Source: an uncultured Metabacillus sp. (GTDB lineage Bacteria > Bacillota > Bacilli > Bacillales > Bacillaceae). Taken from it: a DNA stretch of 43,898 nucleotides. The position numbers and the translations under genes were made by a program. The notes under the pieces are model-generated. The model ran no database searches. It was not told the origin of the DNA and was given only the letters and a program-made list of their open reading frames with translations. The stretch covers positions 1-43,898 of the forward strand of contig NZ_CANNCR010000038.1 in assembly GCF_947503125.1 (NCBI RefSeq). Reading direction: 5' to 3'. Each line of letters opens with the position of its first letter. Within the stretch, counting starts at the first letter, position 1. Shown piece by piece: positions 1 to 43,898 of the stretch.

Positions 1-4
1 AAAC

Positions 5-200
5 CGCCGATAAATCGGAAAACTCGCCGATAAAGTGAGCAAAACCGCCGATAAATCGGAAAACTCGCCGATAAAGTGAGCAAAACCGCCGATAAATCGG
101 AAAACTCGCCGATAAAGTACGCAATTTCGCCGATATCCCAGAAAACTCGCCGATAAACCGCGCACTTCACCCATAAACCGATATTCCGCCCCATACCCAA
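5..200. repeat. Tandem repeat, ~20.5-bp unit, upstream of proB
   Basis: About ten units, each built around CGCCGATAAA, start near 5, 25, 46, 66, 87, 107, 128, 148, 168 and 187, so spacing alternates between 20 and 21 bp. Two alternating versions (one followed by TCGGAAAACT, one by GTGAGCAAAAC) make a 41-bp higher-order unit that is near-perfect in the first three copies and decays towards proB. The array runs off the left edge of the window. I see no reading frame through it. The period is close to two helical turns. Function unknown. Confidence 0.9.
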
Positions 201-247
201 ATTCACCAAACCAAGCAGAATTACAAAGCAAGTGGAGGAGCTTAATC

Positions 248-1348
248 ATGGAAAAGAAACGGATTGTTGTCAAGATCGGTAGTAGTTCGTTAACGAATGC
301 CAAAGGGCAAATTGATCAGGAGAAATTTTCGGATCATGTTCAGGCAGTAGCCGCTCTTCGCAAAGCGGGTCACGAAGTGCTGCTAGTATCATCAGGTGCA
401 GTGGCAGCTGGCTTTGCGAGACTCGGCTATCCAACAAGGCCGATTACATTAAAAGGTAAGCAGGCAGCAGCTGCAGTTGGACAAAGTCTTCTTGTGCAAT
501 CATATATTGAGCAATTTAGTCAATTTGATATTATCCCTGCGCAAATTTTGCTTACACGAAATGACTTTTCGAAGCAGGATCGTTATAAAAATGCTTATGC
601 AACGATTTCAGAGCTTTTAGAGCGGGGGATTTTGCCGATTATTAATGAAAATGATACTGTTTCAGTAGAGGAGCTTACCTTCGGTGATAATGATATGCTT
701 TCGGCACTTGTTAGCGGTCTTGTTCATGCTGATCAGCTAATTATTTTAACTGATATTAATGGGCTTTATGATTCAAATCCACGAACGAACCCGCTTGCAC
801 AAAAAATCGACTACATTCCTGAAGTAACAGATGACATGCTGAAAGCAGCAGAAGGAGCAGGGTCGAAGGTAGGTACAGGTGGAATGAAGTCAAAATTAAT
901 GGCGGCTAAAACAGCAATATCACTTGGTGTTCAAGTGTTTATTGGCTTAGGAAAAGGAAGTCAAAAGCTGATTGAGATTATTCAGGGTGATGGAAATGGG
1001 ACCTATATCGGAAAGGAAGGCTTAGCCTCAATTAATAATAGCAGGCAGTGGATCGCATTTCATTCTGAAATATCCGGTACAATCTATGTGGACCAAGGCG
1101 CTGAGGATGCCCTTGTCTATAACGGGAAAAGTCTTCTGCCTGCAGGGGTCTACGATATAAAAGGGTCGTTTGAAAAATGTGATGTTGTTGAGGTGGTTGG
1201 ACCAAATGGCTTGCTGGGCAAGGGCGAGGTTCTATTTTCTTCTGATGAGCTAAAAAACATCATGGGGAAACGAAGTGAAGAATTGAGAGAGGACAAGGTT
1301 CTTTCTTCAATTGTTGTGATTCATCGAAATAAATGGGTAAAAGCATAG
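248..1348 (+). CDS. proB: Glutamate 5-kinase
   Basis: Phosphorylates L-glutamate to gamma-glutamyl phosphate, the first step of proline synthesis, in the cytosol. The 366-residue length fits a full ProB with an amino-acid-kinase domain (about 1-260) and a C-terminal PUA domain (about 275-355). The N-terminus has the kinase signature [10 protein letters not shown], and the substrate and nucleotide regions include [20 protein letters not shown] and GTGGMKSKL. The ATG is preceded by GGAGGAG at a good distance. proA follows after 13 bp, so the pair is an operon. No T-box or terminator-type leader is visible upstream; a tandem repeat occupies that space instead. Identification is firm. Confidence 0.97.
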
Positions 1349-1361
1349 GGAGGGAAAAAAC

Positions 1362-2609
1362 ATGAGTGAGGTTTTACAAAAGGGAAAAGCAGCAAAGGAA
1401 GCTAGTTTTGTAATGGTAGATATGTCTACAGAGGAGAAAAATGAGGCATTAGCCAAAATAGCGGATCAGTTATTAGTAGATCAGGCGTATATTTTAAAAG
1501 AAAATCAAAAGGATCTTGAAGCTGGAAAAGAGAATGGATTATCAGATAGCATCCTGGATCGCATCATGCTTAATGAAAAAAGGATCACGGATATGGCAGA
1601 AGCGATTCGCCTATTAATCGAATTGAAGGATCCAGTTGGTGAGACATTAGAAACGATTCAAAAAGACAATGGACTTCTGATCAAAAAGAATCGTGTGCCA
1701 CTTGGTGTGATCGGGATGATTTATGAAGCAAGACCTAATGTTACAGTCGATGCCGCAACGTTAACATTAAAGACTGGAAATGCGGTTATTTTAAGAGGAA
1801 GCTCATCTGCAAGCTTTTCAAATAAAGCTCTTGTCAAAACAATTCACACGGCACTAGAAAAAAGCAATGTGCCAGTGAATGCTGTCCAGTTAATTGAGGA
1901 TACAAGCAGAGAAACAGCAAAAGAGCTTTTCCACTTAAAAGAATATTTAGATGTATTAATTCCTCGCGGCGGAAAAAACCTGATCGATACAGTCGTTAGA
2001 GAGTCAACAGTCCCTGTTCTTGAAACAGGCGCTGGAAACTGCCATGTTTTCATTGATGAATCTGCAGATTATAAAATGGCTGAATCAATCGTGATAAATG
2101 GTAAAACACAGCGTCCATCTGTATGTAATGCAATCGAAACGATTTTAATCAATGAAAAATGGTTTGCACAATATGGCAAGGATCTCCTCGATTCACTTCA
2201 TGACCAAGGTGTTGAAATTTACGGAGATGAAGCCGTAAGAAGTGTGTTTGCTGCTGCGAAGCCAGCAACAGAAGAGGATTGGTATACAGAATATTTAGCA
2301 CTTTCGATCAGTGTAAAGGTTATTCAAAGTGTTGATGAAGCAATAAATCACATTAATAAATATGGAACATATCATTCTGAGGCGATTATTACTGCCGATC
2401 AGGAACATGCTGCCAAATTCTTAAATAAAGTTGATGCTGCAGCGGTTTATCATAATGCCTCAACACGTTTTACAGATGGCTCTGAATTTGGTTATGGCGC
2501 AGAAATCGGCATCAGCACTCAAAAGCTTCATGCACGCGGTCCAATGGGATTAAATGCCTTAACCTCGAGTAAATTTTATGTATATGGAACCGGACAGATT
2601 CGTCAATAA
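1362..2609 (+). CDS. proA: Glutamate-5-semialdehyde dehydrogenase (gamma-glutamyl phosphate reductase)
   Basis: NADPH-dependent reduction of gamma-glutamyl phosphate to glutamate-5-semialdehyde, which cyclises to pyrroline-5-carboxylate. The 415 residues match the aldehyde-dehydrogenase-like ProA family over full length. Seen: [24 protein letters not shown], the catalytic-cysteine segment [11 protein letters not shown] (Cys255), and the C-terminal [14 protein letters not shown] typical of ProA. GGGAGGG precedes the ATG, and it lies directly behind proB. A terminator-like hairpin follows the stop. The enzyme completing proline synthesis (ProC) is not in this window. Confidence 0.97.
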
Positions 2610-2614
2610 AACGG

Positions 2615-2657
2615 AAAGGGGCTGTACCTCAATTAAGGGGCAAGCTCCTTTTATTTT
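2615..2657 (+). terminator. Rho-independent terminator of proBA
   Basis: AAAGGGGCTG pairs, with one G-U, with CAAGCTCCTTT and is followed by a T-rich tract (TTATTTTT). It lies directly after the proA stop and separates proBA from the pxp operon. Confidence 0.75.
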
Positions 2658-2729
2658 TACACTTAACGATTGATGGTAAAATAGTCATTAGATGAATGAA
2701 ATCGAGCAAATTTATTGGGAGGGGAGACT

Positions 2730-3443
2730 TTGATCACTTACACTATTTATCCACAAGGTGACAAGGCGGTCACCGTAAATTTTGGTGATTACATACATAT
2801 AGACATACACCGTAAAGTCATCAGTTTCACTAAATACATTGAATCCCACCCGTTTTCTGGATTGCTTGAAGTCATACCAAGCTTTACATCTGTCACGATT
2901 ACATATGAACCCATCATGATTGAAGCTTCTGCGACGAATAATTCTCCGTTTGATATTGTTAGTAACATCTTAAAATCAATGCTATCTGAACTCCCTGAAA
3001 CAATTGACCATCCAGCAAAAACAGTGACCATTCCAGTTTGTTACGGAGGAGACTATGGTCCAGATCTTCAAGAGGTAGCTGATTACCATCAAGTAACCCA
3101 GCAAGAGATCATCAGCATCCACTCAAGTCAAGTGTATTTAGTCTATATGATTGGTTTTGCTCCAGGCTTTCCTTATTTAGGAGGGATGTCGAAAGAAATT
3201 GCTACGCCCAGAAAGGCAACACCAAGGCTAAAAATCCCCGCTGGAAGTGTTGGCATAGGCGGTGAGCAGACAGGTGTTTATCCAATAGAAAGTCCTGGCG
3301 GCTGGCAGATAATTGGCCGCACGCCGCTGCAGCTTTTTCAGCAAGATGCGAAACAGCCAAGTCTTCTGCAAGCTGGAGATCTTGTCCGAATTCAACCAAT
3401 CACACTACAAGAATTTAAAAGCTGGGGGGCTGATGGCAGATGA
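2730..3443 (+). CDS. pxpB: 5-oxoprolinase subunit PxpB (KipI family)
   Basis: Subunit of the prokaryotic ATP-dependent 5-oxoprolinase that opens pyroglutamate to glutamate. It belongs to the AHS1/KipI family (carboxyltransferase domain, subdomain C/D). Family motifs: SSQVYLVYMIGFAPGFPYLGG shortened here to MIGFAPGFPYLGG, then PRLKIPAGSVGIGG and SPGGWQIIGRTP. I choose the TTG at 2730 (MITYTIYPQGDKAV) over the in-frame TTG at 2715, because GGGAGGGGAG at 2717-2726 is the ribosome binding site and would lie inside the longer form. This gives 237 residues. The stop overlaps the pxpC start by 4 bp. Older annotation as a kinase inhibitor (KipI) reflects the same family. Confidence 0.93.
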   Translation: MITYTIYPQGDKAVTVNFGDYIHIDIHRKVISFTKYIESHPFSGLLEVIPSFTSVTITYEPIMIEASATNNSPFDIVSNILKSMLSELPETIDHPAKTVTIPVCYGGDYGPDLQEVADYHQVTQQEIISIHSSQVYLVYMIGFAPGFPYLGGMSKEIATPRKATPRLKIPAGSVGIGGEQTGVYPIESPGGWQIIGRTPLQLFQQDAKQPSLLQAGDLVRIQPITLQEFKSWGADGR

Positions 3444-4468
3444 CAATGAAACTACTGGAAGCTGGTCTATCAACAACTGTTCAGGATTTGGGCAGAGTCG
3501 GCTATCAGCAATATGGTGTTGTTGTGTCAGGTGTGATGGATGAGACTGCTGCAAAAATCGCGAATGTTCTTATTGGCAATATGGAATATGACGCGGTACT
3601 TGAATTGACCTTAATCGGACCTACTTTGCTTTTTCAGCAAAATGCGCTTATTTCCATTTGTGGAGCTGATTTATCTGCAACCATTGATGGCAAACCGGCG
3701 CCAATGTGGAAACCGGTCTATGTAAAAGAGGGAAGCATTTTGCGCTTTGGCCGTCCGCAGCTAGGCTGTCGTACCTATTTGGCTGCAGCAGGGGGATTTG
3801 ATCTTCCAATTGTCATGGGAAGTCGCAGTACTTACGTTAGAGGTGGGATTGGCGGCTTTCACGGTCGTCCGCTTGACAAGGGGGATGTGCTTAAGCTGAA
3901 CGGAATAAAAAGCAGTCATACAAGGGTGCTAGAGCAATTCCTTTGCAAGAGAATGAATTCAGCTTCGTTTTGTACGACAACTTGGACAGTCAGCTATCAA
4001 ATGAAACCTAATTATCAGAAAGATCCGGTCATCCGATTTATAAAAGGGCCGCATTTTGAACACTTTACGGAAGCAACCAAGAAACGAATTTTGAATGATG
4101 CCTATCAGGTTACATCGAATTCTGATCGCATGGGCTACCGACTATCAGGTTCACCACTTGAATTAAGCAAAAATCTTGAACTGTTATCAGAAGCAGTGAC
4201 AATGGGGACCATTCAAGTTCCGAAAGATGGACAACCAATTATTTTAATGGCAGATCGTCAAACCATTGGAGGGTATCCGAAAATAGGGTATGTTGCCAGT
4301 GTTGATTTTCCTGTATTAGCACAGGTTCTGCCGGGGAATCAACTGACGTTTCAGGAAATTAGTATTCTTGATGCACAAAAGCTGTTGCTTCAAAGGGAAA
4401 AACTGTTTTCAAAATGCAAAATTGGATTAATACAAGCGTTTAGGAGGATGAATGATGGCTCGGATTGA
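3440..4468 (+). CDS. pxpC: 5-oxoprolinase subunit PxpC (KipA family)
   Basis: AHS2/KipA-family biotin-independent carboxyltransferase subunit of 5-oxoprolinase, 342 residues. The N-terminus [17 protein letters not shown] and the internal segments LEGAGADLS-like ([14 protein letters not shown]), [22 protein letters not shown] and [10 protein letters not shown] are family hallmarks. ATG at 3440 overlaps pxpB (ATGA); a second ATG at 3446 is equally possible. The 3' end overlaps pxpA by 17 bp, so the three subunits are translationally coupled. The same fold occurs again, fused, in the large carboxylase at 36176-39817. Confidence 0.93.
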
Positions 4469-5210
4469 TTTGAACTGTGATATGGGTGAGAGTTTTGGCA
4501 GATATACGATTGGATCTGATGAGGAGATTATTTCTTTGATTACATCAGCCAATATCGCATGTGGCTTTCATGCAGGGGATCCAAGTACGATGAGGAAAAC
4601 GATTCGCCTAGCAATGGATTACTCCGTAAGTATTGGTGCCCATCCCGGATTAAATGATTTAAACGGATTTGGAAGGAGAACGATGGCAGTGTCAGCTGCT
4701 GAGGTATATGATCTTGTCGTATACCAAATCGGTGCCATTTATGGTTTTGTCTTAGCGGAAGGGGCAAAATTAAGCCATGTGAAGCCGCATGGTGCCTTAT
4801 ATAATATGGCAGCTGTCAATCAAGAACTGGCTGAAGCGATTGCCGAGGCGGTATATGATATCAATCCTGAGCTGATTTTATATGGGCTGTCAGGAAGTGA
4901 AATGATCAAAGCTGGGAAAAAAATCGGATTAAAAACAGCAAATGAAGTATTTGCGGACAGAACGTATATGGAAGATGGAACGTTAACACCGCGTTCAAAG
5001 GAAAATGCCTTAATTAAAGATAAAAACCAAGCGATTTCTCAAGTGCTCAAAATGGTAATAGAGCAAAAGGTGGGCACGGTGTCTGGTGTGGAAGTGCCGA
5101 TCTCTGCTGACACCATCTGTATCCATGGTGATGGCGAAAACGCTGTTGAATTTGCCAAAAAAGTAAGGAAAACCCTTTATGAACACGGGGTAGAGATAAA
5201 AGCTATTTAG
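4452..5210 (+). CDS. pxpA: 5-oxoprolinase subunit PxpA (LamB/YcsF family)
   Basis: Third subunit of 5-oxoprolinase, 252 residues, LamB/YcsF family. It starts [12 protein letters not shown] and contains [40 protein letters not shown] and the C-terminal [11 protein letters not shown], all characteristic and probably metal- or substrate-binding. AGGAGG at 4442-4447 serves the start; ATG at 4452 or the adjacent ATG at 4455 are both possible. Placed as the last pxp gene, overlapping pxpC by 17 bp. The permease gene downstream begins 60 bp later and may be cotranscribed. Confidence 0.95.
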
Positions 5211-5270
5211 AATGGAGTAGCTTTACCTTGTAAAAAAATATTTTAGATTAAGAGTAGGCATGGTGATGAT

Positions 5271-6185
5271 ATGGAATTTTTCACGATATTAATTCCGATA
5301 TTTTTTATTTTTGGTATAGGATTCGTTGGGCAGAAGAAGATTGGGTTTGATACGAAGCCCTTATCGGTGATGGCGATTTATTTAATGCTTCCTTTTCTGG
5401 CTTTTCAGACATTTTATACGACGGATTTAACGATTGATTATGCAATGATGACGCTTTATACGGTGGGATTAGCCTTTTCGATTATCATTGTTATTTATGT
5501 CATTTCCTATATTAGAGGATATTCCTTAAAGAAAACATGTGGAATGATCCTAGCTTCTGCATTTATGAATAATGGTAATTATGGAACACCTCTGATTTTC
5601 TTTGCTTTTGGAGAAGCCGGACTGCATTATGCCGTTATTTTGATGGTTATTCAGCAGCTGCTTATGTGCACAGTTGGTATTTATTATGCTGCAAAGGGAT
5701 CGCCTGATGGAGGCGGAATAAAAATGGCTGTGAAAGAGGTTGTAAAGGTGCCGATCGTATATGGAGCCTTGTTCGGCATCCTTTTTCATCTCCTTGAGAT
5801 TCCGATCGGGAGCTCTTTTATGGAAGCGATTGAGATGGTTGGAAATGCGGCCGTTCCAACCATTATGATTATTTTAGGAATGCAGCTTGCGAAAATATCT
5901 GTAAAAAAATTAGAGTTTGCCCCGCTCTCGCTTTCCTTAGGGTTAAGACTCTTTTTATCACCAGTCATCGCGTTTGGAATTACCCTAATCCTGCCGATTG
6001 ATGATTTATTAAAGCAAATTATGATTGTCCTTTCAGCAATGCCGACAGCTGCAAATACAACGCTGTATGCCTTACAATACGATACGGAACCGCAATTCGT
6101 TTCAACAGCCACTTTATTCAGTACGGTTTTAAGCTTGGTTACATTGCCGGTTGTACTCTATGTATCTAGTTTGATTTATGGATAA
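5271..6185 (+). CDS. AEC-family (auxin efflux carrier-like) permease
   Basis: Integral membrane protein of 304 residues with about ten hydrophobic segments. It fits the AEC/MleP family of secondary transporters (PF03547): N-terminus FFTILIPIFFIFGIGFVGQ, mid-region ILASAFMNNGNYGTPL (the N-N-G-N-Y-G-x-P motif at the domain centre) and C-terminal MPTAANTTLYALQYD. No terminator separates it from pxpA 60 bp upstream, so it is probably in the pxp transcription unit. A role in 5-oxoproline, glutamate or dicarboxylate transport is a guess from context; family substrates include malate and other organic acids. The ribosome binding site (GGTGATG) is weak. Confidence 0.88.
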   Translation: MEFFTILIPIFFIFGIGFVGQKKIGFDTKPLSVMAIYLMLPFLAFQTFYTTDLTIDYAMMTLYTVGLAFSIIIVIYVISYIRGYSLKKTCGMILASAFMNNGNYGTPLIFFAFGEAGLHYAVILMVIQQLLMCTVGIYYAAKGSPDGGGIKMAVKEVVKVPIVYGALFGILFHLLEIPIGSSFMEAIEMVGNAAVPTIMIILGMQLAKISVKKLEFAPLSLSLGLRLFLSPVIAFGITLILPIDDLLKQIMIVLSAMPTAANTTLYALQYDTEPQFVSTATLFSTVLSLVTLPVVLYVSSLIYG

Positions 6186-6255
6186 CTGCTGCAACAACGA
6201 AATAAAGGAGACACCGCGGGCTCAGAAACCCTTTAGGCAGCTCGCGGACCACCAG

Positions 6256-6411
6256 CTAAAGAATTGAGGGGCTGTAGCCGTTCCAATCAACAAAAAATAC
6301 AATTGGTAAAATAAAGAATAAGAGAGTCGTAAAATCTCCAACAGCAGATTCAAGCTTTTTTATAATGATCCATGAATTTAAGAGACTATGCCTTTGTCGT
6401 GTAAAGAACAT
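6256..6411 (-). other. Possible small membrane ORF or gene remnant (51 codons)
   Basis: On the minus strand, an open frame from ATG at 6411 to TAG at 6256 overlaps the end of the 6386-6826 gene. Its last 35 codons read like a natural membrane peptide (KKLESAVGDFTTLLFF then ILPIVFFVDWNGYSPSIL). There is no good ribosome binding site. It may be the decayed C-terminus of a membrane protein rather than a living gene. A GC-rich hairpin without a T-run (6214-6247, arms CCGCGGGC and GCTCGCGG) lies just beyond its stop. Together these account for most of the 6185-6386 gap. Confidence 0.25.
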
Positions 6412-6826
6412 ATGTCGACCGGTCCTCATCAATTTCAGCAGAAATTTTTCTGTATTCTTGTTCGTCTATCCATAAAAAATCATTTCCTATCAGGGATAAA
6501 GCCTCTTCATGTGAATATAAATCATATGTATAGATGAGCGGCGACACACTATACTCCTTATAGTCACGCACTTCCAGCGTAACATGGGTATAGCTTTCGG
6601 CATGTTCAATAATTGCTTCTTCCTCATCTAATTCTACATAAATAACGTAATATTCCTTTTCAAGACTTGCTGATGTCTTATGATACACCTTTTGATCTTT
6701 AATAAAATAATCACATAGTCTTCGACAAAAAATTTCAGTTGGTTCAGAAAATTCATAATGATACAATGCAGGGTAATTTTTTTGCTCATCATTTAAACGA
6801 TATTCCAATTTATAGTTTTTTTTCAT
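6386..6826 (-). CDS. Hypothetical protein, 146 aa
   Basis: I do not recognise the family. The protein is soluble and acidic, rich in Glu and Tyr, without signal peptide or membrane segment. It starts MKKNYKLEYRLND and ends with YVLYTTKA. The start is the ATG at 6826, eight bases after GGAGGT; an in-frame TTG four codons upstream overlaps that site. It is a single gene on the minus strand between convergent and divergent plus-strand genes. Many sequence-orphan Bacillus proteins look like this. No function is proposed. Confidence 0.75.
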   Translation of the reverse strand: MKKNYKLEYRLNDEQKNYPALYHYEFSEPTEIFCRRLCDYFIKDQKVYHKTSASLEKEYYVIYVELDEEEAIIEHAESYTHVTLEVRDYKEYSVSPLIYTYDLYSHEEALSLIGNDFLWIDEQEYRKISAEIDEDRSTYVLYTTKA

Positions 6827-6982
6827 ATTTACCTCCAAAGTCTAGGCTATTTCTACTATACTATATGAGGGTGGAAAATGATGTATGGACTTTGTGAATT
6901 ATTTAAAATTAGTTAAACAGTTTTTAAGGAGTTTACTTAATTAGATCACTAGATTGTTATTTTTACAGTGGGGGGAAGACAA

Positions 6983-7306
6983 TTGAAGAAGACAAATAAA
7001 TTATTAACTGGAATCATTTCAGCAACGATGATGACGATTTCTGGTTGCAGTAATAATGAATCATTGCCGCCTGTTCCAGAGGGAACAGATTGTGATGATT
7101 GGGAATGGGAAGCAGATGAAGGGGTTTGGGAGTGTGATGATGATACTTCATCTCATTATGGTCATTATTATTACGGCGGAAAATTCTATAATTCCAAAAG
7201 CAGCTTAACCGCAAGCTCTACTTATAAAAGCTATAAATCGAGCACTTCCTTTAAAGGAGGCGGATCTGGATTTGGTAAAGGTTCTAGCGGAGGTTTTGGC
7301 GGGTAA
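6983..7306 (+). CDS. Small lipoprotein with glycine-rich, Gly-Gly C-terminus
   Basis: 107 residues from the TTG at 6983; a GTG at 6968 lies inside the GGGGGG ribosome binding site. The N-terminus (MKKTNKLLTG...TISGC) is a type II signal peptide with lipobox ISGC, so Cys22 would be lipid-modified and the protein membrane-anchored outside the cell. The mature part has an acidic, Trp-rich segment with two cysteines (CDDWEWEADEGVWEC), a Tyr/Ser/Lys-rich middle and a tail GGGSGFGKGSSGGFGG that ends in Gly-Gly. The stop overlaps the start of the ligase gene (TAATG). Gene order resembles enterobacterial DUF1190 lipoprotein/DUF350/ligase clusters (yjfM-yjfL-yjfC, ygiB-ygiC); this is from memory. The tail may be a ligase substrate (see findings). 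Confidence 0.8.
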   Translation: MKKTNKLLTGIISATMMTISGCSNNESLPPVPEGTDCDDWEWEADEGVWECDDDTSSHYGHYYYGGKFYNSKSSLTASSTYKSYKSSTSFKGGGSGFGKGSSGGFGG

Positions 7307-8559
7307 TGTCACACTCTTTTCATTTAGAAGAGCATTTGAGCAAACGGCGTGATGCTTATAGCAAAGTCAATCATTTTTGGCACGATTTATATGACAGTGA
7401 ATATGCGTTATATGATATCGCTCTAATGACAGAACAGGAAATTGCTGACATTCACATAGCGACGCGACGCATCGGCCACATTTTTTTTAAAACAGGCAAC
7501 TTGCTGAGAAGTTCATCAGACGAAACATTATTACAGTTGGATCTGCCGCACAGCATCCTACCCTTTATAAGGCATCGTGCATTACCCGTTGATTCAGTCA
7601 TTTCCAGAGTTGATTTAGTTCAGACAGCTGATGGGCTTAAGATGCTTGAGCTTAATAGTGATACACCTACCTTTGAAAAGGAGGCTTTTTATGTAAATGC
7701 TGTCCTATGTAAAGAGTTTGGTGTAGAAGACCCCAATAAAGGTTTAGCAGAAATGTTAGGAAAAGAAATGCGTAAAGCGTTAGCAGAAATGCTGCACCGT
7801 TCAGAGATTGACCATGAACCAAACATTGTGTTTACATCACATGAAGCTCATGAGGAAGACAAATACACGACCTTGTTTTTAATGGAAACAGCCAATGTCC
7901 CGGCAAAATATGTTCCTTTACATAAGCTGACAATCAAAAAGCAAGAAGGGTTGTATGATGATGAAGGGAATAAAATTGACCTCCTATATCGACAAACCTA
8001 TCCGTTAGAGCATTTGGTTGAGGATATGGATGAACAAACAAATGAAGAAATCGGGGTACAGCTACTTGAGCTTATTGTGTTAAACAAGCTGCACATGGTG
8101 AACCCCATATCAGCATTTTTACTGCAATCAAAGGCTGTTCAAGCAGTTATTTGGGGCATGATGGAACGTGATCATGCTTATTTTACAGCAGAAGAAAAGC
8201 AATGGATTTCAACTTATTTTTTACCTACTTATCTGGAAGAGGACATTTTCTTAAAGAGTGGTGTGAAGTATGTCAAAAAACCAAGTTTTGGTCGAGAAGG
8301 AGACACCGTATCCATTTACAAAGGGAAAGAAAAAATCTTAGAGGATGCTCATAAAACTTATGATAAATCATTGCCTGTTTTTCAAAAGTATATAGATCTG
8401 CCTGCCCAAGAAATAAAAACATGTGATGGAATGAACGAAGGAAAAGTGCTAATTGGAAGCTTTTTAATCAATGGAAAACCATCTGGCATCGGGTTAAGGG
8501 CAGGGAAGCAAATTACCGATAATAATGCCTATTTCTTGCCAATTGGACTAAAACGTTAA
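7306..8559 (+). CDS. Glutathionylspermidine synthase-family ATP-grasp ligase
   Basis: 417 residues matching the synthetase domain of glutathionylspermidine synthase (PF03738), without the N-terminal CHAP amidase domain of the bifunctional E. coli enzyme. Seen: LELNSDTPTFEKEAF (about 113-127, the N-x-DTPT motif), KKPSFGREGDTVSIY (about 324-338, the ATP-grasp K-P-x-x-G-R-E-G segment), and the terminal YFLPIGLKR. The family activates a carboxylate, classically the glycine carboxyl of glutathione, as an acyl phosphate and joins it to an amine. Bacillaceae generally lack glutathione, so the real substrate here is probably different. Translationally coupled to the upstream lipoprotein gene and followed 17 bp later by the DUF350 gene. 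Cytosolic: no signal peptide or membrane segment. Confidence 0.88.
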   Translation: MSHSFHLEEHLSKRRDAYSKVNHFWHDLYDSEYALYDIALMTEQEIADIHIATRRIGHIFFKTGNLLRSSSDETLLQLDLPHSILPFIRHRALPVDSVISRVDLVQTADGLKMLELNSDTPTFEKEAFYVNAVLCKEFGVEDPNKGLAEMLGKEMRKALAEMLHRSEIDHEPNIVFTSHEAHEEDKYTTLFLMETANVPAKYVPLHKLTIKKQEGLYDDEGNKIDLLYRQTYPLEHLVEDMDEQTNEEIGVQLLELIVLNKLHMVNPISAFLLQSKAVQAVIWGMMERDHAYFTAEEKQWISTYFLPTYLEEDIFLKSGVKYVKKPSFGREGDTVSIYKGKEKILEDAHKTYDKSLPVFQKYIDLPAQEIKTCDGMNEGKVLIGSFLINGKPSGIGLRAGKQITDNNAYFLPIGLKR

Positions 8560-8576
8560 AGAAGGGACATGAGAAT

Positions 8577-8981
8577 ATGTCATTTTTAGATTTGTTTTTA
8601 TCGACAATATCCTATATTGGAGTAGCTGTTGTGCTTTTAATCATTGGAATTGCCCTATTTGAAGTCACAACAAAGAATAAGGAATTTGAATTAATCAAAA
8701 ACGGAAATAAGGCAGCAGTTTATGCTTTTGGCGGACGGATTTTAGGTTTAGCGATTGTCTTGTATTCATCTATTTCGAACTCTGTCAACATTTTAGATAT
8801 GGTGGTTTGGGGAAGTGTCGCTATTGTTATTCAGATCATTATCTTTTATGCAGCCGAGCTGCTGACTCCAAAATTTAATATTACAAAAGCCATTGACGAG
8901 GATAATCAGGCAGTAGGCTTATTTTTATTATTTTTATCTGTTTCTATTGGCTTGATTATTGCTGCATCACTTACTTATTAA
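8577..8981 (+). CDS. DUF350 (YjfL-like) inner membrane protein
   Basis: 134 residues with four hydrophobic segments arranged as two pairs (about 8-28, 48-66, 74-94, 111-133), the layout of DUF350 family proteins, which consist of two repeated two-helix units. Small polar patches (GNKAAVYAFGGR and EDNQAVGLF) repeat the family's N-x-A-x-A/V-G-type signature in each half. A ribosome binding site AAGAAGGGAC precedes the ATG. Third gene of the lipoprotein-ligase operon; the conserved neighbourhood suggests it works with the ligase product at the membrane. Biochemical function unknown. Confidence 0.87.
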   Translation: MSFLDLFLSTISYIGVAVVLLIIGIALFEVTTKNKEFELIKNGNKAAVYAFGGRILGLAIVLYSSISNSVNILDMVVWGSVAIVIQIIIFYAAELLTPKFNITKAIDEDNQAVGLFLLFLSVSIGLIIAASLTY

Positions 8982-8993
8982 CCAGTTAGAATG

Positions 8994-9028
8994 AAAGCGG
9001 GTGACCATTTATCATGTCATCCGCTTTT
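8994..9028. terminator. Bidirectional terminator between DUF350 and coat gene
   Basis: AAAGCGGGTGAC pairs with GTCATCCGCTTT (one G-U) around a short loop. T-runs on both sides fit use by the plus-strand operon and by the convergent minus-strand gene, whose last codons lie inside it. Confidence 0.75.
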
Positions 9029-9490
9029 CTCGTCATGTTCCTCTTTATTTTCCTCCACTACCATCCCAGGATCAAAGTACTTGATTGCACTATAGCTAGC
9101 GGGGTCAATTGTCACGACCTCATCTGTTTCCGTTACAAAAGCGATCTCATATATTTTACCGATTTTTACATGTTCTAATTCTTCATCCCAGATAGACAAA
9201 TTTGGACGTAGTAACCCTAGTGTCGCACAGCCTGTATCATGTTCCAGTTTAACAATTTTAAAGAAGACTGTTGCAAAATAATTAGTTGTTTCAGCTTTTC
9301 CCCATGTGAAAAAGGGATCTCCTTTTTGTGTTTGCAGGATAAAAGGAATGGTTTTATAGGCTGGAGCCTCAATTAATTTATGAGTTGATCGTAAATACTC
9401 AGCTCTTTCCTGCATTTGCTTGATTTTTTTTAGCGCATGCCAAATTGACGGCAGCGTATTTGCGTATTGCTTATTTGCATTTTCAGTCAT
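9017..9490 (-). CDS. CotY/CotZ-like spore coat protein
   Basis: About 157 residues from the ATG at 9490 (MTENANKQYANTL), which follows GGTGAT; in-frame ATGs at 9505 and 9499 are alternatives. The core YKTIPFILQTQKGDPFFTWG, the segment ATVFFKIVKLEHDTGCATLGLLRP and the late SYSAIKYFDPGMV align by eye with CotY/CotZ (T-I-P-F, F-F-R-V, C-C-A-T-L-S-L-L-R-P, C-A-I-Q-C-L-P-E-L-V). Family members form the cysteine-rich crust or exosporium layer of spores. This copy is odd in having almost no cysteine: only the CAT position is kept, and the C-A-I-Q-C site is SAIKY. It may therefore be a non-crosslinking paralogue. A plausible SigK promoter lies upstream. Confidence 0.68.
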   Translation of the reverse strand: MTENANKQYANTLPSIWHALKKIKQMQERAEYLRSTHKLIEAPAYKTIPFILQTQKGDPFFTWGKAETTNYFATVFFKIVKLEHDTGCATLGLLRPNLSIWDEELEHVKIGKIYEIAFVTETDEVVTIDPASYSAIKYFDPGMVVEENKEEHDEKSG

Positions 9491-9528
9491 CACTAACATC
9501 ACCATCTTTCTTTAAAAACAATTTACGA

Positions 9529-9556
9529 TAGGATATTGAATTTCTTAAAAATTGGT
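9529..9556 (-). promoter_or_regulatory. Candidate SigK promoter for the coat-like gene
   Basis: On the minus strand, AC at 9556-9555 is followed after 17 bp by AATATCCTA (9537-9529). This matches the SigK pattern AC-N17-CATANNNTA with one mismatch in the -10. Transcription would start about 9522, some 30 bp before the gene. It fits late mother-cell expression of a coat protein. The rest of the 9505-9828 gap shows nothing else I can name. Confidence 0.4.
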
Positions 9557-9827
9557 GTTAGTTCAATGTTAAACAGGCTTGTTTTAAGGAAAATTCATGA
9601 GAATGTTATGTTTTTTGTCATATTTTTACTTTTTTATTAATTTAGAATAGAATTGGAAGGCTTTGTAAATAGTAATAAGCAAAGAATGCGTGAGAACACA
9701 CCACTAATTTTCATGAAAGTTAGATGTTTTAGACGTTAGCCAGTGTATTTTGAATGTTTGTATAGCAACTAACCATTGAATGAACTTTGAACGAAATTTT
9801 TAAAAATGAAGAATAGGAAGCTTTAAT

Positions 9828-10292
9828 ATGACGTCAAAAACAGAAGCAATATTTTGGAGCATAGCATTACCGGGTTTTGCCCAAATACTTAATCGAAAAC
9901 TGTTAAAAGGCTTTGTCTTTATCTTTTTAGAATTCCTTATTAATGTTAACAGTAATTTTAACACAGCCATTATGGCTAGCTTCTTAGGGGAAATTGACAG
10001 AGCCGTAAACATTGTTAATTATCAGTGGCTCATGTTTTATCCATGTGTCTACATGTTTGCGATGTGGGACGCATTTAAAGATGCTGAGGGAGATAGATCA
10101 CCATATTCATTTTTTCCCTTTGTCTTTGGTGCTTATTTTGTTACGGTCGGCTTAATGTATTCACCCGTTTTTAAAATAAATGGCGTTTTATTAGGACCTA
10201 TCTGGCTGCCAATCCTTTCGCTTATTCCTGGCTTACTTGTTGGGTACATTATTTGGATGATTATTTACTTTGTTAAGAAGAATAAAAAGTGA
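9828..10292 (+). CDS. Small multi-spanning membrane protein
   Basis: 154 residues with about four membrane segments (around 8-22 weakly, 27-45, 66-82, 92-112 and 120-146) and a lysine-rich end (VKKNKK). The N-terminal ALPGFAQILNRKLLKGF resembles the P-G-x-G-Q-x-x-N-x-x-x-x-K-G motif seen in TM2-like and similar small Bacillus membrane proteins. That is as far as recognition goes. The ATG at 9828 is preceded by AGGAAG. It stands alone, with a long intergenic stretch on each side. Function unknown. Confidence 0.72.
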   Translation: MTSKTEAIFWSIALPGFAQILNRKLLKGFVFIFLEFLINVNSNFNTAIMASFLGEIDRAVNIVNYQWLMFYPCVYMFAMWDAFKDAEGDRSPYSFFPFVFGAYFVTVGLMYSPVFKINGVLLGPIWLPILSLIPGLLVGYIIWMIIYFVKKNKK

Positions 10293-10493
10293 ACGTCTAT
10301 CCCGCCTTTCTACCCAAGCATGTAGATAACGTTTTTACCAACTGCCTGAATACTCCATTTACTCTTTATTTTTATTTTTATTCTTATTACCCCAATAAAA
10401 CCAAAGCCTTTTTCGAAATTTATATGAAGGTTTAGGTTTTTTGTTCTTTTTTAAAGGGTAGTAAAGTATAAATGATCGTAATTAAAATCAAAT

Positions 10494-10613
10494 TTACATT
10501 TTATCAAGGCGTATTTCTGCTAAAATAAATGGATAGTGATACTTATCACGCATAAACCCCCACATTCAATGCTTTGTCGGATCAAAATCTTTAGGTAGAC
10601 CCAAACCATATCT
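10494..10613 (-). pseudogene. Decayed C-terminal coding remnant
   Basis: In one minus-strand frame the 10292-10661 gap reads RYGLGLPKDFDPTKH, then a TGA stop (10566-10568), then MWGFMRDKYHYPFILAEIRL before a final TAA at 10494. The composition is that of a folded protein rather than random AT-rich translation. There is an in-frame stop on the upstream side too. It looks like the broken end of a lost minus-strand gene. I do not recognise the parent family. The rest of the gap is AT-rich and shows nothing else. Confidence 0.35.
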
Positions 10614-10660
10614 TTAATACAAGTTTTTAGATTATCTTTCATTTTTTGCAGGAGGATACC

Positions 10661-13420
10661 ATGACATCGGAACAACAATTAATTCATAAGACTTTTTATG
10701 AGACGTTTTTGACTGATCATGATCAAAGACGGCCTTCTCAAGTGCTTGGAGAAGCTTATTATGAGGAGCAAAATCGTGATGAAAGCTTTGATTTGTCCTA
10801 TATTCGTTATGCCCAGGGAGAAATTTATTACCATGATCAGGATTATGAAGCAGCCATTTTTAAATGGGAGAATATAAAAAATGAGCTAGAGCCATGGGCC
10901 ATGATGAATATTGGGGATGCTTATTATCGACTAGGACTGCTTTCTTCTGCTGAAGATAAATACACGTCGATCGAAACAGAAGACAAAATATTAAGCAGTG
11001 AAGTGGCGCTTAAGCTTTTTTCGCTTTATCAAGAAAGAAATAAGGTGGAAAATGCTTATGACATTATTAAAAAGGTCTTACATATTAACCCAGATTATCC
11101 GCAGGTTACAAGAATCGCCAGGGACTTTTATGAAGAAAAAAATGATACAGACCATGCAGTTAAGCTTGCGGTTTCTGAATCCATTCGAACAGAGCGGGAA
11201 GAATGGTTCCAGGTATTAATTTCGTATGTGAAAGCAGGATATACGAAACAGTTTGAGCCTGAATTTTTTGCCGAAGCAATGTTAACGTTATTTGAAGCAA
11301 GTAAGAGCTCCTTTGCCCAATTTATTGGAGCATTGTGGGAAAGCTATCGAAATGAAACATCATACCTAACATGGCTAAAAACAATCAATGATTTCTTTTT
11401 TTCAGTCGACCTTGAAGAGAATGACTATTCTTGGGGTCAGACCACAGTGTTATTTGAAGAGACATTTCTTGAGTTAACAGATGGTTCTTATTATTTAAGA
11501 GAGCTGCACGATGTGATCCCGAATTTATTGGCAAATTGGCTGATGCTTTCAACTCGTGCTAATGGATTATTCCCTTCCGCAACCGTGTTGGCTTGGAATG
11601 AAATCTTTCCTGGTACTGTACTTCCAGATGCTGTTTATAAAGCAGAGACCATTATTTTTGAAGCTGACAACGGACAAAGCGGCATAGAAAATGCGCTGCA
11701 GCTTTATAATATAATTAATGCATGGGCAGAAACTCATTCTGTTGGGGTTGATCATAAAATAAATTGGTGGATGAAAGAAATGATCAATCCAAAAATAAAA
11801 CATCATTTCCTTTTAGCTGGAAAAGCAGGAAGCGGAAAAACAACGTTTGTGCATTCTTTATTAGGTGATCAGCCATTCAAAGGGTCGACATCTTCCCTAG
11901 TGGTTCTGCATGATGATGATGAAATCTCAATGGAGCATATTTCAGCTGCTGAAAAACGACCTGTTCACAATCAACGTGAGTTAGTAGAACTTATGCAGGG
12001 GGAGGATCCTGAGCTCTTTCTTGTGAAGCGTCCATGTATATTCTTGCATGAGAATCAATGTGCAATCATTGATACACCGCCTGTAAATGGAAGCGTGGAA
12101 ATGAGAAATGAACTTTTTGATTCCCTGCTTTTAGCTGACGGAATGCTCTATGTTCTTGATGGAACTTCTCCATTAACTGATAGAGAATATGATGTTTTAT
12201 CCCAAATGAAAAAGTTTGCACCAAGCTTAAACGTCCACTTTTTGTTAAATAAAGTTGATTTAATAGCAAGTGATTCGGATGCTAAAGCCATTTCTGATGA
12301 AGTTAAGGCAAAAATAGCCTCACTTTATCCTGAAGCAGACGTTTTACCATATTCGTCCTTGCATCCTTTCCACCAGCAACTGAGCCAGCTTTCAACATTT
12401 ATCAATACGCATTTCCAATATGATGTAAAAGAAAAGCAAGAGAAACGGACAGCAAAAGTATTAACACTCATCCGTAAAAGTTTAGCTAGTCTTTTACAAA
12501 AACGTGTTGATATGGAGAAGGGCTTGATTGACTCTATCCAGTGGAATGAAGATCTCTTAGGAAGGTTAAAGGGCTTTACAAATAAACTTACTGACCTTCA
12601 GCAGGAAAAAGTTGCTTCCATTTTAAAAGCATATAACGACTTTTTGAAAGAAAGCAAAGCTGAAGCAAAGGTGACCATTCCGAAAATGTTAAGGGAATGC
12701 AGTGAGCTGATTAAAGAAGACAGCGATCTTAAACAAATTCATCTTGTTCTAAATGAAAGTATGAATGCTAAAATTCAGGACTATTTTGAACAGCATATGC
12801 TACCAAAAATATGTGAAAGACTTGAAGATTGGATCACAACTTCTCAAGAAGAATTGCTTGATAGTCAAGCATACTTAGCTGAAATGAGCGAAACTTTTAA
12901 TGATATTTATCAGGAAGAAAAGCTGCTATTGCAATGTGAGTTTACGATTATAGACGATTGGCGCCGTGATATTAATCGGATCACAGGTAGAATGCATTAT
13001 GAAAAAGAAAATATTATGCTCAAGAATAAACCGGCTCAGCTCATTTTAAAAAGTGCTGGCAAATTATTTGGAGCGATCAATCAAAATAAAATGATGCTTG
13101 TTAATCAATATAAGAAGTATGTTGAAAGTGAAACATATGAGGATGTGACAAAATCCATTGTCACAAAAATCTTCTTGCCGTTTGAATTATTTGAAAAAGG
13201 ATTAAGCCAAGATGTTTCTTCATTCTTTACTGGACCAATTCATGAGGTGAAGGAAACCATCGAAGAAACAGAGACAACGATTCAAGAGGGCAAAGAAGGG
13301 CTAAGCGAGATGAAAGCAAACCCAGAAATCTTCTATGATCCGTTGAAATTATTTGAGGTTAATCTTCTTCAACAGGAATTTATGCTTCGGGCAAAAAGAG
13401 ATTATAGTCATACAGGATGA
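10661..13420 (+). CDS. Large TPR-GTPase (dynamin-like) fusion protein
   Basis: 919 residues from the ATG at 10661, seven bases after AGGAGG; an in-frame TTG at 10646 lies in the binding site. The N-terminal third contains TPR-like helical repeats (for example GEIYYHDQDYEAAIFKWENI and NIGDAYYRLGLLSSAEDKY, about 40-110). A GTPase domain follows, with G1 GKAGSGKTT (about 387), G3 IDTPP (about 470) and G4 NKVD (about 530). The last 300 residues are charged and helical with probable coiled coils. There is no signal peptide; a hydrophobic membrane-insertion paddle is not obvious. The layout recalls bacterial dynamin-like or Era-like GTPases. It stands as a single-gene unit with its own terminator. 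A membrane or cell-envelope role is inference only. Confidence 0.8.
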   Translation: MTSEQQLIHKTFYETFLTDHDQRRPSQVLGEAYYEEQNRDESFDLSYIRYAQGEIYYHDQDYEAAIFKWENIKNELEPWAMMNIGDAYYRLGLLSSAEDKYTSIETEDKILSSEVALKLFSLYQERNKVENAYDIIKKVLHINPDYPQVTRIARDFYEEKNDTDHAVKLAVSESIRTEREEWFQVLISYVKAGYTKQFEPEFFAEAMLTLFEASKSSFAQFIGALWESYRNETSYLTWLKTINDFFFSVDLEENDYSWGQTTVLFEETFLELTDGSYYLRELHDVIPNLLANWLMLSTRANGLFPSATVLAWNEIFPGTVLPDAVYKAETIIFEADNGQSGIENALQLYNIINAWAETHSVGVDHKINWWMKEMINPKIKHHFLLAGKAGSGKTTFVHSLLGDQPFKGSTSSLVVLHDDDEISMEHISAAEKRPVHNQRELVELMQGEDPELFLVKRPCIFLHENQCAIIDTPPVNGSVEMRNELFDSLLLADGMLYVLDGTSPLTDREYDVLSQMKKFAPSLNVHFLLNKVDLIASDSDAKAISDEVKAKIASLYPEADVLPYSSLHPFHQQLSQLSTFINTHFQYDVKEKQEKRTAKVLTLIRKSLASLLQKRVDMEKGLIDSIQWNEDLLGRLKGFTNKLTDLQQEKVASILKAYNDFLKESKAEAKVTIPKMLRECSELIKEDSDLKQIHLVLNESMNAKIQDYFEQHMLPKICERLEDWITTSQEELLDSQAYLAEMSETFNDIYQEEKLLLQCEFTIIDDWRRDINRITGRMHYEKENIMLKNKPAQLILKSAGKLFGAINQNKMMLVNQYKKYVESETYEDVTKSIVTKIFLPFELFEKGLSQDVSSFFTGPIHEVKETIEETETTIQEGKEGLSEMKANPEIFYDPLKLFEVNLLQQEFMLRAKRDYSHTG

Positions 13421-13426
13421 TTGAAT

Positions 13427-13477
13427 GACTGAGTTTGTATGGAAGAGCAGTTCTTCTGTACAAAGCTCAGTCTTTTT
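13427..13477 (+). terminator. Terminator of the TPR-GTPase gene
   Basis: GACTGAG-TTTGTA pairs with TACAAAGCTCAGTC around a loop that can itself fold (AGAGCAGTTCTTCT). It is followed by TTTTTATAT. Confidence 0.85.
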
Positions 13478-13555
13478 ATATAAACGGAATGATTACTCTA
13501 AGATGGCAAATAATAAAAGGGCATATTCATATTTTAAAAGTCTCTAGGAGGCAAA

Positions 13556-14581
13556 ATGGACAGGAATTATGCCATAGATTTTATTAAATTTTTCGCGATA
13601 TTAGCAGTAGTCACTATTCACACTGTCCCAAAGGATAGCATCTTTGGACTGTTCGTTCTTGATAATCTTTCTAGATTTGCTGTTCCTTTTTTCTTTTCAA
13701 CATCAGGCTATTTATTCGGGAAAAAAATGAAGCGAGATGGAAAAACTTTCAGGTACTTTAAAAGATATGTGCTTAAAATCTTAAAACTTTACGTTTGCTG
13801 GGTAGTTTTCTATGCCATGTATGATATTCTCATACTCGTCTTAAGCAGTCATGATTTACAGAGTGATGTAATGGACTATGTTAAAAATTTTACATTGCTG
13901 AATGTATTGTATTACGGAAAAGGGACAAGCGGATACCAATTATGGTTTTTACCCGCTTTAATATGGAGCATCACCATTATTTATCTCTTTTTTAAGATGA
14001 AGAAGATAAACATTCTCATCATCGTTGCATTTGTATTGAACATAATAGGGCTTTTTGGGCAATCCTATGCTATCTTTTATGAATTTCCACTAAACACCCG
14101 TGATGCTTTATTTATTGGCATATTTTATACGACGTTAGGTTTTTTCTTTGCGTTAAATCTTGAATCAGATGTTAGTCATTTAAGCAGGAAAGCATATCTG
14201 TCATTTGTTTCGCTTTTTTGTATTCTTCAAGTTGTCGAAGGCTTTATTTTAGAAAAGGTGATTGAGGCAAAAAACGGAGAATACTTTATTTCCACCATCT
14301 TTTTAACATTCTCACTATTTTCCTACATCTTAACGAATAAACAGCTGGGGAAGGGCAGGTTTCTTACAAGGATTGGAGCAAATGCTTTAGGGATCTATGC
14401 GATTCATGTCTTTTTTATTGATATGATCGATAAGACGTTAAGCTTTTTGCACTTGAATTCCTTTTCAGGTCATTTCGTCTGGAAACTAGTTGATACTGTC
14501 ATAGTGTTTAGTTTATCCTATCTTGCGTATGGTTTTCTTCAACATGTGAAAGATCATATAGATCTGGGGAAATCGAATTAG
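13556..14581 (+). CDS. Acyltransferase family 3 membrane protein
   Basis: 341 residues with about ten membrane spans, matching the acyltransferase-3 family (PF01757) used for O-acetylation or acylation of cell-surface glycans and small molecules. The N-terminus YAIDFIKFFAILAVVTIHT carries the family's conserved histidine; R-x-x-V-P-F-F-F is seen as RFAVPFFFSTSGYLF. The C-terminal span ALGIYAIHVFFIDM is also typical. AGGAGG precedes the ATG by six bases. It is a lone gene between two terminators, so the acceptor cannot be guessed from context. Confidence 0.9.
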   Translation: MDRNYAIDFIKFFAILAVVTIHTVPKDSIFGLFVLDNLSRFAVPFFFSTSGYLFGKKMKRDGKTFRYFKRYVLKILKLYVCWVVFYAMYDILILVLSSHDLQSDVMDYVKNFTLLNVLYYGKGTSGYQLWFLPALIWSITIIYLFFKMKKINILIIVAFVLNIIGLFGQSYAIFYEFPLNTRDALFIGIFYTTLGFFFALNLESDVSHLSRKAYLSFVSLFCILQVVEGFILEKVIEAKNGEYFISTIFLTFSLFSYILTNKQLGKGRFLTRIGANALGIYAIHVFFIDMIDKTLSFLHLNSFSGHFVWKLVDTVIVFSLSYLAYGFLQHVKDHIDLGKSN

Positions 14582-14590
14582 CAGTAACAA

Positions 14591-14627
14591 GCGCCCAAAG
14601 CAACTGCTCTGGACGCTTTTGTTTATT
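14591..14627. terminator. Terminator between convergent genes
   Basis: GCGCCCAAAGC pairs with GCTCTGGACGC (two mismatches) around AACT, followed by TTTTGTTTATTTT. It serves the acyltransferase gene and possibly the convergent oxidoreductase gene. Confidence 0.65.
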
Positions 14628-15725
14628 TTATTTAGAAGCTTGTTGTTCAACAGCTAAAGATTCAGGTCTTTCACACGTACTTTCCATATGATAATGTGTA
14701 CCATTATCTGACGCATCATGGAAACCGTGCATGGCTTCTAATACATGGAAGGCCAAATCTCCATTTGCACGGAATTTGCCTCCTTCAATGATTGCCATAG
14801 CCATATCAGCCACACCTAAACCGCGGCTGTTTTGGGAATATCCATATGATAAGGGAACCTCGACAAATTCTTTTTCATCACGTTTTCTTATCTTGACAGG
14901 ACCGCCGAACGTATTCGGGTCTGGAACAAGCAGAGTGCCCTCGCTTCCGTAAATTTCAATTGGAGGTAGGGAGGTGCCGCCAAAGGCATCAAAGCTTGTT
15001 GTAATCGTCCCAATGGCACCAGATGCAAAATCAATGACACCGGAAATATGTGTCGGAGTTGCTACATTAATTTTCGTGCCGGCTTTCGGTTGGCTGCTGA
15101 TTGTACGTTCCGGGTAACTAATTCGGGCTGAACCAGAGATTCTTTTAATCGGTCCTAATAATGAAACCAGTGCTGTTAAATAATAAGGACCCATATCAAA
15201 CATTGGGCCGCCGCCAATATCGTAATAAAAGGCTGGGTCTGGATGCCAATGCTCATGTCCTCGGCCAATCATAAATGCAGATGCGCCGATTGGTTCCCCG
15301 ATTTCTCCTTTTTCAATAAGATGAATAGCTGTCTGAATCCCAGCGCCTAAAAAGGTGTCAGGTGCACTGCCAACTAAAAGCTGATGCTTATTAGCTGTTT
15401 CTAAAATTTGCTGACCTTCTTCGCGTGTAACAGCAAGAGGTTTTTCTGTATAAACATGCTTGCCTGCTTCAAGGGCCTGGATACAAACAGCTGCGTGTGC
15501 TTTCGGTATCGTTAAATTAATAACTAATTGAATGTCAGGATCAGAAAGAAGTTCTTCAACAGAACAAGCCTTTGGAACGCCGTATTTTTCTGCTTGAGCT
15601 TGTGCACGCTGCTCATCTAAATCCGCACAGGCTATAAGCTCAAGATGATCGAACTTTTGTACATTCTCCATGTAAATGGAACTAATATTTCCGCAGCCAA
15701 TAATACCAACTTTTAGCTTTTTCAT
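14628..15725 (-). CDS. Gfo/Idh/MocA-family oxidoreductase
   Basis: 365 residues from the ATG at 15725 (MKKLKVGIIGCGN); GGAGGG sits just upstream, and an in-frame ATG at 15740 overlaps it. The N-terminal Rossmann fold has GIIGCGNIS, and the family's catalytic EKP motif is seen as YTEKPLAVT (about 93-101). The C-terminal domain has the GGGPMFDMGPYYL segment. Members are NAD(P)-dependent dehydrogenases of sugars, inositols or glycosides. It is the most distal member of a minus-strand group with ThuA-like and another Gfo/Idh/MocA protein, a combination seen in clusters oxidising disaccharides or keto-sugars. The exact substrate cannot be told. Confidence 0.9.
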   Translation of the reverse strand: MKKLKVGIIGCGNISSIYMENVQKFDHLELIACADLDEQRAQAQAEKYGVPKACSVEELLSDPDIQLVINLTIPKAHAAVCIQALEAGKHVYTEKPLAVTREEGQQILETANKHQLLVGSAPDTFLGAGIQTAIHLIEKGEIGEPIGASAFMIGRGHEHWHPDPAFYYDIGGGPMFDMGPYYLTALVSLLGPIKRISGSARISYPERTISSQPKAGTKINVATPTHISGVIDFASGAIGTITTSFDAFGGTSLPPIEIYGSEGTLLVPDPNTFGGPVKIRKRDEKEFVEVPLSYGYSQNSRGLGVADMAMAIIEGGKFRANGDLAFHVLEAMHGFHDASDNGTHYHMESTCERPESLAVEQQASK

Positions 15726-15840
15726 AGTGTAACCCTCCATTGTTTTTATTCTATATAAGCATTGTTATAGTGAGTTAGGGCATGGAGCCTTGCGCTTTTC
15801 TTAAAAGGTAAGAAAGTATAAAATTTTAACTTAGTTTTTG

Positions 15841-15960
15841 TGTCTAGCTCCAGCGCCTAGCCCCTCTAGGGTCTAGCCACTCATGAATTGAAGGCAAAGA
15901 ACACCTTCTATTCATGAGCGTCTTATTTGCCCTAGGCTGATCAAGGCGCTTGCACTTTTC
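15841..15960. repeat. Dispersed palindromic repeat, copy 1
   Basis: About 120 bp beginning with CTAGCTCCAGCGCCTAG and ending with GATCAAGGCGCTTGCACTTTT; the ends are imperfect inverted repeats. The inner stem pairs CTCATGAAT with ATTCATGAG, with GAAGG/CCTTC inside. It fills the gap between the oxidoreductase and ThuA-like genes. The AT-rich 35 bp before it (from about 15806) are shared with copy 3, and GAGCCTTGCGCTTTT at 15786-15800 looks like the right end of a further, truncated copy. Confidence 0.9.
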
Positions 15961-16704
15961 TTATTGACTATCTCCCATTCCAGTGTAAACTCTTCCATTT
16001 CCGATGCTTGATGCACCAGAAGCTGCCAATTCTAGAGCTCGTTTCTTTCCTTCGGCAGCCCATAGGAAGCCGCGGCGCATAATGAGGGAAACCTCTGGCA
16101 TGGCTACGATATTTGCTTGATGGCCTAATGAATTATAGAAGACATGTCCTTGTCCCCATCGTTTTGTCCATACGACAGGCATATCAACAGCTTTATTTGT
16201 TGCATGCGGGCCATCAACAACCGGGAAGCGTGTAGTGGCTAGAACCTCTACAGCCGGGTCCACATGAAGGTAATATTGTTCACTTACCACTTTAAAGTCT
16301 GTTAACCCTTCTAACAGCGGACTTGTCGAATGCTTGATATTGACCATATATTCCACACCATCATTACCAGGATGTGCTACCCAATTTCCGCCAGTCATAA
16401 ACTGCCAGTCAACATTGTTACGGAAGGAATCACACATTCCGCCATGACATCCAGCTAAGCCGACGCCATTCATAACAGCTTCAGAAATATTTACCACATA
16501 TTTCTTTTCAATTTCTCCCATCGTCCAGTGGGGAACGATTAAATCTAGTGATTTTAGCTTATCGGGATCTGCATAAGAATCTAGTGAACTTGAAACCTCT
16601 ACTTGAAAGTTTTCCTCCTCCAGAATTCTTTTGAAAATCTCTGCAACTTCTTCTGGTTGATGACCATCCCAGCCTCCCCAAACGATTAATGCGCTTTTCT
16701 TCAT
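15961..16704 (-). CDS. ThuA-like (trehalose-utilisation family) protein
   Basis: 247 residues of the ThuA domain (PF06283), a glutamine-amidotransferase-like flavodoxin fold. Seen: ALIVWGGWDGHQPEEVA at the N-terminus, VGLAGCHGGMCDSF (about 93-106) in place of the amidotransferase nucleophile elbow, TGGNWVAHPG and KRWGQGHVFYNSLGH. In rhizobia ThuA acts with the Gfo/Idh/MocA partner ThuB in trehalose or sucrose oxidation to 3-keto-sugars. Here it lies between two Gfo/Idh/MocA genes, which supports a joint sugar pathway. AAAGGAG precedes the ATG. Its substrate is unknown; no transporter or glycosidase gene is adjacent. Confidence 0.9.
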   Translation of the reverse strand: MKKSALIVWGGWDGHQPEEVAEIFKRILEEENFQVEVSSSLDSYADPDKLKSLDLIVPHWTMGEIEKKYVVNISEAVMNGVGLAGCHGGMCDSFRNNVDWQFMTGGNWVAHPGNDGVEYMVNIKHSTSPLLEGLTDFKVVSEQYYLHVDPAVEVLATTRFPVVDGPHATNKAVDMPVVWTKRWGQGHVFYNSLGHQANIVAMPEVSLIMRRGFLWAAEGKKRALELAASGASSIGNGRVYTGMGDSQ

Positions 16705-16842
16705 TTGAAAACACTCCTTTTTTCTAAAATTAATAAGATTTCAGGTAGCAATTTTGCAACTTATGAAAGGAATCTTGCAACTTTTTGGATTATTCTAATA
16801 TTCTCCTTTAAAAAGTTCTTTGTACTGTGGATAAGCGCCTTC

Positions 16843-16966
16843 GACATCCAGCTCCAGCGCCTAGCCCCTCGAGGTCATAAGACGAATTGGAACTGAAGGC
16901 AAAAAACGCCTTCTATTCCAATTCGTCTTATGCTTGTCGGGGCTGATCAAGGCGCTTCCGCTTTTG
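16843..16966. repeat. Dispersed palindromic repeat, copy 2
   Basis: Begins CCAGCTCCAGCGCCTAGCCC and ends GATCAAGGCGCTTCCGCTTTT. The inner stem pairs AAGACGAATTGGAA with TTCCAATTCGTCTT, a different sequence from copy 1 but equally well paired. Its left flank (TAAGCGCCTTCGACATC) is shared with copy 4. It ends four bases before the stop of the next minus-strand gene, so it occupies most of the 16704-16970 gap. The rest of that gap carries a direct repeat TTGCAACTT (about 16753 and 16775). Confidence 0.9.
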
Positions 16967-16969
16967 GTT

Positions 16970-18130
16970 TTAAACGTCAGAAATCCTAATCCACTGTCGT
17001 TTATCAATTGAAAGATCAACCGCTTCCAAAACTTGTTGGCATTTTACGCCATCTTTGAAGTTCGGGACAGGCTGACGGTTTTCGCGGAGTGCTTCCATAA
17101 GCTCAACAACTTCGTGTATAAACGTATGCTCATATCCGATTGTATGTCCAGGCGGCCACCAGTTTTCAGCATAAGCATGAGCAGGGTCTGTAGCCAATAC
17201 GCGACGGAAGCCTTGAACATCCTCTCTGTCATCGGTGAAATAAACCTGAAGTTCATTCATTCGTTCGAAGTCAAAGATGACACTGCCTTTTGAGCCGTTT
17301 ATTTCAAATGAATTTGTGCAGCGATGGCCTGAAGCATAACGGGTTGCTTCAAAGCTTCCTAAGGCACCATTAGCAAACCTGGCTAAAAACAGTGTAGCAT
17401 CATCAACGGTTACTTCACCTTTTTCTGCATTTTCATTGCCGGTAGCAGATAAGCCAGTCATGTTCGTTGGAATTGGACGCTCTTTAATAAATGTATCGCT
17501 CATCCCGATGACTTCATCGATGTCACCGATTAAATAATGAGCCAAGTCAATGAGATGTGCGCCTAAATCTCCATGCGAACCTGAGCCTGCAACCTCCTTT
17601 TGGAGTCTCCATGCTAGCGGGAAGTTTGGATCCACCAGCCAATCTTGTAAGAACCATGCGCGGAAATGATAAATATCGCCTAATTTCCCTTCGTCAATCA
17701 GTTTTTTCGCTAACATGACAGCTGGAGCAAATCGATAATTGAACCCGACCATATGCTTAACCCCGGCCGCTTCTACAACTTCAAGCATTTCTCTTGAATC
17801 CTTCAATGTAAGCGCTAACGGTTTTTCGCAAAAAACATGCTTGCCAGCTTGGGCTGCGGCAATCGTTATTTCTTTATGTACATCACTAGGTGCATTGATA
17901 TCAATTAAATCAATATCATCTCTTTCTAAAAGACTTTGCCAATCTGTTGTATATTCCTCCCAGCCGAATTGTGCAGCAGCTTCGGCTACTCCAAGTGCAT
18001 TCCGTCCGCAAATCACCTTCATCTCAGGGTGAAGTGTTTTTGGGAAAAATAATGGTAGGTCGCGATATGCATGACTATGTGCTTTACCCATAAATTTATA
18101 GCCGATCATGCCAACTCTAATCTTATCCAT
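16970..18130 (-). CDS. Gfo/Idh/MocA-family oxidoreductase
   Basis: 386 residues; N-terminal dinucleotide-binding fold with RVGMIGYKFMGKAHSHAYR (here Y-K-F-M-G-K-A-H, typical of one subfamily), catalytic segment FCEKPLALT (about 95-103) and MVGFNYRFAPAV. The C-terminal half has SHGDLGAHLIDLAHYLIG, giving the conserved D-x-G-x-H-x-x-D residues that bind sugar. It is the first structural gene after the LacI-type regulator. AAGGAG precedes the ATG. It is likely to oxidise a sugar, glycoside or inositol with NAD(P); it is not closely similar to the second oxidoreductase at 14628-15725. Confidence 0.92.
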   Translation of the reverse strand: MDKIRVGMIGYKFMGKAHSHAYRDLPLFFPKTLHPEMKVICGRNALGVAEAAAQFGWEEYTTDWQSLLERDDIDLIDINAPSDVHKEITIAAAQAGKHVFCEKPLALTLKDSREMLEVVEAAGVKHMVGFNYRFAPAVMLAKKLIDEGKLGDIYHFRAWFLQDWLVDPNFPLAWRLQKEVAGSGSHGDLGAHLIDLAHYLIGDIDEVIGMSDTFIKERPIPTNMTGLSATGNENAEKGEVTVDDATLFLARFANGALGSFEATRYASGHRCTNSFEINGSKGSVIFDFERMNELQVYFTDDREDVQGFRRVLATDPAHAYAENWWPPGHTIGYEHTFIHEVVELMEALRENRQPVPNFKDGVKCQQVLEAVDLSIDKRQWIRISDV

Positions 18131-18170
18131 ACTAATCTCCTTTTCTTATTTGTATTTTTATAGTGAAAAT

Positions 18171-18212
18171 CTAGCGCCGATGATCATTCACTATTTTTTC
18201 TAACGGCGCTAG
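18171..18212 (-). terminator. Hairpin after the LacI-type gene
   Basis: CTAGCGCCG and CGGCGCTAG form a perfect 9-bp stem around a 24-base loop; on the minus strand it includes the last codons and stop of the regulator gene and is followed by ATTTT. It could be a weak terminator or attenuate read-through into the oxidoreductase gene. Confidence 0.5.
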
Positions 18213-19231
18213 AGCGATGATGCTCGTTCGATCAAGGTAACTGGCAGCCGTTGAATGCCAGCTATTTTGCCTTCATTGGAAATGAGCTGAAAAACCTTTT
18301 CTGCCGCCATTTGCCCCATTTCAAATAGCGGAACCTTTACAGTGCTAAGTGGAGGGGATGTCATTTTGGCGATTTCTGAGTCATCATATCCAATTAATGC
18401 GTAATCATGGCCAGCTGTATATCCGTGTTCACTTAATCCTTGCATAAGTCCAATTGCCATGCGGTCATTTGCTGCAAAGATTGCTTTATAGTCTGGCAGC
18501 AATGGTGCAATTTCAGCAGCAGCTTGAAAACCGCTTTTCCTACTGTAGTTTCCTTTAAAAATGATTTTCTCATTGAATGCTACTTCAGCTTGACTGATCG
18601 CTTTTATATATCCTTGTAACCTTTCGGCACTATTAGAAAATTCCATAGGGCCATTTAAAAAGATGACATGTTCAAAGCCTTTCCTTAGCAATGAGGACAC
18701 TGCTTGGAAGCTGCCGTCCACATGGTCAGCATCAATTGAGTGGAAGGAATGGCCAGAAAATGTTTGGTTAACAAGACAGTAGGGAAGATGTAAGTCATGA
18801 AGCTTTTCAAGCGCATCAACTTCACCAGGAATATTTTTAGAGCCAAGGATAATGCATCCATCTACTCTTTGAGAACGAAACAGCTGTACATAGTCTTTTG
18901 GCTCATCAGGTGATTGAAATAAAAGCAGCAAGCCATAGCCTAATTCACCGAGCCTGGCACCAATCCCGCTTAGCAGTTCAGAAAAGTAATGGGTTGACAT
19001 TAGGTTAACCTTTGGCAAATACGGAACAATCACACCGATATTGTTGCTTTTCCCCCTTGCAAAACTTTGCGCGATTGCATTTGGGTGGTAGTTAAGCTCT
19101 TTGGCTGCTTGCAAGACTTTGCGTTTTGTTTCTTCCCGCAAAGGGCCGATATTATTAAAAACACGTGAAACAGTGGCTTCAGATACACCTGCCAGTTTCG
19201 CCACTTCTTTTCTGTTAGCTAAGACATTCAC
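18209..19231 (-). CDS. LacI/GalR-family transcriptional regulator
   Basis: About 340 residues. The N-terminal helix-turn-helix reads KEVAKLAGVSEATVSRVFNN, followed by the hinge region YHPNAIAQSFARGKSNNIGVIVP and a periplasmic-binding-protein-like sensor with IGYDDSEIAKMTSPPLSTV. The start is a problem. An ideal ribosome site (GGAGGTGA) is followed at the usual distance by TTA (19222-19220) just before GCTAACAGAAAAG, where a TTG or ATG would be expected. The only nearby canonical start in frame is the GTG at 19231, inside the ribosome site, which I use provisionally. The ATG at 19258 lies in the operator, at or before the likely transcript start. Probable regulator of the oxidoreductase/ThuA genes; it may also affect the pectin genes. 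Confidence 0.85.
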   Translation of the reverse strand: MNVLANRKEVAKLAGVSEATVSRVFNNIGPLREETKRKVLQAAKELNYHPNAIAQSFARGKSNNIGVIVPYLPKVNLMSTHYFSELLSGIGARLGELGYGLLLLFQSPDEPKDYVQLFRSQRVDGCIILGSKNIPGEVDALEKLHDLHLPYCLVNQTFSGHSFHSIDADHVDGSFQAVSSLLRKGFEHVIFLNGPMEFSNSAERLQGYIKAISQAEVAFNEKIIFKGNYSRKSGFQAAAEIAPLLPDYKAIFAANDRMAIGLMQGLSEHGYTAGHDYALIGYDDSEIAKMTSPPLSTVKVPLFEMGQMAAEKVFQLISNEGKIAGIQRLPVTLIERASSL

Positions 19232-19241
19232 CTCCAAAAAA

Positions 19242-19285
19242 AATGTACACGCGTACATTTTCTCTATTATTCTATGATTTGTCAA
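19242..19285 (-). promoter_or_regulatory. Promoter and LacI-type operator of the regulator gene
   Basis: On the minus strand, TTGACA (19285-19280) is followed after 17 bp by GAAAAT (19262-19257). An 18-bp near-perfect palindrome with a central CG, AATGTACACGCGTACATT on the plus strand (19242-19259), overlaps the -10 and start point. This is the geometry of LacI-family autoregulation. I found no second copy of the palindrome in the gap to the esterase gene. Confidence 0.65.
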
Positions 19286-19516
19286 TTGGTTTTTTGAAAT
19301 TTTCAAAATCTTTTTTAGAATGATGAAATGATGTTTATAAATGGCTAAAATAAATCCAATTCAGCATGAAAAGTATTACATGTCTAACCTGTTATAGGTT
19401 ATGATAAAAAAGTGAATATTTGTTCTTAAAGATAAAGTGATGCAAAACTCAACGTTAATTGAAGTGCTGAAATACCAGACAGTTTAAACGAGAAAAAGAT
19501 ATAAAAGGGGAAGGAA

Positions 19517-20320
19517 TTGAACCATTTGTTAAAAAAAGGGAAGAACAAGAGGTATATTGCAATATTCCTAAGTTTGCTTTTATTGTTGGTTTCCGTGCCT
19601 GTTGTATCAATGAAGCTTCCCGTCCGGACATCAGGAGAACATCCAACGGTTTTTATAGCAGGGGATTCAACAGTGCAAACATATTCTGAAAAATGGAAAC
19701 CAAGAGCTGGCTGGGGGCAAATGCTGCCACATTTTTTTAGTCCTGAGATTTCCTTTAAAAACTATGCAATCAGGGGAAGAAGCTCAAAGTCATTTATCAA
19801 TGAAGGCAGACTAGATAAAATATTAAGACATATAAAGCCAAATGATTATTTATTAATCCAATTTGGTCATAATGATGCCAAAAAACACCGCGATGATCTT
19901 TACACATCTGTGCATGAATATAAAAATTATTTAAAGCTATACGTCAATGGAGCTCGAGCCCGTGGCGCAATACCTATATTAGTTACGCCTGTAGGCAGAA
20001 GAGATTTTCACAAGGAAACAGGTAAATTTAAAAGCAGCTTTCCCGAATATGTCAAAGGAATGAAAGAGGTCGCAGCTGAGCTTGATACCTCGCTCGTGGA
20101 TTTAAGCCTTCTAAGCATTGCCTACTATGACCGAATAGGACCAAAAGGTACACTTTCTGTCTTTTTACATATCGAACCAGGGGTGTACAAAGCTTATCCT
20201 AATGGGGCTAAAGATGATACACATTTCCAGGAATATGGGGCTAATCAAATTGCGTACTTGATGGCTCACGCAATAAAGGATCTGGATGTTCCATTATCAA
20301 ATTATGTAACGATAAAATGA
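19517..20320 (+). CDS. Secreted rhamnogalacturonan acetylesterase (SGNH, CE12-like)
   Basis: 267 residues from a TTG start preceded by GGGGAAGG. An N-terminal hydrophobic segment (about 13-31, after KKGKNKR) is a signal peptide or membrane anchor. SGNH motifs: GDSTVQTY (nucleophile Ser51), GRSSKSF (block II), QFGHNDAKK (block III) and DDTHF (Asp233/His236). This is the pattern of rhamnogalacturonan acetylesterases (RhgT/YesT type), which remove acetyl groups from pectin side regions so that lyases can act. It is strongly similar to the esterase module of the next gene (for example LVTPVGRRDF and EGTLSVFLH-type segments in both), so the two probably arose by duplication. A terminator follows. 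Confidence 0.9.
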   Translation: MNHLLKKGKNKRYIAIFLSLLLLLVSVPVVSMKLPVRTSGEHPTVFIAGDSTVQTYSEKWKPRAGWGQMLPHFFSPEISFKNYAIRGRSSKSFINEGRLDKILRHIKPNDYLLIQFGHNDAKKHRDDLYTSVHEYKNYLKLYVNGARARGAIPILVTPVGRRDFHKETGKFKSSFPEYVKGMKEVAAELDTSLVDLSLLSIAYYDRIGPKGTLSVFLHIEPGVYKAYPNGAKDDTHFQEYGANQIAYLMAHAIKDLDVPLSNYVTIK

Positions 20321-20321
20321 A

Positions 20322-20359
20322 CGAATAAAAGTCTCCTATTATGGAGGCTTTTTATTCGT
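20322..20359 (+). terminator. Terminator of the acetylesterase gene
   Basis: CGAATAAAAGTCTCC pairs with GGAGGCTTTTTATTCG around TATTAT, followed by TTCTTTTT. It separates the esterase gene from the promoter of the large fusion gene. Confidence 0.85.
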
Positions 20360-20463
20360 TCTTTTTACACTGGAAAATAGGACATTTAGAACAAAATGCT
20401 AAGTTGTATAGTCCTAAGGTCATAAAAATAGTGTTAGTTAAATAGATTCATTTTTTAGATCAT

Positions 20464-20546
20464 ATCTGTTTTTTAAACAACAACATCTGTTTTTTATATA
20501 TCCAATAAATGGACAAGCGGATAATATTTACCTGTAAGCGCTTTCT
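20464..20546 (+). promoter_or_regulatory. Regulated promoter: 12-bp direct repeat, -10 and cre-like site
   Basis: ATCTGTTTTTTA occurs at 20464-20475 and again at 20485-20496, a period of exactly 21 bp. A -10-like TAATAT lies at 20522-20527 without a good -35, putting the start near 20534 and the second repeat next to the -35 position. TGTAAGCGCTTTCT at 20533-20546 matches the CcpA cre consensus (TGWNANCGNTNWCA) except at the last base and would cover the start point. Interpretation: activator-dependent promoter (AraC-type spacing) under catabolite repression. Confidence 0.55.
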
Positions 20547-20574
20547 ATTAGTGGGATGGAGGTGAAGAATCGAA

Positions 20575-20649
20575 ATGGAAGGGTGCTTATATTATATATT
20601 GAAAGGATGGAAACTTATTGGCCACGAAACGAACAAACAAAGTAAATAA
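20575..20649 (+). CDS. Short leader ORF overlapping the fusion gene start
   Basis: An ATG nine bases after GGAGGTGA (20558-20565) opens 24 codons, beginning MEGCLYYILKGWKL, that end at TAA 20647-20649, inside the large gene and in another frame. Its ribosome site is much better than that of the large gene (AAGGATGG, TTG start). It could couple or limit translation of the downstream gene. Whether a peptide is made is unknown. Confidence 0.45.
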   Translation: MEGCLYYILKGWKLIGHETNKQSK

Positions 20650-23600
20650 GATTTTTGCAATGCTTCTTAGTTTATTACTCCTATTGTCATCAGTTCCAGT
20701 TTTTCCCCATCAAGCGAATGCAGAAGAGTTTGAAGTAAAGAAATTTGATTTTGGTACTGAAACGGGCCCGGTTATGGAGGGCTATACAAAGGTTACTCCT
20801 GAAACAGGTTATACGGCCGAAAGCAAATATGGTTTTGCCGATCCCTCCAAGGTAACAGCTTTCGATCGGACTGGTTCTGATCCATTAAAATCAGATTATA
20901 TCACAACTATAGAAACCTCCTTCAATGTTGATCTGCCTAAAGGAGATTATTCAGTTACCGTGATTTCTGGTGATGAACAAGAAGCGACTGAAATTGGCGT
21001 GAAGGCTGAAAGCATCCAGAAGATCCAAAATACCTCAATTCAATCAGGCCAATATATTGAACGTACGTTTGAAATCGCACTCATAGATGGACAACTTACC
21101 ATCGAATTTACCGGTTCAGCACCAAAATTAAATGGACTAATTATTGAAAAGCTTCCAGAACGTACAGCGGGTGAGCACCCAACCGTATTTATGGCAGGTG
21201 ACTCTACTGTTCAGACTTATGATGAATATTGGCGTCCAGAAGCGGGCTGGGGTCAAATGATTTCTCGTTTTTTCAGCTCTGAGCTTGCCTTTGATAATCA
21301 TGCCATCGGCGGAAGAAGTACGAAGACTTTTTATAATGAGGGCAGACTTGATACAATTTTGCGAAATATAAAACCGAATGATTACCTATTAATTCAGTTT
21401 GGGCATAATGATGCAACCATCAGTCGACCTGAACGCTATACTTCTGTTCCTGATTATAAAGAATATTTACGAACATATGTGAATGGTACTCGTCAACGTG
21501 GAGCAGAGGCCATTTTGGTTACGCCTGTTGGCCGCAGAGATTTCAACGCAGATACAGGCAAATTTAATGTCAGCTTTCCTGAATATGTTCAAGGAATGAA
21601 GGAAGTTGCTGAAGAGCTTGATGTCCCATTGGTTGACCTAAGCTCTTTAAGTGTTGCTTATTATGATTCGATCGGTCCAGAAGGAACACTTTCTGTTTTT
21701 CTTCATACAGAGCCGGGGATGTATCCAGCATTTCCGAATGGTTCACAGGATAATACTCATTTCCAAGAATATGGTGCTATTCAAATTGCCAGATTGTTAT
21801 CTGGCGGTATTAAAGAACTAGAGATTCCATTATCATCCTATGTTATTGATATTAAACCACCTGTAGCTGTACCGAATAAGCCAACTGGTTTAGTGGCAAG
21901 TAATATCAGCAACGCAGGAGCTGTTTTGACTTGGAATGAGGTGGAAACAGCAGATATTTATAAAGTTTATCGCAAACCTTCAACTGAATCCACCTTTGAT
22001 TTAATCGGAACAGCAACGGTTCCAAGAATAAGCATGACAGGAATGGAGGAAGGTAAATCCTATGATGTCGTTGTAACGGCGGTTAACGGCAAAGGTGAAT
22101 CTGAGAAATCTGATGTTGTTACCATCCAAACAAAACAAGCTACAATAAAATTTGATTTTGGCTTAGCTGGTACGCCAGTGGCTGAAGGCTATACGGAAGT
22201 AAATCTTTCAACATTATATACTTCTGAAAGAGGCTTCGGAATTGTCGATGCAACAGGGATGATCGGCAGGGATCGCGGAACAGGCGGTGACCTTCTTCGT
22301 GACTGGCTTGGTTATTTCAATGTTGGCTGGAAATTTAATGCAGATGTACCAAACGGGCTTTATGCCGTAAAAGTGTATGTAGGAGATTTCTCAGGAAGTG
22401 CTAGAACAACTGTTCAAATCGAAGGACAGGATTATGGACAAATTTCAGCACCGAAAAATAACTATACAGAGAAGCTGATTCCTGAAGTATCTGTTAAGGA
22501 TGGCCAAATGAATTTTCAGTTTGGCGGTTCAACAGGGATTGTCAATGGTGTGGATCTGACACCAATATTGCTCGCTCCTTCAGAACTTAAGGTGGAGGAA
22601 AAAAACCTTGATCCTTCAAAACCTTCTGTCACCCTTTCATGGAAATCAGTTGAGGATGCGGAGAAATACAATGTTTATCGGAAAGTGGCTGGCACAGATG
22701 CAAATGAATTGGTTGGCCAATCGGAAACAAATTTCTTTAAAGATACATCTGTTAATGTTGGTCTAAAATATGAATACACAGTTACAACCATCGACAGGGC
22801 GAATGTGGAGACGGTTCCATCTATGCCGTTTGAGGTTTCCATGATTGACCCTTCCCAGCCAGTACCAGAAGCACCAAAGAATCTAGAAGTAGCAAAAGTG
22901 AAAAAACATGATCTTACTATTAAATGGGATAAGGTGGAAGATGCGATCACATACAATATTTATCGTTCAGAAAAAGCTGATGGAGAGTTCGTCTTAGTTG
23001 GCAAAACGGATAAGACAAGATATATCGATGAAACTGTGTTGACAACCATTCCTTATTATTATAAGGTTGCAGCTGTTAATGCAGGTGGAATTTCAGAGCT
23101 ATCAGAAACTATTAAAACACCAGCTGTTACGGTGTTGAAACGGCAAATGGAGGATTTAGGCCGTTCACCGGTTGCGGTACAAACGGAGGAAGGTGTGTTT
23201 GTCAGCTGGAGGCTATTAGGAACAGACCCAGACACAGTAGGCTTCCATATTTATCGGGATGGCGAGAAAATAACCTCTTCACCAATTACAGACAGCACGA
23301 ACTATTTGGATAAATCTGGAAAAATGGATTCAATCTATGAAATTCGAGCAGTTGAAGCTGGAAAAGAACTAAAACAACAAGAGACAACAAAGGTTCTCAG
23401 TAAAAATTATTTAGATGTGCCCCTGCAAAAGCCAGAGGATGGGATAACACCACTTGGTGATCCATATTCCTATCGTGCAAATGATGCAAGTGTTGGAGAT
23501 CTTGATGGTGATGGAGAATATGAATTGGTGTTAAAATGGGATCCAACAAATTCAAAGGATAACTCTCAAGCAGGGTATACCGGGAATGTTTATATTGATG

Positions 23601-24976
23601 CCTATGAGCTTGATGGAACATTAAAATGGCGCATTGATTTAGGGAAAAACATTCGGGCTGGAGCTCACTATACCCAATTTTTAGTTTATGATTTTGATAG
23701 TGATGGAACAGCTGAAATTGCCATGAAGACAGCGGATGGAACGATTGATGGTCAAGGAAATGTCATCGGAAGAGCAGATGCAGATCATCGCAATAGCTCG
23801 GGATATATCTTGCAAGGAGAGGAATTCTTAACGGTCTTTGATGGCAAGACAGGCAAGGCGCTTCAATCTACAAACTATGAACCGCCACGCGGTGATGTCG
23901 CTTCATGGGGAGATTCATACGGAAACCGTGTCGATCGGTTTTTAGCCGGGGTTGCTTATCTTGATGGAGAACGCCCAAGTATCGTGATGGCACGCGGTTA
24001 TTATACAAGAACGGTGTTAACTGCCTATAATTGGAGAGACGGACAGCTGACAAAACAGTGGACGTTTGACTCTCAAGAGGAAGGAAACCGCGAATATGCC
24101 GGACAAGGATACCATTCTTTAAGCATTGCTGATGTTGATAAGGATGGGAAGGATGAAATCGTATACGGCCAAATGGTTGTGGATGATGACGGTACAGGAT
24201 TATATACAACAGGCTTAGGTCATGGTGATACTCTTCATGTAAGTGATTTCCTCCCAGAACGCCAAGGGCTTGAAGTATATGCTGTACAAGAAAATAAAAG
24301 TGCGGAATATGGCTATGATATGCGGGATGCTGCAACTGGTGAAATCATTTGGGGCCAAAAAACAGGCCAGGATACAGGCAGAGGCCTGATCGCAGATATT
24401 GATCCAAGACATGCTGGTGCAGAAGCATGGGCCATTTCAGGTGCGTGGAACAGCCAGGTTGGCGGTTTGCATACAGCAACAGGCGAAAAAATTTCTGATC
24501 GTATTCCTACCTCTAATTTTGCGATTTGGTGGGATGGTGATTTACTTCGCGAATTAGCTGATCACCAATACGATGAAGCAAAAGGCGCAGGAGCAGGTAA
24601 GATCGACAAATGGGATTATGAAAATAACAAGCTAGTAAACTTGCTTACTGCAGAAGGAACCCTTTCTAACAACTCAACGAAAGGTACTCCGGCGCTGCAA
24701 GCAGACCTATTTGGCGATTGGCGTGAGGAAATCATTTGGCGTACAGAAGATAGCAGTGCATTACGCATCTTTACGACAACAGAGCAAACAGATCATCGCC
24801 TCTTTACGCTCATGCATGATCCGCAATACCGATTAGCGATTGCATGGCAAAATGTCGGGTACAACCAACCGCCGCATCCAAGCTTTTTTATCGGTGAGGG
24901 AATGGAGAAGCCCCCAGCACCTAGTATTGATGTAGTGGAAAGCAAAAGACCTGATACAACATCTCTTAAAAAATAA
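20618..24976 (+). CDS. Secreted fusion: rhamnogalacturonan acetylesterase + FN3 modules + PL11 rhamnogalacturonan lyase
   Basis: 1452 residues. Signal peptide with A-N-A cleavage site (about 1-36). A beta-sandwich, carbohydrate-binding-like module starting KFDFGTETGPV (about 40-180). An SGNH esterase with GDSTVQTY (Ser196), GHNDA and DNTHF (Asp378/His381), ending about 415. An FN3 domain (about 425-505). A second FDFG-type module (about 510-655). Two FN3 domains (about 660-830). A family-11 rhamnogalacturonan lyase (about 834-1430) with VFVSWRLLGTDP, GDLDGDGEYELVLKWDP, AGAHYTQF, YGNRVDRFLAG, WWDGDLLREL, LFGDWREEIIWRT and YNQPPHPSFF. It would deacetylate and cleave the rhamnogalacturonan-I backbone in one polypeptide. 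There is no LPXTG or S-layer anchor, so it is probably released. TTG start, modest ribosome site. Confidence 0.93.
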   Translation: MATKRTNKVNKIFAMLLSLLLLLSSVPVFPHQANAEEFEVKKFDFGTETGPVMEGYTKVTPETGYTAESKYGFADPSKVTAFDRTGSDPLKSDYITTIETSFNVDLPKGDYSVTVISGDEQEATEIGVKAESIQKIQNTSIQSGQYIERTFEIALIDGQLTIEFTGSAPKLNGLIIEKLPERTAGEHPTVFMAGDSTVQTYDEYWRPEAGWGQMISRFFSSELAFDNHAIGGRSTKTFYNEGRLDTILRNIKPNDYLLIQFGHNDATISRPERYTSVPDYKEYLRTYVNGTRQRGAEAILVTPVGRRDFNADTGKFNVSFPEYVQGMKEVAEELDVPLVDLSSLSVAYYDSIGPEGTLSVFLHTEPGMYPAFPNGSQDNTHFQEYGAIQIARLLSGGIKELEIPLSSYVIDIKPPVAVPNKPTGLVASNISNAGAVLTWNEVETADIYKVYRKPSTESTFDLIGTATVPRISMTGMEEGKSYDVVVTAVNGKGESEKSDVVTIQTKQATIKFDFGLAGTPVAEGYTEVNLSTLYTSERGFGIVDATGMIGRDRGTGGDLLRDWLGYFNVGWKFNADVPNGLYAVKVYVGDFSGSARTTVQIEGQDYGQISAPKNNYTEKLIPEVSVKDGQMNFQFGGSTGIVNGVDLTPILLAPSELKVEEKNLDPSKPSVTLSWKSVEDAEKYNVYRKVAGTDANELVGQSETNFFKDTSVNVGLKYEYTVTTIDRANVETVPSMPFEVSMIDPSQPVPEAPKNLEVAKVKKHDLTIKWDKVEDAITYNIYRSEKADGEFVLVGKTDKTRYIDETVLTTIPYYYKVAAVNAGGISELSETIKTPAVTVLKRQMEDLGRSPVAVQTEEGVFVSWRLLGTDPDTVGFHIYRDGEKITSSPITDSTNYLDKSGKMDSIYEIRAVEAGKELKQQETTKVLSKNYLDVPLQKPEDGITPLGDPYSYRANDASVGDLDGDGEYELVLKWDPTNSKDNSQAGYTGNVYIDAYELDGTLKWRIDLGKNIRAGAHYTQFLVYDFDSDGTAEIAMKTADGTIDGQGNVIGRADADHRNSSGYILQGEEFLTVFDGKTGKALQSTNYEPPRGDVASWGDSYGNRVDRFLAGVAYLDGERPSIVMARGYYTRTVLTAYNWRDGQLTKQWTFDSQEEGNREYAGQGYHSLSIADVDKDGKDEIVYGQMVVDDDGTGLYTTGLGHGDTLHVSDFLPERQGLEVYAVQENKSAEYGYDMRDAATGEIIWGQKTGQDTGRGLIADIDPRHAGAEAWAISGAWNSQVGGLHTATGEKISDRIPTSNFAIWWDGDLLRELADHQYDEAKGAGAGKIDKWDYENNKLVNLLTAEGTLSNNSTKGTPALQADLFGDWREEIIWRTEDSSALRIFTTTEQTDHRLFTLMHDPQYRLAIAWQNVGYNQPPHPSFFIGEGMEKPPAPSIDVVESKRPDTTSLKK

Positions 24977-25010
24977 AAAAAGTAAGATTATTAGGTTTAT
25001 GATATTCAAA

Positions 25011-25046
25011 CAGGGGGTAGTAAAAAAATGACAGTATCCCCCCTGA
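25011..25046 (+). terminator. Hairpin after the fusion gene
   Basis: CAGGGGGTA pairs with TATCCCCCCTG around an A-rich loop. The T-tract is weak (ATACTTTCC), so it may stabilise the mRNA end or terminate inefficiently. Confidence 0.5.
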
Positions 25047-25082
25047 TACTTTCCTATATGAAAAACGAATAAACTTGAAGAG

Positions 25083-25112
25083 CCTCCATAGTGCTATGGA
25101 GGTTTTTTCTTG
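25083..25112 (+). terminator. Rho-independent terminator
   Basis: CCTCCATAG-TG-CTATGGAGG is a perfect 9-bp stem followed by TTTTTTCTTG. It is the main stop signal behind the fusion gene. Confidence 0.92.
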
Positions 25113-25160
25113 TTTTGCTTTTATTTAAAGGTAATAAGCATAAAATTTGAACTTAGTTTT

Positions 25161-25280
25161 GGTGTCTAGCTCCAGCGCCTATCGCCTATCAAACTTCAGA
25201 TCATCTCCCTACGATAAGTTCTTTATCTCAGTCGATGCTCCTCCAGTTTATACGGCGATGACCAAGGAGCTTGCGCTTTT
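25161..25280. repeat. Dispersed palindromic repeat, copy 3 (divergent centre)
   Basis: Shares the left end (GTGTCTAGCTCCAGCGCCTA) and right end (CAAGGAGCTTGCGCTTTTG) with the other copies. The centre is different: CGCCTATCAAACTTCAG through CCAGTTTATACGGCG, with CGCC/GGCG at the arm bases and less inner pairing. The 35 bp before it are similar to those before copy 1. It lies between the terminator and the response-regulator gene. Confidence 0.8.
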
Positions 25281-25400
25281 GTTCAAGTTTAAGAAATTCT
25301 TCATTTTTCTCCTATCTTTATTTTAAGATCTCCTGTTTATACTAAGGTCATCAAAAGCAAATGAAACTCATGTTATAATTTGGAAAGGAGGTATGTGGAG

Positions 25401-26093
25401 ATGAATGATTATGTTGTATTAGTAGTAGATGATGATAAAGAAATCCGTGATGCGATTGAAATATATTTGAAAAATGAAGGTATGACCGTGCTTAAAGCAA
25501 AGGATGGCATAGAAGCGATCGAATATATAAATGAACATGAAGTCCACTTAATTTTATTAGATATTATGATGCCTAGAATGGATGGTATTGCTGCAACATT
25601 TAAAATACGTGAGGATAAAAACATCCCAATCATTATTTTAAGTGCAAAAAGTGAAGATACCGACAAGATCTTAGGTTTGCAGGTCGGTGCTGATGATTAT
25701 GTGACAAAGCCTTTTAATCCATTAGAACTGATTGCAAGAGTCAAATCACAGCTAAGAAGATATGTAAAATTAGGACCGTTTGAAGGGATAAAGAAAACAA
25801 TTGATTTAAACGGACTTACCATTGACCAATCAGCAAAGGAAGTAGCGGTAAATGGCGAGCCGGTTAAATTAACACCGATTGAATATAAAATCGTTGAACT
25901 CTTGATGGTCAACGCGGGTCGAGTATTCTCTATCTCTGAAATTTACGAACGGGTGTGGAAGGAGCCTTGCTATAACGCAGAAAACACCGTTGCTGTACAT
26001 ATTCGTAAAATTCGTGAAAAAATTGAAATCGACCCTAAAAATCCGAGATATTTAAAGGTGGTATGGGGAATTGGATACAAAATGGAAAAGTAG
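25401..26093 (+). CDS. OmpR/PhoB-family response regulator
   Basis: 230 residues from the ATG at 25401 (MNDYVVLVVDDDKE); GGAAAGGAGG at 25382-25391 is the ribosome site, so the upstream in-frame TTG at 25380 is not used. The receiver domain has VVDDD at the acidic pocket, phospho-acceptor Asp54 in LILLDIMMPRMDG, and the Lys of VTKPFNPLEL. The C-terminal winged helix has VKLTPIEYKIVELL and TVAVHIRKIREKIE. It resembles VanR/PhoB-type regulators. The gene overlaps the kinase gene by 23 bp. TATAAT at 25373-25378 suggests a very short leader. The target genes are unknown. Confidence 0.93.
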   Translation: MNDYVVLVVDDDKEIRDAIEIYLKNEGMTVLKAKDGIEAIEYINEHEVHLILLDIMMPRMDGIAATFKIREDKNIPIIILSAKSEDTDKILGLQVGADDYVTKPFNPLELIARVKSQLRRYVKLGPFEGIKKTIDLNGLTIDQSAKEVAVNGEPVKLTPIEYKIVELLMVNAGRVFSISEIYERVWKEPCYNAENTVAVHIRKIREKIEIDPKNPRYLKVVWGIGYKMEK

Positions 26094-28302
26094 AATTGCC
26101 ATTGTCACATGGTTTATTTTACTTACTTTTGGAATAAGCGGTGTTTTGACCGCACTAGTAAATGATGAGAACGATTATATGAAGCAAAGTTATTTTAACA
26201 CCTCCCAATTTGAAGACACGCTTGGGCAATTATTCATGTATATTAATGCATTTGAAATATCTTATGAAGAAAAAGCAGAGCTAAAAAAATCGATAACCGT
26301 TTCAGATGAAGAAATTGAAGAGTACCGTTTCAGATATGGTGACCTCACCGAACAAATTACTAGTATTGAACAACAGTATCAATCTAGAATTGATGAAGCA
26401 CAAGCAAATGAAGATCAAAAAGTTGCTGATATTTATATCAAGGAAAGAGATAAAAAAATTGAAGATATCACGAAAAATTTTGAAAGTGACGAGTACATCA
26501 AGGAGAAAATTGTAAAAGAAAAAGAACAAAAAATAGATGAATATTATAAAGAGCTTGAAGGTTATCGACATGAATATGAAAAATATAAAGAAGCATTTGT
26601 CTATTATTTAAAAAATACCACAACAGGAGAGGTATACACGAACCTTCCTTCAAAAGAAAGCAAATCAGTTGAAACATATATAAATAATGACAAAATGATT
26701 TTCATCCAAAGCTACCCAACAAAAAATCAAAGCTATCTTAGCATGAGAGAGCAGCCCTTAATATCTGGATATGAAGAAGTGATGCTTAATAACTTAAACA
26801 ATGACTCAAATGCTTTATATGAAGGTAAAATAGGGATTTCTAACGATACACCTAACTCAAATTTTATTATGGTCGATTATTATACTTATGATAACCAGCA
26901 AAAAGTATTTTGGGTTTATACAATCGCATCGGTTATTGCTTTGATCGTAAGTATCATTATTGGTAAGAAAACAAAGATATTTAAGAGAACTGCCCCGAAA
27001 ATGTGGGAGGGAATATATAATAAAATCCCGATTGATGTTGCCATGCTTCTATTTGGTATTACGGCAATCATTACAATGGTTATAATTGTTGATCAGTCCT
27101 ATCTAGGTTATAGTTATCAACTAATGGGGATATTAGAAATTATTTTTTATCAACTGATCCTCATGACGATCTTTTTCGCTTTAACGGTTATCCAAGGAAT
27201 ATATCTATACTCTCGATTTAAAGCATTACATCCTAATAAAGATGTTTGGAAGAGTACATTATTCTTTCAATTTTTTAAAATGATAAGTAACGCATTTTTG
27301 AATCGAAGAATCGGAACACAAGTATTTCTTCTCTTGGCAATCGTCTTTTCATTCGGAGCCGGGTCAATTCTTATCTTTGTTGAACCAGTATTTTTGCTCG
27401 GATATGTCCCTGCTTTTTTTCTAGTGGCTGTACCGATATTTATTCTTATTATAAAAAGAACCGGCTACTTTAACGAGATTAGCAACAATGCACACGCATT
27501 AGCAAATGGTGATTTTCAACCTGATTTAAAGGTAGTTGGAAGGTCCGTATTTGCCAGGCTAGCAGAAGATATCAATACAATGAAGCGTGGGGTAAAAACA
27601 TCACAAAAGGCCCAAGCGAAAAGCGAAAGGCTCAAAACCGAGTTGATTACCAATGTCAGTCATGATTTGCGCACCCCTTTAACATCGATTATTACGTATT
27701 CTGAGCTTTTAAAAAATCAGAAGTTAACTGAGGACGAACGAAAAATGTATATTGAAATTATCGACCGCAAGTCTAAGCGCTTAAAAGTGTTAATCGATGA
27801 TCTGTTTGAAGCCTCCAAAATGGCGAGCGGGAATATTGAACTTGTAAAGGAAAAAATTGATCTTGTCCAGCTGCTTCAGCAAGCATTAGCTGAATCGAAT
27901 GAAGCGATACAAGCTTCCAGGGTTCAATTTCGCGTGGTAAATCCAGACAACCCTGTTTATGCCTTTGTTGATGGTCAAAAGCTATGGCGCGTATTCGACA
28001 ATTTAATCGGTAATATTCTAAAATACTCGCTTGAACACACAAGAGCTTATATTACAATCAGTGCGGTAAATGGTGAAGCCATGATTACCTTTAAAAATAT
28101 TTCAAAATATGAGCTTAATGATGATGTGAATGAATTATTTGAACGATTCAAACGCGGAGATAAATCACGTCATACAGAAGGGTCAGGATTAGGGTTGGCG
28201 ATTGCAAAATCAATCATTGATTTGCATGAGGGCTCCCTAGACATCAATGTAGACGGTGATCTGTTTAAAGTTACAATTGTATTAGGGTTAATGCAGGAAT
28301 AG
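26071..28302 (+). CDS. Membrane sensor histidine kinase
   Basis: 743 residues from a TTG inside the regulator gene. TM1 (about 9-30) is followed by a roughly 250-residue extracellular part rich in Glu/Lys, with a likely coiled coil (about 75-165). Then come about five more membrane spans (285-470), a HAMP-like linker and the kinase core. H-box NVSHDLRTPLTSII (His about 530), N-box DNLIGNILKYS, and G2 box EGSGLGLAIAKS are clear. The usual G1 box DxGxG is absent; the position reads FKNISKYELNDD, as in some Firmicutes kinases of this type. It phosphorylates the neighbouring regulator. The signal is unknown; the unusual multi-span input region suggests an envelope or membrane cue. Confidence 0.92.
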   Translation: MDTKWKSRIAIVTWFILLTFGISGVLTALVNDENDYMKQSYFNTSQFEDTLGQLFMYINAFEISYEEKAELKKSITVSDEEIEEYRFRYGDLTEQITSIEQQYQSRIDEAQANEDQKVADIYIKERDKKIEDITKNFESDEYIKEKIVKEKEQKIDEYYKELEGYRHEYEKYKEAFVYYLKNTTTGEVYTNLPSKESKSVETYINNDKMIFIQSYPTKNQSYLSMREQPLISGYEEVMLNNLNNDSNALYEGKIGISNDTPNSNFIMVDYYTYDNQQKVFWVYTIASVIALIVSIIIGKKTKIFKRTAPKMWEGIYNKIPIDVAMLLFGITAIITMVIIVDQSYLGYSYQLMGILEIIFYQLILMTIFFALTVIQGIYLYSRFKALHPNKDVWKSTLFFQFFKMISNAFLNRRIGTQVFLLLAIVFSFGAGSILIFVEPVFLLGYVPAFFLVAVPIFILIIKRTGYFNEISNNAHALANGDFQPDLKVVGRSVFARLAEDINTMKRGVKTSQKAQAKSERLKTELITNVSHDLRTPLTSIITYSELLKNQKLTEDERKMYIEIIDRKSKRLKVLIDDLFEASKMASGNIELVKEKIDLVQLLQQALAESNEAIQASRVQFRVVNPDNPVYAFVDGQKLWRVFDNLIGNILKYSLEHTRAYITISAVNGEAMITFKNISKYELNDDVNELFERFKRGDKSRHTEGSGLGLAIAKSIIDLHEGSLDINVDGDLFKVTIVLGLMQE

Positions 28303-28307
28303 AAAAT

Positions 28308-28354
28308 AAGCTGTCTCGAAAAAGGACCGACCTTTTTGGGACAGCTTTTATTTT
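28308..28354 (+). terminator. Terminator of the two-component operon
   Basis: AAGCTGTCTCGAAAAAGG pairs with CCTTTTTGGGACAGCTT (one mismatch), followed by TTATTTT. Confidence 0.92.
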
Positions 28355-28369
28355 GCTTTAAGAAATTAT

Positions 28370-28502
28370 ATAAGCGCTTCGACACCCAGCTCCAGCGCCT
28401 AGCCCCGACAAGCATAAGCCACTCATGAATTGAAGGTAAAGAACGCCTTCTATTCATGAGCGTCTTATTTGCCTTAGGCTGATCAAGGAGCTTGCGCTTT
28501 TC
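28370..28502. repeat. Dispersed palindromic repeat, copy 4
   Basis: Begins TAAGCGCTTCGACACCCAGC, continues TCCAGCGCCTAGCCCCGACA and ends GATCAAGGAGCTTGCGCTTTTC. The inner stem CTCATGAAT/ATTCATGAG is the same as in copy 1, while the left flank is that of copy 2, so the parts of the element have been shuffled between copies. It fills most of the gap between the kinase and hydrolase genes. Confidence 0.9.
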
Positions 28503-28596
28503 TTATTTACATGAAATTAACGTTTTGGAACATATCGTCTTTACATTATGAGCTTAGTATTTGTATAAGTAACCATTTTTAATTATTGGAGGAAAA

Positions 28597-29373
28597 ATGA
28601 AAGAAAACATTATTTTTATTCATGGGTTAACTGGCACAAAAAATGCGTTTAATAAACAAAAGAAGCACTTCGATCACTCTTTTAATACGTATTCTTATGA
28701 TTTACTTGGCCATGGAGAGGATCGAGGGAAGGTTGTTGATTTTACATTGGATAACTTAGTCGCACAATTAGAGAACCTTTTTGAGCGTGAAGGACTTAAT
28801 GAAGCACATCTATGTTCACTTAGCTATGGGTGTTATCCAAGTATACTATTTGCAAATAAGTGGAAAAGGAAAGTGAAAAGTCTATGCTTTATCGGCGGTC
28901 ATTATAATTCGACATCCCCTCTATTTGATGTGTTTAAACATTATTGGGAGATTCGCAATGAAGACTACCCATCATGGTTAAGAAAATATTCGCACGATAT
29001 TTATCCAAAAGAAAGTGTAATCGATCCTTATTCGATTATTTCCCGTAAAATTTATTATAGATATGGTCTTGAACTTGATGAAAATATCTTAAAAATTGCG
29101 ATTTATCATCGTTTAACCTATGATTTGCGCAGTGACATTTCAAAAATTAGCGTCCCAGTTCTTTGGGTGATGGGAGATCATGATTCTTTATACAAATCAA
29201 CATTAACTGATTTAGAAACCTTACTCCCGCACGTTATTTATAAAGAAATTAAACATGCCGGCCATGCTGCGAATATGTTTAGAGCCAGCTGCTTTAACGA
29301 AATGTATGAGGAATTTCTACATTCAAATTCAGTAGCAAGACGTAACTCGGAAACGAAAAAGGAAATCAAATAG
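28597..29373 (+). CDS. Alpha/beta hydrolase
   Basis: 258 residues with the alpha/beta-hydrolase layout: oxyanion-side IFIHGLTGTKNAF near the N-terminus, then DLLGHGEDRG. The nucleophile elbow is LCSLSYGCYP (Ser-x-Ser-x-Gly in place of Gly-x-Ser-x-Gly). The acid lies in VMGDHDSLY and the His in KHAGHAANMF. There is no signal peptide, so it is cytosolic. The ATG follows TTGGAGGAAA. Substrate unknown; the lone position before ppc gives no hint. The substituted first Gly of the elbow is tolerated in some esterases. Confidence 0.85.
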   Translation: MKENIIFIHGLTGTKNAFNKQKKHFDHSFNTYSYDLLGHGEDRGKVVDFTLDNLVAQLENLFEREGLNEAHLCSLSYGCYPSILFANKWKRKVKSLCFIGGHYNSTSPLFDVFKHYWEIRNEDYPSWLRKYSHDIYPKESVIDPYSIISRKIYYRYGLELDENILKIAIYHRLTYDLRSDISKISVPVLWVMGDHDSLYKSTLTDLETLLPHVIYKEIKHAGHAANMFRASCFNEMYEEFLHSNSVARRNSETKKEIK

Positions 29374-29579
29374 TGAAATTTCTATGTTTGCTTTCTGTTT
29401 AAAATGGGTATTTTTAGAATTAGTTATGAAGGTTTATCTATTTTATAGATTAAACTTGGAAGATTAATCTTAAATAGATATCAATTTTAGTAATTTAAGA
29501 TGAAATTCTTCTCGAATAATGATATGATAGAATTATCTTACTATTTAATAGAATAGCAAATTTAGGGGAAGGTGACACT

Positions 29580-32342
29580 ATGACAACTAGAATAGAGACA
29601 AATGATAGCAGCATCCCTTTACGTCGTGATGTAAAATCTCTAGGTCATATTCTTGGGGAAATTCTTATTCATCATGGGGGAACGGAGCTTCTTGATAAAG
29701 TAGAAAAATTAAGAATGATGGCAAAGTCTCTTCGAACTAGCTTTGATGAGGAAACATATAAAGAACTAAAGGAAGAAATCGTGAACTTGGACACGCCGAT
29801 GCGGAAACAAGTTATTCGCGCCTTTTCGATTTATTTCCATCTTATCAATGCCGCAGAGTCCAATCACCGCATTCGCCGCCGTCGTGAATATCAGCTCCAA
29901 GATAACCAAGTAGCACAACCAGCATCAATTGAAAGTGCCCTTTTATCATTAAAAGAAAATGAAATTGATGTAGATACCATTCAAAATGTATTAAATACGT
30001 TATCTCTGGAATTAATTATTACAGCTCATCCGACAGAAGCAACGAAGCGTTCAGTGATTGAGATTCAAAAGCGTATTGCCACTATTTTAAAAAGCTTAGA
30101 TAATAAAATGCTCACGAAAAAAGAGCGTAAAAAGCTAGAGGAAAGCTTATTAAATGAAGTAACCATTCTTTGGCAAACAGATGAATTACGTCATCGTAAG
30201 CCTACCGTAATGGATGAGGTGCGCAATGGTCTTTATTATTTTGATCAAACATTTTTTGATGTTCTTCCAGAAATTCATCAGGATCTTGAAGAAGGTCTTA
30301 GCGAACAATTTCCAGGTTATAAGTGGGAAGTACCTAATTTCCTTCGCTTCGGTTCCTGGATTGGCGGAGACCGAGACGGCAACCCTAATGTTACACCAGA
30401 GGTTACATGGGAAACATTAGAAAAACAACGTGAACTAGCACTGAAAAAATATAAGGAAGCATTAATTGAAGTCATGAAACGCTTTAGTCATTCCACAACA
30501 CGTACTGAGGTAAGCGAAGAGCTAATTGCGAATGTTGAAAAGGATGAAGCAGCTTATATGGGCAGCGATAAACATTGGCCGGTAGAAAATGAGGTTTATC
30601 GTCGGAAAATTGCCGTTATTTTGACACGTCTAAAAGAAGTGGGGAAATCTGACATTGGTTACCAATCTTCTGAGGAATTATTGGAAGATCTTTATATGAT
30701 TCAGCGAAGCATCAGCAAGCATCAACCGGCAAATCGTCAGTTGAAAATGCTCAAAAAATTAATTCGTCAAGTTCAGTTATTTGGATTCCACTTAGCTACT
30801 CTTGATATTCGTAACCATAGCGGAGAACATGAGGCAGCCATAACTGAAATATTGGCTAAAGTGAAAGTAGCTGAAAATTATGCTGCCCTCTCTGAAGAAG
30901 AAAAAATTAAAACATTGGAGACGGTTCTCAAAGATCCGCGTCCTGTTCTTTTATTAAATGAAGATTATTCAAAAGAAACACAAGAAATGATTAAGGTCTT
31001 TACGATGATTAAGAAGGCCCATGATACATTCGGCAAAAAATCAATTCTTGTTTACCTGGTAAGTATGACACAATCTGCAAGTGATTTGCTTGAAGTATTG
31101 GTGCTTGCTAAGGAAGCGGGCATTTACCGACTTCATGCAGATGGTACTGTTGAAAGCCATTTAAATGTTGCGCCGCTTCTTGAAACAATTGATGACTTAA
31201 CTGCAGGTCCAAAAATTATGGAAAAATTGTTTAATATGGATGTTTATCGCAACCATCTAACCATTCATGGCGATTCACAAGAAATCATGCTTGGTTATTC
31301 TGACGGAAGTAAAGATGGCGGTACGTTAACGGCAAACTGGAAGCTATATAAAGCACAGCTTGAAATCCATGATATGGCAAAACGCTATGGAATTGGATTG
31401 AAATTCTTCCATGGCCGCGGCGGTTCATTAGGTCGCGGAGGCGGTCCATTAAACAGAAGCATTTTATCCCAGCCAGCGGAAACACTGGGCGAAGGGGTGA
31501 AAATAACGGAACAGGGTGAAGTGTTATCTTCTCGCTACCTGCTAGAGGATATTGCTTACCGCAGCTTAGAGCAGGCAACTTCAACATTGCTTGAAGCTTC
31601 TGTTAACCTTGCGAAGGGGTCAGAGCAGCAGCATTTACGTGAAACGGTTTGGGAAAAAACAATGGAAGAAATCTCAGCGGTTTCGCTTAAAAAGTATCAA
31701 TCGCTTGTGTTTGAGGATCCTGATTTCTTAACGTATTTTACAGAAGCAACACCATTGAATGAGCTTGCAGAATTAAATATTGGCTCTCGTCCTATGAAGC
31801 GTAAAAACCGCAATCGCTTTGAAGACTTACGTGCGATTCCTTGGGTTTTCGCATGGACACAAAGCCGTCAGCTTTTACCTGGATGGTATGCAGCAGGTAC
31901 CGGATTGGAAAGCTTTGCTTCAAAGGACGAGGAAAACTTAAAGCTATTACAGCGCATGTATGAAGAATGGCCGTTTTTCCGTTCAACCATTGATAATCTG
32001 CAAATGGCACTAATGAAGGCTGACATTACAACAGCTAAGGAATACACTGATCTTGTAAAAGACAAGCAAATTGCAGACCGTATTTTCGGCAACATTGTTG
32101 AAGAATATGAAGTAACAAAAGCTATTCTTCTCAAAATTACAGGTGATGAGGAACTACTAGACCATACACCAAATATTAAAGAATCGGTTCACCGCAGAAA
32201 TCCATATGTGGACCCATTAAACTTCCTTCAGGTTGAATTGATCAAGGAACTTCGTGAACAAGAAGAGCCAAATGAAGAGCTATTAACAGAAGTGTTATTA
32301 ACAATTAGCGGTATTGCGGCTGGTTTACGTAATACAGGTTGA
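29580..32342 (+). CDS. ppc: Phosphoenolpyruvate carboxylase
   Basis: Carboxylates PEP with bicarbonate to oxaloacetate, refilling the TCA cycle. The 920 residues fit a full-length bacterial PEPC. Hallmarks: ITAHPTEATKRS (catalytic His150), FLRFGSWIGGDRDGNPNVT, LGYSDGSKDGG, FFHGRGGSLGRGGGP (about 608-622) and SRPMKRK; the C-terminus ends in the usual R-N-T-G. The start ATG follows GGGGAAGGTG. B. subtilis lacks this enzyme and uses pyruvate carboxylase instead, while many other Bacillaceae have it. An imperfect repeat AGATTAA/TTAATCT lies upstream (29447-29470). Confidence 0.97.
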   Translation: MTTRIETNDSSIPLRRDVKSLGHILGEILIHHGGTELLDKVEKLRMMAKSLRTSFDEETYKELKEEIVNLDTPMRKQVIRAFSIYFHLINAAESNHRIRRRREYQLQDNQVAQPASIESALLSLKENEIDVDTIQNVLNTLSLELIITAHPTEATKRSVIEIQKRIATILKSLDNKMLTKKERKKLEESLLNEVTILWQTDELRHRKPTVMDEVRNGLYYFDQTFFDVLPEIHQDLEEGLSEQFPGYKWEVPNFLRFGSWIGGDRDGNPNVTPEVTWETLEKQRELALKKYKEALIEVMKRFSHSTTRTEVSEELIANVEKDEAAYMGSDKHWPVENEVYRRKIAVILTRLKEVGKSDIGYQSSEELLEDLYMIQRSISKHQPANRQLKMLKKLIRQVQLFGFHLATLDIRNHSGEHEAAITEILAKVKVAENYAALSEEEKIKTLETVLKDPRPVLLLNEDYSKETQEMIKVFTMIKKAHDTFGKKSILVYLVSMTQSASDLLEVLVLAKEAGIYRLHADGTVESHLNVAPLLETIDDLTAGPKIMEKLFNMDVYRNHLTIHGDSQEIMLGYSDGSKDGGTLTANWKLYKAQLEIHDMAKRYGIGLKFFHGRGGSLGRGGGPLNRSILSQPAETLGEGVKITEQGEVLSSRYLLEDIAYRSLEQATSTLLEASVNLAKGSEQQHLRETVWEKTMEEISAVSLKKYQSLVFEDPDFLTYFTEATPLNELAELNIGSRPMKRKNRNRFEDLRAIPWVFAWTQSRQLLPGWYAAGTGLESFASKDEENLKLLQRMYEEWPFFRSTIDNLQMALMKADITTAKEYTDLVKDKQIADRIFGNIVEEYEVTKAILLKITGDEELLDHTPNIKESVHRRNPYVDPLNFLQVELIKELREQEEPNEELLTEVLLTISGIAAGLRNTG

Positions 32343-32354
32343 TAATTAAGAGGC

Positions 32355-32450
32355 AATTAAGGGCCAGACCCCAAAGGCAATATAATGGATATCTAGCAAT
32401 TTTTAATCCAAAATATTGTGAAAGAGGGGTCTGACCTTTCCCTTCTTAAG
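32355..32450. repeat. Inverted repeat with GGGGTCTGACC arm
   Basis: AAGGGCCAGACCCC on the left and GGGGTCTGACCTTTCCCTTC on the right face each other about 55 bp apart. The right arm has a 4-5 base insertion. The AGACCCC/GGGGTCT core is perfect. It may be a small mobile or REP-like element, or a long hairpin protecting the ppc mRNA. No transposase is nearby. Confidence 0.6.
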
Positions 32451-32472
32451 TCAGCAACGGGATTTGCTTTGA

Positions 32473-32565
32473 CAGAGGAAAGGAAATCTGTTAATTGAAG
32501 AACAGCAGTGGGTCAGGAACCGTCATGTTGTTGCGATTGCGAACAATGAGTGGAAAGAATACTAA
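32473..32565 (+). pseudogene. Possible C-terminal gene remnant
   Basis: After an in-frame stop, 30 codons read QRKGNLLIEEQQWVRNRH then VVAIANNEWKEY before TAA. There is no start codon, but the composition is protein-like and the stretch ends just before a strong terminator, as a gene end would. I do not recognise the parent. It sits between the inverted repeat and the terminator. Confidence 0.3.
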
Positions 32566-32573
32566 AGATAGCG

Positions 32574-32612
32574 AAAAGAGGGTGGCTCAAATATTGAGTT
32601 ATCCTCTTTTTT
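32574..32612 (+). terminator. Rho-independent terminator
   Basis: AAAGAGGGTGGCTCAA pairs with TTGAGTTATCCTCTTT (two G-T mismatches), followed by a T-run. It ends the ppc unit or the lost gene before it. Confidence 0.8.
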
Positions 32613-32720
32613 TGATTTAACGTAAAAAAACGTGTTATGTTATCTGACATACTAATTGTTCTTCTTATTTTTCAACACTATACTTTAATTATTAATTAGC
32701 ATTACTAAAAATAGGATAAA

Positions 32721-32898
32721 GATTCTCATCGTTGATTGAGAATAAAAAAGCTGTCTAGGGTTCCGTTGATCGTTGTAAAAACATTCGATCAAGCCTGGTC
32801 CAAGAGAGAGCGTATAGAAATTACAAATTGTAACTTCTATATACACGGAAGGATAAAAGCCTGGGAGATCACACATCTCCTTAGGCTTTAATTTTTTT
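32721..32898 (+). ncRNA. Guanidine-I (ykkC subtype 1) riboswitch 1
   Basis: Contains the ykkC blocks in order: CTAGGGTTCCG (about 32755), CTGGTCCAAGAGAGAGCG (about 32796), ACACGGAAGGATAAAAGCCTG (trimmed: ACACGGAAGGATAAAAGCC) and GGGAGA. TCTAGG can pair with CCTGGGA as P1. The same CCTGGGAGAT can instead pair with ATCTCCTTAGG to form a terminator (32855-32898, T-run ATTTTTTT). Guanidine would therefore switch expression on. A hairpin TTCTCA/TGAGAA (32721-32743) precedes the aptamer. One base in the GGTCCgAGAG block is A here. It controls the permease gene that begins 107 bp later. Confidence 0.95.
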
Positions 32899-33004
32899 CC
32901 TCAAATAGCCTTTTACAAAACGCTATCCAAGTAGCAAAGTGAAGGGCAAATTTTATGTAACTTAATTTCTGAATATTAAAAAATTAAAGAAAGAGGTAAT
33001 GGAG

Positions 33005-34354
33005 ATGACGAAAAATACGGAATTGAAGAAATCCTTAAAGCTCTTTGGTGTGGTTTTCCTTGGTCTGGCATGGATGACACCAATGATCTTTTTTACAGTT
33101 TATGGTGTTGCCTTTGAAGCAGCAGGAGGTATGCTTGCTGCAGCGTATGTAGTAGCGTTTATTGCCATTTTCTTTACTGCCTACAGCTATAGCCAAATGG
33201 TGAAGGCATATCCGATCTCAGGGTCTGCCTACACCTATACTAAAAAGGCGATTAATCCGCAAATGGGCTTTCTTGTTGGCTGGGCACTTTTACTTGATTA
33301 TATTGTTTCGCCAATTATTGCTTGTTTAACCTTTGGTCTTTTTATGAATGCTCAATTCCCGAGTATTCCTGTTTATATTTGGATTATTGTGTTAAACCTT
33401 GTCCTTGCTCTAGTTAATATTATTGGAATTAAGTCAGCTGCACGTGTTAGCGGATTTTCAGTTGTCCTTCAGGTCGTTTTTATTTTCTTCTTCTGTCTAT
33501 TGGTTATAAAAGATATTGTCAGCGGCGGGAGCGGTGCGGCGTTATTTTCTATTCAACCCTTCTTCTCATCAGATTTTGAACTTTCAACGATTTTTTCAGG
33601 TGCAGCTCTTATCTGTTTTTGCTTCTTAGGCTTTGATGCTGTGACGACGATGGCAGAGGAAACAGTGCAGCCAAAAAAAACCATTCCAAAAGCGATCTTT
33701 TTAATCGTCTGCATTGCAGCTGTTCTCTATATCGCAATCTCTTATTTAACCCAAATTGCATATCCTGACTATTCTTTTGAAAATTCCGATACAGCTGCAT
33801 TCGAACTGGTTCGAATGGTTGGTGGAAATTTGTTGAGTGCAGTATTTACAACTGTGCTGATCGTTGCTATTTTCACTCAAGGTGTTTCCTCTGTGACGAG
33901 TGTTACCCGGTTCATCTATGCATTAGGAAAAGAATCAATTCTTCCAAAAAAAGTTTTTAGTTATGTTCATCCGAAATTTAAAACACCAGTACTAAATATC
34001 GTGTTTGTTACCATTATTTCATTTAGTGCGATTGTCATTGACCTTGATACAGCCGTCACATTTGTCAGTTTTGGTGCCCTTACTGCCTTTACTTTTGTAA
34101 ATTTATCTGTTATCACTCATTACTATATAAGGAAAAAACAGCGGACCTTTAAGCATTCATTGCTTTATCTTGTCTTCCCATTAGTTGGTGCGGGATTTAT
34201 TGGCTGGTTGTTAACATTATTAGAAAAGCAAACTCTGTTAATTGGAACAATCTGGATCATACTAGGGTTTATTTATATTGGGGTTAGATCAGCCTTCGTT
34301 AGAAAATCTGCTTCTGGATTAAAGGGAGGAAAAGTGGCAATAGAAAATAGATGA
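33005..34354 (+). CDS. APC-family permease, candidate guanidine importer
   Basis: 449 residues from the ATG at 33005; an ATG at 32999 sits too close to the AGAGGT ribosome site. About twelve membrane spans. The N-terminal region LKLFGVVFLGLAWMTPMIFF and the segment YPISGSAYTYTKKAINPQMGF are typical of the amino-acid/polyamine/organocation superfamily (AA_permease_2), as is FLGFDAVTTMAEE (about 207-219). The riboswitch directly upstream is its only visible control, which ties it to guanidine. It may import guanidine or a guanidino compound to feed the pathway that follows. Uptake rather than export is inferred from the neighbouring catabolic operon; the family alone does not decide it. Confidence 0.9.
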   Translation: MTKNTELKKSLKLFGVVFLGLAWMTPMIFFTVYGVAFEAAGGMLAAAYVVAFIAIFFTAYSYSQMVKAYPISGSAYTYTKKAINPQMGFLVGWALLLDYIVSPIIACLTFGLFMNAQFPSIPVYIWIIVLNLVLALVNIIGIKSAARVSGFSVVLQVVFIFFFCLLVIKDIVSGGSGAALFSIQPFFSSDFELSTIFSGAALICFCFLGFDAVTTMAEETVQPKKTIPKAIFLIVCIAAVLYIAISYLTQIAYPDYSFENSDTAAFELVRMVGGNLLSAVFTTVLIVAIFTQGVSSVTSVTRFIYALGKESILPKKVFSYVHPKFKTPVLNIVFVTIISFSAIVIDLDTAVTFVSFGALTAFTFVNLSVITHYYIRKKQRTFKHSLLYLVFPLVGAGFIGWLLTLLEKQTLLIGTIWIILGFIYIGVRSAFVRKSASGLKGGKVAIENR

Positions 34355-34447
34355 CAAAAACTATGTTAGAAAATGTAACATGAGTGGTGCTGGAGAATAT
34401 AGTTTATCTTACAATGAATTTACTGAATCATTTGAAATTGAATAAAG

Positions 34448-34628
34448 GTTCTCACAATGAGAACAAAAAGCTGTCTAGGGTTCCGTTCTATATGTTGGAG
34501 AATTCCCTCCTTCCTCATAAAAGAAGTCTGGTCCGAGAGAGAGCGTATAGGTAATGGGCCCCTCTTACCTATATACACGGAAGGATAAAAGCCTGGGAGA
34601 TCACTCTCCCAGGCTTTTATCCTTTTTT
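34448..34628 (+). ncRNA. Guanidine-I (ykkC subtype 1) riboswitch 2
   Basis: Conserved blocks CTAGGGTTCCG (about 34475), CTGGTCCGAGAGAGAGCG (about 34528), ACACGGAAGGATAAAAGCC and TGGGAGA. The terminator is very strong: GGATAAAAGCCTGGGAGA pairs fully with TCTCCCAGGCTTTTATCC, then TTTTTTT (34583-34628). A hairpin TTCTCA/TGAGAA precedes the aptamer, as in riboswitch 1. The peripheral stems differ between the two copies, so this is not a recent simple duplication. It controls the four-gene guanidine degradation operon. Confidence 0.97.
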
Positions 34629-34733
34629 TAGTATCTGCAAAGCAAGACGTCTAACTAACCTACTTTACTTATTTTACGCAAAACCACAAAGCGCAGGAAG
34701 TGCGCATTTTTTAGAAAAGGGAGGAATCATTTC

Positions 34734-35477
34734 ATGAATAGCATTTGGAGCAAAACCATTCCAGCAGGAGGAAAATGGTCGGGAGTCATTGGAAAGGGGA
34801 AACTAATTCAATTTACAGCTTTAGGAGATAACGCAAATCTTTCAACACTAATGTATCATGCAGCTAACTTATCGGAACGCTACAATATGCCTGATACGCT
34901 AAAAGCACAGCATACTGCGCACTTAACAAAAGGCCATGTGTTAATGAGTGACAATGGAAGGGTGTTAGCGAGTATTGTTGAGGATAGCTTAGGCTGGCAT
35001 GATAGCATCTCGGGTTATACAACGCGCATACAGACAGATGAAAAATATGGCATAACAAACTATCAACAGAAGCGTAATGATTGGTTTAGAAGCGGTGAGG
35101 AGAACCTCCTAATGGAGTTAGTGAGAAACGGATTAAGTTCACGTGATTTAGTCCCAGTCCTTAACTTGTTCTCTAAAGTTTACTGTGATGAAAAAGGTGA
35201 TATGCACTATACGGAACATCATTGCCGAAAAGGTGCGACCGTTACACTTAGAACAGAAATGGACACATTATTTATTTTCTCTAATACACCAAATCCTTTA
35301 AATCCGTATCGTGACTATCCATCTGTACCAATTACAATCGAGATAGTTGAAGCGAAGCCAGTTGAAGATGATGACTATTGTTTAAATTATAGATCAGAAA
35401 ACCGTCGAGCTTTTGAAAATACATGGGAGTATTACACATTATTAGGCAATGCTAATCCAGTTGCTGTTAATAAATAA
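34734..35477 (+). CDS. DUF1989 protein, probable carboxyguanidine deiminase subunit (UAAP1 type)
   Basis: 247 residues of the DUF1989 / urea-amidolyase-associated protein 1 family. Seen: WSKTIPAGGKWSGVIGKGK, DNANLSTLMYHAANLSERYN, LMSDNGRVLASI and SGYTTR; conserved Cys/His residues (YCDEKG, EHHCRKG) may bind metal. In guanidine-degrading bacteria the two DUF1989 proteins form carboxyguanidine deiminase (CgdAB), which turns carboxyguanidine into allophanate plus ammonia. I do not assign the A or B letter. It is the first gene behind riboswitch 2, with GGGAGG before the ATG; the partner gene follows after 25 bp. Confidence 0.9.
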   Translation: MNSIWSKTIPAGGKWSGVIGKGKLIQFTALGDNANLSTLMYHAANLSERYNMPDTLKAQHTAHLTKGHVLMSDNGRVLASIVEDSLGWHDSISGYTTRIQTDEKYGITNYQQKRNDWFRSGEENLLMELVRNGLSSRDLVPVLNLFSKVYCDEKGDMHYTEHHCRKGATVTLRTEMDTLFIFSNTPNPLNPYRDYPSVPITIEIVEAKPVEDDDYCLNYRSENRRAFENTWEYYTLLGNANPVAVNK

Positions 35478-35502
35478 ATGAAATAAACAGGGAGGAAGAA
35501 AC

Positions 35503-36153
35503 ATGGCTGTCTTAAACTATACGGAAAGTCCGCGAAAAGAAGAAGAAGCAATTTATGATCAAACAATTCTTGCTGGTGAAGGGTGGATGCATGAGCTTTT
35601 GCCAGGGCAGGTGTTAAGAATAGTAGATTTAGAAGGCAACCAAGCGGCAGATACGCTGTTTTATGATGCTGAAAATCCAGATGATCATTATAGTGCAATT
35701 GCGACTATTGCAGGTCAAGGAAATATCTATTTATCAACAGGCACTGTATTACGCTCAGAATCTAATAAAGAGTTGTTAAAAATTGTAGCAGATACTTGCG
35801 GTCGCCATGATACATTAGGCGGTGCATGCTCGGCACAAAGCAACACAGTTCGTTATTCACACGATACACTTCCAATGCATAATTGCCGTGATACATTCAT
35901 GCTTCAGCTGGCAAAGTATGATGACACATATACAAAACGAGATTTGGCCCCTAATATCAACTTTTTTATGAATGTACCTGTAACACCAGAAGGAGGACTT
36001 CAATTTGCAGATGGTGTGTCAGCACCGGGAAGATATGTTGAAGTACAATCAATCGTAAAAACGATCGCGTTAATCAGCAATTGTCCACAGTTGAATAATC
36101 CATGTAATGCATATAACCCAACACCAGTCCGCGTGTTGATCTGGAATAACTAG
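35503..36153 (+). CDS. DUF1989 protein, probable carboxyguanidine deiminase subunit (UAAP2 type)
   Basis: 216 residues, second DUF1989 protein (urea-amidolyase-associated protein 2 type). Seen: [31 protein letters not shown] split here as [17 protein letters not shown], then [18 protein letters not shown] and MHNCRDTFM, with Cys/His positions suited to a metal site, and the C-terminal [18 protein letters not shown] typical of the family. It is expected to pair with the upstream DUF1989 protein. GGGAGG precedes the ATG. The carboxylase gene starts 22 bp downstream, so cotranscription is nearly certain. Confidence 0.92.
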
Positions 36154-36175
36154 TAGAAGAGAAGGAGTGATTGAT

Positions 36176-39100
36176 ATGTTTAAAAAGGTTCTTATTGCTA
36201 ACCGCGGAGCAATTGCAGTCAGAATTGAGCGTACGTTAAAAAGACTTGGTATCTCTTCTGTTGCGGTTTATACAAAAGCAGACCAAGATAGCTTGCACGT
36301 AGACAATGCCGATGAAGCAGTGCATATCGGCGAGGGAGCGGCAAAGGATAGTTATTTACACGCTGAATTAATTTTACAAACAGCACTTAAGACTGGTGCA
36401 GAGGCGATTCACCCAGGCTATGGGTTTCTAAGTGAAAATGCTGATTTTGCAAGGGCTTGTCTTGAAAAAGGAATCGCATTTATTGGACCTACTCCAGAGC
36501 AAATGGAAATGTTTGGATTAAAGCATTCAGCGAGAGAAATTGCGGAAAGAGCCGGTGTACCAATGCTATCTGGAACGGATTTAATTGAGAATCTTGAAGC
36601 AGCTTTAATGTATGCTGAAAAAATCGGCTACCCGGTTATGTTGAAAAGCACGGCAGGCGGCGGTGGAATTGGAATGCGTGTATGTCATAACGAAGCTGAG
36701 CTAAAAGCTGCGTATGATGGGGTCCGCCATCTTGCAGAAACGAATTTTAAAAATGGAGGTCTTTTTTTAGAAAAATATATAGAAAAAGCCCGTCATATAG
36801 AGGTACAGATTTTCGGGAATCAGTTTGGAGAGGTTGTTTCGTTAGGGGAGCGTGACTGTTCCATACAGCGGCGCAATCAAAAGGTGATTGAGGAAAGCCC
36901 GGCTCCCAACCTATCCAACGAAGTACGTGAAAAAATGTTCGCTGCAGCAGAGCGCTTAGCTAGTGAGGTCGGATACAGAAGTGCAGGTACTGTAGAATTT
37001 TTATATGATCCTCAAAGCTCGGAGTTTTATTTTTTAGAAGTCAATACAAGATTACAGGTTGAACATGGTGTAACTGAAGAAGTGTTGGGAGTGGATTTAG
37101 TAGAGTGGATGGTTAAAGAGGCAGCAAATGAATTAAAGGATTTACAATCCCTTATTCATAAGCTAAATGGACATAGCATCCAAGCACGAATTTATGCGGA
37201 GGATTGTCTTCATGATTTCCGACCAAGCGCAGGTCAGCTTGATCAGGCCATTTTTTCAACCCTTTCACGGAATGAAACATGGGTAAGAGATGGAATCGAA
37301 ATTACTTCATTATATGATCCAATGCTGGCGAAAATCATTGTTCACGGTGAAAACAGAACAGATGCAATCGCTAAATTAGTTCAGGCATTAAGTGAAACAC
37401 GCATGTACGGCATTACAACCAATCTTCAGTATTTACAAAGCTTGCTCAAGGAAGAGGATTGCATAACAGGTAATGTTTATACACGAATGTTAAATGGCTT
37501 TAAGCCAGTTGAAAACACCTTGGAAGTATTAGATGGCGGCGTGCAAACAACCATTCAGGATTGGCCGGGAAGAACAGGTCATTGGGATGTGGGTGTGCCA
37601 CCATGTGGTCCAATGGATCCTTTATCCTTCAGAATCGGAAACAAATTATTAGGAAATGAGGATGATGCACCAGGGTTGGAGCTCACATTGCGCGGTGGTT
37701 CTTATCGCTTTCGAAATGAGATGTGGTTCTGCTTAACGGGAGCTGATATGGAAGCCATGCTGGATGGCGAGTCTGTTCCAATGTATAAACCGATTCTGGC
37801 TAAAAATGGTCAGATACTATCATTCGGTGAGGCAAAAGTTGGAATGCGCACATATTTGTTGATCGCTGGCGGCTTTGATATGCCGAAAATATTAGGCAGC
37901 TCATCAACTTTTACGCTTGGAAACTTTGGGGGTCATGGCGGACGCGCTCTTCGTACAGGAGACATATTGGCTGTTTGTCATCACTTCAAACCAAGCCATT
38001 CTCAAGAGCTCCCGGCTTTCCATCAGCCGCAAATGAAGCACTCCTGGACAATCGGAGTTATTCCCGGGCCGCATTGTACAGAAGAATTTTTGCAAGAGAG
38101 CTATTTAACCCAGTTGACAGAAACAAAATGGAAGGTTCATTTTAATAGCTCAAGAACCGGTGTCCGCCTTGTCGGGCCTAAGCCGCTTTGGGCAAGGGAG
38201 GATGGAGGAGAAGCAGGGCTGCACCCATCCAATATTCATGATAATGCGTATGCAATAGGTACGTTAGATTTAACAGGCGATATGCCGATTCTACTTGGTC
38301 CCGATGGTCCTAGTCTCGGAGGGTTTGTTTGTCCAGTAACGACTGCCTCTGCAGAATTTTGGAAAATTGGCCAGCTTCACCCTGGGGATACCGTCCAATT
38401 TCAGCTCATTACATTAGAAGAAGCCGACCGTTTACGAAAGTTGCAGGAAAATAATCTTCATGCGATAGGGCATAACGAGTTCAATCTTTTAAACAAGGTT
38501 GAAATCATACAAACAAATGAAGCATTATCTTCTGATTATCCAGTGCTTGCTTTTGAGAAACATAATCGAAAATTTCCAATTACCATTCGTTGTTGTGGGG
38601 ATGAACACTTATTAGTAGAGTACGGGGAAATGGAGCTTGATTTATTACTTAGATTTCAGACCCATATATTAATGGATGTAATCAAAAATACCAGCGAAAT
38701 TCCAGTTTTAGACTTAACACCTGGTATACGCTCATTGCAGATCCACATTGATGCCTCAAAAATAACAGTGAAAGAAACAGCTGAAAAGGTATTAGAGATT
38801 GATAGCAAGCTCCCGCCGCTTGAATCCATTCAAGTACCATCAAGAATTGTTCGCTTGCCGCTATCATGGAATGATCCCTCTGTACAGCTTGCAACAGAAC
38901 GATATCAGCAAAATATCCGGCCTGACGCACCATGGTGTCCTGATAATTTAGAATTTATTAGAAGAATTAATGGACTCGAAAGCATTGAAGATGTAAAACA
39001 TATCGTCTTTTCTGCCAATTATCTTGTACTTGGACTAGGGGATGTCTATTTAGGTGCACCTGTTGCCACACCAATTGATCCTAGACATCGTCTTGTGACA

Positions 39101-39817
39101 ACAAAGTATAATCCGGCACGGACCTGGACGCCTGAAAATGCTGTTGGCATTGGCGGAGCATATATGTGTGTTTATGGTATGGAGGGACCGGGAGGCTATC
39201 AATTTGTTGGAAGAACTATTCAAATGTGGAACAGGCTTCGTTCTACAAAGAGTTTTGAACAGGGGAAGCCTTGGTTATTACGCTTTTTTGACCAAATTCA
39301 GTTTTATCCAGTAGAAGCTGGTGAATTGCTGGAAATGCGGGAGAACTTTTTACGGGGCAGATTTGAGGCGGATATTACAGAAACAACATTTGATCTTGGT
39401 GACTATTTATCATTTCATGAGGAGATTAAGGAAAGCGCTGAGCAATTTCGTGTTCGCCAACAGGAGGCCTTTAAAGCGGAACGTGAAAGATGGAAGGAGC
39501 TGGGTATTGCCGAGCATGTGTCTGAGGAGGAAACCTCAAATGATCCTCATGAAGAAGTTCTTCCAGAAGGGGCAATACCTGTTCACTGTTCAATGCCCGG
39601 AAGTGTGTGGAAGGTTCTCGTTACACCAGGGCAAAATGTGAAAAAGGGCGATGTTTTAATCATTGAGGAGAGCATGAAAATGGAATTCCCCCAAACAGCA
39701 CCTTGTGATGGGATTGTTGCTGAGGTGTACGTAAAACCTGGAGACGCAGTCCATGCAGGACAATTATTTGTCAGTTTGTTTGAGGAATTGAATGAAAAGG
39801 TGGGTGCTGCACAATGA
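36176..39817 (+). CDS. Biotin-dependent urea/guanidine carboxylase
   Basis: 1213 residues from the ATG at 36176 (MFKKVLIANRGAIAVRIE); AAGGAG sits nine bases before it, and an in-frame GTG at 36167 overlaps that site. Biotin carboxylase domain (1-447) with GGGGIGMR, HIEVQIFG and ERDCSIQRRNQK. KipA-like AHS2 domain from VLDGGVQTTIQDWPGR (about 452-760). KipI-like AHS1 domain (about 800-1060) with GPGGYQFVGRT. Biotinyl domain (about 1140-1213) with SMKME, biotin on Lys1168. Annotation pipelines call this urea carboxylase. The riboswitch and DUF1989 partners indicate guanidine as the substrate, giving carboxyguanidine at the cost of ATP and bicarbonate. The specificity residue cannot be placed reliably by eye. 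Confidence 0.94.
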   Translation: MFKKVLIANRGAIAVRIERTLKRLGISSVAVYTKADQDSLHVDNADEAVHIGEGAAKDSYLHAELILQTALKTGAEAIHPGYGFLSENADFARACLEKGIAFIGPTPEQMEMFGLKHSAREIAERAGVPMLSGTDLIENLEAALMYAEKIGYPVMLKSTAGGGGIGMRVCHNEAELKAAYDGVRHLAETNFKNGGLFLEKYIEKARHIEVQIFGNQFGEVVSLGERDCSIQRRNQKVIEESPAPNLSNEVREKMFAAAERLASEVGYRSAGTVEFLYDPQSSEFYFLEVNTRLQVEHGVTEEVLGVDLVEWMVKEAANELKDLQSLIHKLNGHSIQARIYAEDCLHDFRPSAGQLDQAIFSTLSRNETWVRDGIEITSLYDPMLAKIIVHGENRTDAIAKLVQALSETRMYGITTNLQYLQSLLKEEDCITGNVYTRMLNGFKPVENTLEVLDGGVQTTIQDWPGRTGHWDVGVPPCGPMDPLSFRIGNKLLGNEDDAPGLELTLRGGSYRFRNEMWFCLTGADMEAMLDGESVPMYKPILAKNGQILSFGEAKVGMRTYLLIAGGFDMPKILGSSSTFTLGNFGGHGGRALRTGDILAVCHHFKPSHSQELPAFHQPQMKHSWTIGVIPGPHCTEEFLQESYLTQLTETKWKVHFNSSRTGVRLVGPKPLWAREDGGEAGLHPSNIHDNAYAIGTLDLTGDMPILLGPDGPSLGGFVCPVTTASAEFWKIGQLHPGDTVQFQLITLEEADRLRKLQENNLHAIGHNEFNLLNKVEIIQTNEALSSDYPVLAFEKHNRKFPITIRCCGDEHLLVEYGEMELDLLLRFQTHILMDVIKNTSEIPVLDLTPGIRSLQIHIDASKITVKETAEKVLEIDSKLPPLESIQVPSRIVRLPLSWNDPSVQLATERYQQNIRPDAPWCPDNLEFIRRINGLESIEDVKHIVFSANYLVLGLGDVYLGAPVATPIDPRHRLVTTKYNPARTWTPENAVGIGGAYMCVYGMEGPGGYQFVGRTIQMWNRLRSTKSFEQGKPWLLRFFDQIQFYPVEAGELLEMRENFLRGRFEADITETTFDLGDYLSFHEEIKESAEQFRVRQQEAFKAERERWKELGIAEHVSEEETSNDPHEEVLPEGAIPVHCSMPGSVWKVLVTPGQNVKKGDVLIIEESMKMEFPQTAPCDGIVAEVYVKPGDAVHAGQLFVSLFEELNEKVGAAQ

Positions 39818-41559
39818 AGAAAGTTGAATTACCTAAAAAACTAACAATAGCTTGGCTCCGTAAAAAATATTTAAAACATGAACTTGCTCCAACTGAGGTA
39901 ATAATTGAAATTATTCAACGTGTCAAAAGAGATGAGGGAATGAATATTTGGATCACATCGCCAAATAAAGATACCATTCAGCCATACCTTGAACGATTAC
40001 AAACGCTCGACATCGACTCCTCACCACTTTGGGGGATTCCTTTCGCTATTAAGGACAATATAGACTTGGCAAATGTCCCAACTACTGCAGGTTGTCCTGA
40101 ATATGCCTATACACCAACAGAACATTCAACGGTTGTCGCACGATTAATCGAAGCAGGAGCTATCCCGCTTGGAAAAACCAATCTCGATCAATTTGCAACA
40201 GGATTGGTAGGCACGAGAAGCCCATACGGAGAAGCGCATAACGCTTTACGACCAGAGCTCTTAAGCGGCGGCTCAAGCTCCGGTTCTGCCGTTGCGGTGG
40301 CAAGAGGGCATGCCGTTTTCTCCCTTGGAACAGATACCGCAGGTTCAGGGCGAGTACCTGCTGCTTTAAATGATCTAGTCGGATTAAAGCCGAGTTTAGG
40401 AGCATGGCCGACAAAAGGAGTTGTCCCAGCCTGTGCAAGTCTTGACTGTGTCACTGTTTTTTCTCATAGCTTAGAAGATGCAAAGAAAGTTGATGCAGTG
40501 GCAAGGGGAATAGATGAGCACGATCCTTGGTCACGCCAACTTCCATTTCCAGTTCAGAAATTGCCTGAGAAAATCTGTTTACCAAGAGAGCCATTAGCGT
40601 TTTTTGGTCCATTTGCCAATGAGTATAGAGCTGCATGGGAACAAGCGATTAGTAACTTAAAACAATTAAATATTCCGATAGAATATATTGATGATCAATT
40701 ATTTTCTGAAGCTGCAGCCATTCTTTATGATGGACCATATGTAGCAGAACGATGGGCTGATATAGGAGGCTTTATTAAAGAGCATCCAGGCAGTACTTTT
40801 CCAGTAACAGAACAGGTTTTGCGCTCTGCTACCTTACCCAAATATGATGCTGCTTCCGTGTTTCAATCCATACATCGTTTGCAAGTATTAAAACGTAAAG
40901 CTAGCAATCTTTTAAAGGATGCCGTACTAGTAATGCCAACAGTAGGCGGGACATGGACTCGAGATCAAGTAAGAGAGGATCCTATCAAAACAAATAGCGA
41001 TATGGGACGCTATACGAATCATTGCAATTTATTGGATTTATGTGCTATTGCCGTTCCTGCTGAAGAAGCCGCAGCGAATCTCCCATTTGGGATCACCTTC
41101 TTTGCTCATTCAGAAAACGAAGGTCTTATTATAGGTGCAGCGGAAGCGTTTATGAATCGAAATAAAGGCCAGGAAAAGAAAATATATGTAGCAGTATGTG
41201 GTTTGCATATGAGAGGCTTTCTATTTGAAAAACAAATGCATGAGTTTGGTGCGGTTTTTGTGAAGGAGGCAATCACAGCGGAAAAATATCAATTTATTAA
41301 ACTGCCGACATCTCCTGCAAAGCCTGGCCTTATCAAAAAACAAACAGGTGGTAAAGCCATTGAATTAGAGATTTGGGAAATGCCTTTGCATTCTTTTGGA
41401 GAATTTGCTGTTTTAATTCCTTCTCCTCTTGGAATTGGTAAAGTGGAGCTGCAGGATGGTACAGAAATACCTGGATTTATCTGTGAAGGCTATGCAGCAG
41501 ATGGATCGGAAGATATAACAGATTTAGGAAGCTGGAAGAAGCTTGAGGTAAAAGTTTAG
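39814..41559 (+). CDS. atzF: Allophanate hydrolase
   Basis: 581 residues: an amidase-signature domain (about 1-440) and the C-terminal allophanate hydrolase domain (about 455-581). Ser-Ser-Lys triad: Lys80 in FAIKDNID, cis-Ser in GGSSSGSAVAVA (about 154-155), nucleophile Ser178 in GTDTAGSGRVPAA. The C-terminal part has AVCGLHMRGFLFEKQM and the late GFICEGYA motif. It cleaves allophanate to CO2 and ammonia, the last step of guanidine breakdown. The ATG overlaps the carboxylase stop by 4 bp. A terminator follows, ending the operon. Confidence 0.94.
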   Translation: MKKVELPKKLTIAWLRKKYLKHELAPTEVIIEIIQRVKRDEGMNIWITSPNKDTIQPYLERLQTLDIDSSPLWGIPFAIKDNIDLANVPTTAGCPEYAYTPTEHSTVVARLIEAGAIPLGKTNLDQFATGLVGTRSPYGEAHNALRPELLSGGSSSGSAVAVARGHAVFSLGTDTAGSGRVPAALNDLVGLKPSLGAWPTKGVVPACASLDCVTVFSHSLEDAKKVDAVARGIDEHDPWSRQLPFPVQKLPEKICLPREPLAFFGPFANEYRAAWEQAISNLKQLNIPIEYIDDQLFSEAAAILYDGPYVAERWADIGGFIKEHPGSTFPVTEQVLRSATLPKYDAASVFQSIHRLQVLKRKASNLLKDAVLVMPTVGGTWTRDQVREDPIKTNSDMGRYTNHCNLLDLCAIAVPAEEAAANLPFGITFFAHSENEGLIIGAAEAFMNRNKGQEKKIYVAVCGLHMRGFLFEKQMHEFGAVFVKEAITAEKYQFIKLPTSPAKPGLIKKQTGGKAIELEIWEMPLHSFGEFAVLIPSPLGIGKVELQDGTEIPGFICEGYAADGSEDITDLGSWKKLEVKV

Positions 41560-41590
41560 CAGAATCGTATTATATGACTTCCATCTTACA

Positions 41591-41635
41591 ATACACCCTT
41601 GCCTGGTTAAAAACCAAGCAGGGGTATTTTTGTAC
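41591..41635 (+). terminator. Terminator of the guanidine operon
   Basis: ATACACCCTTGCCTGGTT pairs with AACCAAGCAGGGGTAT (with mismatches), followed by TTTTTG. Confidence 0.85.
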
Positions 41636-41735
41636 TATCACCAGAAAGTATAAAATTTTATGGATGATAGTATAAGAAATACTAAGGCTTTCGCCATTAG
41701 GACTTGGCGATACGCCAAGTTTTTCTAATACTATC
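41633..41735. repeat. Nested palindromic element with alternative pairings
   Basis: GATAGTATAAGAAA at 41666 pairs with TTTCTAATACTATC ending at 41735. Inside it ACTTGGCG (41702-41709) and CGCCAAGT (41713-41720) form a perfect 8-bp hairpin followed by TTTTT. In addition TACTATCA at 41633-41640 can pair with TGATAGTA at 41665-41672, competing with the outer stem. I see one copy in this window. It could be a mobile palindromic element or a second terminator. Confidence 0.6.
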
Positions 41736-41775
41736 AGAATTTATATATTTTCTTAACATAGCTTGCGTTTCTGAA

Positions 41776-41897
41776 TCTAGCTCCAGGCGCCATCGGCTCG
41801 AGGTCATAAGTCAAACAGGAATTGAAGGTAAAGTACACCTTCTATTCCTGTTCGCCTTATGCTTGTCGCTGATAGGCAGGCGCCTTGCGCTTTTTTT
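41776..41897. repeat. Dispersed palindromic repeat, copy 5
   Basis: Begins TCTAGCTCCAGGCGCCATCG and ends GATAGGCAGGCGCCTTGCGC followed by a T-run. The inner stem pairs AACAGGAAT with ATTCCTGTT, a third stem sequence. The outer arms GGCGCC are also changed relative to the other copies, again keeping complementarity. Together with the terminator and the nested palindrome it accounts for most of the 41559-42028 gap. Confidence 0.88.
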
Positions 41898-42027
41898 ATG
41901 AATTTTGTTCTTCTGATCATTTTCTTCGGGTAATAAGCAGGACTTTCTGTTTATGAACTTGAATAAGTCTGTAACGACCTTGTGAATGATTAGTGGTCTA
42001 GAAGCTGATAATAGGAGTGGGAGAAAG

Positions 42028-42987
42028 TTGAAACAAACGGTCATCGTTTATCGAAAAGTACCTGAGGATGTTCTAGCCTTATTAAGGGAAAAGTTCGTTA
42101 TCAAGTATTTTCATAACTTAGAAACAGACCATGATCCTGATTTTCTAAAAGAATTACCTACGGCACATGGACTGTTAGGTGCTAGTTTGAAAGTAAATAA
42201 GGAGTTGCTCGATCAAGCGCCGTATTTAAAAATCGTATCAAATATATCAGTAGGCTATGATAATTTGGATTTAGAAGAATTGAAAAAAAGAGGCATCCAA
42301 GCAACAAATACACCAGGAGTATTAGTTGATACAACAGCAGATACTGTTTTTGGCCTATTGCTTGCAACGGCTAGAAGGATGCCTGAGCTTGATTTATATG
42401 TGAAATCAGGTAAATGGAGAGGAACGAAGGACGAGGATTTATTCGGTGTAGATGTCCATCATAAAGTACTTGGTATTATTGGGTTAGGGGATATTGGAAA
42501 AGCCATTGCCAAACGAGGCCATTTTGGCTTTGATATGGAGATTCTTTACCACAATCGCTCAAGAAATAAACAGGTGGAAAATGAGTTTAACGCTGTATAT
42601 TGTGAACTTGACGAATTGCTTAGTAAATCGGATTATGTGTGCTTAATGACACCGCATACACCTGAAACGGATAAGATGATCGGAGAAAGAGAATTTCGCT
42701 TAATGAAAGACACCGCAATATTTATCAATGGTTCAAGAGGTAAAAACGTTGATGAAGCAGCATTAATAAAAGCTTTGCAAACCGGACAGATTTTAGCTGC
42801 AGGTTTGGATGTTTATGAAACAGAACCTGTAAGCAAAGATAACCCATTATTGCAGCTTTCCAACGTCGTTACGTTGCCGCATATCGGATCGGCCACAAAA
42901 GAAACAAGGGAAAAAATGGCGAGACTGGCAGCTGAAAACTTAGTAACCGGGCTTGAGGGCGGCACTCCTCCGAACTTAATCAAATAA
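42028..42987 (+). CDS. D-isomer-specific 2-hydroxyacid dehydrogenase (glyoxylate/2-ketogluconate reductase type)
   Basis: 319 residues from the TTG at 42028 (MKQTVIVYRKVPED), seven or so bases after AGGAGTGGGAGA; the longer ORF from ATG 41986 has no ribosome site. Substrate domain segment SNISVGYDNLDLEELKKRG; NAD(P)-binding GIIGLGDIGKAIAK (about 149-162); catalytic Arg in NGSRGKNVDE, Glu in DVYETEPV and His in LPHIGSATKETR. It reduces 2-keto acids such as glyoxylate, hydroxypyruvate or 2-ketogluconate. The phosphate-side residue after the second beta strand reads HNRSRN, with arginine suggesting NADPH preference. Monocistronic, with its own terminator. Confidence 0.93.
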   Translation: MKQTVIVYRKVPEDVLALLREKFVIKYFHNLETDHDPDFLKELPTAHGLLGASLKVNKELLDQAPYLKIVSNISVGYDNLDLEELKKRGIQATNTPGVLVDTTADTVFGLLLATARRMPELDLYVKSGKWRGTKDEDLFGVDVHHKVLGIIGLGDIGKAIAKRGHFGFDMEILYHNRSRNKQVENEFNAVYCELDELLSKSDYVCLMTPHTPETDKMIGEREFRLMKDTAIFINGSRGKNVDEAALIKALQTGQILAAGLDVYETEPVSKDNPLLQLSNVVTLPHIGSATKETREKMARLAAENLVTGLEGGTPPNLIK

Positions 42988-43034
42988 TTAAGTGTATGGG
43001 ACAGAATAAAGGTTCTGTCCCTCTATTTAATTAA
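42988..43034 (+). terminator. Terminator of the dehydrogenase gene
   Basis: GGGACAGAA pairs with TTCTGTCCC around TAAAGG; flanking TTAAGT and CTCTATTTAATTAA add an outer AT stem and T-rich tail. Confidence 0.75.
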
Positions 43035-43105
43035 TCAGGATTGATTATAGATCCGAAATTTTTCCTAGACTAAGAACATAGCCTGAAAAAAGGGGAATGT
43101 TTTAG

Positions 43106-43765
43106 TTGGAAAACCTATTAACAAATCAAATCGTTGTCTATTTAATCGCTGCCTATATTTTGTCTCATGTCCCAATAATTGGACGCTATTTTACAATGAT
43201 CAATACATTGATTCATGAAAATGGTCATGCCTTAGCTGCGCTCCTTCTTAATGGCAAGGTGTACTCGATTAAATTATTTATAAATACGGCAGGAGAAGCG
43301 GTTACAGGTCAACGCGGCTGGTTTTCAAGTGTCGTGATTTCTTATGCTGGATATACCTTTTCTTCCCTAGTTGCTTATGGTTGTTTTATGCTGCTGAACA
43401 TGGGAAATAGTCGTTTCATTTTATATGCGTTTTTAGCGATTGCCATCATCAATTTACTGCTGTGGATAAGAAATCTGTATGGAGTTATTTGGCTCATTTC
43501 TTTTATTGTTATATGTGGATGGACAGTTTATAGCGGCAGCAGCGGCTTTCAAACGTTTTTTGCCTATTTTCTGTCATCTGTCCTTTTAACAGAGTCTGTT
43601 TCATCTGCCTTACAAATTTTTATGTTAAGCATAATAAAAAGTAAGTCCGCAGGAGATGCAACAAGTTTGGCACATTATACGAAAATTCCTGCCTTCCTTT
43701 GGGGATTTGTTTTTTTCTTTCAATCACTTTATGTTGCTATTATCGCCATTCGCGACCTTGTTTGA
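43106..43765 (+). CDS. M50-like membrane metalloprotease family protein
   Basis: 219 residues with about six membrane spans. HENGHALAALL (about 37-47) gives an HExxH zinc motif inside a membrane segment, as in the M50B-like family of small Bacillus membrane proteins (PF13398). A later segment SAGDATSLAHYT (about 179-190) provides the second Asp-containing motif seen in that family. The start is a TTG after AAGGGGAA. Substrate unknown; site-2-type proteases cut membrane-bound regulators, but many M50B-like members have no known activity. It stands alone, followed by 70 bp of unassigned sequence. Confidence 0.82.
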   Translation: MENLLTNQIVVYLIAAYILSHVPIIGRYFTMINTLIHENGHALAALLLNGKVYSIKLFINTAGEAVTGQRGWFSSVVISYAGYTFSSLVAYGCFMLLNMGNSRFILYAFLAIAIINLLLWIRNLYGVIWLISFIVICGWTVYSGSSGFQTFFAYFLSSVLLTESVSSALQIFMLSIIKSKSAGDATSLAHYTKIPAFLWGFVFFFQSLYVAIIAIRDLV

Positions 43766-43833
43766 CCAATCTGCGAATCTTTTGTTCGCCTTTAGGTAGT
43801 GTCAAAAGTTCTATGAAAAAAAACGTTTTAGTT

Positions 43834-43898
43834 TTAATTAACACCGAAGTGAACTTGTTGACCGCCGCAATCGCTCTTGACAAACACACCAATGGTTT
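43834..43898 (-). CDS. C-terminal end of a minus-strand gene (partial)
   Basis: The last 21 codons before TAA at 43834 read TIGVFVKSDCGG then QQVHFGVN, running off the right edge of the window. The peptide is protein-like, with a Cys-Gly-Gly and regular hydrophobic alternation that suggests a beta strand ending. The family is not recognisable from this fragment. The gene would be convergent with the M50-like gene. Confidence 0.5.
   Translation of the reverse strand, partial: TIGVFVKSDCGGQQVHFGVN

Follow-up and report, generated by a model that had tools for sequence, protein, structure and literature searches.

A Gly-Gly-ending lipoprotein tail as the putative substrate of an adjoining YgiC/YjfC-type ligase in Metabacillus

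Why should an exported lipoprotein that ends in Gly-Gly be encoded so close to an ATP-grasp ligase that the stop codon of one gene overlaps the start codon of the other? The question is raised by a locus in the window, by which we mean the whole analysed stretch of 43,898 nucleotides from an uncultured Metabacillus sp. The gene arrangement given in the preliminary description, in which a Gly-Gly-ending lipoprotein overlaps a PF03738 ligase at TAATG and a DUF350 gene comes next, was confirmed from the open reading frames (ORFs) and a Pfam scan. That description had also proposed that the ligase amidates the C-terminus of the lipoprotein. We consider it probable, from the sequence comparisons presented here, that the ligase couples the terminal glycine of the lipoprotein to an amine, likely a polyamine, before export, giving a putative conjugate. 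The locus contains the following features:

6386..6838, minus strand: protein of about 145-150 aa, no Pfam match, profile family member, divergent here
6983..7306, plus strand: lipoprotein (tail protein) of 107 aa, TTG start, lipobox ISGC, conserved CDDWEWEADEGVWECDD region
7265..7276, plus strand: inner tail element S-G-F-G, of the type x-G-hydrophobic-G found in most tails
7298..7303, plus strand: terminal Gly-Gly, codons GGC GGG, with the predicted amide-formation site at the last carboxylate
7304..7308, plus strand: TAATG, overlap of lipoprotein stop and ligase start
7306..8559, plus strand: YgiC/YjfC-type ATP-grasp ligase of 417 aa, ATG at 7306, PF03738 GSP_synth (E 7.1e-57)
8577..8981, plus strand: DUF350 membrane protein, third gene, PF03994 (E 1.4e-36)

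The lipoprotein starts at TTG 6983 or GTG 6968, carries a signal peptide and terminates at the TAA at 7304-7306. Its C-terminal end reads ...SGFGKGSSGGFGG and its tail ...FKGGGSGFGKGSSGGFGG. The protein matched no Pfam family at E 0.1 and hence does not belong to DUF1190 (PF06693), the family of YgiB and YjfM. It is a member of the class defined here as ligase-linked tail proteins ending in Gly or Ser. None of the ORFs read next to it is a DUF2491 or PspA-like gene. The genome encodes one soluble-type spermidine synthase homologue and two AdoMet decarboxylase homologues.

The ligase contains no domain besides PF03738 that scores above its cut-off. The synthetase domain occurs alone, without the amidase, as is typical of the YgiC/YjfC type, and the score of 63.9 bits against an NCBIfam cut-off of 882 places the protein outside the bifunctional glutathionylspermidine synthetase/amidase (Gss). 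The best Foldseek match of the predicted structure (pLDDT 95.1) was YjfC (7uk6, TM 0.78/0.83), followed by Gss (E 1.3e-23 for 2io9) and then YgiC, whereas the best sequence match was YgiC (7uk8, E 2.1e-14). Residues R101, D103, E115, N117, K276, K325, R330 and R398 align with R316, D318, E330, N332, K498, K533, R538 and R598 of E. coli Gss, which we take to form the ATP and Mg sites and to include the phosphate-binding arginines. By this alignment, the sites and the arginines are intact in the window ligase. Serines 335 and 337 of Gss are replaced by Thr, and C539 by Glu, in the window ligase, YgiC, YjfC and nine other ligases. Fold and sequence together point to a YgiC/YjfC-type enzyme with putative peptide–spermidine coupling activity. 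YgiC and YjfC of E. coli were reportedly studied by Pederick et al. in 2023.

The late domain of the window ligase has A399, G400, N406 and Y409 where Gss has G599, D600, K607 and D610, so the amine site may differ between the two enzymes. The amine joined to the tail might then be a different one, for instance that of a lipid head group or of a lysine in a protein, and the tail would serve as a tether or as a ubiquitin-like tag. Ubiquitin-like modifiers end in GG, as does the lipoprotein. However, the nearest characterised relatives, YgiC and YjfC of E. coli, are both named peptide--spermidine ligase in RefSeq, and we regard coupling to an amine of another kind as unlikely.

The proposal that the lipoprotein tail is the substrate survived a comparison of the C-termini of 171 upstream neighbours of YgiC-type ligases from five phyla, of which 134 end in GG, 144 in G, and all 171 in either G or S. 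The statement in the preliminary description that E. coli YgiB ends in Gly-Gly was correct (...SSRSMGG), and YjfM does so as well (...ARGHWGG). Loci were taken from genus, family and class genomes and from E. coli K-12, and a scan of named genomes contributed its best 80 of 530. The class survey found the ligase in 123 of 299 genomes, and the 69 new loci read from it comprised the best-scoring 29 and 40 chosen for other genera. Only genes upstream of the ligase were considered; 142 neighbours were picked by an N-terminal signal-peptide rule, 28 by position, as the longest ORF ending near the ligase start, and one (YjfM) by annotation. Neither rule uses the C-terminus, but both were written after the locus listings had been seen. 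The positional rule overrode the signal rule in ten loci (L071, L084, L120, L124, L126, L129, L131, L132, L133 and L136), and when these are scored as failures, GG still ends 125 of 171 tails. The set leaves out L020-L022, which hold the frameshifted genes of genome G003 and a second piece of G017, together with L093, L094 and L149. L093 has a PF03738 match and no near candidate by the rules, and the ORF overlapping its ligase start ends in PGSSSG; L094 lacks the ligase by tblastn, and no candidate was found in L149.

Some loci represent one gene from two collections (e.g. L017 and L098), and cluster counts are therefore given. The bodies, without their last 30 residues, were grouped at 50% identity into 36 clusters. 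Twenty-six of the 36 representatives end in GG. Shuffled tails would give 3.5 when the last 20 residues are permuted, with a maximum of 11 over 5000 simulations, and 4.9 and 2.3 for shuffle windows of 15 and 30 residues. Glycine occupies position -1 in 81% of the representatives, position -2 likewise in 81% and position -3 in just 8%, so that GG is a discrete end, beyond mere composition; Phe or Trp stands at -3 in 11 of the 36. Glycine-poor tails with a GG end also exist, such as ...YDSYDSSSSGG (L073) and ...QRSATGTSSRSMGG (YgiB). An inner element of the form [GSKRN]G[FYIVLM]G was found within the last 45 residues, the last few omitted, of 30 of the 36 representatives. As a control, GG was counted among the remaining called ORFs of these loci that reach 100 aa; it ends seven of 1430, and two of the seven are the fourth gene of the module, described below. 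In 400 kb of the window genome, GG ends one of 402 ORFs and none of 30 lipoproteins recognised by a crude prediction rule.

The terminal glycines might be kept for reasons of DNA or translation, as the ribosome binding site of the overlapping gene, or for protection against proteases, without any modification of the tail. GG indeed ends 118 of 138 tails when the next start lies within 6 nt, 7 of 17 at 7-25 nt, and 9 of 16 beyond that distance. However, the remaining seven of these last 16 end in G or S, 15 of the 16 Gly-Gly codon pairs are in use with 31 of the 134 being GGA-GGN, and all ten tail genes that lie about 1 kb upstream of the ligase, with DUF350 downstream of them where it was listed, end in GG. 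The variety of codons and the ten distant tails indicate that the constraint acts on the protein, and an origin of the glycines in which the tail is never modified appears highly improbable. Translation coupling may add some pressure toward GG. A Shine-Dalgarno origin of the glycines was considered and judged minor.

The tails with other ends count against the tail as substrate: 27 of the 171 have Ser as the last residue, and in 10 the final Gly is preceded by a residue other than Gly. Many of these exceptions belong to one Bacilli ligase clade, whose 14 rows contain nine S, four xG and one GG end. Other Ser ends are scattered and include those of Helicobacter suis (...AIS), Photorhabdus (...WGS), Geodermatophilaceae (...GS) and Armatimonadota (...SSSS). 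With near copies omitted, 117 ligases were placed on a tree, where the GG label requires 14 changes, compared with 22.8 in shuffles. All exceptions are small-residue ends, so that the rule concerns a small residue in the last place, of which GG is the ruling form. Gly-Gly as the end on which the ligase would act therefore stands as the prevailing form and falls as a strict requirement, given a ligase clade with mostly Ser-ending neighbours. Ligase positions that change together with a Gly or Ser end of the neighbour were also sought, and the differences found were just clade-like.

Tail-protein bodies without detectable homology to each other share the same C-terminal end. Profiles were compared for hand-picked sets of bodies from which the signal start and the tail had been removed. 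Two Bacilli groups are related to each other (93%); the second of them scored 76% and the first 28% against the actinobacterial set, and the two scored 11% and 18% against the gammaproteobacterial set. The gammaproteobacterial and actinobacterial sets scored 21% against each other, and the Paenibacillus-type proteins 0.2% against Bacilli and 0.1% against the gammaproteobacterial set. The Paenibacillus-type proteins lack a lipobox but have a hydrophobic, signal-like N-terminus. BLAST with the low-complexity filter off placed 142 of 171 bodies in one group at E <= 1e-3, joining Bacilli with Proteobacteria and leaving 24 Paenibacillus-type bodies apart, a grouping that may be explained by signal peptides and simple sequence. 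Most tail proteins may nevertheless descend from a common ancestor and have diverged greatly. A Pfam scan of ten tail proteins at E 0.01 assigned one, from a gammaproteobacterium, to DUF1190 and the other nine to no family.

The ligase and the lipoprotein occur together. Among 80 genomes of the family, the ligase is present in 24 and a lipoprotein of the window type in the same 24, so that presence agrees in 80 of 80. Both genes are absent from G015, G073 and G077, and G003 has a frameshift in each of the two, in the tail part of the lipoprotein and in the ligase. G017 has a frameshifted ligase beside an intact lipoprotein, which counts against the tail as substrate. DUF350 is less tightly linked: eight loci with a ligase and a tail protein (L059, L060, L062, L066, L073, L078, L089 and L095) have no detected DUF350 in the approximately 7 kb read of each. 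The suggestion that DUF350 is the membrane partner thus keeps its basis in the gene that follows the ligase and is weakened by these eight loci. For 32 of the 171 ligase loci, from Bacilli and Gammaproteobacteria, the retrieved DNA includes a potassium channel gene on either strand, and the one channel scanned has Ion_trans_2 and TrkA_N domains. The DUF350 loci without a ligase (23 of 30), considered as a lipoprotein control, say nothing about termini, and they led to the SpeE module described below. No tail protein was found in the short flanks listed for them; one (L178) contains an ORF of 91 aa that has a lipobox-like start and overlaps DUF350. These loci adjoin a gene that we take to be MutS2-like.

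A fourth module member, encoded at 6386-6838 on the minus strand of the window, was absent from the preliminary description. This family of approximately 150-aa proteins is represented in 93 of the 171 ligase loci, as judged by an iterated profile. In many Bacilli the gene lies in the same operon, compared with its divergent orientation in the window. None of the 18 members scanned matched Pfam, and the predicted structure of the window protein (pLDDT 94.1) matched no fold in the PDB at E <= 0.001. A relationship to DUF2491 was rejected, with a profile comparison of just 0.1%. PADLOC gave one weak match, to this protein, with E 0.0074. In family f43, three of the four loci read (L035, L036 and L043) encode a lipoprotein that ends in SSSS while the fourth gene ends in GG.

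The same genomes contain a second module, composed of a DUF4178-like gene, a PspA-like gene, a lipoprotein, DUF350, and a membrane protein with an aminopropyltransferase (SpeE-type) domain. The labels DUF4178-like and PspA-like are our assumption, made from resemblance. In G000 the lipoprotein is a DUF4247 protein. Its tail is rich in glycine, like those of the ligase loci, but ends in Lys (...VRGGGPGTGK). An exported neighbour ending in -GK was found in all 42 Bacillota SpeE-type loci read (17 family, 14 class and 11 phylum). An N-terminal export-signal rule, written after the tails had been seen, lists the -GK gene in 40 of the 42 loci and picks it as nearest in 39; another gene is nearer in L289, and L307 and L310 were assigned by eye. 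The family sample started from 20 chosen stretches, of which 18 had the module and 17 the SpeE gene within reach (15 from the genus and two from elsewhere in the family). The class sample used 14 of 18 genomes, leaving out G000, which had already been read, and the partial matches G067, G132 and G357, and the phylum sample all 11 new genomes. The E-value limit of 1e-60 restricts the loci to near relatives. The bodies of the -GK proteins vary widely: some are lipoproteins, others have one hydrophobic anchor, and the one in L310 is fused to a longer protein.

None of the 171 ligase-linked tails ends in Lys. In the window genome Lys ends are common, at 64 of 402 ORFs, which counts against the proposal, and GK ends are not, at four of 402. 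Also counting against it, outside Bacillota just three of seven SpeE loci from a plasmid collection contain a Lys-ending ORF that is Gly-rich or of export type, in Ensifer (GGGPESGK), Alteromonas (RGPSSGK) and Tritonibacter (NRVK). No Lys-ending candidate was found in the two Novosphingobium loci, and the two Burkholderia loci offered just a Ser-rich ORF ending in ADSK, an end that we take for chance. The second module came up as an unplanned control and is the strongest clue obtained here. It suggests that the terminus follows the chemistry of the enzyme, with a carboxylate (Gly) for the ligase and an amine (Lys) for the aminopropyltransferase. An aminopropyl group on the side chain of lysine forms the skeleton of spermidine, and both routes would therefore give a polyamine-tipped tail.

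The ligase could also make a small soluble peptide–polyamine conjugate, as Gss does, while the lipoprotein would be an independent envelope sensor that shares the operon. The fold and residues common to Gss and the window ligase are compatible with this, and sharing an operon would by itself yield the co-occurrence of the two genes. However, a soluble product leaves unexplained both the GG shared by unlike bodies and the Lys end of the sister module, and at the single E. coli locus considered, the genes flanking gss are pitB and yghU, and no adjoining lipoprotein is annotated. We therefore doubt that the conjugate is a free peptide. Modification of the lipoprotein tail agrees with the conserved termini, the co-occurrence in 80 of 80 genomes and the Lys end of the sister module; we infer the chemistry of the reaction from the ligase family and its intact residues.

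Based on these comparisons, a mechanism can be proposed. The ligase, with ATP, would activate the carboxylate of the C-terminal glycine of the Gly/Ser-rich tail as an acyl phosphate, and the activated tail would be joined to an amine, for which a polyamine such as spermidine is the most likely candidate. Unless the tail is modified before it is exported, the membrane separates it from the enzyme, and this topology counts against the proposal. No signal-like N-terminal segment was noticed in the ligase model, so modification should precede export; it would occur in the cytosol on the new preprotein, ahead of Sec export and lipidation. The overlapping genes would favour synthesis of lipoprotein and ligase at one place. 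The result would be a membrane-anchored exported protein with a flexible tail ending in a polyamine. In the sister route, the membrane aminopropyltransferase would add an aminopropyl group to the side-chain amine of the C-terminal Lys, giving a like product. The tails may couple the envelope to the polyamine state; they could bind anionic surfaces, and DUF350 or the often-nearby potassium channel is a possible membrane partner.

We speculate, with somewhat less than even confidence, that the ligase acting on Gly and the aminopropyltransferase acting on Lys are two convergent routes of polyamine tipping, placed beside DUF350 and often a PspA-like gene or a potassium channel. They could belong to one envelope-stress circuit, in which the tip is a reversible plug or a surface binder. 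The terminal-residue rule names concrete candidate substrates for both enzymes, in E. coli K-12 and in Gram-positive bacteria. If the proposal is true, C-terminal polyamination joins the known modifications of exported proteins, and the polyamine state is tied to the envelope.

Among the literature matches listed there was no paper on the tail protein as the ligase substrate, and an earlier proposal for the E. coli neighbours is possible. SUMO ends in Gly-Gly. SUMO–spermidine conjugates are reported in eukaryotes in the available part of one paper (PMC12270671), and by analogy would be a precedent for a Gly-Gly end joined to spermidine. The available part of Ravi et al. 2024 (PMC11237479) describes, in PspA contexts, operons with DUF350, a lipoprotein, a GSP-synthetase-like ligase and a potassium channel, as around loci of the window type. 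It also describes an operon, likewise in a PspA context, composed of a spermidine-synthase-like 7TM protein, DUF350, a lipoprotein and DUF4178, suggests polyamine monitoring or aminopropylation of other substrates, and calls DUF1190 metal-chelating. That part of the text contains nothing on termini and uses none of the terms glycine-rich, C-terminal glycine and lysine. In Haemophilus influenzae, according to the available part of another report (PMC13055389), the lipoprotein NTHI1101 is found in outer-membrane fractions, a putative glutathionylspermidine synthase is encoded in the same operon, and none of the assays used showed an effect of losing the lipoprotein. Judged by this description, NTHI1101 is likely the H. 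influenzae counterpart of the tail protein. Gss has the PF03738-type domain and catalytic residues in common with the window ligase, but differs in its amidase part, in its length of 619 aa compared with 417 aa, and in E. coli by the lack of an adjoining tail protein. YgiB and YjfM are DUF1190 proteins and the window lipoprotein, whose body has no detectable homology to them, is not. Nevertheless, the E. coli pairs YgiB-YgiC and YjfM-YjfC are like the window in ligase fold and residues, and the neighbours end in RGGFG...MGG (YgiB) or RGGYG...WGG (YjfM), like the window tail.

The module formed by the lipoprotein, the PF03738-type ligase and DUF350 is accompanied by an unnamed family of approximately 150-residue proteins in 93 of the 171 ligase loci, and by a TrkA_N-domain potassium channel encoded nearby in 32 of the 171, in both Bacilli and Gammaproteobacteria. 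The 150-residue proteins carry a motif resembling S-x-E-[IV]-D-[EQ]-[DN]-R close to the C-terminus; the family has no Pfam match and no clear counterpart among solved folds.

Window 6386-6838, minus strand: member of the unnamed 150-residue family
Window 9017-9505, minus strand: CotZ-like spore-coat protein adjoining the module (PF10612, E = 7.3e-9)
L102 (one of the ligase loci), 7243-8292: potassium channel, example locus

In family f43 (loci L035, L036 and L043), the lipoprotein ends in SSSS, whereas the 150-residue product of the fourth gene ends in Gly-Gly, and the substrate may have been swapped between them. The Halalkalibacter loci L104 and L112 each contain a single operon in which two PF03738-type ligases flank DUF350, one per side, together with one GG tail protein.

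The exported proteins of the sister module, which combines a SpeE-type aminopropyltransferase with DUF350, end in -GK preceded by a Gly-rich, mostly RGGG, stretch (L233-L250, L276-L289, L301-L311).

L233, 5046-5654, minus strand: exported -GK protein of the sister module

The exported -GK protein is likely the substrate of the aminopropyltransferase. The 370-residue ORF located 5' of DUF350 in L310 encodes a longer protein with a Lys-ending Gly-rich tail fused behind it; this longer protein may correspond to the module's DUF4178-like component.
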